Assembly: GCF_003722075.1 (NCBI RefSeq)
Contig: NZ_RDSK01000005.1
Span: 1-35,970, forward strand
DNA length: 35,970 nt
From: Methanohalophilus sp. RSK
Lineage (GTDB): Archaea; Halobacteriota; Methanosarcinia; Methanosarcinales; Methanosarcinaceae
Reading direction: 5' to 3'
In this document: positions 1-35,970 of the stretch, piece by piece
How the letters are laid out: each line of letters starts with the position of its first letter
Position numbering within the stretch: position 1 is the first letter of the stretch
Made by a program: the position numbers and the translations under genes
Notes under the pieces: generated by a model
Told to the model about the DNA's origin: nothing
Database searches by the model: none
The model's input: only the letters and a program-made list of their open reading frames with translations

Positions 1-9
1 CGTAAAAGT

Positions 10-81
10 GCCAAGGTGGCGGAGCGGCTACGCAATCGCCTGCAGAGCGATTCCATCCCGGTTCGAATCCGGGCCTTGGCT
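10..81 (+). tRNA. tRNA-Cys (GCA)
   Basis: The cloverleaf can be folded by eye. The acceptor arms are GCCAAGG and CCTTGGC, the anticodon stem is ATCGC/GCGAT around the loop CTGCAGA (anticodon GCA at 42-44), and the T arm is CCCGG-TTCGAAT-CCGGG. The discriminator base is T, as expected for tRNA-Cys, and CCA is not encoded. In this organism the tRNA is probably charged with phosphoserine by SepRS and converted by SepCysS, both encoded further along. It lies about 16 bases before the 5S rRNA, so it may belong to the distal end of an rRNA operon whose start is outside the window. Confidence 0.95.
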
Positions 82-97
82 TTCATCCATCTCATAT

Positions 98-233
98 AAG
101 TTGAGGACAGCGGCCATAGCGGCAGGGTAACTCCTGTACCCATCCCGAACACAGAAGATAAGCCTGCCAGCGTTGTATACTGTACTAAAGTGCGAGAGCC
201 TTTGGGAACTATGCATCGCTGCTGACTCAACTT
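98..233 (+). rRNA. 5S ribosomal RNA
   Basis: The segment contains the conserved 5S core with CCCATCCCGAACACAGAAG and a later GGGAACTATGC-like arm. The ends are set by a complementary terminal helix: TAAGTTGAG at 97-105 pairs with CTCAACTTA at 226-234, so the boundaries may be off by a few bases. No 23S or 16S sequence is visible upstream, where only the tRNA-Cys fits before the window edge. A T-rich stretch (TTACCTTTTCTC) follows at 241 and could end transcription. Confidence 0.92.
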
Positions 234-404
234 ATTGACTCTTACCTTTTCTCAATACTACAAAATTTTCAATTACTTTCCTGCAAGTATTTACACGGTA
301 GAGATATCAATACCAGATCTAATCAATTATAATAGCCTGATGTTGAAGGGCAGATTAGAGGAAGAGTAAAGATAGATCGAATGAATTCAACAAAGGAATA
401 TGGT

Positions 405-755
405 TTATTTCCCTGATATTCCTTCAATCATCTGTTTGCCTTCTTCAGTAGCACTATATATTATCCAATTTCCTTCTCTGGTTCCTTTTATAATACCACT
501 TTCGCTTAATATTGAAAGGTGGTATGATAATTTTGAATCAGATACTTTCAGAATATGCTTTATTATGCATACACAGAGGGGTTGCCTGGCTACCATATAT
601 AATATCTTCAACCTGAGTGGAGATGATAATGCATGGTGAATCTTACTCCATCTCTTGAATTCATCTTCTGGAGGCATTTTTTTATAAAGGTTATCCACTC
701 CTCCTTTATATTCTATTTCGCATTTTATGGGTTCGGGAATAATCATTTTTTTCAC
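405..755 (-). CDS. ArsR-family winged-helix transcriptional regulator
   Basis: This 116-residue protein is a small one-domain DNA-binding protein. Residues about 37-100 carry the ArsR signature: HHALSSPLRLKILYMV, then the metal-site-like LCVC (about 59-62), then the recognition helix SDSKLSYHLSILSESG and a wing. The CVC dyad matches the position of the metal-binding cysteines of ArsR/SmtB proteins, so As(III), Cd(II) or another thiophilic metal, or a redox signal, could release it from DNA; that is inference. The TnpB element lies next to its upstream side, so any neighbouring target gene may have been displaced. No resistance gene is nearby, and the target is unknown. Confidence 0.85.
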   Translation of the reverse strand: MKKMIIPEPIKCEIEYKGGVDNLYKKMPPEDEFKRWSKIHHALSSPLRLKILYMVARQPLCVCIIKHILKVSDSKLSYHLSILSESGIIKGTREGNWIIYSATEEGKQMIEGISGK

Positions 756-842
756 CTGCTACAATAAAGACTGAACTGGGATATATTGTCTTCCTCCTTT
801 ACACATTTTTCCATTACCATTCAACTTTTCGAGCAGCAGTCT

Positions 843-864
843 CCTTCCGTAAGGTAGGGGAGGA
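843..864 (+). repeat. probable left-end hairpin of the TnpB element
   Basis: CCTT-CCGT-AAGG at 843-854 forms a small hairpin followed by a G-rich strand (TAGGGGAGG). A related string, CTTGTCGTAAGGGAGGGG, follows the tnpB stop codon in the same orientation. Direct-orientation hairpins at both ends are typical of IS200/IS605 elements. The exact cleavage site was not determined. Confidence 0.45.
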
Positions 865-923
865 ATGCGCCTGATATTTCACAAAAGTAATTTTTTATAA
901 TAAGTAAGTGAATATACTATTGT

Positions 924-2075
924 ATGTTTCTCACTAAAACAGTTATCTTGAAAATAGCAAATCCTGATGATGATTTAGTGGAAACTATGCAGAAATATTC
1001 AGATGGAAGGAATTATGCTTCTGAAATTGTTTTTGGCAATGGTAAACCGATATCTTCGATAAAATTGCAGCAGGAAGTTTACGCATATCTTCGTGAAACA
1101 TTAAAATTAAAATCCCAGATGAGTTGTAATATTCCAAGACAGGTTGCAGGGTGTTACAAAACATTGTATAAACTGAAAACGTCGAAATGGCAAAAGGTAC
1201 AATTTTCACCATCCTCAATGACCTTTTCTTACAAAAGGGATTTTACTGTTAGTGAAGATAAGGTCAAAATAACCACTATTAATGGAAGAAAATCTTATTC
1301 AATTTTGAATTATGATCATGCAAAACAGTATTTTGATGGTTCATGGAAATATTAGGCATCCCAAATTGTAAAACACAGGGATGGAGATTATTATTTCCAT
1401 CTGTGTGTGGAAAAAGAAATCCCTGATAAAGAATTGACAGATGCATCTACATTTATGGGAATTGATGTTGGTATGAACTATCTTGCTGTTGCTTCCACCA
1501 CTGACAGGAAATGTAGTTTTTTTGCTGGTGGTGAAATTAAGAATCTTCGCAACCAGCACAAGTCAATGCGAGCACGGTTACAATCGAAGGGAACTTCATC
1601 TGCAAAACGTATGTTGAAACATATTGCAGGTAAAGAGAAACGTCTTATGCGAGATGTAAACCACAAAATCTCAAAAGAAATTGTGAAGTTCGCAAGTGAA
1701 AGAGGTGTATCTGTAATAGGTCTGGAAGATTTAACGGGGATACGTGAATCCACACTTTCCAAAGTTTCCAAAAAGAAAAGACATAACCACAGTAGTTGGG
1801 CTTTCCGCCAATTACAAACATTTATTGAATACAAGGCAAGAGAAGCAGGCATAATTACACATTATGTTGATCCATCGTATACCTCTCAAACCTGTATTCG
1901 ATGCAATCATATCTCTAAGAATAACCGTAACAGATTGTCTTTTAGATGTGAAAAATGTGGTTATGAAAACAATGCCGACCTGATCGGTGCAATGAATATT
2001 GAACACAAAACACGGGATTACAGGTATATCCTGGAATCTCAGGGGTGCTTGTCAGCCACCCAGACGAATGCTTAA
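924..2075 (+). CDS. tnpB: TnpB-type RNA-guided nuclease (OrfB) with one in-frame TAG codon
   Basis: Two reading frames, 924-1352 and 1356-2075, are in the same phase and separated only by TAG at 1353-1355. Read through, they give a 383-residue TnpB of normal length. The RuvC catalytic residues are present: GIDVGMNYLA (Asp), GLEDLTGI (Glu) and NNADLIGAMN (Asp), together with a zinc ribbon CIRCNH...CEKCGYE near the C-terminus. TnpB proteins are nucleases guided by an RNA from the element's right end and help maintain the element. A TATA-like TTTATAAT at 893-900 suggests a nearly leaderless transcript. The nonsense codon sits between the N-terminal and RuvC parts (after Trp-Lys-Tyr). As no gene here ends in TAG, the codon is plausibly decoded as pyrrolysine; a simple amber mutation is the alternative. 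Confidence 0.85.
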
Positions 2076-2116
2076 TTGACATTCAAGTCTTGTCGTAAGG
2101 GAGGGGTAGTTGACAT
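2076..2116 (+). mobile_element. right end of the TnpB element, possible omega-RNA 3' end
   Basis: Directly after the tnpB stop lies CTTGTCGTAAGGGAGGGG followed by TAGTTGAC, resembling the conserved right ends of IS605/IS1341 elements, which often finish in TTGAC or TTCAC. In characterised TnpB systems this region is the scaffold of the guide RNA and the guide is the flanking genomic DNA. Here that flank would be the start of the tgtA promoter region. The boundary is approximate. Confidence 0.45.
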
Positions 2117-2151
2117 ACACATATATACTATCAGCGGTATCTATTGCTCCC

Positions 2152-3627
2152 ATGACCGCTGTATTCGAAATACTGCAAAAAGACGCAGCTGGCCGTATTG
2201 GTAGACTGCATACACCACATGGTGTTGTTGAAACACCAACGGTTATGCCAGTTATAAATCCCAACATAAACACGATCCCCTCTTCTGAAATGCATCAGTT
2301 TGGTGCACAAATACTTATTACAAATTCATATATCATTTCTCGCAAGGACGAACTCAGGAAAGTAGCACTGGAAAAAGGCCTGCATCATCTTCTGGATTTT
2401 GATGGTCCGATCATGACAGATTCAGGTTCCTTTCAGCTATCCGTTTATGGGGATGTTGAAGTAACAAATGAGCAGATCCTTGATTTCCAAAAAAACATTG
2501 GTTCGGATATTGCAGTCCCCCTTGACATTCCAACTCCTCCTGATGTCTCTTACAAAAGGGCAGAAGACGAACTTGAAACGACCCTTGAAAGAGTGATTGC
2601 AGCCAGGGAAATTGTAAGAGAAGGTATGCTTTTGGCGGGTCCTGTACAGGGCTCTACTCACCTGGATCTCAGGGCCCACAGTGCGAAAACCCTTTCAAAA
2701 CACGCCTTTGATGTATATCCTATCGGAGCTGTGGTCCCTCTAATGGAATCCTACCGTTATGCGGATCTGGTTGATGTTGTTATTTCTTCCAAAAAAGACC
2801 TTGATCCTGTAAAACCGGTCCATCTTTTTGGAGCCGGTCATCCAATGATGTTTGCTCTTGCTGTAGCAATGGGATGTGACTTATTTGATTCAGCAGCTTA
2901 TGCCCTTTATGCAAAAGCAGGGCGTTATATTACTGTTGCCGGAACATCTCATCTTAAAGATCTTCAGTATCTTCCATGTAATTGTCCGGTTTGCTCTTCT
3001 CATACTGCATCGGAAATAAAATCCGCTCCCAACTCCAAAGAATTACTGGCAAGACACAATCTGTACGTGACATTCGCAGAAATTCGTAACATCAAACAGG
3101 CAATAAGGGAAGGTAATTTGTTAGAGCTTGTGGAACAGCGGTGCAGGAGCCATCCCTCAATGCTGTCGGCCCTTAAAAGATTGTACAATTACAGTCCCTG
3201 GCTTGAAAGACTTGATCCGTTTTCCAAATCCACTTTCTTTTATACAGGACCCGAGTCCTCAAAAAGACCGGAAGTTACGCGATTTGAAGAAAGACTTGGC
3301 CGCTTTAACCTGAATGGTAAAATTCTCATACGCTCAAAATCTGTGAAAGGTGAAGCAACTTATGACCATGTCCTGAATTTCAAGGCTCCGTTTGGAGCAT
3401 ATCCCGTTGAACTCTCTGAAGTGTATCCTTTCAATGCGGAAATCCCTGACGAAATGGATCCGGCTGCAATAGGTGTGGCGCTGCAAAACGTAATAGAACT
3501 TATTAATAAAAATAGGAATGGATTATTCTATTTGAATCTCCCAAAACAGTATACTGCTCATCCCCTTTACGAAAATCTAAAGAAGTATGCCATTCCTATC
3601 GATGAAATGCCCAATGAAAATCTTTAA
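2152..3627 (+). CDS. tgtA: archaeal tRNA-guanine transglycosylase (preQ0 insertion, archaeosine pathway)
   Basis: The protein (491 residues) exchanges guanine-15 of tRNA for preQ0, the first tRNA-bound step to archaeosine. It starts FEILQKDAAGRIGRLHTPHGVVETPTVMPV, the family's usual N-terminus. The catalytic-site pattern IMTDSGSFQLS follows at about residue 80, and the zinc motif CNCPVC with its downstream ligands lies near 280. The C-terminal part, with few clear motifs, corresponds to the domain archaeal TGTs carry beyond the barrel. ATG at 2152 is preferred over the upstream in-frame TTG at 2110, because conserved sequence begins at the ATG and 2110 falls in the TnpB element's right end. 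A TATA-like ACATATATAC at 2118-2127 suggests a very short leader. Confidence 0.93.
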   Translation: MTAVFEILQKDAAGRIGRLHTPHGVVETPTVMPVINPNINTIPSSEMHQFGAQILITNSYIISRKDELRKVALEKGLHHLLDFDGPIMTDSGSFQLSVYGDVEVTNEQILDFQKNIGSDIAVPLDIPTPPDVSYKRAEDELETTLERVIAAREIVREGMLLAGPVQGSTHLDLRAHSAKTLSKHAFDVYPIGAVVPLMESYRYADLVDVVISSKKDLDPVKPVHLFGAGHPMMFALAVAMGCDLFDSAAYALYAKAGRYITVAGTSHLKDLQYLPCNCPVCSSHTASEIKSAPNSKELLARHNLYVTFAEIRNIKQAIREGNLLELVEQRCRSHPSMLSALKRLYNYSPWLERLDPFSKSTFFYTGPESSKRPEVTRFEERLGRFNLNGKILIRSKSVKGEATYDHVLNFKAPFGAYPVELSEVYPFNAEIPDEMDPAAIGVALQNVIELINKNRNGLFYLNLPKQYTAHPLYENLKKYAIPIDEMPNENL

Positions 3628-3675
3628 CTAAACTGACAGAAATCACGGATTTGAATATAATCCCGGGTGATTTAC

Positions 3676-4617
3676 TTGGTATCTACAACTGGATCAAAGT
3701 CCCGCAACCCCTATCTGGAACTACTCAGGCCTGAAATAGCTGATATGGATCTTGCCCTGCCGGCAGCAAGTGCATTGCTTGCATCATATATATATGCCGG
3801 AGGCCTACCTTCGGTTTTACCTTTCATTATTGCAATTATTGGTGGTTATGCTGCGATAACAAGTTCTTATGTGTTCAATGACTGTTGTGATATTGATATA
3901 GATAAAATAAACCTGCCCGAAAGGCCCATCGCATCTTCCACCTTCACACAGGAACAGGGGCTCAAATATGCCTTTGTCCTTGTAGTTATTGCATCAATAG
4001 CTGCCTTGTACCTGAATCCCGAGTCTTTTGTGGTACTTGTGATAGCAGTTAGTACTATAAGCATATATTCAAAATTTGCTAAAAGGTCTACCTACTTAAG
4101 TTTTGTACCAGTGGGTATTGCATACGGGCTTGTACCGATTGGTATCTGGCTTGCTTTTGATCCTGCGGGAATCCTAAAGGGTGCGGATACTTCTATTCTT
4201 CCCCTTTCCGGGATTTTCCTGGGTATTATGATGTGTGTGACCGATTGGGGATTTACTCTTTCCGGTGTATCCAGGGATGTGGAAGGTGACCGGGCTAAAG
4301 GTGCACCTACATTCCCTGTAATATTTGGGGTGCCTGCGACATCCAAATTGGTGACTGTCTGTTGGATTATAGGGGTAATTTCTTCTCTCATAATAGGTTG
4401 GACGGCACAACTTGGTCCTATTTTCTTCACAGGGGCAATTCTTGCGGGGATATGGATGATTATCCAGTCCCTTGATTTCATCAAAAATCCTCTGCCCGAA
4501 AGAGGAGGAATGCTTTTCCTTCAGGGTTCTCGCTACAGGGGCGTAATGTTTGGCTGCCTGATAATTGATGTAATTCTGTCTATAGTTTCTGAGGGTTATG
4601 TGAATATTCTATGGTGA
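3676..4617 (+). CDS. UbiA-family (ChlG/DGGGP-synthase-like) membrane prenyltransferase
   Basis: This roughly 313-residue protein has about eight hydrophobic segments and both Asp-rich motifs of the UbiA superfamily: NDCCDIDIDKINLPERPI near residue 75 and DVEGDRAKGAPTFPVIFG near 205. Such enzymes transfer an isoprenyl chain to an acceptor in the membrane, using Mg2+ bound to the Asp motifs. The second motif resembles chlorophyll-synthase-type members more than the archaeal ether-lipid enzyme. GGTGAT at 3666-3671 is a ribosome site for TTG 3676; GTG at 3667 is an alternative start that overlaps it. It leads a three-gene operon with a geranylgeranyl-reductase-like flavoprotein and a radical SAM enzyme. 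The acceptor is unknown; methanophenazine or another prenylated cofactor is possible. Confidence 0.82.
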   Translation: MVSTTGSKSRNPYLELLRPEIADMDLALPAASALLASYIYAGGLPSVLPFIIAIIGGYAAITSSYVFNDCCDIDIDKINLPERPIASSTFTQEQGLKYAFVLVVIASIAALYLNPESFVVLVIAVSTISIYSKFAKRSTYLSFVPVGIAYGLVPIGIWLAFDPAGILKGADTSILPLSGIFLGIMMCVTDWGFTLSGVSRDVEGDRAKGAPTFPVIFGVPATSKLVTVCWIIGVISSLIIGWTAQLGPIFFTGAILAGIWMIIQSLDFIKNPLPERGGMLFLQGSRYRGVMFGCLIIDVILSIVSEGYVNILW

Positions 4618-4623
4618 TTTATA

Positions 4624-5781
4624 ATGGATGCTGATGTCATTGTGATCGGTGCTTCCCCTGCCGGTTTAGCTGCTTCCAGGGTAGCATCAGAGCAGGGTTT
4701 GGATGTCCTTTTAATGGACAGACAAGACGTATTGGGTGAAAATACACATCCTGCTAACACTTTTTTTAAAGGAATGTTTGACAGGGCCGGCGAAACGGTG
4801 GATGGTTCATATGTCCTCAATAATTTAAGAGGAGCTAATATTGTTGCCCCTTCCGGATCCTATGTGGAAGTCGAGAGTCCCGCTTATTTTCTGGACCGCC
4901 CTGCATTTGACCGGTACTACATACAGAAAACCAGGGATTCAGGTGTTGATATTGCGACATCAGTTGAAGCATATAATGTATTGAAAAATGATGAAGGTGT
5001 TTCTGTGAGCACTTCGCAGGGCACCTTCGATGCAAAACTTGTCATAATATCAGATGGGATCAATTCCAAACTCGCTTCTCTTTGTGGCCTTTCTGCAATG
5101 AAACATCCGGATGACATAGGTTGGGCTATGGAGGCAGAGGTAGAAGGTGAGGGGATTGGTGAGCCGGACATATTTGAATATTTCGTGGGAAGCGTGGCTC
5201 CCGGATGGAAATCAACGTATTCTCCCTGTGGAGGCGACAGGGCAACCCTGGGTGTTTATGTAAGAAGGCATGGTCGGGATGTATCTTCCTTTTTTGATAG
5301 GTGGGTGGATAAATTCAAGCGTATGAAGGGTTTGTCAAATTTACGCATAGGTGAAGTGAAAACCGGAGGGGATCCTATCGCTACTATTCCCAACCAGATG
5401 GTTGCTGATGGTATTATGCTTACAGGAGGTGCATCCGGACAATCAGGAATTGGCTATTCCATACACGGAGGCAAAATGTGTGGAAAAGTTGCTGCTGAAA
5501 GTATACAGGAGGCAAATACTTCCTCACGTTTCCTGTCCCGTTATTCACGTATGTGGGCAAAGGAATACAGGACCGAATATTATTTGGGCAGAATGGCACT
5601 TGAAACTCTCCGCAAAATGGATGATAGGGAGATAAACAGTATGATGGAAATTTTCAAAAATCAGGACCTATCTTTCCTTCAGGGATCATCTCTTCATAAA
5701 GCATTACAGGTCTCTCTTTTCATGCTAAAAAAGAAACCGTCATCACTTCTTGACTTTAGTGCATTCCTGAGAAACAGGTGA
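4624..5781 (+). CDS. geranylgeranyl-reductase-family FAD-dependent oxidoreductase
   Basis: The 385-residue protein opens with a Rossmann FAD motif, DADVIVIGASPAGLAASRVA. It carries a second flavin motif, GIMLTGGASGQSGIGYSIHGGK, at about residues 262-283, where the family has GDAAG-like residues. Members reduce isoprenoid double bonds in archaeal lipids or in phytyl and quinone side chains. The start is set by GGTGAT six bases upstream, which overlaps the prenyltransferase stop. Its 3' end overlaps the ribosome site of the radical SAM gene. Adjacency to a UbiA enzyme suggests that it saturates the chain this enzyme attaches. A role in membrane lipid saturation cannot be excluded. Confidence 0.82.
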   Translation: MDADVIVIGASPAGLAASRVASEQGLDVLLMDRQDVLGENTHPANTFFKGMFDRAGETVDGSYVLNNLRGANIVAPSGSYVEVESPAYFLDRPAFDRYYIQKTRDSGVDIATSVEAYNVLKNDEGVSVSTSQGTFDAKLVIISDGINSKLASLCGLSAMKHPDDIGWAMEAEVEGEGIGEPDIFEYFVGSVAPGWKSTYSPCGGDRATLGVYVRRHGRDVSSFFDRWVDKFKRMKGLSNLRIGEVKTGGDPIATIPNQMVADGIMLTGGASGQSGIGYSIHGGKMCGKVAAESIQEANTSSRFLSRYSRMWAKEYRTEYYLGRMALETLRKMDDREINSMMEIFKNQDLSFLQGSSLHKALQVSLFMLKKKPSSLLDFSAFLRNR

Positions 5782-5792
5782 TATGTGGTAAC

Positions 5793-6926
5793 ATGAAATA
5801 CGATTTTTATAAAAATCCCTTCTTCAAGGTTTATGCTACTGTTGAAAAGGGACGTGTCAATATGCATACCTCAGGGCTTGCATCAAAAGCAGTGAAACCG
5901 CTGCTATCAGATATGATGGACATGTTCGATGGTTCCAAACCGGCCCATGTAAATGATGAGTCTCTTGTATTTTCCACCTGGATGCCCACAATACCAGGTA
6001 AGGCTTTTGATAGGCTTGTTTCCAGCCAAATGGGGTATATGAGGGGGAAAATGGTGCCTGAACAGGTAACAATCTCCATCACCGAGGAGTGTCCTAACAA
6101 ATGTCTGCATTGTGCGTTGCCTGATACAAATAACAGGGCATCTCTCTCTCCTGAAATTGTAAGAAGTGCTATCGACCAGTGTCTGGACATGGGTTCGACT
6201 TTAATTATTTTTGATGGTGGTGAACCCCTGTTGTATGAAGGACTTGAAGACCTCATTAACTATGTTGATGATGAGAAGGCAATAACCGGTATGTTTACTT
6301 CCGGTGTAGGTCTGGATTTTGCAAAAGCCCGGGCATTAAAAGAAGCAGGCCTGGATATGCTCAGTGTCAGTCTGGACAGTGCATTCGAAGCAAATCATGA
6401 CAGGATGCGTGGCAGGACGGGTGTTTTCAGGGCTGCGATGTCTGCGATAGAGAAAGCCCTTGATGTTGGTTTACTGGTAAATATCTATGTCGTACTTTCT
6501 CCTCATAATATCGATGAGCTGGATGATTTCTACCAGCTTGCAAAAGAAATGGGTGTACATGAGATAACTTTTTTTGAGATTGTACCCACGGGACGCTGGT
6601 TTGACCATAAGGATGAACTTCTCTCACCCAAGGACATACAGGAGTTTGATGAGTTCATTGACCGTTCAGAATCAATGGAAGGTCCTCGCATATTCTCGGT
6701 ACCTCATGTATTGCGTAAAATGGGATGCTTTGCGGGTAAAAAATGGTTGCATATAACCCCTGAAGGAAATGTCAGCCCATGTGCATGCATACCAATTTCG
6801 GTGGGCAACATACATGAAGAAAAAATAAATAAAATATGGAATAGAATCCGGAAAGATTCTGTCTATAAAGCAAAAAAATGCCTTATGCGTGATGATAATT
6901 ACAGAAATCAATACGTCCTGAGATAA
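5793..6926 (+). CDS. radical SAM enzyme with C-terminal cysteine (SPASM-like) region
   Basis: The protein (377 residues) has the SAM-cleaving [4Fe-4S] motif CPNKCLHC (CxxxCxxC) at about residue 103, followed by the glycine-rich FDGGEPLL. A later region contains CFAGKKWLHITPEGNVSPCACIPISVGN, then CLMRDDN near the end, which resembles an auxiliary cluster or SPASM-type domain. The ribosome site AGGTGAT at 5776-5782 fits ATG 5793 better than the overlapping GTG 5778. As the third gene of the prenyltransferase operon it may modify the aromatic or prenylated product; that is inference. Peptide-modifying enzymes share this architecture, but no precursor-peptide gene is seen nearby. Confidence 0.8.
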   Translation: MKYDFYKNPFFKVYATVEKGRVNMHTSGLASKAVKPLLSDMMDMFDGSKPAHVNDESLVFSTWMPTIPGKAFDRLVSSQMGYMRGKMVPEQVTISITEECPNKCLHCALPDTNNRASLSPEIVRSAIDQCLDMGSTLIIFDGGEPLLYEGLEDLINYVDDEKAITGMFTSGVGLDFAKARALKEAGLDMLSVSLDSAFEANHDRMRGRTGVFRAAMSAIEKALDVGLLVNIYVVLSPHNIDELDDFYQLAKEMGVHEITFFEIVPTGRWFDHKDELLSPKDIQEFDEFIDRSESMEGPRIFSVPHVLRKMGCFAGKKWLHITPEGNVSPCACIPISVGNIHEEKINKIWNRIRKDSVYKAKKCLMRDDNYRNQYVLR

Positions 6927-6971
6927 TATATAAAATATAATCAGGGTTTCCCCTGACTATTATTTCTATTC

Positions 6972-7826
6972 TTATAGAAGACCGGACTTCTGGAGGGTCA
7001 TAAGGTTTTCTGTAGTAAGTTTCTCACCGGATTTGAATTTATCAAATATATCCTCGGCATCCTTTCGGACTTCTTCCATGTCTGCGCCTTTCCTGCCACC
7101 ATCTTTCTTCTTGAGTTTGCGAAGCTCTTTGTCAATATCCCGGATTTCCTTCTGAGCTGCAATGAAAGCCTTGTGCTGTTCATCTGCCTTTTCTTGGATT
7201 TGTACAAACTCTTTATGTGCAGTATCGGATTCCGCGCGTATCTTATCCGCTTCTTTGAAAGTGGTAATCATCTTGTCATGATGTTCCTGAGCTTTCTGAG
7301 CATATTCAGAAAGGGTTGTATGGTAGCCGGAAGCCTCTTCCCTGATTTCCTGTGCTTCCGTAAGCAGATCATTTAGCTCAGTATTACTTTCAATTTGCTT
7401 TTTCTTTGTATCGTAAAGTTTCCGGAGTTCGGATATCTTGTTAACCAGTTCTTTTTCTTTTGATGGTGTAAGAACTTCGGTCTGCTGTGAGAATTCCAGC
7501 CTGTCGATATCCTTGCGAATCTCTTTCAGGGATGGTCCTGTAAGATTATTGGCACTTCTGAGCTCATCAACTTTTCCAAAAAGTTCATTTGCCTTTTCAT
7601 TTGTCTTATCACGAAGATCCTTGAATTCCTGAACTTTTTCGTTGTTTTCATCACGAAGTTTTTTATATTCCTGTGCTTCGTTGATAAGATCTTTGGTACT
7701 TTTGTTGAGCTCATTACGTTTTGATGCAAGTGTACTTGCCTGTGCATTAAGTTCATTACGTTTATTCTTGTGTTCTTCAGAGGTGTCCCTCAGATCTTTC
7801 CTTTTGTCTTTCAGTTCTTTTTGCAT
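6972..7826 (-). CDS. long coiled-coil protein
   Basis: The 284-residue protein is almost wholly helical and charged, with Lys, Glu, Asp and Arg in heptad-like spacing from residue 1 to about 245. It then has a basic KKKDGGRKG hinge and a short C-terminal segment (DIFDKFKSGEKLTTENLMTLQKSGLL). It belongs to a type of archaeal coiled-coil protein often encoded beside serB; the function is not known. ATG 7826 is chosen because GGGAGGAT lies nine bases upstream; the longer frame from 7871 lacks such a site. It is downstream of serB on the same strand and probably cotranscribed. No membrane segment or catalytic motif is visible. Confidence 0.75.
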   Translation of the reverse strand: MQKELKDKRKDLRDTSEEHKNKRNELNAQASTLASKRNELNKSTKDLINEAQEYKKLRDENNEKVQEFKDLRDKTNEKANELFGKVDELRSANNLTGPSLKEIRKDIDRLEFSQQTEVLTPSKEKELVNKISELRKLYDTKKKQIESNTELNDLLTEAQEIREEASGYHTTLSEYAQKAQEHHDKMITTFKEADKIRAESDTAHKEFVQIQEKADEQHKAFIAAQKEIRDIDKELRKLKKKDGGRKGADMEEVRKDAEDIFDKFKSGEKLTTENLMTLQKSGLL

Positions 7827-7904
7827 GTTCGATTTATCCTCCCGGTCCAGCAAATGTAGCTGGCATTTCATGCATTTCTAATGCACGATACTTCAGGATC
7901 CACT

Positions 7905-8588
7905 TTATTGTAGTGAATCAATCACGGAAATTAATGCCCTAAGATCCTTCTTCGAAATTATGACATCTGCATGTTGATGGAGAATTGGTTTTGGATTGAA
8001 TGCAATCGAATAACCTGCTCTCTTAAATGTACAGACATCATTTGCCCCATCTCCTACCACGATACAATCTTCGGTTAGGAAGCCATTCTTTCTGGCAATT
8101 TCTTCAAAGGCAACTTCCTTTGAAAGGTTTTGTGTCATTGAGCCAGACACTACACCTGTCAGATATCCATTTTTCACCTCTAGAGTGTTGGCATATACGT
8201 AATCGATGTTGAGTAATTTTGCAACCCTGTCAGAGGAAAGAGTAAATCCTCCGGATAACATTGCAGTCTTGTATCCAAGTGATTGTACATGCTTAAGGAG
8301 TTCTTTTGCACCAGGCATTAGTTCGATCTTTTCGACCGCATCCTTTGCCTTTGTTATTTCCAGACCTTTAAGAAGTTTCACTCTTTCCAGAAGAGCCAGA
8401 TGGTAGTCGAGTTCCCCTCTCATTGTGCGATCTGTAATCTGTGCAACTTTGTCTGCCACTCCTGCAGCAAGTGCAAGCTCATCGATACACTCAGCATCTA
8501 TTAGGGTGCTGTCCATATCAAAAATAATCAGTTTAGAAAATTTTCTGTTAGAATTGCTGGCTAAAGTCACTTCATCAAACCTGATCAT
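7905..8588 (-). CDS. serB: phosphoserine phosphatase
   Basis: This HAD-superfamily enzyme hydrolyses O-phospho-L-serine to serine. All motifs are present: DMDSTLID (nucleophile Asp) near residue 25, SGGFTLS (motif II), a Lys in the NLSKEVAFEEIA region, and GDGANDVCTFKRAGYSIAFNPKP (motifs III and IV). The length of about 227 residues matches the short archaeal form without an ACT domain. ATG 8588 is the likelier start; TTG 8597 is in frame but has no ribosome site. The gene is notable here because phosphoserine is also the substrate that SepRS puts on tRNA-Cys, so SerB competes for it. Confidence 0.93.
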   Translation of the reverse strand: MIRFDEVTLASNSNRKFSKLIIFDMDSTLIDAECIDELALAAGVADKVAQITDRTMRGELDYHLALLERVKLLKGLEITKAKDAVEKIELMPGAKELLKHVQSLGYKTAMLSGGFTLSSDRVAKLLNIDYVYANTLEVKNGYLTGVVSGSMTQNLSKEVAFEEIARKNGFLTEDCIVVGDGANDVCTFKRAGYSIAFNPKPILHQHADVIISKKDLRALISVIDSLQ

Positions 8589-8718
8589 TTGAGACAATAA
8601 TAGAGGTATGTAGGAAATATGGCTGTAGATTAGTCACATTGCTTTTAACTTTTTCGGATAAAAAGGTCTGCTATTTCCATTCCTATTTATCAATTTAGTA
8701 CTGTTATGTGTAATTCCA

Positions 8719-8732
8719 AAAATAATATATGC
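8719..8732 (+). promoter_or_regulatory. mtd promoter (BRE/TATA)
   Basis: AAAATAATATATGC lies about 30 bases before the mtd ATG and has the A-rich BRE plus TATA pattern of archaeal promoters. The implied leader is very short, and no good ribosome site is visible before the start codon. Confidence 0.5.
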
Positions 8733-8760
8733 TACGTAGTTATTTTCCCTCTGTGATTAT

Positions 8761-9597
8761 ATGGTAAAAGTAGGATTTATCAAATTGGGTAACCTGGGTA
8801 TGAGCCAGGTCATTGACCTTGTACAGGATGAAATTGCAGCTAGGGAAGGTATCAGCACCCGCGTGTTTGGTACTGGCCCCAAAATGGACAAGGAAAAAGC
8901 AGCTTCTACTGAAGAATTGAAGGCGTGGGAGCCTGACTTTGTTGTAATGATCAGCCCCAATGCAAGTGCACCGGGTCCCAAATCTGCCCGTGAGTTATGG
9001 AACGATTATCCATGTATTGTCGTCTCTGACGGACCTACCAAGAAAGATGACAGACAGGCTCTTAAGGATGCAGGTTTCGGTTACATTATAATGACCGTTG
9101 ATCCTCTTATCGGTGCCAAGACAGAGTTCTTAGATGCTGTTGAAATGGCCTCCTTTAACTCTGATGCAATGAAGGTCCTTTCCACATGTGGTGTTGTCAG
9201 ACTTCTCCAGGAAGAACTTGATGCGGTAACTGCTCAGGTCGATGAAGGCAAATCCGGTGCAGACCTTGAACTTCCACATATTCTTGCAAAACCACAAAAA
9301 TGTATTGAACGTGCTGGTTTCAACAATCCTTACGCTAAAGCAAAGGGTCTTGCAGCCCTCCACATGGCAAGCAAAGTCGCAGAAGTGAACATGCCAGCCT
9401 GCTTTATCCTTAAAGAGATTGAAGATATTGCTCTCACTGCAGCAACAGGCCATGAACTCATGCGTGCAGCCGCACAGCTTGCAATTGAAGCCAGGGAAAT
9501 TGAGAAAGCCAATGATTCTGTGTTCAGGCAGCCTCATTCCAAGAAGGGTGTCCAGCTTCAGAAAACAAAACTTTATGAGAAACCACAGAAAGTGTGA
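8761..9597 (+). CDS. mtd: F420-dependent methylene-tetrahydromethanopterin dehydrogenase
   Basis: Mtd interconverts methenyl- and methylene-H4MPT (or H4SPT) using coenzyme F420, a central step of methanogenesis and of methyl oxidation in methylotrophic methanogens. The 278-residue sequence is recognisable throughout: MVKVGFIKLGNLGMSQVIDL at the N-terminus, SPNASAPGPKSARE near 62, VVSDGPTKKDD near 88, and a C-terminal helical region ending in LQKTKLYEKPQKV. It is transcribed alone, with a TATA box about 30 bases upstream and a terminator directly after the stop. This gene is the strongest single indicator that the organism is a methanogen. Confidence 0.97.
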   Translation: MVKVGFIKLGNLGMSQVIDLVQDEIAAREGISTRVFGTGPKMDKEKAASTEELKAWEPDFVVMISPNASAPGPKSARELWNDYPCIVVSDGPTKKDDRQALKDAGFGYIIMTVDPLIGAKTEFLDAVEMASFNSDAMKVLSTCGVVRLLQEELDAVTAQVDEGKSGADLELPHILAKPQKCIERAGFNNPYAKAKGLAALHMASKVAEVNMPACFILKEIEDIALTAATGHELMRAAAQLAIEAREIEKANDSVFRQPHSKKGVQLQKTKLYEKPQKV

Positions 9598-9620
9598 ACT
9601 CACTTTCCTTTCTCATTTTT
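9588..9620 (+). terminator. intrinsic-type terminator after mtd
   Basis: GAAAGTG at 9588-9594 pairs with CACTTTC at 9601-9607 across a six-base loop that contains the stop codon. A pyrimidine-rich run ending in five T follows. Confidence 0.6.
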
Positions 9621-9625
9621 AAACC

Positions 9626-9766
9626 ATGGATTCATTGACAATTGTTATCATTGCACTACTTTTCTTTGCACTGGCAGTGCTTTTTACGGCCTTTTTCTTA
9701 AAATCTGCAATATTGATGTCACACCGGCAAAACGAAGATATAAACCTGAAAGAAAAGAAATTATAA
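9626..9766 (+). CDS. 46-residue single-span membrane protein
   Basis: The small open frame encodes one strongly hydrophobic helix (about residues 4-31, rich in Ile, Leu, Phe and Ala) followed by a short charged tail (HRQNEDINLKEKKL). It begins 28 bases after mtd and just beyond its terminator. No clear ribosome site is present, and I do not recognise a family. The hydrophobic-then-charged layout argues for a real small membrane protein rather than chance, but the evidence is limited to composition and position. Confidence 0.45.
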   Translation: MDSLTIVIIALLFFALAVLFTAFFLKSAILMSHRQNEDINLKEKKL

Positions 9767-9867
9767 TTTCTATATGTTTCATTTCGGGCAGGACTTATCT
9801 ATCAGTATAAACATATACTGTCATTGTTGGTATAGCTTATATTAGATTTCTAAACGCAGGTGGTTTT

Positions 9868-10611
9868 TTGTCGGAAACAGATTACAAAAGTGATGTACAT
9901 ATTATCACAGAGAAGGTAAAATCCGAAGAGCCTATTTTAATAGAAGGGTTCCCGGGAATCGGGCTTGTGGGTAATATTGCAAGTCAGCAAATAATTGAAG
10001 AACTCGATATGGAATATATAGGTTCCATAGAATCCCGTAATTTCCCTCCCATAGCCGTGCTCTATGAGGGTGTAATCAATATGCCTGTAAGGATATATGA
10101 AAATCCGGATCTCAATCTTATAATGGTTGTGTCGGATATCCCCATCAATCCTTCTATTTCCTATGATGTAAGTAAGGCTCTTGTTGATTGGGCTCAGTCG
10201 GTAAATGTAAAGGAAATCATTTCTATTGCCGGTATTGCTACCATGAGTGAAGAACCCCTCGTATTCGGTGCTGCTACAACTGAGGAAATGCTGGGGCGGA
10301 TAAAAGAAAAAGTGGAAATCTTCCAGATGGGTACAATATCAGGTATTTCCGGTAGTATTATGGCGGAATGTTTTATGCGTAAACTCCCTGCCATCAGTCT
10401 CTTGGGGGCCACACAAACCCAGAATCCGGATCCAAGAGCTGCTGCAGCTGTAATAAAGATACTAAATGACCTGTGCGATTACTCAATAGATACGGAAAGT
10501 CTCATCGAGCAGGCTGAGAAGATTGAAGTTGAGATGCAGAAACTTGCAGAAGAGGTGCGGAGCACGGAACAGCCTTCTTCCACCAGGAAAGAATTCCCGA
10601 TGTATGGGTGA
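9868..10611 (+). CDS. PAC2-family (proteasome assembly chaperone-like) protein
   Basis: The 247-residue protein has the PAC2/DUF75 hallmarks: EEPILIEGFPGIGLVGNIASQQII at residues 20-43, a Rossmann-like core with VVSDIPINPS and SIAGIATMSEE, and GISGSIMAECFMRKLPAISLLGATQ near 155-180. The C-terminus is a charged helix ending in FPMYG. Eukaryotic PAC2 helps assemble proteasome alpha rings; the role of archaeal homologues is not settled. The start is TTG 9868 with AGGTGG seven bases upstream. It is probably cotranscribed with the DUF473 gene six bases downstream, whose ribosome site GGTGAT overlaps this stop. Confidence 0.85.
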   Translation: MSETDYKSDVHIITEKVKSEEPILIEGFPGIGLVGNIASQQIIEELDMEYIGSIESRNFPPIAVLYEGVINMPVRIYENPDLNLIMVVSDIPINPSISYDVSKALVDWAQSVNVKEIISIAGIATMSEEPLVFGAATTEEMLGRIKEKVEIFQMGTISGISGSIMAECFMRKLPAISLLGATQTQNPDPRAAAAVIKILNDLCDYSIDTESLIEQAEKIEVEMQKLAEEVRSTEQPSSTRKEFPMYG

Positions 10612-10616
10612 TCTAA

Positions 10617-11006
10617 ATGGAATATGTTGCTTTAACCGGAATCTCTCACGATGTAGTTACAGATCTTAAGAACCATGGTCTAAGGACGATTGAGATTAGA
10701 AGTCCTCATAATTTTTTCACGACACTGAATCTGAAAGTAGGAGTAAATATTTTCCTTACTTCCACAAGTGCACAGGATTTGACTGCAGGCACAAAGGGTA
10801 TTATTGTAAAACTAATGCAGCATCAGGTCTCTACACATCGTATAATTAACGGTACGGACAATTTTTACGAGGAAAGGGAAATGACCATGATCCGTATCCA
10901 GCTGCAATCTAGATGTATGGCAAGGGTGAGGAAAGTGCTCTCTAATCAGATAGGGCAGGTAACCCGGGTTGATGCTGAAGAAATGTCCTTCTATGATGCC
11001 CGCTGA
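10617..11006 (+). CDS. DUF473 family protein
   Basis: The 129-residue protein begins MEYVALTGISHDVVTDL and is beta-rich, without membrane segments. This opening matches the DUF473 family of methanogens and related archaea; no biochemical function is known to me. The start is set by GGTGAT ending four bases before ATG. It follows the PAC2 gene closely and forms a two-gene operon with it. Its stop meets the end of the convergent DUF169 gene base to base (11006/11007), so transcripts from the two strands probably overlap. Confidence 0.7.
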   Translation: MEYVALTGISHDVVTDLKNHGLRTIEIRSPHNFFTTLNLKVGVNIFLTSTSAQDLTAGTKGIIVKLMQHQVSTHRIINGTDNFYEEREMTMIRIQLQSRCMARVRKVLSNQIGQVTRVDAEEMSFYDAR

Positions 11007-11636
11007 TCAATCAAAGGTATCCGGGATAATTCCCAGTGCCTTTTCTACTTTTTCCAGCATGTCATAGCGTATTCCGATAGGTACTTCTTCGCTGCTATAC
11101 TTACTGTGTTTTCTGGATCCCTTGCATCCAAAAGACAGGGCTATTCCTTTATTCAGGGTCCCTGCTACACAATCACTGCATACAGAAGCTGCGCCGATTG
11201 TTTGAATGTCTGCTGGAGTTCCATTGTAATAGGCTATCGCCTGGATTATTCGCATTGCTTTTTCAGGTTTCAGGTACAAAATACAAAGATCAAAATTTGT
11301 GCTGTTTTTTGAAAGAGGTTCGATTTTCAAAGTCCCGTATTCCTTTTCCAGCCGGCAGAGGGAAAAGACTGCATTTTCTGCGATTTCGTATGATGCGTAT
11401 CTACCTGAATTAAAATAATATTCAGCCGGGGGTTCATTGCTTTTACCAAGGATGAACTTGCCGACTCTGCATCGTTGTGCTGTAATCAAGGATTGTTTTC
11501 CATATCTTGCATCGGTAATAATTTCGCAGAAGAGTTTCTTAGATACGTCCCCTTTCGTGCTGTTCTGGAAAGTAATACAAACCGGACTTCCTTGATCCAT
11601 AATGCCCTTTATGTTTTTCATCCAATCATGTACCAT
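11007..11636 (-). CDS. DUF169 family protein, third gene of the sepS-endonuclease V set
   Basis: The 209-residue protein shows the DUF169 pattern: SPVCITFQNS near the start, CEIITDARYGKQSLITAQRCRVGKF, YYFNSGRYAS, and a C-terminal TIGAASVCSDCVAGTLNKGIALSFGCKGSR. It carries several conserved-looking cysteines (a CxxC near 155 and a GCKGSR Cys), which would suit a metal, cluster or thiol role; the family function is unknown. ATG 11636 overlaps the end of the endonuclease V gene by 11 bases, so translation is probably coupled; the longer frame from 11684 would lie inside that gene. A second DUF169 gene overlaps pscS elsewhere in the window, linking the family to tRNA-dependent cysteine synthesis. 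Confidence 0.78.
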   Translation of the reverse strand: MVHDWMKNIKGIMDQGSPVCITFQNSTKGDVSKKLFCEIITDARYGKQSLITAQRCRVGKFILGKSNEPPAEYYFNSGRYASYEIAENAVFSLCRLEKEYGTLKIEPLSKNSTNFDLCILYLKPEKAMRIIQAIAYYNGTPADIQTIGAASVCSDCVAGTLNKGIALSFGCKGSRKHSKYSSEEVPIGIRYDMLEKVEKALGIIPDTFD

Positions 11637-12297
11637 CGCTTTTACCCCATTTCTTTTTTTCTTTTCCTGCACATTGATGAGCAAGCCTTAATGGTTCAGG
11701 CATTTTGTTTTCTTTCAGGCACTTTATTGCGATTTCCAGGCAACTCTTGATGGATGTAAGATGTCCGATTGTAATTACGATTGGTTTTGTTTCGGGCAAT
11801 ACTTTAAGGAGCCAACCTTTTTGTTTTCCTCCATGATACAATGGCTGAGCTTCTTTTTCTTTTTGTGGTATTTTTGCCCTGCCGCAAAACATTCTTTTTG
11901 TGATCCCGATTGTGGGCTTATCCAGGATCACTCCAATATGAGAGGCAAATCCGGCGCTTGCAGGATGGGTGGTACCACAGGCATTGATTATAAGCAGATC
12001 AGGTTTGTGGCTGATCTTCTGGTAGGCTCTGATTGTCCCTTCTCCTTCACGAAATGAAAAAAAACCCGGTATATAAGGAAAACTTGCCTTTCCAATATGA
12101 ACTGTCCTTTCTACAAATTCCATAGTGGGATATTCCAGTACGACAATACAGCATATCACCAGATCCTTGAAATAGGCACAGTCCGCACCCCCAATAAGTT
12201 TGATTCTTTCAAACCCATCAATGGTGACAACCTGTCTGCCTATTTCTTCCTGAAGATTTCTGAACCACTATAGAGCGGAATCTGGCAGTTTTTTCAT
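11626..12297 (-). CDS. nfi: endonuclease V-like protein with an in-frame TAG at codon 10
   Basis: Endonuclease V cleaves nucleic acid next to deaminated bases such as inosine. From ATG 12297 the frame reads MKKLPDSAL, TAG (12270-12268), WFRNLQEEIGRQ and onward to a full 223-residue protein, the normal length. Family motifs follow: GGADCAYFKD (first metal Asp), VVLEYP, PYIPGFFSFREG (Glu), THP and ASHIG, PTIGITK and EPLRLAH. The ATG overlaps the sepS stop as ATGA, a typical coupled start. After the TAG the first possible start is GTG 12159, which would remove the catalytic Asp, so the amber codon is probably translated. The usual DGxGxxHPR appears as NACGTTHPA, so the third metal-binding Asp seems to be Asn. 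Inosine cleavage is therefore uncertain. Confidence 0.8.
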
Positions 12298-13913
12298 GAA
12301 ATCTCTGTCTTTATCGTGGTAAACACAGGTCCTCGTATGTCTATTTTCTTGTTTTTGCCGGTCACGTAACGCTGTGCAAGGGGGGAGAGTTTAATGTTTA
12401 TTTCTGCAGGTGTCTTTATTATTCGTGCACGTGTCTCAATTTCAGTATCGCCTTTTGCAACAGCATCTTCGACCTCGCTTGCTGCCCTTGCTGCCAGTGC
12501 TTCAATAAACCTGACACCGGTCCTTGCTGAATGATTGGAAAATGCTTTTTTCCATTTTTTATTATTTGGTAATCCCAGGATGTCGTTATTGTAAATTACA
12601 ATCTCATTAAAAGCAGCCGGGCCACAGAGTTTAGTGTCTTCTTCTGGTTCAATGACTGAAACCTTTACATTGTGCCCTTCAATTTCTCCTTCCCAGGCAG
12701 GGAACTCGCAGGGGCTGGGTTCGGAGGCATGGGCATCACACTGCTCAACAATGGCTTCGAATATTTCCCTGCCCTGAAATGTTTCGGGTATCATGTCAAT
12801 TTCAACATGCTTGGCAAGTTCGCTGTCGGACATTTCCCATTCAGAGTACAATTCCATCTGTGGATAACTCATGCCCCGCAGGTCAGTGGCCTCATGGATG
12901 ATCATGGCAAGCCTTTCAACCCCAAGGCCCAGGTTCATCACAGGATAGGGAATATCATATTTTGAAAGAGGTATCGGGGAATATATTCCAAAAGTAGCAA
13001 TTTCAACCCATCCGTCCGAATATTTGGTGTTGGAATCTACAAGTTTTGGGTGGTATGCAAATACCTCTATCTGGGTATCAGGACTGTAATATTTACTGCG
13101 TTTTTCATCAGGCCTGAATTGGAATTTCTCAAAACCAAATTGTGATAACAGGGCCTGGGCAACAGCTTTGCCGTAATCTACGGTCACATCCTCATCCATT
13201 ATTACACAGGATGCTGAATAATAGGTCATAAGCCTGGCAGCATCTTCCTGTTGTTCCCGCCGGAAGCACCTGTCGATGGAGAATAAATTAAATGGTGGTT
13301 CACGGCGCTTGAGAATCTCTGAAAGACTGATAAACCAGCCTGAGGTCATATGGCTGCGCAGGGTACGTTTGCCTGCTTTGGGTGTTAGTTCCTTAAATTC
13401 CGGGAACACCTGGTCTATGACTTCGACAATGAGGGAATCTGACACGTCCAGTTTTGCGGCCATTTCCGGGACAAGATCATCACCTTCAATTTCTCCTTTC
13501 TTATAGGCGTGCAGGACTTTCCGTATTACATCAATATCTTCTGTGGAAAGTTCTCCCAGCATTTCTTTTATTTTAGATATGCGCTCATCGGATATGCCGG
13601 CATTTGGTCGGGGAAGTCCTGCCAGATAGAAACATCTGTCAAGTACAGCCAGAGCTTCATGGCCGAATTGCTTGTGCACTTCCTGTTCATCAACAATGAT
13701 GGGATTCATCATTTCCTCAAAACCCATGCGCAGATAGGCTTCCCTGAGTTTTGCAATAGTATCATAAACAGGATGAGGTTTACCATAGTTGAACGATGTT
13801 ATAGGATAGCGTTCATTGAACAGGGGCTTTTTGACATACTTTGCGCTATCGTTCCAGGCCCTGTCAAAATCTTCGCTGGCATCTTCTCTTATTTTATCAG
13901 GATCGAATTTCAT
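12294..13913 (-). CDS. sepS: O-phosphoseryl-tRNA(Cys) synthetase (SepRS)
   Basis: SepRS ligates O-phosphoserine to tRNA-Cys in archaea that lack or supplement CysRS; SepCysS then converts the product to Cys-tRNA. The 539-residue protein begins MKFDPDKIREDASEDFDRAW and shows class II features: SHMTSGWFISLSEIL around 185-200 (phosphoserine site), the motif 2 loop FSIDRCFRREQQEDAARL, and the motif 3 region PVMNLGLGVERLAMI. AGGGGAA precedes the ATG. It lies 12 bases after the translin gene, and its stop overlaps the endonuclease V start. PscS is encoded about 12 kb away and tRNA-Cys about 12 kb in the other direction. Confidence 0.96.
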   Translation of the reverse strand: MKFDPDKIREDASEDFDRAWNDSAKYVKKPLFNERYPITSFNYGKPHPVYDTIAKLREAYLRMGFEEMMNPIIVDEQEVHKQFGHEALAVLDRCFYLAGLPRPNAGISDERISKIKEMLGELSTEDIDVIRKVLHAYKKGEIEGDDLVPEMAAKLDVSDSLIVEVIDQVFPEFKELTPKAGKRTLRSHMTSGWFISLSEILKRREPPFNLFSIDRCFRREQQEDAARLMTYYSASCVIMDEDVTVDYGKAVAQALLSQFGFEKFQFRPDEKRSKYYSPDTQIEVFAYHPKLVDSNTKYSDGWVEIATFGIYSPIPLSKYDIPYPVMNLGLGVERLAMIIHEATDLRGMSYPQMELYSEWEMSDSELAKHVEIDMIPETFQGREIFEAIVEQCDAHASEPSPCEFPAWEGEIEGHNVKVSVIEPEEDTKLCGPAAFNEIVIYNNDILGLPNNKKWKKAFSNHSARTGVRFIEALAARAASEVEDAVAKGDTEIETRARIIKTPAEINIKLSPLAQRYVTGKNKKIDIRGPVFTTIKTEIS

Positions 13914-13925
13914 ATGTGTTCCCCT

Positions 13926-14561
13926 TTAAATTTGCTTTATTTCCTGAGAATTTGTCATTAATTTCTGGAATTTATATTGCTGTAATGCATGTGTCAGGTC
14001 TCCTCTGGTCTTTTCATTCAGGGACCTGAGTACGTCTGTGTGCCGCCGGAGGTTTGCGGTAATTACATCGGGGTAATCAAACATGATCAAAAGTGAATAA
14101 ATGTTATCCATTATCTGTAAATATTTTTCCCCATCTGCCACTTTGTCTTCTCTTATCAGGTCAAGTACATGCCTTCTCAATTCCCCGCCTGCCTCTGCCA
14201 GGTCATTAAGATAGGCTAAATCTTCGACTTCCATCTGCTGAGGAGTTGGAAGTTCCTCAAGTGTCTTATTCTCACATAGCAAGGAATAAGTGATAATGCA
14301 TTCTGCATATTCCTGCTGTGCCTGTCCCACAGGCCCTTTGTAATAGATTTCAGGGTATTTTCCCAGGGTTTCATTCATTTCCCGGAGATAATTAAGAGCA
14401 GTCAGGAGATTCTTTTCGACAGTATTCCTGTCTTTGCGATGAATGGCTATAGTGGTTGTGCGGCACGCTCTTACAAGTTTACGTGACAGGGCCAGACCTT
14501 TTTCCCGTGCAGCATCCTTTTCTTCAAAATTTCCAATAAGGATACCGGTAATAGAATCCAT
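13926..14561 (-). CDS. archaeal translin-family protein
   Basis: The 211-residue protein is all helical. It starts MDSITGILIGNFEEKDAAREKGLALSRKLVRACRTTTIAIHR and contains YYKGPVGQAQQEYAECIITYSLL and DLAYLNDLAEAGGELRRHVLDLI, as in translin/TRAX proteins. These are nucleic-acid-binding octamers; TRAX-like members cleave RNA with clustered Glu and Asp residues, and acidic residues lie in comparable helices here. Archaeal members are sometimes misnamed haloacid dehalogenase, but no HAD motif is present. The gene sits between the UPF0147 gene and sepS on the same strand, 12 bases before sepS, so a common transcript is likely. Confidence 0.82.
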   Translation of the reverse strand: MDSITGILIGNFEEKDAAREKGLALSRKLVRACRTTTIAIHRKDRNTVEKNLLTALNYLREMNETLGKYPEIYYKGPVGQAQQEYAECIITYSLLCENKTLEELPTPQQMEVEDLAYLNDLAEAGGELRRHVLDLIREDKVADGEKYLQIMDNIYSLLIMFDYPDVITANLRRHTDVLRSLNEKTRGDLTHALQQYKFQKLMTNSQEIKQI

Positions 14562-14606
14562 GTTTACTAGGAATTATCTGGATATTAAAAAAAGGTACCT
14601 GGTGAA

Positions 14607-14879
14607 TTATTCATCCACAGGTATTGTTTCAAGCTGACTTGCTACATTCCAGATTAATGTACGGGTATGAAGGGGGATGTTGGGGTCATTACTGATGTCT
14701 TCAAGAATGGATATACTTGAAGAAGCTCTCAGGAAAAGGGCTTCACTGTCATCGTTTAATTTTTCCACGACTTCGGTGGCGGCGCGCCTGATATTTCTTG
14801 GGACTGAATTATCGTTTGCTATGTGCTCCAGTACCTGTGTGCATTGCTCTATAACATCTTTAGTATTAACAGACAGCAT
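14607..14879 (-). CDS. UPF0147 family small protein
   Basis: The 90-residue helical protein contains [23 protein letters not shown] and [26 protein letters not shown], the two repeated halves typical of UPF0147 in euryarchaea. Its function is unknown. ATG 14879 is chosen because AGGTGAT lies seven bases upstream; the in-frame GTG 14888 overlaps that ribosome site. It is the first gene of a minus-strand series (UPF0147, translin, sepS, endonuclease V, DUF169). The upstream 200 bases hold divergent promoters, and a TTAGTT/AACTAA inverted repeat lies near 14920-14940. Confidence 0.85.
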
Positions 14880-14983
14880 TTTGATCACCTTTAGTTAATT
14901 AGGGACATAAAATAAGGGTTAGTTCTGTATGTCTAACTAATAATCTCATATAAAAACTTACCCGTTTGCTGGAATCTTATCTT

Positions 14984-15094
14984 ATGAAAGTTGTTGGTTC
15001 CATTCAGTCAGATTTAAATTCCTGGGTGGACTATTACATCTTTGTACTGAATGCTGTATTCCGGCTACATATTATTCTTTTAGTTGTGATGTGA
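14984..15094 (+). CDS. possible 36-residue leaderless small ORF
   Basis: The frame starts MKVVGSIQSDLNSWVDYYIF and ends in a hydrophobic LHIILLVVM. A TATA-like CATATAAAAAC at 14948-14958 lies about 30 bases upstream, which would place the transcript start at or next to the ATG. The stop lies five bases before the next gene's ATG. It could be a leader peptide or small protein, or simply the 5' untranslated region of the zinc-ribbon gene. I recognise no family. Confidence 0.3.
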   Translation: MKVVGSIQSDLNSWVDYYIFVLNAVFRLHIILLVVM

Positions 15095-15099
15095 TAATA

Positions 15100-15582
15100 A
15101 TGGGAAGAAATGATGACGATGCTAAAATAAGAAGAATTTCCAAATTGCTTGAGCTTGGTGGCACAATGCTTGCACAACATTGTGATATTTGTGGCTCTCC
15201 TTTATTCCGTTATCAGGGTCAGGTCCTATGTCCTCTATGTAACGTTGCAGAAGAGGAAGAAGAGGCCCAGGAGAAAAAGGTAGAGGAAACGATCCCTTCT
15301 GTTGAAACAGAAGTATCAAAAGAGGAGTTTGAAACAGAAACTGTTGAAAGTAAACCAAAAGTTTCTTCGGAGCAACCGCACACCAACCTTCAGGAACCAG
15401 TATCCGATACATTGCATGCTGAAAAGAAGGGCTCAAGTCCCCTTGAACAATTGATTGAATCCAAACTTGTTGAAATCGCAAAAAATATTCAATCAGAATC
15501 AGATCCTCGGCGTGTAGAAGACGCTTTTGATCTTATCGAGAGGGGAATGAATATTCTGGAAAGGATAAGACACAATTCCTGA
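15100..15582 (+). CDS. zinc-ribbon protein of the Sjogren/scleroderma autoantigen 1 type
   Basis: The 160-residue protein has a short N-terminal helix (DDAKIRRISKLLELGGTML), then the zinc ribbon CDICGSPLFRYQGQVLCPLC at about residues 28-47. A long acidic low-complexity linker follows, then a C-terminal helical segment EQLIESKLVEIAKNIQ...DAFDLIERGMNILERIR. The N-terminal half matches the archaeal SSSCA1/p27-like family, whose role is unknown. ATG 15100 is preferred; GTG 15091 is in frame but overlaps the small upstream ORF. It is convergent with hef, with only two bases between the stops. Confidence 0.75.
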   Translation: MGRNDDDAKIRRISKLLELGGTMLAQHCDICGSPLFRYQGQVLCPLCNVAEEEEEAQEKKVEETIPSVETEVSKEEFETETVESKPKVSSEQPHTNLQEPVSDTLHAEKKGSSPLEQLIESKLVEIAKNIQSESDPRRVEDAFDLIERGMNILERIRHNS

Positions 15583-15584
15583 TC

Positions 15585-17849
15585 TTATCCTTTATATTCG
15601 CTACAAACCACTTCTCTTATACGTGCAGCGGTTTTAGGACCAATGAGTTTCACTTCCCTGAGTTCTTCTTCACAAGCTTTCATTACAGCCTCAACAGACC
15701 CGAAATGTTCAAGCAGGTTGCGTGCTGCCTGTGGTCCAAGCTGGGGAATTGCGGATACAATATATTCCTGCTGCTTTGAAAGGATTGGAGCAGCTTTTTT
15801 CCCGTGAGGATTGATAGGTTTTTTGTCCTTCCTCTGGTGTCTTTTAGCTATCTGGAGTATGAGAGCTGCTGTTTCTTCTGCATCTCTGGTATGGAGAATA
15901 GTTGTTTCAAAATCCATTGATATTGATAACATTGCACCGTAAATGGAAGATGGATTGATACGGCGGGCATTGAATAGTCCTTCTCCTTCTATAATTAGGA
16001 TAGTTTTTTCATAAGTGCGTGTCAGGTTTGAAATCTGCTCGAAGAGCTTCCCCTCAATAAGTGAATTCACGAAATCCCCGGTTTCCTTTCTCTCGATAGC
16101 GACATTCTCACTGACAACGTAATCTCCCACTTCTAGGGTCTTTACACTAAGGGATGCACCTGCTTTTTGTAGATTGCGTGTTACAGTACTGCGTATCTCT
16201 CTTTGATCCGCCACGACTTGCGGTCCGTTTTCATCTACAGGTTCCACATTATTGTCGAAATCTTCAAGACTGCGCTGCTTTTCCTTTACGAAAGGATTTT
16301 CTTGTTCATTTGTGGATAATGTTTCCTGGAGTTGTCTGATATTTCCCTGCATCTTCTTTTCCCGGTTTGCACTGCTCCAGTAGTAGCCTTCATCCCGGGT
16401 CCCCTTTGTTACCAGAACTACAACCCTGCCGGCATGTTTGCGGCCGGTTCTCCCCTTTCTCTGGATACTGCGTATTTCCGAAGGGATTGGTTCATAAAAA
16501 ACAACCAGGTCTGTTGCAGGTATATCCAGTCCCTCTTCAGCAACTGAAGTTGCAACAAGTACATTGAATTCACCCTGTTTGAAATGGTCGATAATTTCGA
16601 CCTGTTGTTTCTGGGTTAGGCCTTTGTCTTTGTACTTTGAACTCTGGCCTACGAATTTCACCGGGTTTATATCTTCAATCTCTGATAGTGCATTTGTTAC
16701 CATTTCTGCTGTATCCCTGAAATTGGTAAAAACAATCACTCTTGAATCTGGATTAGAGGTTAATTCTTCTTTAACAATGTTACACACTGTTTCAAGTTTG
16801 GGATGTTCTGCACCACACTCTTTAAGACGATGGGATAATTGCCTCATGAACAGGTCTTCCATGAGTCTTTTAGAAGCTTTACTCGCTCCCTTTGTACAGG
16901 CTTCCCTTTTCAGGCGGTCCACATATTTGGCAAGAGCTCCTACTCCCTGGGTTTCAATAACTTCTATTGCATGGCCGGCTTTGAGAATTTCTGCCATGAG
17001 GGAGATGGAACTGTATACGGAAGGATCAGGGTTTCCACTTCTGAGTTGGCCCTGCATTTTTCTCTGGAGTCCCAGTAGTTCCTTTTTTGAGGTTTTTTTC
17101 CCGTAAGGTAGTCTGTATCCCAGCTCATCCAGTTTTTGAATCCTGTCTTCCAGGACCTTATCGAGCAAATCCTTGAGCCTTTGCATCTCGTCGGGCAATT
17201 TTAAGTGAACCCATTCGACTTGTTTATGGTGGATATAAGGTGCAACATCAGAATCATCTTCTGTTTTGACTGCCACTTTTTCGATATGCAGACTTTCGCA
17301 GACCTCTGCTATCTTTTCATCTGAGCTCCCGGGGCTTGCGGTAATTGCCAGACACAGGGGTTCTTTTGCCTGGTTGAAGTATTCCTCTGCAATGTAGGTA
17401 TATGAATAGTTTCCAACAGCACGATGAGCTTCATCGAATGTTACGTGGGCCACATCCCGAAGACTGATCCTTTTTGTGAGCAGGTCATTCTCTATAACCT
17501 GGGGCGTGGATACTATTACTCTGCCCTTTTCCCACATATTTTCCCTCTTTGCAGGAGGAAGATTTCCCGTAAATGTCATCACTTCTTCAGGTTCCAGGTT
17601 TAACATCTGGCTAAAAAAAGCTGCGTGTTGTTCGACCAGTGGTTTTGTGGGTGATAACATCACCACCTTTTTTCCCGTAGCTTCCAGTCTTGATGCCATG
17701 ACAAGCAGAGCTACTATTGTTTTGCCCAGCCCTGTGGGAAGGACTACCAGTGTAGAGGAAGATAGTGCTTTGCCTGCCAGGTCAAGCTGGTAGAGACGTT
17801 GTTCGACAGAATCGGGTTTAATCAGGGGATGTTGTATGTACTTTACCAT
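15585..17849 (-). CDS. hef: Hef helicase-nuclease for stalled replication forks
   Basis: The protein (754 residues) joins three parts. First is an SF2 helicase with Walker A LPTGLGKTIVA (about 38), DEAH box (about 138) and SAT-like ITASPGS; the C-terminal helicase motifs are VATSVAEEGLDIPATDLVVFYEP and QRKGRTGRK. Second is an XPF/ERCC4-type nuclease with ENVAIERKETGDFVNSLIEGKL (ERKxxxD, about 575). Third is tandem helix-hairpin-helix DNA-binding repeats (ISAIPQLGPQAARNLLEHFGS; LIGPKTAARIREVV). Hef unwinds and cuts forked DNA in euryarchaea, working with PCNA and RecJ-type partners. It is transcribed as a single gene, and all catalytic residues look intact. Confidence 0.95.
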   Translation of the reverse strand: MVKYIQHPLIKPDSVEQRLYQLDLAGKALSSSTLVVLPTGLGKTIVALLVMASRLEATGKKVVMLSPTKPLVEQHAAFFSQMLNLEPEEVMTFTGNLPPAKRENMWEKGRVIVSTPQVIENDLLTKRISLRDVAHVTFDEAHRAVGNYSYTYIAEEYFNQAKEPLCLAITASPGSSDEKIAEVCESLHIEKVAVKTEDDSDVAPYIHHKQVEWVHLKLPDEMQRLKDLLDKVLEDRIQKLDELGYRLPYGKKTSKKELLGLQRKMQGQLRSGNPDPSVYSSISLMAEILKAGHAIEVIETQGVGALAKYVDRLKREACTKGASKASKRLMEDLFMRQLSHRLKECGAEHPKLETVCNIVKEELTSNPDSRVIVFTNFRDTAEMVTNALSEIEDINPVKFVGQSSKYKDKGLTQKQQVEIIDHFKQGEFNVLVATSVAEEGLDIPATDLVVFYEPIPSEIRSIQRKGRTGRKHAGRVVVLVTKGTRDEGYYWSSANREKKMQGNIRQLQETLSTNEQENPFVKEKQRSLEDFDNNVEPVDENGPQVVADQREIRSTVTRNLQKAGASLSVKTLEVGDYVVSENVAIERKETGDFVNSLIEGKLFEQISNLTRTYEKTILIIEGEGLFNARRINPSSIYGAMLSISMDFETTILHTRDAEETAALILQIAKRHQRKDKKPINPHGKKAAPILSKQQEYIVSAIPQLGPQAARNLLEHFGSVEAVMKACEEELREVKLIGPKTAARIREVVCSEYKG

Positions 17850-17925
17850 ATTACCCTTTACTTATCTTTAAAGGGGAAATAACAAACAATTTTTATTAAT
17901 AGCTTAGCAAAGCGGATTGAAAGTA

Positions 17926-19677
17926 TTAGAGGGGGCTTCCGGCCTCCTCAAACACCATATTTCCACTGATTAATTTTTCCAGGTTTCCTTCAAGATTGCT
18001 TACAGGGGTTCGAACCTGTTTCATGGTATCTCTTTCACGAATTGTAACGGCATTATCTTCAAGGGTGTCGTAGTCAATAGTTACTGAATATGGAGTACCT
18101 ATTTCATCATTCCTTCGGTATCTTCTTCCGATGGTTCCCGAATCATCATAAGCCACCATCAATCCCATGTCCTTGAGGTTACTTACGATCTGCCTGCCTT
18201 TACTGACCAGTTCATCACTGTTTTTCATCAGGGGCAGGACTGCTACCTGGATTGGGGCGATTTCGCTCTTGAATTTGAGAAGAATACGTTCTTCTTCCTT
18301 TTCTTGCTCAGCTGTAGGGGCCATTTCGGTTTCATAAGCATGTTCCAGTAATGTGTAGAATATCCTGTCGATTCCATAGGACGGTTCAATCACATGGGGT
18401 ACCACAGTTTCCCCGCTGATTTTCTCTTCTACTTCCTCAGCTGAAACAACATCTTTTGGTACTGAAACTTCTTCGCCGTTGACTATTATATTTATATCGC
18501 CATCTTTTTCGAGTTCTTCAGGTCCGAGTTGCTTGAGGGCTTCTGCAACATCCTTTGCTTTTTTCCTGAATAGGGGGCCTAGTTTTCCCATATCCGGTTT
18601 TACAGCAAATTTTTTCACCATTTTCGGTTCATCATATTCTATATAGACAGCCAGCTCGTTTTTGCTCATATTTGTATGGGCAATCAGATCATAGTCAGTC
18701 CGATCAGCAATACCCACTGTTTCTATCCAACCAAAACGAGTTGTTTTGATTTCGGCATCCCAGCAATCGATTGCATAATGTGCCATCTCATCTTTCTTAT
18801 GCTGGCGGAATCTCAGTTTGTCAGGAGAAATACCAATACGTTTGAGGAAACGATTGGTAAGAGCAATATGGTAGGCCAGGAATTCGTGAGCAATGATATT
18901 ATTGTCGATTGCTTCCCTAATTGTCATTTCTTCCAGTTTTCCTCTTTCCTGGGCTTTATCGGAATAAAGCATTATAAGGTCATTCTCCACTGCAGTAATT
19001 TCGGGGTGTGTTTTTTCTTCCGGGTGGATGAATATTTCAGCCTCAGCCTGGGTAAATTCCCTGAGTCTGATGACACCCTGTCGTGGGGAGATCTCATTAC
19101 GATATGACTTACCGATCTGGGTTACACCGAAAGGCAATTTTTCCCTGTAATAACGCGCCAGCCTCTGGAAATCAATGAAGATTCCCTGGGCGGTTTCCGG
19201 ACGCAGGTATCCGGGTCTGCCATTACCGGGTCCTATGCTTGTCTCAAACATCAGATTAAACTCTCTGGCCTTTCCGAGTTTCCCCTCACATTCCGGGCAG
19301 CAAATATCATATTTGCTGATCATCTCATCTACTTCTTCATTGGTCAATGCATCAGCAACCGCTACATAGTCTTCAATCAGGTGATCTGCCCGGAATGCCT
19401 CTTTGCATTGTTCACACTCACACAGGGGGTCGGAGAAACCACCTACGTGACCGGAAGCTACGAATATGTCCTCTATGCCGATGGTAGGAGTTTCGATTTC
19501 CATGAAGCCTTCCCGGACAACATAGAATTGTCTCCAAATGTTTTCTATTCTGCGTTTCAGGGTACTCCCCAGGGGTCCGTAGTCATAGAATCCGGCAGTA
19601 CCTCCATATAATTCAAAAGAGTTCCACAGGAATCCGCGTCTTTTTGCCAGTTCGATAACCTGCTCATATTTGTCCAT
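17926..19677 (-). CDS. glyS: glycyl-tRNA synthetase, class II archaeal/eukaryotic type
   Basis: The 583-residue enzyme charges tRNA-Gly. It begins DKYEQVIELAKRRGFLWNSFELYGG and has the motif 2 region GYLRPETAQGIFIDFQRLARYYREKLPFG with IGKSYRNEISPRQG. Motif 3 lies in PSYGIDRIFYTLLEHAYE, and the C-terminal anticodon-binding domain contains IAPIQVAVLPLMKN. Two CxxC pairs in the insertion (CECEQC near 87, CCPEC near 127) suggest a zinc site. ATG 19677 has GAGGA eleven bases upstream. The 360 bases upstream hold its promoter and a possible oppositely oriented RNA gene. Confidence 0.95.
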   Translation of the reverse strand: MDKYEQVIELAKRRGFLWNSFELYGGTAGFYDYGPLGSTLKRRIENIWRQFYVVREGFMEIETPTIGIEDIFVASGHVGGFSDPLCECEQCKEAFRADHLIEDYVAVADALTNEEVDEMISKYDICCPECEGKLGKAREFNLMFETSIGPGNGRPGYLRPETAQGIFIDFQRLARYYREKLPFGVTQIGKSYRNEISPRQGVIRLREFTQAEAEIFIHPEEKTHPEITAVENDLIMLYSDKAQERGKLEEMTIREAIDNNIIAHEFLAYHIALTNRFLKRIGISPDKLRFRQHKKDEMAHYAIDCWDAEIKTTRFGWIETVGIADRTDYDLIAHTNMSKNELAVYIEYDEPKMVKKFAVKPDMGKLGPLFRKKAKDVAEALKQLGPEELEKDGDINIIVNGEEVSVPKDVVSAEEVEEKISGETVVPHVIEPSYGIDRIFYTLLEHAYETEMAPTAEQEKEEERILLKFKSEIAPIQVAVLPLMKNSDELVSKGRQIVSNLKDMGLMVAYDDSGTIGRRYRRNDEIGTPYSVTIDYDTLEDNAVTIRERDTMKQVRTPVSNLEGNLEKLISGNMVFEEAGSPL

Positions 19678-19883
19678 AATTTAATCCTCGATAAATGGTA
19701 TTATATCTATGAAAGTGATCTCATTCTCCATATTTCCATGACATTTAATTCTATCGAACTATTTCAAAATTGCACTATAATTATGGACAATTGAAATCCA
19801 ACAACATTTGTTCATTTATTGGGAATGTGTGATCTGTCAATATTTTTAGATCATATCCATTTGTATATATAGTTTATAATTTC

Positions 19884-19898
19884 TCATCATAATGATGA
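19884..19898. repeat. palindrome in the glyS upstream region
   Basis: TCATCAT-A-ATGATGA is a perfect 7+7 inverted repeat, and overlapping TGATATTATCA extends it as a second palindrome. It lies 207 bases upstream of glyS and just before the TATA box proposed for the RNA gene at 19945, so it may be an operator for either. No regulator was identified. Confidence 0.4.
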
Positions 19899-19944
19899 TA
19901 TTATCAAAAAAGTATTTATAGAGGACTGTATATACACTATAATT

Positions 19945-20036
19945 AGGCAAGACCATTTTCATATCGTACCACCACCATCTAACATATCTTCATTTGGCCA
20001 TACCACTTACATGGTCTTGCTCTCTTCTTTTCAAAT
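19945..20036 (+). ncRNA. candidate structured small RNA
   Basis: GCAAGACCAT at 19947-19956 is exactly complementary to ATGGTCTTGC at 20011-20020, so a transcript would close on itself with a ten-base-pair terminal stem. TATTTATAG at 19913-19921 lies about 27 bases before the stem, where an archaeal TATA box would be. A T-rich tract (CTCTTCTTTTC) follows the 3' arm. No protein frame of any quality occupies the region, and the flanking genes run on the other strand. It does not fold as a tRNA, and no C/D box pair is evident. The mate strand could be the transcribed one. Confidence 0.4.
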
Positions 20037-20037
20037 T

Positions 20038-20829
20038 TTATCGATTGAGTACTTCTTCTACAGATTCTCCCCCATGGACAATGCGGGATATTTTAGATAC
20101 GGTAACAACCGGGTCTTCGGACTGGAATACATTTCTGCCGATTGCAACACCTCTGCCACCTGCCTCCAGTGAATCATGTATCATTTGAAGGAGGTCTTCT
20201 TCTGTTTCCATCTGGGGGCCGCCTGCTATAACAACAGGTACGGGGCATCCCTCCACGACTTCTTTGAATGAATCAATATCTCCTGTATAATTTGTTTTTA
20301 CGATATCTGCCCCCAGCTCGGCACCAACCCTTGCAGCATGTTTCACATACTCTGCATCATGCTCTGATGCTACGCGGGGTCCTCTGGGATACATCATTGC
20401 CAGAAGTGGAATTCCCCATTCATCACAGCCCTTTGCAATTCTGCCAAGGTCCTGCAACATTTTCGCCTCATCATCCGCACCTACATTTATGTGGACGGAT
20501 ACTGCATCAGCGCCTACTTTTATGGCTTCCTCAATGGTGGTAACCAGTACTTTGTGATTTGGATCAGGGCCAAGGGATGTTGAACCGGAAAGGTGGATTA
20601 TCAATCCCACGTCTTTTCCATATCCTCTGTGACCGTATTTTGGAAGTCCCATATGTCCCAATACTGCATTTGCACCACCTTCAGCTACTTTATTTACAGT
20701 AGTAGACATGTCTGTCAGTCCTCTTAGAGGCCCGGCCCCGACTCCGTGGTCCATTGGTATTATTATTGCGTTTTGTGTATTACGATCGAATATGCGTTCG
20801 ATCCTTACGGATTTGCCAATTTCACTCAT
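20038..20829 (-). CDS. 2-amino-3,7-dideoxy-D-threo-hept-6-ulosonate synthase (archaeal aromatic pathway)
   Basis: This enzyme (263 residues) makes the seven-carbon precursor of 3-dehydroquinate in archaea that lack the DAHP route, so it starts aromatic amino acid synthesis. It is a class I aldolase-like barrel: [16 protein letters not shown] near residue 28, [14 protein letters not shown] near 118, and the Schiff-base Lys in [11 protein letters not shown] near 180. The phosphate-binding [12 protein letters not shown] and [13 protein letters not shown] lie in the C-terminal part. ATG 20829 is chosen because AGGAG lies eight bases upstream; the frame from 20847 runs through a regulatory palindrome. 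It follows the dUTPase gene but has its own TATA box. Confidence 0.92.
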
Positions 20830-20840
20830 GTGCACTCTCC

Positions 20841-20856
20841 TGTACATATATGTACA
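20841..20856. promoter_or_regulatory. two TGTACA boxes forming a 16-base palindrome
   Basis: TGTACATATATGTACA is a perfect palindrome made of two TGTACA hexamers. It lies between the TATA box (TTTATAAAAC on the minus strand, 20860-20870) and the ribosome site of the aromatic-pathway synthase, covering the probable transcription start. TGTACA is the TRP-box consensus bound by TrpY in Methanothermobacter (from memory), which makes tryptophan-responsive repression plausible. Confidence 0.6.
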
Positions 20857-20871
20857 TATGTTTTATAAAAA

Positions 20872-21390
20872 TTATTGTAAGCAGGTATTCTCATTCTGGT
20901 ATTTACCATTGTATCCTTCATCAACTTCTGTGTGCAGAGTATAAAACACAAGTTGTATCATACGCGCATTTTTTTGCAGTTTCAGGCCATTGGGGTTATA
21001 TACAACAAGTAAACATTCGCTTCTGCCCCGGTATCCGGCATCCCATACAGCAGTTTCCAGTGTCGCTCCGGCACGTATCAGGCTTGACCTGGGTGTTGCG
21101 AGTGCTGCAATATTTTTGGGAATATTAACGATTTCATTAAAGATTATTTTGTATATGCCCTTTTCTAGGTCAATCCATTCCTCATTAAAATCAAGAGGTA
21201 TACTTTCAGGAATTTGCCTTTTTGAATTGTCAAAATCTATGGTACCCTTTCCATTTAGTCTGTGCACACTTTCAAGTGTAAGTTCGATACCATTGGGTTG
21301 CACCTGAAGTTCTTCATCAACAAACCCTTCAACAAGAGGCTGCTCGCCCTCCAGGAGTTTGTCAAGTTCGTTCCTTGATAGCATTGCCAT
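20872..21390 (-). CDS. dut: deoxyuridine triphosphatase of the DCD/DUT family
   Basis: The 172-residue trimeric-type enzyme hydrolyses dUTP to dUMP and pyrophosphate. Visible motifs are VQPNGIELTLE (motif 1 region), ATPRSSLIRAG (motif 2), LETAVWDAGYRGRSECLLVVYNP (motif 3 with the catalytic Asp) and KNARMIQLVFYTL (motif 4). The sequence matches the archaeal dUTPase group related to dCTP deaminase. Bifunctional dCTP deaminase activity, known for a methanogen relative, cannot be excluded. ATG 21390 has AGAGG about 12 bases upstream; ATG 21384 is a possible alternative. The synthase gene follows on the same strand after 42 bases. Confidence 0.9.
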   Translation of the reverse strand: MAMLSRNELDKLLEGEQPLVEGFVDEELQVQPNGIELTLESVHRLNGKGTIDFDNSKRQIPESIPLDFNEEWIDLEKGIYKIIFNEIVNIPKNIAALATPRSSLIRAGATLETAVWDAGYRGRSECLLVVYNPNGLKLQKNARMIQLVFYTLHTEVDEGYNGKYQNENTCLQ

Positions 21391-21486
21391 GTGTTATATA
21401 CCTCTTTTTTGTATTTCTATTGTAAGGCAGTTTTTTATATCATTCTGTGCCAATATTTAGTAAGGCACCTTATATGGGGGTATTTT

Positions 21487-21870
21487 ATGTTGAACCTTTT
21501 TATTCAAACAATTCTGATAATTATTATACTTGTTTCAATCTATCTGGTTCGTAACAATAAAACTAAGCTCCATTGTCGCATAATGGGTTTTGCTTTGTTT
21601 GCAGAGCTTTTATTGACAGTATTTTTTATGTACCCTGCTATGTCTGGTGTAAGATCTACTTATTATTTTAACACGTTTTTCAATATTGAACTGCTTTTCC
21701 ATCATGGATTGGGTCTTTTTGTCCTTCTTTTGGGTCTTTACGTAGAATTACTTTTTATGGGCAGGGTCAAGGATATTCTCAATCGGTTCATTGCAATGAA
21801 ACTCATAGCTGCATTATGGTTCCTTTCTTATCTGCTGGGAGTCCACCTCTATCTTGTGATGTACTATTGA
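21487..21870 (+). CDS. four-helix membrane protein, DUF420-like
   Basis: The 127-residue protein has about four membrane segments, with His and charged residues at their edges (KLHCRIMGFALFAELLLTVF, LLFHHGLGLFVLLLGL, LGVHLYLVMYY). The spacing of the histidines recalls DUF420 proteins, some of which are near haem-copper oxidase genes; here that is only a resemblance. ATG 21487 has GGGGG eight bases upstream, and a TATA-like TTTTTTATAT lies at 21430-21439. Between them GTGCC-N12-GGCAC (21447-21468) forms an inverted repeat that may be an operator. It is transcribed alone and divergently from dut. Confidence 0.6.
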   Translation: MLNLFIQTILIIIILVSIYLVRNNKTKLHCRIMGFALFAELLLTVFFMYPAMSGVRSTYYFNTFFNIELLFHHGLGLFVLLLGLYVELLFMGRVKDILNRFIAMKLIAALWFLSYLLGVHLYLVMYY

Positions 21871-21965
21871 ATGTGAAATTGTACATCAGCTTAAAGGATG
21901 GATGATGTATTAGTACTGCCCATTGAAAATCATCAAAATAAAGGTTTGGCAAATAAAAGAATGAT

Positions 21966-22367
21966 TTATACCATATGCACAGTACTTAACCTTTCTTTCA
22001 CAAACCTGTAAGCAAATACACCGTCAATACCTGCAATGATCCAGATTAGAGGAAAATTACGCATGGATTTTTTGTCCCATTCCGAAGGTCTTGCAGCATT
22101 TGCTGGATGGGTATGATAAATTCCCACTACATCCATTCCCTCTTTTTCTGCATGATCCCAGATTCTGTAGAATTCCGTGGGATCAAGTTCAAAACTGTAC
22201 TGGGTACGCCTGGAGTTACTCACAGGAACTGCCCTTTTTACAGCGGCCACACTTCCCTCATTTATTCCTACAAGTACGCCACAGGCTTCAAAAGGGCGAT
22301 TTGATTCAAGTTCTTCCAATATGAGTGAAAGGTGTTCCTGTGCAATACTTATTTTACTGGTGGTCAT
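21966..22367 (-). CDS. JAMM/MPN-domain metalloprotease (deSAMPylase-like)
   Basis: The 133-residue single-domain protein carries the JAMM zinc signature: Glu in RPFEACGVLVG (about 26), then GIYHTHPANAARPSEWD, which fits HxH(x)10D. JAMM enzymes of archaea cleave ubiquitin-like SAMP proteins from targets. A bacterial relative (Mec) releases cysteine from the sulfur carrier CysO. ATG 22367 is chosen, with GGAGTGAT overlapping the upstream radical SAM stop; the longer frame would run into that gene. The pair is likely one operon. A MoaD-like carrier and an E1-like enzyme 10-12 kb away are possible partners. Confidence 0.86.
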   Translation of the reverse strand: MTTSKISIAQEHLSLILEELESNRPFEACGVLVGINEGSVAAVKRAVPVSNSRRTQYSFELDPTEFYRIWDHAEKEGMDVVGIYHTHPANAARPSEWDKKSMRNFPLIWIIAGIDGVFAYRFVKERLSTVHMV

Positions 22368-22377
22368 GATATATTGA

Positions 22378-23355
22378 TCACTCCAGGTCAATATGGGGAT
22401 TTAGGTCACAGCCAGTACATGGAAGACACATCGTTTTTGAAATGTCAGCCTGCAACCCGTGCTTGTCCAGTATTTTGCGGAGGATCTTTGTAAGTTTAAG
22501 CAGCCTGTATTTAGTGGGACGTTCGATGTCAATATCATCCATGCGCAAAGGATGCACGCCTCCGGCGCGCAAAATAGGTATAACACCCAATGAAGCAAGT
22601 TCTTCCAATCCCTTTTCCACAGTTTCATCGGATTCCCCGAGACCGATTATGAAATTGGAATATACTTTATTCTTTCCGAAGATATCCACGGCTTCCCGCA
22701 GATACCAGAGGATCTCGTCCAGTTCCTGATCCGGGCACACCGTGGGATACAAATCACGGTCCATCGTCTCTACATTGTATTTTATTTCATCCGCACCGGC
22801 TTTTTTCAGGGCGACAGAGCTGCCTGGAGTCGGATATATGGATACGCCTATGGGTACATTGTATTTTTTTACAGCATTGAGGACCTCAATAACACGTTTG
22901 ACCTCTTTTTCTGCTGTTTCCTCAACTCCTGATGTGATGGATATCGCTTCCATCATTCCCGAAGAATATCCCATATCCACAAGTTTCAGCACCTCATCAA
23001 GGCTTTTCACCTTCCCGCCAAGTTTCGGAACGGGGCAGAACTTGCAATTATATACACACTTCTCACTTATGGTGATAAATGCCTGACCGGGACAGTGGAT
23101 AAGCTCTTCTTCGAGTTTTCCCCTTACAAGCTCTTTTCCCCCTTTCAAAATCACAATTTCCCCTTTATCCATGACAGCTTTGAGGGGGGAGCCTTCATTT
23201 ACGGTAAGACGTACACGATGCCTGCCGGATTTGAGGAAGAATGCAATATTCCCTGCTCCGGGGCCTGCTGTTGGGACCGTAATTCTGCCAAGCAATGACC
23301 TGTCCAGATTCACAGCACCGATAGATATTAGTTCAGCCTTAATTTCCGGTTTCAT
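22378..23355 (-). CDS. radical SAM protein related to biotin synthase
   Basis: The 325-residue protein has an N-terminal beta-rich extension (about 1-88), then the CxxxCxxC cluster motif CVYNCKFC near residue 100 and a partial TIM barrel. GVSIYPTPGS, the VETMDRDLYPTVCP segment and IIGLGESDETVEKGLEELASLGV resemble biotin/lipoate-synthase-like proteins. A C-terminal CLPCTGCDLNPH adds three cysteines that could bind a second cluster. The substrate is unknown; it belongs to a group often annotated as biotin synthase-related. The start codon follows a T-rich leader. Its stop sits 10 bases before the JAMM gene, suggesting a common transcript. Confidence 0.8.
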   Translation of the reverse strand: MKPEIKAELISIGAVNLDRSLLGRITVPTAGPGAGNIAFFLKSGRHRVRLTVNEGSPLKAVMDKGEIVILKGGKELVRGKLEEELIHCPGQAFITISEKCVYNCKFCPVPKLGGKVKSLDEVLKLVDMGYSSGMMEAISITSGVEETAEKEVKRVIEVLNAVKKYNVPIGVSIYPTPGSSVALKKAGADEIKYNVETMDRDLYPTVCPDQELDEILWYLREAVDIFGKNKVYSNFIIGLGESDETVEKGLEELASLGVIPILRAGGVHPLRMDDIDIERPTKYRLLKLTKILRKILDKHGLQADISKTMCLPCTGCDLNPHIDLE

Positions 23356-23408
23356 AGGATTTCACTTTAAAACGTCTTATTTTATTCATAATAAAAACCG
23401 GAAGTCTC

Positions 23409-23455
23409 GAAAAGCAAGGGCTGACATCTACTAGATCGATACAGCCTTGCTTTTC
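23409..23455 (-). terminator. hairpin terminator after the winged-helix gene
   Basis: GAAAAGCAAGGGCTG at 23409-23423 pairs with CAGCCTTGCTTTTC at 23442-23455, with one bulged G. On the minus strand a CCGG then TTTTT follows within about 20 bases. It separates the winged-helix gene from the radical SAM gene. Confidence 0.55.
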
Positions 23456-23469
23456 CATTTTAGTTCTTT

Positions 23470-23866
23470 TCAATTGACTGGTAATTCGTATTTTTCTGCG
23501 AATGCACCGGTAAAGGAAACGTTAACCGAATCCTGTACAGGCATTTCATTTGTTTCATGCCTGTCCGATAGGTGCTTTAAACCGTATTGACTCTGTCTGG
23601 CATCCTTGAAATAGAACCTTTCCTGCAGAAACCTTTCATCTTTTAGCCGGTTTAATGCATACCTTACTGTTCTTGGTGGAAGATAGCTTTCTTCTGCAAT
23701 TTCTTTCTGGGTCAGATATCCACTGTATTCCAAGACCTTGAGGACAAGTTTTGCAGAAGGTGGTAATTCTTCGATTGTTCTTCGAAGTTCTTTTCGATTA
23801 TATTTGTTTGCTTTTTTTACAATCTGTGCGTCTGTTTTACTATTGCCAACAAAAACGATCCCTCAT
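23470..23866 (-). CDS. winged-helix regulator (MarR-type), apparently frameshifted near its start
   Basis: The frame ending at 23470 encodes RRTIEELPPSAKLVLKVLEY, then the winged helix SGYLTQKEIAEESYLPPRTVRYALNRLKDERFL. Its first start codon in frame is TTG 23733, inside helix 1. The frame is open further up to a TGA at 23863-23865. ATG 23866 has the strong ribosome site AAGGTGA but is in another frame and stops after eight codons at TAG-TAA. Removing one T from the run TTTTT (23851-23855) joins both into a 131-residue protein starting MRDRFVGNSKTDAQ. This may be a sequencing error, a pseudogene, or a slippery +1 site. Two operator-like palindromes overlap its promoter. Confidence 0.65.
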
Positions 23867-23893
23867 ATTATTTCACCTTCCTTTGTTAATAGC

Positions 23894-23923
23894 GTTCACA
23901 ATAGTGAACTTCACAATCGTGAT
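23894..23923. promoter_or_regulatory. tandem palindromic operators for the winged-helix gene
   Basis: GTTCAC-AATA-GTGAAC (23894-23909) is followed directly by TTCAC-AATC-GTGAT (23910-23923). The two share TTCACAAT at a 15-base spacing. They lie between the minus-strand TATA-like AGAATATATC (about 23922-23932) and the ATG, a place where binding would block transcription, as in autoregulation. A plus-strand TATA-like AGTATATAAAT lies just beyond, so control may be divergent. Confidence 0.55.
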
Positions 23924-23945
23924 ATATTCTTTTTAGTATATAAAT

Positions 23946-24154
23946 TTGATGCTGCACATGCCAACCATTTTTCAAAAACAACTTGAGGTGCAAATTATTA
24001 GGTTATATTTTCTAACTGAACACATCTACTGGACTGTATATAATCCTGTTTCCCTGCCCCTGCATTTATTCGAACTTTTTCTTATTTGCCTGTACCTCAA
24101 CTTATTTATTCCCCGGGGTAGAAGGCTCAAGTTGTCAATTAAAAAGGTAATAAT
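23946..24154. other. intergenic stretch before the first tusA
   Basis: About 210 bases without a convincing gene. A TATA-like TGTATATAATCC lies at 24033-24044 and may start the transcript of the following gene, leaving a leader of roughly 90 bases. CCCCGGGG occurs near 24113. A 79-codon frame runs through into the next gene but has no codon or motif support. Confidence 0.4.
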
Positions 24155-24388
24155 ATGGAAGAGAAGACAACTGAATTGGATTTAAAAGGAGAAGTGTGCC
24201 CGTTTACTTTTGTAAAAACAAAATTACAGCTTGAACAAATGGAGAGTGGAGACGTTCTGACAGTCATTTTTGACCATGCACCTGCGATCGGAAATGTTCC
24301 CAAGAGTGTCAGGAATGAAGGGCATACAGTTCTTGGAATAGATCATATAGCTGCTAATCTCTGGAAAGTTCACATAAAAAAAGTCTGA
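24155..24388 (+). CDS. TusA/SirA-family sulfur-carrier-like protein, variant CPxT motif
   Basis: The 77-residue protein has the two-layer TusA fold pattern: LDLKGEVCPFTFVKTKLQLEQMESGDVLTV, then FDHAPAIGNVPKSVRNEGHTVLG and a final strand. TusA proteins carry persulfide sulfur on the Cys of a CPxP motif; here the Cys-Pro is kept but the second Pro is Thr (CPFT). The start has AAAGGTAATAAT upstream. It stands alone between the winged-helix gene and the pscS operon. A second copy with the canonical motif lies at 35403. It probably passes sulfur among the nearby sulfur-handling enzymes; the exact partner is unknown. Confidence 0.85.
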   Translation: MEEKTTELDLKGEVCPFTFVKTKLQLEQMESGDVLTVIFDHAPAIGNVPKSVRNEGHTVLGIDHIAANLWKVHIKKV

Positions 24389-24485
24389 TCAAAAGGTTTG
24401 AAGCATTATTTACAGGTTAATTTGACAAGTGTGTCCGTTCGATTTAAAAGTCCGGAAATATTGTTGTCCCACGTCGAGCCTGAGT

Positions 24486-24519
24486 AAAAAAAGGAGTCGG
24501 ATTCTTTTGTCAAGAATCC
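24486..24519 (-). terminator. terminator of the pscS operon
   Basis: On the minus strand GGATTCTT and AAGAATCC form an eight-base-pair stem around GACAA (24499-24519), and seven T follow a few bases later (24486-24492). It begins three bases after the DUF169 stop codon. Confidence 0.7.
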
Positions 24520-24522
24520 ACG

Positions 24523-25530
24523 TCATTGAACTGTTTTTCTCTTGAATTTTGCAATGTTGTCAAGCATCACTTCTATTCCGCGATTTATTAGTGCTTCGAA
24601 CTTTTCACCTCTCATGGCTGCACGATTAATGGATTCGTGAAATTCTATTAATAGCACAACATCGATCCAGTTATCACGTCTGCGGTAGATAAAGGGTTTT
24701 TCGAATAGAGCTGATGTTATATCCAATGCTTTCTTTGCGGTTTCAGCGTCCTTAAGTTTGACAGGGATATGAAGTGTGACTGATGTGCTTTTTCCCTTCT
24801 CATCCTTTGGTATATACAGTCTTATGATTTCGTTTTCAAAGCGTCCCAGGAAGTGGTCCGTTCCTTTTGTAAATCCAAGAGCAAGGATGGAATCCACCAC
24901 TCTGGTTGGAAGGTCATCCATAAGACATCCACAAAGAGCTTTTGTGATACTCTCTTCTTTGAGAGATTCTGTAAGTTTTATAAAAGAATCCAATGGGAAT
25001 CCAAACACAAGTTCATCGCTTCTGTAATCGCTGAACATGCGTGCTCCGCTACACAAAAGCGAGAGGTTTACAGTGTTTTCCATCACGGGGATAGCAGTAC
25101 ATTCGCCACAAACTGCAAATTCCCCTTTGAATTTGGATTCTACCATGTTCCCTTCTACCTTAGCAAGGGTCGCTGCCAATCGCATGAGTTTACTGGCATT
25201 TCCAATAACTACTACCGCATCCGGTTCAAATTCACATTTGTCAAGTGGTGTCACGGTTATTTTTTCTGTATTAGCCGGTTTTATCCGGGGATATACCTCT
25301 CCATAACTTGGCTCTGTGAAACCAAGTGCCAGTTCTGCACTTGCACAGGAGACATCATCAACGGTAGCTGTGAATGTAGTGCCATATGCAGCACTTTTAC
25401 GTACCATCTCACAGTAACGCATTGGTGAAGAGACGTTTATTGTCTCATCACTGTTAAGTTTAACAGCAACCGGTGTAAGCGGAAGTTCAAAAAATCGTCT
25501 GAATCTCTTTGTCATTTCTGCATATGTCAT
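24523..25530 (-). CDS. DUF169 family protein with C-terminal extension, coupled to pscS
   Basis: The 335-residue protein has an N-terminal DUF169 region (to about 235): LPLTPVAVKL, MRYCEMVRKSA, DDVSCASAELALGF, AVCGECTAI (CxxC near 141-144), SLLCSGARMFSDY and CGCLMDDLPT. A separate domain of about 95 residues follows (RLYIPKDEKGKSTSVTLHIPVKL...). Its ATG overlaps the pscS stop as ATGA, so the two are translated together. The many cysteines and the coupling to SepCysS suggest sulfur or metal handling for Cys-tRNA synthesis; no activity is known to me. The shorter DUF169 protein follows sepS and endonuclease V in the other operon, so both halves of the cysteine route carry one. Confidence 0.78.
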   Translation of the reverse strand: MTYAEMTKRFRRFFELPLTPVAVKLNSDETINVSSPMRYCEMVRKSAAYGTTFTATVDDVSCASAELALGFTEPSYGEVYPRIKPANTEKITVTPLDKCEFEPDAVVVIGNASKLMRLAATLAKVEGNMVESKFKGEFAVCGECTAIPVMENTVNLSLLCSGARMFSDYRSDELVFGFPLDSFIKLTESLKEESITKALCGCLMDDLPTRVVDSILALGFTKGTDHFLGRFENEIIRLYIPKDEKGKSTSVTLHIPVKLKDAETAKKALDITSALFEKPFIYRRRDNWIDVVLLIEFHESINRAAMRGEKFEALINRGIEVMLDNIAKFKRKTVQ

Positions 25531-26720
25531 ACACTATCCTCCACCGGGATTCCATGTTCTCTGGCAATGTCTATGAAAGCATCTGCCACGTATTCAATCT
25601 GTTTTCTGCTAAGTCCGTAAGTATTCAACTTGAAATTCTTACTCATTCCAGGGTGCACTCCGGTAATTTTTCGCTTTTTAAGTTCATGGTAGAGGAAATA
25701 TCCTCGCCTCTTTGTTGTGGCTGAAACTTCATAAAACGGGAGTGTCTCAAAAGTCACCAGTGTATGTTCGGTTGGCTTGACACCCATCTGGTGGAACCCT
25801 TCTATTCGTTCAAGCTGGGTAACAAGGTATCGGGCGTTTTCTACCTCTTCATCCCAGTGCTTGACACGTTTGACAACAGCAGGGAATGAAGCCATGAGTG
25901 ACATCACTGGTGCCCCGAACACAGGTGAACATCCAAACAGTGCAACTTCTTTTTTCGTGAAACCCCGGCCGCTCCAGTCTCCACGGATCGTTGATTTTTC
26001 AAACACCTGCTGGCTCCACTCAAAAGTGGTCGCAAGAATTCCCATGGGAGCCGATGCCGCCCAGCTTTTGTGGCCTGATGCGCACAGGAAATCCACACCA
26101 AGTTTCTTGCCATCAATAGGCATGATACCTGAGGAATATGCCGTGTTCAGCAGAAACGGAACTCCGTATTCCTTGCATATTTTTCCGACCGCTGCGGCAT
26201 CAGCTACATTCCCATAACGATAATCCACATGGGTAAGCAATGCCAGTGCAGGCAGAGAACCGGTCTTACGTTCGACTTCTTCAAACTTCTCGGCATACTT
26301 CTGTGGGTCTATGGTAAATTCGGGATAGCCGCTATGTGGTACTTCAACCACTTTTAACTGGTTTGCTTCTGCTGCCAGGTAAGATGTATAATGGGCGAGG
26401 GAATCCAAAACGATGGTGTCACCGGGTTCGGTCACCATATGCATAGCTGCCCATTTTGCATGCCGGCAGCCGGCTGTGAACCGGATGTCGTCCATATTCA
26501 GGAATTCTGCTATATCTGCGGAAAGATTCCTGACCGGTGGTTTCTGAACCAGATCAACCCTGGATTCAAAACAATAATCACATACCGAATAGCCGTCTGC
26601 AAATTCAAGTACTGCTTTCCTGGCTTCAGCTGTAAGTACTCCGCCTCGCTGGATAGGATTCAGGTTTATGTATGTACTCTCAACTCCACGTTTCAGATTA
26701 TTGTAAATATCCAGATTCAC
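25527..26720 (-). CDS. pscS: Sep-tRNA:Cys-tRNA synthase (SepCysS)
   Basis: This PLP enzyme replaces the phosphate of Sep-tRNA-Cys by sulfur to give Cys-tRNA. The 397-residue sequence opens LDIYNNLKRGVESTYINLNPIQRGGVLTAEARKAV and contains YSVCDYCFES near 50, whose cysteines correspond to residues reported to carry persulfide or an Fe-S cluster. FTAGCRHAK follows, with FLCASGHKSWAASAPMG (Schiff-base Lys near 234) and RGDWSGRGFTKKEV later. It lies 38 bases after the thioredoxin-like gene and overlaps the DUF169 gene. With SepRS and tRNA-Cys in the same window, the indirect cysteine pathway is complete here. Confidence 0.95.
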   Translation of the reverse strand: MNLDIYNNLKRGVESTYINLNPIQRGGVLTAEARKAVLEFADGYSVCDYCFESRVDLVQKPPVRNLSADIAEFLNMDDIRFTAGCRHAKWAAMHMVTEPGDTIVLDSLAHYTSYLAAEANQLKVVEVPHSGYPEFTIDPQKYAEKFEEVERKTGSLPALALLTHVDYRYGNVADAAAVGKICKEYGVPFLLNTAYSSGIMPIDGKKLGVDFLCASGHKSWAASAPMGILATTFEWSQQVFEKSTIRGDWSGRGFTKKEVALFGCSPVFGAPVMSLMASFPAVVKRVKHWDEEVENARYLVTQLERIEGFHQMGVKPTEHTLVTFETLPFYEVSATTKRRGYFLYHELKKRKITGVHPGMSKNFKLNTYGLSRKQIEYVADAFIDIAREHGIPVEDSV

Positions 26721-26758
26721 TCAAATTTCCCCTACTTTGTCCGATAATAGTAGTTGCT

Positions 26759-27013
26759 TTAGCCAGTTTGGTGCAGATTGATCTCATGTTCTATCTCCTC
26801 CTTCTCTACCCTTCCAATGAGTACAACTTCACCGTCAATGGCAATCGTCGGGACCTCCTCGATTCCCAGCTGCTTTGCACGTTTTGCACCTTCGGGACCG
26901 GTAATATTGATTTCCTTGAACATTATTCCACCCGAGAGGATGTCCACTATTTTCTTTCTGACATAATGACAATTCAAGCATGTATCGGAATAATATAGTT
27001 CTAACAACATCAT
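26759..27013 (-). CDS. thioredoxin/glutaredoxin-like protein, first gene of the pscS operon
   Basis: The 84-residue protein has the short glutaredoxin-like fold: LLELYYSDTCLNCHYVRKKIVDIL with CxxC at about 12-15, then GIEEVPTIAIDGEVVLIGRV with the cis-Pro of VPT. This is a thiol-disulfide protein of the MJ0307/NrdH size class. ATG 27013 is chosen: a TATA-like TTATTTATATG on the minus strand lies about 25 bases upstream, implying a nearly leaderless mRNA and excluding the longer frame from 27049. It directly precedes pscS. A reducing partner for SepCysS persulfide chemistry or for APS reductase is a natural inference. Confidence 0.82.
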   Translation of the reverse strand: MMLLELYYSDTCLNCHYVRKKIVDILSGGIMFKEINITGPEGAKRAKQLGIEEVPTIAIDGEVVLIGRVEKEEIEHEINLHQTG

Positions 27014-27113
27014 ATCAAAATTGGTTGGCATATAAATAACAAATTGCATCTCGACAAATCTTGCCGCACCCCACCATGTTATACATTAATATGAGTTATA
27101 CATATTTGATATT

Positions 27114-27344
27114 ATGGATGAAAACACTCTTAACCGTACAAAGTCTGCAATTGACGCATTGATAGATGTTCAGCAATTCTGGATAGACAATGTTCCTGAA
27201 TATAACCTATCGGATCAGGATCTTGTCAAATTGAAAAAACGCCTGAAAAGAGCAATGGATAATGTACAGAAAATCTACAATGAAAACGAAGATAAAATGG
27301 TAGATGCAGAAGAAATACTAAAAAAGAAACGCAGTCCTGAATGA
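27114..27344 (+). CDS. conserved-looking small helical protein
   Basis: The 76-residue, highly charged protein (MDENTLNRTKSAIDALIDVQQFWIDNVPEYNLSDQDLVKLKKRL...) is predicted to be helical throughout, with no motif I can place. It is divergent from the thioredoxin-pscS operon and convergent with the permease, whose stop lies seven bases on. Two direct repeats GTTATACAT (27078-27086 and 27095-27103) lie in its promoter; the first is placed like a TATA element for a very short leader. The function is unknown. Confidence 0.65.
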   Translation: MDENTLNRTKSAIDALIDVQQFWIDNVPEYNLSDQDLVKLKKRLKRAMDNVQKIYNENEDKMVDAEEILKKKRSPE

Positions 27345-27350
27345 CCGGTA

Positions 27351-28325
27351 TCAGGACATCAATCGGATTGTTGCATATGCCAGGGAACTTGCTATCAGTG
27401 GCGAGACTACCCACATAACAATAATACGTTTGACAGTCTTGCTCTTTACAGTAGCAATTCCTGTTTTGGCACATCCTATTCCTATGACTGCTGCAGGCAC
27501 AATCTGTCCGAGTGCCACCGGAACACCTGCAATTGATGCAATATGTACAATGGCAGCCGAGATGAATTCAACAAAGACGGCACGTATTTCACATATTTCT
27601 GCAATATCATCTCCAACTGTCTGGAGGACGCGACCACCAATCAGTAATGCACCTACTCCGAGGGTAAGGCCTCCAAGTATCGCTCCGTTTGTGGGGTCTA
27701 GAAGTCCGGCCCCAACAAAGGGACCGACAGCATTTGCAACATTATTCGCCCCTGCAGAGTAAGCCACATAACAACCGGTAACTGTTAGGAGCATGCCTAT
27801 TATTTTTCTTATTTGTGCTTCTGATTCATGATCGACAAGCCATACCAATACTTGCGGATGGATATATTTACCAGCAATATATGCAAGGATAAATGACAGG
27901 ATAGGTGTGGCTATCCACCATACTACGATGTAGGAAAGTAATTTTGTATCAAGGACTCCGTAAAATATACCTATTCCGACAACTGCTCCGACTGCAGCCT
28001 GGCTTGAAGAGATCGGCACTTTGAGCCAATTCCCGATAAACAGGCTAATAGAAGCTGCTGCAATTGCAATGATGGCGGCAACAAGGGTCATTGTATTGCC
28101 GGGGACAATTCCTCCCCCAAGCGTTTTAATAACGTCCCCACCATTTAGAACCGCCCCAAGCAAAGAGAATACGGCTATTAAAAATATTGCCTGATTCTTA
28201 GTTCTTGCTTTTGCACCGTAAGCAGCGCCCATCGAAGCTGCAGCATTATTTCCACCAATGTTTATTCCCATGAACATTGCTGTTGCCAGTGCCGCCAGTG
28301 TCATTAACATATCCATATTCTCCAT
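27351..28325 (-). CDS. PiT-family anion permease, probably sulfate (CysP-like)
   Basis: The 324-residue integral membrane protein has two repeats, each with the family signature: MFMGINIGGNNAAASMGAA near the start and YSAGANNVANAVGPFVGAG near 190. There are about ten hydrophobic segments. PiT proteins move phosphate; the CysP subgroup moves sulfate. Divergent placement from a sulfite reductase, followed by APS reductase and ATP sulfurylase, with a shared promoter region, points to sulfate import. No PhoU-like gene, the usual companion of phosphate PiT, is present. The start could be GTG 28328, ATG 28325 or ATG 28316. Phosphate transport remains possible. Confidence 0.8.
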   Translation of the reverse strand: MENMDMLMTLAALATAMFMGINIGGNNAAASMGAAYGAKARTKNQAIFLIAVFSLLGAVLNGGDVIKTLGGGIVPGNTMTLVAAIIAIAAASISLFIGNWLKVPISSSQAAVGAVVGIGIFYGVLDTKLLSYIVVWWIATPILSFILAYIAGKYIHPQVLVWLVDHESEAQIRKIIGMLLTVTGCYVAYSAGANNVANAVGPFVGAGLLDPTNGAILGGLTLGVGALLIGGRVLQTVGDDIAEICEIRAVFVEFISAAIVHIASIAGVPVALGQIVPAAVIGIGCAKTGIATVKSKTVKRIIVMWVVSPLIASSLAYATIRLMS

Positions 28326-28441
28326 CACTACATTAAGGAATTTTTACATAAACAGGACTTGGTCCCCAAAGTTACCTCCTAAAATGATTGTGTGATATAT
28401 ATCATTGGAGAAACAGGTCAATTTTACCACTATTATGCAAC

Positions 28442-28475
28442 GCAATATTTGCCTTATGATGCAGTTATATATAAC
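28442..28475. promoter_or_regulatory. operator-like palindrome and TATA box of the sulfite reductase gene
   Basis: GCAATATTTGC (28442-28452) is a perfect 11-base palindrome in the 180-base divergent region between the permease and sulfite reductase genes. GTTATATATAAC (28464-28475) then provides a TATA box about 35 bases before the sulfite reductase ATG. Related sites are found at 34244, 34381 and 35690. It may control both divergent genes. Confidence 0.55.
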
Positions 28476-28506
28476 AAACCGATACTATATCTATCAGGGA
28501 ATATGC

Positions 28507-29367
28507 ATGGAAGAAAAAGAAATCAATTATGAAAGGCTCAAACAAGGTGGCTTTCTTCGCCAACGTCAAAAGGAAGATTTTTTCTCCATACGTCTTCGCA
28601 TAGTCGGTGGCCAGTTGACATCAGAACAACTTAGGTCACTGGCCAAGGCTGCAGATAAGTATGGAAAAGGGGAAATCCACATAACTTCCAGGCAGGGAGC
28701 TGAAATCTCATTTGTGGAACTTGAAGATGCAGATGCCATGCTGAATGAGCTGGAATCGGCAAATGTGCATCAAGGTACCTGTGGGCCGAGAGTCAGGGGA
28801 GTTGTTGCCTGCCAGGGAGATCGTGTTTGTACCCATGGTTTGATAGATGCATTAGGTATTGCCAGAAAAATTGACGAAAAACATTTTGCTTCTGAACTAC
28901 CGAGTAAATTCAAGTTTGCTGTGACGGGTTGTCCGGCATCCTGTATGAAACCCCAGGAAAACGACTTCGGAGTTATGGGTGGGCTTGAACCAGAATGGAT
29001 TGATGATAAATGTACACGTTGTGGTCTCTGTGAAACAACATGCCCGGTGGATGCCATTAGAATCGAAAATGACACCCTGCATTTTGATGAGGAGAAATGC
29101 AATCTCTGTGGTGATTGTGTTTTTGTCTGTCCCACATCTGCATGGATAGAAGTCAAATCCGGTTACACCATCTGGGTTGGAGGAAGAGTTGGCAGGCATC
29201 CTGAACTTGCTATCAAATTGATAGATGTTGTGGATGAAAAAACACTCTTTGAGATAATCGAGAAAACACTGGATTTCTACAGGGAAAATGCACCTGCAGG
29301 CGAGAGGTTCCGGGATACTCTTAAGAGGGTGGGATTGGAAAAATATAAGGCAGCCGTACTTGGATAA
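28507..29367 (+). CDS. small ferredoxin-containing siroheme sulfite reductase
   Basis: The 286-residue protein resembles the small dissimilatory-type (DsrA/B-like) sulfite reductases of methanogens. An N-terminal ferrodoxin-fold half carries SRQGAEISFVE. The siroheme-cluster motif CQGDRVC (Cx5C) near 101-107 and GCPASCMK (Cx3C) near 140 follow. Two inserted [4Fe-4S] ferredoxin motifs, CTRCGLCETTCPVD and CNLCGDCVFVCPTS, lie at 165-210. It probably reduces sulfite to sulfide with ferredoxin-type electrons in the cytoplasm. ATG 28507 is chosen because AGGGA lies just upstream and the conserved sequence starts here; the longer frame from 28405 contains the promoter. APS reductase and ATP sulfurylase follow on the same strand. 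Nitrite is a possible alternative substrate. Confidence 0.87.
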   Translation: MEEKEINYERLKQGGFLRQRQKEDFFSIRLRIVGGQLTSEQLRSLAKAADKYGKGEIHITSRQGAEISFVELEDADAMLNELESANVHQGTCGPRVRGVVACQGDRVCTHGLIDALGIARKIDEKHFASELPSKFKFAVTGCPASCMKPQENDFGVMGGLEPEWIDDKCTRCGLCETTCPVDAIRIENDTLHFDEEKCNLCGDCVFVCPTSAWIEVKSGYTIWVGGRVGRHPELAIKLIDVVDEKTLFEIIEKTLDFYRENAPAGERFRDTLKRVGLEKYKAAVLG

Positions 29368-29403
29368 ATCTTACCATTTACTTTACGCACGTATCTAAAG
29401 GGA

Positions 29404-29457
29404 GACTGTCCGGCAAGCAGTCAAAATTGGTACTTACTTAGCCGAGGCTATAGTCGG
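29404..29457 (+). other. structured leader or IS remnant before the APS reductase gene
   Basis: The 208-base gap before the APS reductase contains GACTG-N9-CAGTC (29404-29422) and TAGCC-GA-GGCTA (29439-29450), which competes with CCGA...TCGG (29442-29457). Mutually exclusive hairpins of this sort occur in riboswitch-like leaders, but the G-rich 3' part also resembles the right end of an IS605-type element. I cannot decide between them. Confidence 0.35.
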
Positions 29458-29575
29458 TGGATATTTTCAAAAGTTGTCTCTTGAAACAGATACACAAAAA
29501 GATGATCATAATTGATGAGAAATGAATCACTACGTTATGCATGAATTTAAGGAATACTAAATGGAGGATGATAAA

Positions 29576-30322
29576 ATGCAAGAGGAGGATTTGGGATTAG
29601 CAGAAAAGTTAGAACAATTAGATAAAGAATATGAAAATAGTTCCCCACAGGAAATACTGGAATATGCACTGGAAAATTATTCCCCGGACATTTCCATAGC
29701 ATTCAGCGGGGCCGAAGATGTTGTGTTAATCGATATGGCAAAGAAGATCAGGGATGATGTACGGGTATTTTCACTGGACACAGGACGTTTGCATCCTGAA
29801 ACATATCGCTTTTTGGACAAGGTCAGAGACCATTATGATATTCCTATTGAGATATATTTTGCTAACAGGGATAAAACTGAAGAATTGGTCCGTCAGAAGG
29901 GATTATTCTCATTCTACAGGGACGGTCACAAAGAGTGCTGTGGGGTCAGGAAAGTGGACCCTCTCAAACGGGCACTTAATGATGTTGGTTCATGGGTAAC
30001 AGGCCAGAGAAAAGATCAGAGTCCCGGTACACGTTTATCCATTCCCGTTATTGAGCTTGACAGGGTGTTTGGGGATGGCAATCTTGTAAAATTCAATCCC
30101 CTGGCAAATTGGACATCAAAACAGGTATGGCAGTACATAAGAGAAAATGATGTTCCCTACAATGAGCTTCATGAAAAAGGATTTGTCAGCATTGGCTGTG
30201 AGCCATGTACCCGGCCGGTACTGCCCGGACAACATGAACGTGAAGGTCGCTGGTGGTGGGAAGAAGCTACCAAAAAAGAGTGTGGTCTCCACTCCGGTAA
30301 TATTGAACAGAGTCGAAAATAA
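29576..30322 (+). CDS. cysH: APS reductase (assimilatory, Fe-S type)
   Basis: The 248-residue protein reduces adenylyl sulfate to sulfite and AMP. An adenylylsulfate-binding loop, [16 protein letters not shown], lies near 45; [14 protein letters not shown] follows. The [4Fe-4S] ligands KECCGVRK (near 120) and GCEPC (near 205) mark the APS-using rather than the PAPS-using class. The C-terminal KKECGLH carries the catalytic Cys. ATG 29576 is chosen because GGAGGATGAT lies directly upstream; ATG 29561 would place that ribosome site inside the gene. ATP sulfurylase follows after 57 bases that contain a small GGAGC/GCTCC hairpin. The sulfite made could feed the sulfite reductase or coenzyme M synthesis. 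Confidence 0.93.
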
Positions 30323-30379
30323 GTGGAGCTTTTTGCTCCTCTTAATATTTAGAATCTCCAGTTACAGGGAAGATGCAAT

Positions 30380-31534
30380 ATGATTAAACAACAAACCCCG
30401 CATGGTGGGAAGTTAATTGACAGGACCCTTTCCCCGGAAAATGCCAGGGAAATAATAAGTCAGGCAGATAAATTCCAGAGTATAGATGTGGACATAGGGA
30501 TTGCCAGAGATATGGAAAACATAGCTAATGGCTTGTTCAGTCCCCTTGAAGGCTTCCTCACCCGTGAAGATTATGAAAATGTGCTCTCTAACAAGAGGTT
30601 ATCAAGTGATATCCCCTGGACAATTCCGATTGTACTTGATATCTCCAATGAAAAGGCTTCAAGAATTAAATCCGGTGATGATGTCATCCTTCGGCATGAT
30701 GATAAGCCGATAGCTCTTTTTCATGTTGAGGAAATCTACGGCCTCGATAAGGATGCTCATGCTCAACAGGTTTTTGGAACTACGGATAAATCCCATCCCG
30801 GAGTTGCCAATACATATCGGATGGAAGACAATTTGATAGGGGGTAAGATAGATCTCCTACAAGAAACACCATCCCCTTACCCCAAATATGCATTGAAGCC
30901 CAAAGAGACAAGAAAACTGTTCCAGGAGATGAATTGGAATACCATTGTGGGATTCCAGACCCGGAATGTGCCTCACCTTGGTCATGAATATATCCAGAAA
31001 ACAGCACTCAGTAATGTGGATGGACTCTTCATAAACCCAGTGATCGGTAAAAAGAAAACCGGTGATTTCAGGGATGATGTAATCCTTGAAGCGTATGAAA
31101 CTTTGATTGAAAATTATTTCCCGCAGGAGAGAGCCACCCTGGGTATTTTCCAGACCGAAATGCGTTATGCAGGCCCTCGTGAAGCAGTATTCCATGCGAT
31201 TGTACGCAAGAACTTTGGATGTACTCATTTTATTGTGGGTCGTGATCATGCAGGAGTTGGATCATTCTATCCTCCGTTTGCAGCACATGAGATATTCTCC
31301 GAATTCGATGACCTGGGCATAACCCCCATGTTCTTCAAATCCTTCTTCTACTGCAAGAAATGTGGAAGTATTGCCCATTCGAAGATCTGCCCACATTCTT
31401 CGGATTCCTACATACATTTCAGTGGAACTCGTATGCGGGAGTTACTCGTGAGCGGTAAACGCCCTCCTGCAGATTCCATGAGGCCTGAAGTTGCAGATGT
31501 TATATTGAAGTATGACAATCCTTTTGTTGAGTGA
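30380..31534 (+). CDS. sat: ATP sulfurylase (sulfate adenylyltransferase)
   Basis: The 384-residue enzyme activates sulfate with ATP to adenylyl sulfate. The nucleotide-binding motif QTRNVPHLGHEYIQ is near residue 195, followed by GGK-like PVIGKKKTGDF, and GRDHAGVGSFY near 290. A C-terminal CKKCGSIAHSKICPH could bind zinc, as reported for some prokaryotic forms. It is the third of three plus-strand sulfate-assimilation genes and ends at a strong terminator. No APS kinase is fused or adjacent, which agrees with direct APS reduction. Upstream GGGAAGATGCAAT provides a weak ribosome site. Confidence 0.95.
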   Translation: MIKQQTPHGGKLIDRTLSPENAREIISQADKFQSIDVDIGIARDMENIANGLFSPLEGFLTREDYENVLSNKRLSSDIPWTIPIVLDISNEKASRIKSGDDVILRHDDKPIALFHVEEIYGLDKDAHAQQVFGTTDKSHPGVANTYRMEDNLIGGKIDLLQETPSPYPKYALKPKETRKLFQEMNWNTIVGFQTRNVPHLGHEYIQKTALSNVDGLFINPVIGKKKTGDFRDDVILEAYETLIENYFPQERATLGIFQTEMRYAGPREAVFHAIVRKNFGCTHFIVGRDHAGVGSFYPPFAAHEIFSEFDDLGITPMFFKSFFYCKKCGSIAHSKICPHSSDSYIHFSGTRMRELLVSGKRPPADSMRPEVADVILKYDNPFVE

Positions 31535-31549
31535 AATAAAAAAGGCAAT

Positions 31550-31590
31550 CCTGTTACATCCTTATCGGAGGTAACAGGGGATATTTTTTG
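31550..31590 (+). terminator. terminator after sat
   Basis: CCTGTTAC (31550-31557) pairs perfectly with GTAACAGG (31571-31578), and six T follow at 31584-31589. It also separates sat from the convergent substrate-binding-type gene. Confidence 0.75.
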
Positions 31591-31611
31591 AGATTATTAA
31601 GTGGCACAATG

Positions 31612-32523
31612 TCACAATGCTAGCTGGTTCACAAACCGCCTATCAAAAATGTCTTTTTCTTCCAATGGCTGTGAGATGAAACCAAGTTCATGTAATATTG
31701 GACTGAATTTCAGGGTGGATTCAATATATTTGTCTGAAATCCCAGCAAAGTATTTAGGGGATACTTCATACATTTCCTGCACAAAATCAGCATCTACTAC
31801 TCCGACTTTTTCTGCAACAACCTGGGCTGCATTTCCGGGATTTTCGCGGATGAAATTACATCCGTTTTCATGTATTTTAATGAAGTCTAAAACCAGCTCT
31901 GGAAAATTTTCAATCATGTCAGCACTTGCGATGATACCGTAACTCGGGTTATCCGGCCATAACCTGTCAGGTGAGATGACGGTTTTTGCATTACAAAATC
32001 TTTTAGTTGCAACTGCGAGGGAAGGGGTGCCGACTGCAACATGGATATCACCATCAACCATAGCTTCAGGGATCATATCCGCCCATTCGTAATTTTTAAC
32101 AGGGATTTTCCCTTCAAAACCACTTTTTTTAATGCAGTTACGAATGATCACATCATGAATGGACCCACCTGGCGGACAGGCAACGGTTAATCCTTTAAAC
32201 TGTTCAAAAAACAAGGATGGATTATTTCCACATTCTTCCAGGGATTTGAATTCTGAATTTGCAATCATAACTGTGCCTTCAACGTGTCCTCCGGCAACAC
32301 ATTTTATTGGAACCCCTCGATCGATGCCGATCATTACCGGAGGCAGGCCAATATAACCCAGATCTACTTCTCCCCTCTCAAATGCCTGGACTATCGCAGG
32401 TCCCCCTCCGAAGAGACTCCAGTTTGCTTTAATATTTGCCTTTTCTAACCAATCCGTATTCATTAATATGAATGAAGTGTGGTACATGGTCGAAAGATGG
32501 CCGATATTTAATGACTTTCTCAT
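31612..32523 (-). CDS. substrate-binding-type protein (SsuA/NMT1-like) without signal peptide or ABC partners
   Basis: The 303-residue protein has the type II periplasmic-binding fold of nitrate/sulfonate/taurine-binding proteins: LSTMYHTSFILMNTDWLEKANI, GGGPAIVQAFERGEVDLGYIGLPPVMIGIDRGVPIKCVAG, and AMVDGDIHVAVGTPSLAVATKRF. The N-terminus (MRKSLNIGHLST) has no hydrophobic signal or lipobox, so it appears cytoplasmic. No ABC ATPase or permease gene is nearby. AGGAG precedes ATG 32523, and TTTTTATAAAAA is about 30 bases upstream. It may sense or bind a sulfur compound, or be an enzyme of the THI5/MqnA type that uses this fold. Its position beside sat suggests organosulfur, but that is inference. 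Confidence 0.72.
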   Translation of the reverse strand: MRKSLNIGHLSTMYHTSFILMNTDWLEKANIKANWSLFGGGPAIVQAFERGEVDLGYIGLPPVMIGIDRGVPIKCVAGGHVEGTVMIANSEFKSLEECGNNPSLFFEQFKGLTVACPPGGSIHDVIIRNCIKKSGFEGKIPVKNYEWADMIPEAMVDGDIHVAVGTPSLAVATKRFCNAKTVISPDRLWPDNPSYGIIASADMIENFPELVLDFIKIHENGCNFIRENPGNAAQVVAEKVGVVDADFVQEMYEVSPKYFAGISDKYIESTLKFSPILHELGFISQPLEEKDIFDRRFVNQLAL

Positions 32524-32563
32524 CACACAACTCCTGGATTTTTATAAAAATAGGGGATAACTT

Positions 32564-32601
32564 AAAGCCATGAATTATGACAAAACAATTTTCATGGCTT
32601 T
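32564..32601 (-). terminator. inverted repeat after the MoaD-like gene
   Basis: AAAGCCATGAA (32564-32574) and TTCATGGCTTT (32591-32601) are an exact 11-base inverted repeat between the MoaD-like gene and the substrate-binding-type gene. A T-run is weak, so it could terminate or stabilise mRNA ends, or be an operator. Confidence 0.45.
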
Positions 32602-32622
32602 TGTCCCTCATTTACCTGACGT

Positions 32623-32898
32623 TTAACCACCACTTACTGCAGGAAGAATGGACACTTCGTCGGATGCCTTTATTTCTGTTTCCAGGCCTGACAGATGCCT
32701 TATATCTTCCCCATTTACATAGATATTAACAAACCGGCGAATTTCCCCGTTTTCAAAAAGCCGGGTTTCGAACTCTTCGCCAAATTCCTTTATCAATTCA
32801 TCAAACAGTCTCCTGATTGTCGTGTCCTGCAGGTCAAATTCAGATGATCTTGTTTTTGTAATGTTGTTCAATGCTGATGAAAATCTTACGGATACCAT
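32623..32898 (-). CDS. MoaD/ThiS-type ubiquitin-like sulfur carrier
   Basis: The 91-residue beta-grasp protein begins [16 protein letters not shown] and ends in AVSGG, the diglycine tail that is adenylated by an E1 enzyme and turned into a thiocarboxylate. [13 protein letters not shown] is the usual tail of MoaD-like proteins. ATG 32898 has AGGAAAG 12 bases upstream; GTG 32907 is a possible alternative. It follows the threonine-synthase-like gene after 20 bases. This pairing resembles the CysM/CysO type of sulfur-carrier-dependent amino acid synthesis. It could also act in molybdopterin or tRNA thiolation, or be conjugated as a SAMP. Confidence 0.88.
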
Positions 32899-32918
32899 GT
32901 TATTCACTTTCCTGATCT

Positions 32919-34166
32919 TTATTGTGTGCTAGTAGAATTATTATTGTACTTGTCTGTAAATGCTGATAGTGTAGGTTTAATCGATTCCGGCTGCTCAAGT
33001 GTTTTTGCAATTGTATCCTGAGCCTTTAAGCCATTACCTGTTACATATACTACGGTTTTCTCGTCCGGATTTATATGTCCGGTTTCAACCAGTTTTTTTA
33101 GGCCTGCAATTGTTGTTCCTCCTGCGGGTTCTGTGAAAATACCTTCGGTACTTGCAAGTAAATGTATAGCTTCAAGAATTTCTTCATCTGTAGGTGATGC
33201 TGCGTATCCTCCGGATTGATGGATTATTTCTTTTGCATAATAGCCATCAGCCGGATTACCGATTGCAAGACTATGAGCCACCGTATCTAACTCTCTTATA
33301 GGTACGACTTCTGTAGCATTTTGAACAGCAGCTGATATAGGTGAGCAACCTAAAGGTTGGGATCCTGAAAATTTTATATTGCTACTGTTGTCAACAAACC
33401 CTATATTTTCGAGTTCATCATAACCTCTAAAGAGTGCGCATAGCAAAGCCCCGCTTCCCAGGGGGGCAACTATATGGTCGGGTGTGTCCCAGCCAAGTTG
33501 CTCTGCGGTCTCAAAAGCCAGCGTCCTGGACCCTTCTGTATAATAAGGTCTGATTGTTATGTTAACAAATGCCCAGTTCGGGTTCAGATCAGCCACCTCA
33601 CTTGCGAGACGATTTGCATCATCATATGTTCCGTCGACTGCAATGGTGTTAGGTTTATACGCAAGCATCTGTGTGATCTTGCCAAGTTCTATTGACGAAG
33701 GAATGAAAATATATGCAGGAAGTCCTGCTTTTGCAGCATGTGCTCCAACAGCAGATGCAAGGTTTCCGGTCGAAGCACAACCCACAGCTTCTGCACCTAA
33801 CTCAAGTGCCTTGCTGACAGCTACCGATGTTACCCTATCCTTAAAAGAGTTGGTGGGATTTACGGAATCATCAAGGATATAAAGTTCCTGCAAGCCCAAT
33901 TCCTTGCCAAGATTTTCGGCACGATGGAGTTTGTTGTAACCTGCTCCTAGGTCCACATAGTTCGTACCGTCAATTGGTAGCAGATCCGAATATCTCCAGA
34001 TAGACGGAGGACCTTTAGATATCTTTTCCTTACTGGCACGATTCTGGACTTCGTCCCAGTCATAATGTACCTCTAGAGGGCCAAAACATTCGTAGCATGT
34101 GTTCTGTATTCCTCCTGGGTACTCGGTACCACATTCCCTACATTTTAAACCAATTACATGACTCAT
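32919..34166 (-). CDS. threonine-synthase-like PLP enzyme (possible cysteate or cysteine/homocysteine synthase)
   Basis: This fold type II PLP enzyme (415 residues) has an N-terminal zinc ribbon, [19 protein letters not shown], then the PLP Lys in [13 protein letters not shown] (near 115), the phosphate loop [13 protein letters not shown], and a C-terminal [16 protein letters not shown] 34166 is chosen because AGGTGAT lies seven bases upstream. Threonine synthase is the nearest general family. However, it is cotranscribed with a MoaD-like carrier in a sulfate-reduction cluster. In Methanosarcina acetivorans a threonine synthase paralogue makes cysteate from phosphoserine and sulfite for coenzyme M. 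Threonine synthesis, cysteate synthesis and thiocarboxylate-dependent cysteine or homocysteine synthesis are all open; paralogue comparison would decide. Confidence 0.8.
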
Positions 34167-34206
34167 AGTATATATCACCTGATTTTAGGTTCACTATTAC
34201 TAGTTG

Positions 34207-34219
34207 GTATAATATGCCT
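34207..34219 (-). promoter_or_regulatory. TATA box of the PLP enzyme-MoaD operon
   Basis: On the minus strand GCATATTATACC lies about 45 bases before ATG 34166. It lies just downstream of the palindrome at 34241-34259, so a protein bound there would sit beside the promoter. Confidence 0.45.
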
Positions 34220-34240
34220 TATAGATATTACTCTTAGTTA

Positions 34241-34266
34241 TCAGGCAATATTTGCCTGATTTTTTG
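34241..34266. promoter_or_regulatory. long palindrome, operator or terminator, between the PLP enzyme and E1 genes
   Basis: TCAGGCAATATTTGCCTGA (34241-34259) is a perfect 8+8 inverted repeat with TAT centre. On the plus strand six T follow directly, the form of an intrinsic terminator, yet no plus-strand gene ends here. The core recurs at three other sulfur-gene promoters, so an operator is favoured. The site lies between divergent TATA elements (34207-34219 minus, 34274-34283 plus). Confidence 0.55.
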
Positions 34267-34515
34267 CAACTGGAATATATAAGAACAGGTCGAGTAGGTT
34301 TAGACCTCACTATTTTGTTGAAAATTAAGCATATTGAGACTCTTCAAGTTGATCATTGTTTAATCATTGAGATGCCGATTCAAATATTGCCGGCATAAAT
34401 ACGTATATATCTGCGTAATTCTTTTTTTATGTGAACGACATCCAAAGTAATGTTTACAGCATAAAACCTTATACTGGCTGGCGACAGGATACAAGAGGTA
34501 GAGAGGTTAAGGATA
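34267..34515. other. upstream region of the E1-like gene
   Basis: About 250 bases without a gene. It holds a plus-strand TATA-like GAATATATAAG (34274-34284), a second copy of the sulfur motif (CAAATATTGCC, 34381-34391, flanked by TGCCG/CGGCA), and a further TATA-like ACGTATATATC (34401-34411). AAGGATA precedes the ATG at 34516. The leader could be as long as 80-200 bases. Confidence 0.45.
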
Positions 34516-35337
34516 ATGAATGAATTTACCGAAGAGCAGATAAAACGTTACTCAAGACACATACTCCTGCAGGAAGTTGGTGGGGAAGGACAACAGAAAT
34601 TATTGTCTTCCAAAGTTCTCTGTATAGGGGCAGGAGGACTCGGTTCTCCAATAATACAGTACCTGGCGGCGGCAGGTGTAGGTACTATAGGAATTGTTGA
34701 TGATGATGTTGTGGAATTAAGCAATCTTCAAAGGCAGGTGATACACGGTGGCAATTCGGGTATACCAAAAGTGGAATCTGCCAAACATTTTGTCAAAAAA
34801 TTGAACCCAGATGTTGATGTCATAACCCATAATGAAAGAATAAATCCTGATAATATTTCAGATATCATAAATGACTATGATATAGTTGTAGATGGTTCGG
34901 ACAATTTTGCAACTCGCTATCTTGTAAATGATGCCTGTGTCATCGGAAAAAAGCCGCTTTCGCATGGTAGTATTTTCCGTTTTGAGGGACATGTTACGAC
35001 AATACTTTCGGATGAAGGTCCATGCTATAGATGTCTCTTTGAACATGCCCCTCCTGCCGGGATGGTTCCAAGTTGCCAGGAAGCAGGTGTTATTGGCGTC
35101 CTACCGGGAATTATAGGGGTTATACAGGCAACCGAAGTAATTAAATATCTTCTTGGTTTGGGTGATTTATTAGTGGGTAGAATGATTTACTATGATGCAC
35201 TTAATATGTCCTTCGATGAGATAAAAATCAGGAAAAATCCATCGTGTCCGGTATGCGGCCAAAATCCCAAGATTAAGTCTATCAAGCATGAAAATTATCA
35301 GGATACACAACTTTGCGCCTACGGAGGCGCAGAATAA
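34516..35337 (+). CDS. E1-like sulfur-carrier activating enzyme (MoeB/ThiF/HesA family)
   Basis: The 273-residue protein adenylates the C-terminal glycine of MoaD/ThiS-like carriers. RYSRHILLQEVGGEGQQKLLSSKVLCIGAGGLGSP gives the N-terminal Arg region and nucleotide loop (near 38). VDDDVVELSNLQRQV and DGSDNFATRYLVND form the ATP site, and PSCQEAGVIGVLPG holds the candidate catalytic Cys (near 190). Zinc ligands are CYRC and CPVC. No C-terminal rhodanese domain is present; the tail ends ENYQDTQLCAYGGAE. Its likely substrate is the MoaD-like protein of the divergent operon. A terminator overlaps its last codons. Confidence 0.9.
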   Translation: MNEFTEEQIKRYSRHILLQEVGGEGQQKLLSSKVLCIGAGGLGSPIIQYLAAAGVGTIGIVDDDVVELSNLQRQVIHGGNSGIPKVESAKHFVKKLNPDVDVITHNERINPDNISDIINDYDIVVDGSDNFATRYLVNDACVIGKKPLSHGSIFRFEGHVTTILSDEGPCYRCLFEHAPPAGMVPSCQEAGVIGVLPGIIGVIQATEVIKYLLGLGDLLVGRMIYYDALNMSFDEIKIRKNPSCPVCGQNPKIKSIKHENYQDTQLCAYGGAE

Positions 35338-35358
35338 AAATTGTTTTATTTTTTTACT
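35314..35358 (+). terminator. terminator overlapping the end of the E1-like gene
   Basis: TGCGCCT-ACGG-AGGCGCA (35314-35331) forms a GC-rich hairpin within the last codons, and a T-rich stretch with seven T in a row (about 35343-35357) follows the stop. Confidence 0.7.
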
Positions 35359-35402
35359 GTCAAACTACTGCTGAAATTGAATAAACTGCCTGTAACTTGA
35401 AT

Positions 35403-35639
35403 TCAGGCTTTGCTAACGTATACTATAAATATTCCATTTTCTTCTTCGACTGAAAGGAGTTTATCTCCTGATTTCTTTGTCCAGGATACGATATTCTGTG
35501 GAGTCATTGGGTCATCAGACATAACCTTTAAAATTTCTTTACTGTCGAGGGTATCCAGAGTGCTTTTAGTTTTTACAAGGGGGTATGGACAGCACTGTCC
35601 CCTTACATCCAGTTCAAAATCTGCTATTATTTCATTCAT
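35403..35639 (-). CDS. TusA-family sulfur carrier with canonical CPxP motif
   Basis: The 78-residue protein shows FELDVRGQCCPYPLVKTKSTLDTLDSKEILKVMSDDPMTPQNI, with the sulfur-carrying Cys in CPYP and a preceding extra Cys. The fold pattern ends with strands LLSVEEENGIFIVYVSK. TusA proteins receive persulfide sulfur and deliver it to thiolation or reduction enzymes. It is convergent with the E1-like gene. GAAGTGAT precedes its ATG, and its promoter region contains one copy of the sulfur motif (GGCAATATTTA, 35690-35700). The parallel copy at 24155 has a CPFT motif; the two may form different relay steps. Confidence 0.92.
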   Translation of the reverse strand: MNEIIADFELDVRGQCCPYPLVKTKSTLDTLDSKEILKVMSDDPMTPQNIVSWTKKSGDKLLSVEEENGIFIVYVSKA

Positions 35640-35687
35640 TTTTTATCACTTCTGTTTATGGGCTGCTTATTATTGTAAATATCCAAT

Positions 35688-35703
35688 GAGGCAATATTTA
35701 GGA
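35688..35703. promoter_or_regulatory. sulfur-motif copy upstream of tusA
   Basis: GAGGCAATATTTAGGA shares GGCAATATTT with the palindrome at 34241-34259, losing symmetry in its right half. It lies about 50 bases before the tusA start codon, near where the promoter should be. Confidence 0.45.
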
Positions 35704-35780
35704 TATACGCACGGAAGATTTTCTGGATTTAGCTCATTGACCTGCTTGTATTGATAGTTTATCATGATAGAGTAAGAATA

Positions 35781-35800
35781 CCACCGTTTTCAAACGGTGG
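35781..35800 (-). repeat. terminal hairpin of the IS200-type element
   Basis: CCACCGTTT-TC-AAACGGTGG is a perfect nine-base-pair hairpin overlapping the tnpA stop codon. Subterminal hairpins are what Y1 transposases recognise at the ends of IS200/IS605 elements. The element edge probably lies within about 40 bases on the low-coordinate side. Confidence 0.65.
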
Positions 35801-35970
35801 ATGAATTACACCCTCTATTGTTGTTACCATCTATGTGTTTCTGGATCGTTTCAGCAGATACTTGACCTTGTGTTCCTATGTAGTAACTTGGAGACCACAA
35901 ATGCTTTCCCCAAAATTCTTTATTTCGCAGTTCGGGGAATTTTTGAAATGCTCTTTTTGTAGTAACGCCT
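35790..35970 (-). CDS. tnpA: IS200-type Y1 transposase, 3' part cut by the window edge
   Basis: Reading leftward from the edge, the partial frame encodes about 59 residues: KRAFQKFPELRNKEFWGKHLW, then SPSYYIGTQGQVSAETIQKHIDG and a short tail to TGA. SYYIGT...VSAETIQKHI is the C-terminal segment with the catalytic Tyr of IS200/IS605 TnpA, which moves single-stranded DNA by a tyrosine-DNA link. The remainder, including the HUH motif, lies outside the window, so integrity cannot be judged. The TnpB element at 843-2116 could be moved by such an enzyme in trans. Confidence 0.88.
   Translation of the reverse strand, partial: GVTTKRAFQKFPELRNKEFWGKHLWSPSYYIGTQGQVSAETIQKHIDGNNNRGCNSSTV

What the first reader, a model, noticed from the sequence alone, without database searches (positions are those of the whole stretch)
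924..2075. TnpB nuclease with one amber codon and an intact active site
The only defect in a full-length tnpB is TAG at 1353-1355. The three RuvC acidic residues and the zinc ribbon are all kept. In a Pyl-decoding host the nuclease would be made only when UAG is suppressed, which would tie an RNA-guided nuclease and its transposon to pyrrolysine availability. Transposase genes with in-frame UAG have been noted in Methanosarcina genomes.
Basis: partly seen in the sequence, partly recalled or inferred. Interest (0 to 1): 0.68.

Follow-up and report, generated by a model that had tools for sequence, protein, structure and literature searches.

The report
Amber-mutated copy of ordinary TnpB
One copy of a common RNA-guided transposon nuclease in a salt-loving methane-making archaeon has acquired a single stop codon that its closest relatives lack; although this host can sometimes read that codon as the rare amino acid pyrrolysine, the pattern looks like an ordinary recent mutation, not an evolved switch.

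Summary
In detail: tnpB at 924-2075 has exactly one in-frame stop, TAG at codon 144 (1353-1355), with RuvC residues and zinc ribbon intact. The host decodes pyrrolysine: tRNA-Pyl(CTA), PylS, PylB, PylC and PylD are present, and both mtmB genes carry in-frame TAG. Size and contig number match Methanohalophilus sp. RSK. But the TAG is private. Codon 144 is sense in 18 of 18 distinct relatives where it is readable (16 Gln, 2 Gly; 9 of 9 within the genus Gln), so it is a one-step CAG-to-TAG change. Across Methanosarcinaceae, listed near-full-length tnpB frames with one stop split TAA 12, TAG 8, TGA 6, as single-base mutation alone predicts. The element (825-2114) is a 1,290-bp TnpB-only IS200/IS605-type insertion after TTCAA; five of five closely related genomes have the exact empty site. 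Its right-end hairpin is weak, though an intact relative's is nearly as weak. Best reading: a recent nonsense mutation in one copy, incidentally leaky because the host suppresses UAG. A selected pyrrolysine-dependent nuclease is not supported; leaky full-length protein remains possible and untested. At least two further copies in this genome are unassembled, so their codon 144 is unknown.

The parts
820..824 (+). TTCAA target motif kept at the left junction
   Evidence: Empty sites in 5 relatives read TTCAA|ATACAC; the window reads TTCAA|element|ATACAC
825..2114 (+). TnpB-only IS200/IS605-type element, 1290 bp, no target-site duplication, ends ...GTAGTTGAC
   Evidence: BLAST of the two flanks against 5 empty sites, junctions printed, ends conserved among copies
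924..2075 (+). tnpB reading frame, 383 codons + stop, one internal TAG
1353..1355 (+). in-frame amber codon, residue 144; Gln (CAG/CAA) in 16 and Gly in 2 of 18 readable relatives
1464..1979 (+). RuvC acidic residues D181 (1464-1466), E268 (1725-1727), D352 (1977-1979)
   Evidence: motif positions, invariant; their catalytic role is recalled from known TnpB
1893..1958 (+). zinc ribbon cysteines C324, C327, C342, C345
   Evidence: PF07282 match
2084..2106 (+). right-end hairpin region, shortened on its 5' arm relative to most copies
   Evidence: alignment; 40-42 base right ends predicted at -7.6 kcal/mol here against -8.2 to -22 in 7 other copies
2115..2151 (+). flank that would supply the guide of the element's RNA; lies directly upstream of the tgtA ATG at 2152
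   Evidence: junction; guide role inferred from known TnpB biology (recalled); TGT family

Best explanation
This is a recent nonsense mutation (Gln codon to TAG, one C-to-T step) in one copy of an ordinary TnpB-only IS200/IS605-type element that inserted upstream of tgtA in the lineage of Methanohalophilus sp. RSK. Shown: a single TAG, private to this copy; intact relatives elsewhere; precise insertion after TTCAA with empty sites in relatives; a full Pyl system in the host. Inferred: translation mostly stops at UAG, giving a 143-residue piece without RuvC; a minority of ribosomes insert pyrrolysine at a position that tolerates Gln and Gly, giving some full-length protein. The copy is therefore a leaky null rather than an evolved pyrrolysine switch; any dependence on pyrrolysine is a by-product of the host's code. 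Full-length TnpB of this type may still be supplied by other copies.
For: Codon 144 is sense in 18 of 18 distinct readable relatives: CAG 11, CAA 5, GGA/GGC 2. Among 17 other near-full-length close homologues in 111 Methanosarcinaceae genomes, 16 have no stop, 1 has TAA, none has TAG. TAG is 8 of 26 among singly interrupted near-full-length tnpB frames, against 0.25-0.36 expected from one-step mutation. Two other amber tnpBs compared with relatives carry TAG at unrelated codons, where relatives have Lys and Trp. Exact empty site in 5 of 5 closely related genomes. Pyl system complete. Published reporter in M. acetivorans: an introduced UAG mostly terminates, 20-30% full-length (PMC2933860, passage read).
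Against: No second lesion in the frame; private changes on this copy are not relaxed (5 nonsynonymous, 8 synonymous besides TAG; pairwise dN/dS 0.12-0.16 over the frame), as for a gene still in use or one mutated very recently. TAG is rare as a stop codon in this genome (5 of 173 ORFs, of which two look like read-through genes), so UAG may be decoded often. The other copies in the same genome could not be read at codon 144.
Confidence: 0.87

Rival explanations
1. Selected pyrrolysine-dependent TnpB: the amber codon is used and maintained, so that the nuclease is made only when Pyl-tRNA is charged.
For: Host has PylS, PylB, PylC, PylD, tRNA-Pyl; both mtmB copies use TAG; TAG is at most 5 of 173 stops; frame otherwise intact and constrained. 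[quoted passage not shown] PMC3639795, passages).
Against: 0 of 18 readable relatives share the TAG. No excess of TAG over TAA/TGA among interrupted tnpBs. Position 144 is variable, not an invariant site.
Confidence: 0.04
2. Sequencing or assembly error: the TAG is an artefact of a short-read assembly of a multi-copy element.
For: Short-read SPAdes assembly (PMC6491703 passage, if the genome is RSK); contig ends at C1, C4, C2 and C13 carry this element's ends, so at least two copies are collapsed or missing.
Against: This copy is assembled through with unique flanks on both sides and is only 79-95% identical to the visible ends of the other copies, so reads should separate; no frameshift or other error sign in the frame.
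Confidence: 0.05
3. Split gene: the amber ends an N-terminal protein and an internal start (for example GTG at 1407) makes a separate RuvC/zinc-ribbon piece with a regulatory role.
For: An ORF 1407-2075 of 222 aa exists; the C-terminal part alone scores 202 bits to guided_TnpB.
Against: The open C-terminal part is simply what a single nonsense mutation leaves; no readable relative is split at this codon; no start signal was demonstrated.
Confidence: 0.04

Closest known systems
TnpB-only IS200/IS605-type elements of Methanohalophilus and other Methanosarcinaceae (intact copies L048, L049, L050, L090, L095)
   Same: Same protein (87-93% identical in the genus), same left-end type, same ...GTTGAC right end, same junction motif type
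   Different: Sense codon at 144 and, in most copies folded, a stronger right-end hairpin
Methanosarcina acetivorans/mazei transposase family with conserved in-frame amber codon
   Same: Transposon gene with in-frame UAG in a Pyl-decoding methanogen (PMC2933860, passages read)
   Different: There the amber is described as conserved in each representative; here it is private to one copy. I did not compare the sequences; [quoted passage not shown]
Genuine Pyl genes mtmB/mtbB/mttB
   Same: In-frame TAG inside a long open frame in the same genome (mtmB; an mttB-family frame)
   Different: In those families the TAG is conserved (recalled, and PMC2933860 passages); here it is not
Solved TnpB and Cas12f-type nucleases (8j3r, 8dzj and others)
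   Same: Sequence match over the RuvC/zinc-ribbon half, E 3.8e-27 for the best
   Different: Best matched stretch begins only at residue 136; distant relatives

Membership tests
IS200/IS605 TnpB RNA-guided nuclease | TnpB profile over the curated cut-off | tested here: met
   NF040570 216.3 bits, cut-off 100, on the frame read through TAG
IS200/IS605 TnpB RNA-guided nuclease | RuvC D/E/D and zinc-ribbon cysteines | tested here: met
   D181, E268, D352, C324, C327, C342, C345 present and invariant in A1
IS200/IS605 TnpB RNA-guided nuclease | Insertion 3' of a short fixed motif without target duplication | tested here: met
   TTCAA|ATACAC empty in 5 of 5 closely related genomes
IS200/IS605 TnpB RNA-guided nuclease | Stable subterminal right-end hairpin | tested here: inconclusive
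   -7.6 kcal/mol here, -8.2 in an intact relative, -12.8 to -22 in 6 others (8 of 14 aligned right ends folded)
IS200/IS605 TnpB RNA-guided nuclease | tnpA (Y1 transposase) in the element (absent in TnpB-only derivatives) | tested here: not met
   None in 825-2114; 3 full-length and 2 contig-edge Y1 matches lie elsewhere in the genome, so it is filed as a TnpB-only derivative
IS200/IS605 TnpB RNA-guided nuclease | Guide RNA from the right end and RNA-guided cleavage | not testable with these tools
   Needs RNA sequencing and a cleavage assay
Pyrrolysine-encoding gene (UAG used as sense) | Pyl biosynthesis and charging machinery in the host | tested here: met
   tRNA-Pyl CTA, PylS, PylB, PylC, PylD
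Pyrrolysine-encoding gene (UAG used as sense) | In-frame TAG conserved at the same codon in homologues | tested here: not met
   0 of 18
Pyrrolysine-encoding gene (UAG used as sense) | TAG favoured over TAA/TGA among interrupted family members | tested here: not met
   8 of 26; binomial P of 8 or more = 0.32, 0.54, 0.74 for expected 0.25, 0.30, 0.35
Pyrrolysine-encoding gene (UAG used as sense) | Pyrrolysine present in the protein | not testable with these tools
   Needs mass spectrometry

The most novel reading that the evidence does not exclude
Although the amber arose by chance, this copy may be a natural pyrrolysine-conditional RNA-guided nuclease: full-length TnpB-Pyl144 is made only when Pyl-tRNA is charged, so that this element's self-retention at its site varies with the pyrrolysine (methylamine) state of the cell.
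Probability: 0.15. Interest if true: 0.45.

Novelty: new member of a known kind. Interest (0 to 1): 0.15.

Why it matters
As it stands, little: a nonsense mutation in one of several TnpB copies. It is still a useful caution that in Pyl-decoding archaea an in-frame amber in an otherwise intact gene is not evidence of recoding; homologue codons and the TAG/TAA/TGA balance must be checked. If the leaky product were active, the copy would be a ready-made native reporter of UAG suppression.

Tried and rejected
Rejected: conserved amber (0 of 18 readable relatives). Rejected: general enrichment of amber-interrupted tnpBs in this family of archaea. Limits of that count: the listings show only the best rows (about 150 per call), the copies are not independent, and only G000 was tested for the Pyl genes. 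Rows dropped before the count of 26: the index copy, frames with more than one stop, and three single-stop matches spanning under 330 of 389 profile positions (2 TAG, 1 TGA); with those three the split is TAA 12, TAG 10, TGA 7. Weak: the right-end hairpin as a second lesion, because the intact L048 copy is nearly as weak. Led nowhere: a viral-contig scan gave one relative at 35%; the phage collection had only matches under 60%; of plasmid records one is over 60%, Methanomethylovorans hollandica at 74.7%. In the held library one paper holds both 'pyrrolysine' and 'TnpB', once each, on bacterial vent-plume genomes (listing only); further searches were (listings only, except found passages of PMC2933860, PMC3639795, PMC6491703 and PMC8211752). 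No structure was predicted.

Full report
What is there. The frame 924-2075 is a 383-codon tnpB with one internal stop, TAG at codon 144. Read through, it matches guided_TnpB (NF040570, 216.3 bits, cut-off 100) and the two TnpB Pfam domains. The acidic residues D181, E268, D352 and the four zinc-ribbon cysteines are present and invariant among 16 aligned sequences. Their catalytic and structural roles are recalled from characterised TnpB proteins.

Where it lies. The window is the whole of contig C5 of an 18-contig, 1,969,036-base genome. A published table gives exactly that size and contig number for Methanohalophilus strain RSK, sequenced on MiSeq and assembled with SPAdes (PMC6491703, passages); the identification rests on that coincidence. 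The same paper states that pyrrolysine tRNA is present in the genomes of the genus.

The element. Flank comparison with the tgtA region of the genus shows that five of five genomes with more than 90% identity at tgtA (the other two are 70-72% and were not used) have the uninterrupted site TTCAA|ATACAC, where the window has TTCAA, 1,290 bases, then ATACAC. So the element is 825-2114, inserted without target duplication 37 bases upstream of the tgtA ATG at 2152. The five intact-frame Methanohalophilus copies aligned have the same kind of left end and the same right end ...GTAGTTGAC. There is no tnpA inside it; three full-length and two contig-edge Y1 transposase matches exist elsewhere in the genome, one of them near a related right end on C1. 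From known TnpB biology (recalled), the right end plus the bases from 2115 would form the guide RNA and direct cutting of empty copies of this site, favouring retention of the element.

Host pyrrolysine decoding. PylB, PylS, PylC, PylD and tRNA-Pyl with anticodon CTA lie together. Two mtmB genes each have one in-frame TAG. In the window plus eleven 20-kb samples, 5 of 173 non-overlapping ORFs of 200 aa or more end in TAG, 84 in TAA, 84 in TGA, while TAG makes up 4,044 of 22,488 stop triplets counted in all frames (binomial 9e-10). The ORFs are unreviewed calls; two of the five TAG cases continue into recognisable domains (an mttB-family gene and a histidine kinase). So this is a real Pyl-decoding host and UAG is a disfavoured terminator. 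In M. acetivorans a reporter with an introduced amber mostly terminated but gave 20-30% full-length product (PMC2933860, passage).

Is the TAG used? One search was given 29 loci, six of them second fetches of the same place; of 23 distinct places, 18 cover codon 144. None is TAG: 11 CAG, 5 CAA, 1 GGA, 1 GGC. Nine of these are Methanohalophilus copies and all nine are Gln (one of the nine is itself broken by other stops, three are cut by contig ends). In 111 Methanosarcinaceae genomes, the 17 other near-full-length homologues (67% identity or more) have no stop in 16 and a TAA in one. The amber is thus private and one transition from CAG.

Are amber tnpBs favoured in such hosts? Among the listed rows near-full-length tnpB frames (330 or more of 389 profile positions) have exactly one stop: 12 TAA, 8 TAG, 6 TGA (index copy left out). 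One-step mutation from eight intact tnpBs predicts 39-53% TAA, 25-36% TAG, 18-26% TGA. There is no excess of TAG. Two of the amber cases, compared with relatives, have TAG where relatives have Lys and Trp, at other positions.

Is the copy decayed? Besides TAG, this copy has 8 synonymous and 5 nonsynonymous private changes; pairwise dN/dS to five relatives is 0.12-0.16 over the frame, within the range of relatives among themselves. That fits either use or a very recent mutation. The right-end hairpin is predicted at -7.6 kcal/mol against -8.2 in the intact M. profundi copy L048 and -12.8 to -22 in six others (8 of 14 aligned right ends folded), so a second lesion is possible but not shown.

Other copies in the genome. 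Contig ends carry two left ends (C1 end, C4 start; 79% identical) and two right ends (C2 end, C13 start; 94-95%) of this element type. A short relic (86% over 71 bases) lies on C9.

Verdict. Ordinary nonsense mutation in one TnpB copy, in a host where it may leak.

Noticed in passing
genome contigs C1 end (L143), C4 start (L144), C2 end (L044), C13 start (L043): Contig ends share about 127 bases of this element's left or right end: at least two further copies are collapsed or dropped from the assembly.
   Followed up: partly
L162:8759-10393 (G000 contig C15): A PAS/histidine-kinase frame with an in-frame TAG at codon 254, inside its PAS domain match (195-294), open for 291 codons beyond: another amber-interrupted gene or a Pyl candidate; conservation in relatives not tested.
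   Followed up: partly
L152:2707-4194 (-) (G000 contig C12): An MttB-family frame (278 bits) with an in-frame TAG at codon 334, as expected for a Pyl gene.
   Followed up: partly
window 35829-35969 (-): A Y1 transposase fragment is cut by the end of the contig; a fragment over the same profile part lies at the start of C15, so another IS200-type element probably sits in an assembly gap.
   Followed up: no
window 2115-2152: The element sits 37 bases upstream of the tgtA ATG (TGT family), where five relatives have no insertion; it may have displaced the tgtA promoter.
   Followed up: no
L145 (G032), L146 (G027), L149 (G013): Other tnpB genes or fragments of Methanosarcinaceae with a single in-frame TAG, at unrelated codons.
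   Followed up: partly

Follow-up and report, generated by a model that had tools for sequence, protein, structure and literature searches.

An in-frame UAG codon in an endonuclease V homologue of Methanohalophilus, probably read in part as pyrrolysine

In the genome of the halophilic methanogen Methanohalophilus sp. RSK, the reading frame of a homologue of the DNA/RNA repair enzyme endonuclease V (EndoV) meets a TAG after nine codons and then continues without interruption. This arrangement raises the question of whether the codon closes a short leader, marks a gene in decay or is read as pyrrolysine (Pyl). The DNA analysed, here called the window, is a stretch of 35,970 nucleotides that constitutes contig C5 of a 1.97-Mb genome.

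The endoV gene occupies positions 11626..12297 on the minus strand and comprises 223 codons if the TAG is read through, followed by a TGA terminator (11628..11626). Its ATG (12297..12295) overlaps, as ATGA, the stop codon of the upstream gene sepS, which encodes O-phosphoseryl-tRNA synthetase (12294..13913, minus strand; PF18006 SepRS_C and PF01409). At the other end, a DUF169 gene on the same strand (11007..11636; PF02596) has its ATG at 11636 and overlaps the 3′ end of endoV. The in-frame TAG is codon 10 (12270..12268, minus strand). These coordinates, together with a match of the product to the Pfam family Endonuclease_5 (PF04493) that scores 191 bits (cut-off 23.4), bear out a preliminary description made from the sequence, which had proposed a 223-codon EndoV-like frame that opens at the ATGA overlap and meets TAG at codon 10. 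The same description held that the next start after the TAG would forfeit the first metal-binding Asp. Indeed, the first ATG, GTG or TTG after the TAG under the standard code is the GTG of codon 47, at 12159, which is already past the codon for Asp39 (12181..12183, minus strand), the nearly invariant residue that aligns with Asp43 of T. maritima EndoV. Moreover, three of the six relatives have GTA in place of this GTG, which moves the first start that is conserved after the TAG to the ATG of codon 59.

Decoding of UAG in this genome

The Pyl reading presupposes pyl genes, and a complete cassette is present in the same genome. The genes for tRNA-Pyl, pylS, pylB, pylC and pylD are contiguous on contig C1, and each Pyl protein scores far over its family cut-off. 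Two mtmB genes, which serve as a positive control, each carry the expected single in-frame TAG. Family-wide conservation of Pyl, with a presumed role in catalysis, characterises the methyltransferases MtmB, MtbB and MttB. The endoV codon would share with these genes, of which mtmB is found in this genome, the reading of UAG as Pyl by the same cassette, although the endoV site is peripheral and its relatives have Glu or Asp there.

A sample of 349 kb, composed of one 313-kb contig plus the window, contains 201 well-supported genes, of which four end in TAG, 110 in TGA and 87 in TAA. A report from 2025 is said to describe archaea that generally decode TAG as Pyl, and if this genus is among them, endoV would be one example among many. 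UAG does not invariably act as a sense codon in this genome, because the TAG that ends pylB (G000:C1:303902-304963, minus strand) sits at the stop position used in other methanogens (PMC2933860). This TAG was considered as a Pyl site and rejected on that ground and because the 39-codon open extension beyond it overlaps pylC in another frame.

Readthrough could also proceed with no involvement of Pyl if a near-cognate tRNA decoded the UAG at a low level, and Pyl-independent stop-codon readthrough in prokaryotic genes has been proposed (PMC7918605). However, the genome offers a dedicated tRNA-Pyl(CUA) with its charging system as well as mtmB genes that carry TAG, and the sole stop in the endoV frame is UAG, the one that this tRNA reads. 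We consider decoding by a near-cognate tRNA highly improbable.

Conservation of the codon and of the frame beyond it

When orthologues were compared at position 10, as the preliminary description had suggested, TAG was found in every one of the six Methanohalophilus-type genomes in which endoV is retained (the present genome, G002, G003, G004, G006 and G007, the last being M. mahii). A sequencing error was ruled out as its source, since five further genomes of the genus have the same TAG. At the aligned position, the codon is GAG, GAA, GAT or GAC (Glu or Asp) in ten orthologues drawn from five sister genera; this alignment contains a gap located a few residues upstream of the TAG site. No other in-frame stop, whether TAA, TGA or a second TAG, occurs in the aligned frame of any of the six genus sequences. 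Three results had been named in advance as contrary to a Pyl reading, namely absent pyl genes, a different conserved start after the TAG and a base other than TAG, and none of them was found.

Conservation of the TAG was also considered as proof of selection for Pyl, and this argument was rejected. A neutral codon would go unchanged over the six-genome tree with a probability of ~0.18, and 51% of endoV codons are identical in all six genomes. Finding the TAG fixed across the six genomes is unexceptional.

The frame beyond the codon was examined by counting changes on the tree with the transition bias of the genus itself. Purifying selection is seen on codons 11-58 (12124..12267, minus strand), the stretch from the TAG to the ATG of codon 59, with S=22, N=12 and an omega of ~0.19 (p=1.9e-6 versus neutrality). 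The shorter stretch of codons 11-46 also departs from neutrality (p=7.7e-5), as does nearly the whole remainder of the gene, codons 11-215, where omega is ~0.3 (up to 0.33; p=7.6e-13). Pairwise omega values for endoV range from 0.07 to 0.38 within the genus and from 0.10 to 0.36 for sister-genus pairs, which have no TAG. The whole endoV gene is as constrained as in the sister genera, and its constraint is weaker than that on sepS (omega ~0.05).

These data bear on a reading in which UAG keeps its standard meaning and no recoding is required. The codon would then close a nine-codon leader, and EndoV would start internally at the AUA of codon 19, which is preceded in the sequence by AGGA, or at some later codon. 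Yet purifying selection acts on codons 11-58, and Gln16, located past the TAG but ahead of any downstream start, is invariant in 23 of 23 aligned homologues, implying that residues before codon 19 are part of the protein. Most sister-genus frames likewise begin well upstream of Gln16. The later candidates fare no better, since GTG47 is not kept and a start at codon 59 would lose Asp39. From the selection on codons 11-58, the loss of GTG47 and the invariance of Gln16, it follows that the stretch from the TAG to any ordinary start is protein, and internal initiation is quite improbable.

Because the TAG is fixed, no other stop is present and purifying selection continues past the codon, the UAG is very probably read as sense. 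The decoded residue is almost certainly Pyl, as judged from the pyl system, the TAG codons of mtmB, the genus-wide TAG and the selection beyond it. We consider it very likely that endoV is a translated and selected gene whose UAG is read in part as Pyl and has been tolerated by drift. A Glu or Asp codon would have become UAG in an ancestor of these Methanohalophilus-type species, plausibly through a single step from GAG to TAG. Under the simplest mechanism, charged tRNA-Pyl and the release factor would now compete at this codon, such that part of the ribosomes would insert Pyl at position 10 and complete the 223-residue protein, while others would stop after nine residues. We infer both the identity of residue 10 as Pyl and the efficiency of this readthrough; an amber codon placed in a reporter yielded 20-30% full-length product in M. 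acetivorans (PMC2933860).

The EndoV-like protein and its retention in the genus

An AlphaFold model based on an alignment of 23 sequences has a mean pLDDT of 91 and adopts the RNase H-like EndoV fold, with TM scores of 0.86-0.90 against 4xpu, 2w35 and 6ozf (EndoV of E. coli and T. maritima). The likeness to these two enzymes (TM ~0.9) extends to the motifs Asp39, Glu84, PYIP, Lys134 and His207, all of which are kept. The differences, apart from the UAG at codon 10, concern the HPR motif, which is HPA here, and the metal site. Of the ligands in the T. maritima enzyme (Asp43, Glu89 and Asp110), the first two are present as Asp39 and Glu84, but alignments place Asn105 (11983..11985, minus strand) at the position of Asp110 in six of six genus members, whereas sister genera keep Asp. 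The D110N mutant of T. maritima EndoV, which was crystallised with inosine DNA (PDB 6ozf), carries the identical substitution. The product falls below the NCBIfam equivalog cut-offs for deoxyribonuclease V (182.4 versus 230 bits) and for Thermotogales EndoV (166.3 versus 300). The literature searched contained no paper on EndoV D110N or on a 'Pyl code'.

With the metal-binding Asp changed to Asn throughout the genus, the notion of a working endonuclease V is not supported, and standard EndoV-like cutting by this protein is unlikely because the Asp110 ligand is absent. The biochemical role that we infer is probably the binding of deaminated, inosine-containing nucleic acid. Selection still acts on endoV, which suggests some remaining role. 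The earlier statement that the rest of the gene shows no decay needs qualification in view of Asn105 and the HPA motif.

Position 10 is located in the first predicted helix of the model (residues 6-22), apart from the metal-site motifs represented by Asp39, Glu84 and residue 105. The placement of the TAG at codon 10 was therefore correct, although the codon is within this helix and not just before it as had been stated. Pyl is not conserved family-wide at a catalytic site in these proteins, given the acidic residues of the five sister genera and the position in helix 1 off the metal-site motifs. While the Pyl reading itself has gained support, functional importance of the residue has not, since sister genera have Glu or Asp and fixation of the TAG is not unusual. 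Pyl10 would most likely be a tolerated substitution, located outside the active-site motifs and fixed by drift, like the one in Thg1 of M. acetivorans.

A different view is that the TAG truncates the protein and that the remainder is a decaying remnant, and several features of the genus favour such an outcome. Two more distant members (G001 and G005) lack endoV and have sepS directly followed by DUF169, and in G006 the gene has a 7-base deletion and is out of frame. Because it is absent from two relatives and deleted out of frame in another, endoV is dispensable in the genus. Also, the Asp-to-Asn change in the active site could be a sign that the gene is being lost. Real decay of another gene is seen in the same genus. 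Comparison of the citrate synthase loci L048-L057 shows intact copies that lack TAG in G002 and G005, a copy with a single TAG in M. mahii and degraded remnants in G000, G003, G004 and G006. However, these true remnants are truncated and carry TAA or TGA, whereas the aligned endoV frame has neither of these stops nor a second TAG in six sequences, and its omega of ~0.3 past the codon is not above that of the sister genera. A one-base gap in a T-run of the G004 gene is probably an assembly error, since sepS of G004 is also split. There is consequently little probability that endoV is a pseudogene, and a translated gene with partial reading of UAG as Pyl is preferred.

Known pyrrolysine genes, a downstream hairpin and other in-frame TAGs

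Few Pyl proteins have been shown outside the methylamine methyltransferases. The present case would not be the first, as Thg1 (tRNA-His guanylyltransferase) of M. acetivorans is already known; Pyl was observed in that protein and is unneeded for its activity (PMC2933860). Thg1 and endoV are alike in being non-methyltransferase genes with an in-frame TAG where relatives have a sense codon. They differ in that the Thg1 TAG occurs in one species and its Pyl has been physically seen, whereas six species share the endoV TAG, a putative Pyl codon. An amber codon in citrate synthase of M. mahii, for which the genome authors suggested Pyl (PMC3017947), is closer in that it affects a non-methyltransferase gene of the same genus, but this TAG is found in one species, while the endoV TAG is present in all carriers and is followed by a frame under selection. 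The citrate synthase TAG may rather reflect the beginning of gene loss. A published list of predicted Pyl genes included M. mahii (PMC3639795), and endoV may already be among its entries.

Unusual features of endoV are a TAG fixed across at least six species and selection that is measurable past the UAG. The genus is culturable and M. mahii carries the endoV TAG, such that this gene bears on whether ordinary genes routinely read UAG as Pyl. Standard annotation of genomes of this kind would miscall such selected genes as pseudogenes or start them too late.

A stable RNA hairpin is predicted at 12169..12246 (minus strand); its start lies 24 nt from the T of the TAG. In the four relatives tested, the 100 nt from the TAG are the strongest-folding window in the surrounding 3 kb or are tied for that rank. 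Folding of a 105-nt window gave z scores of -2.9 to -5.4 in the six genus members; among 364 random coding windows, 0.8% reached z <= -3.6 and none reached z <= -4.4. The same window in ten sister-genus orthologues forms different folds, with z scores from -2.8 to +1.5. Covariation in the counts of hairpin pairs is no better than in shuffles, and a comparison of the hairpin with Rfam gave no significant match. The hairpin was also considered as a general PYLIS element, which is not supported, as mtmB of this genome folds unremarkably after its TAG (z 0.2). We regard the hairpin as a lead and not as an established element. A genus-wide gate, in which UAG and hairpin together tie the level of a nuclease-dead, inosine-binding EndoV to Pyl supply and hence to methylamine growth, would give Pyl a regulatory role over a nucleic-acid protein that is not part of methanogenesis, but we consider this arrangement unlikely.

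In another family of the order, the EndoV homologue of G040 has an in-frame TAG (LVRORAVL, where O marks the codon). A PylS search of this genome gave no match over the cut-off, and the gene could be a pseudogene, the TAG an error or pylS unassembled.

A scan of the 349-kb sample for TAG-interrupted frames of low omega was dominated by antisense frames and was restricted to same-frame cases, which include two further genes with private in-frame TAGs. One is a TnpB / IS605 OrfB-like gene in the window (924-2075, plus strand), whose TAG at 1353-1355 is codon 144; close full-length copies without the stop are present in G003, G004 and G007, and the 105 nt after the TAG fold with a z score of -3.3. 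The other is an RNA methyltransferase-like gene (G000:C1:71888-72922, minus strand), of which G002, G003, G006 and G007 have full-length copies without the stop. Its TAG, at C1:72181, is CAG in M. mahii (G007) and appears to be a Pyl site that arose recently and is tolerated.
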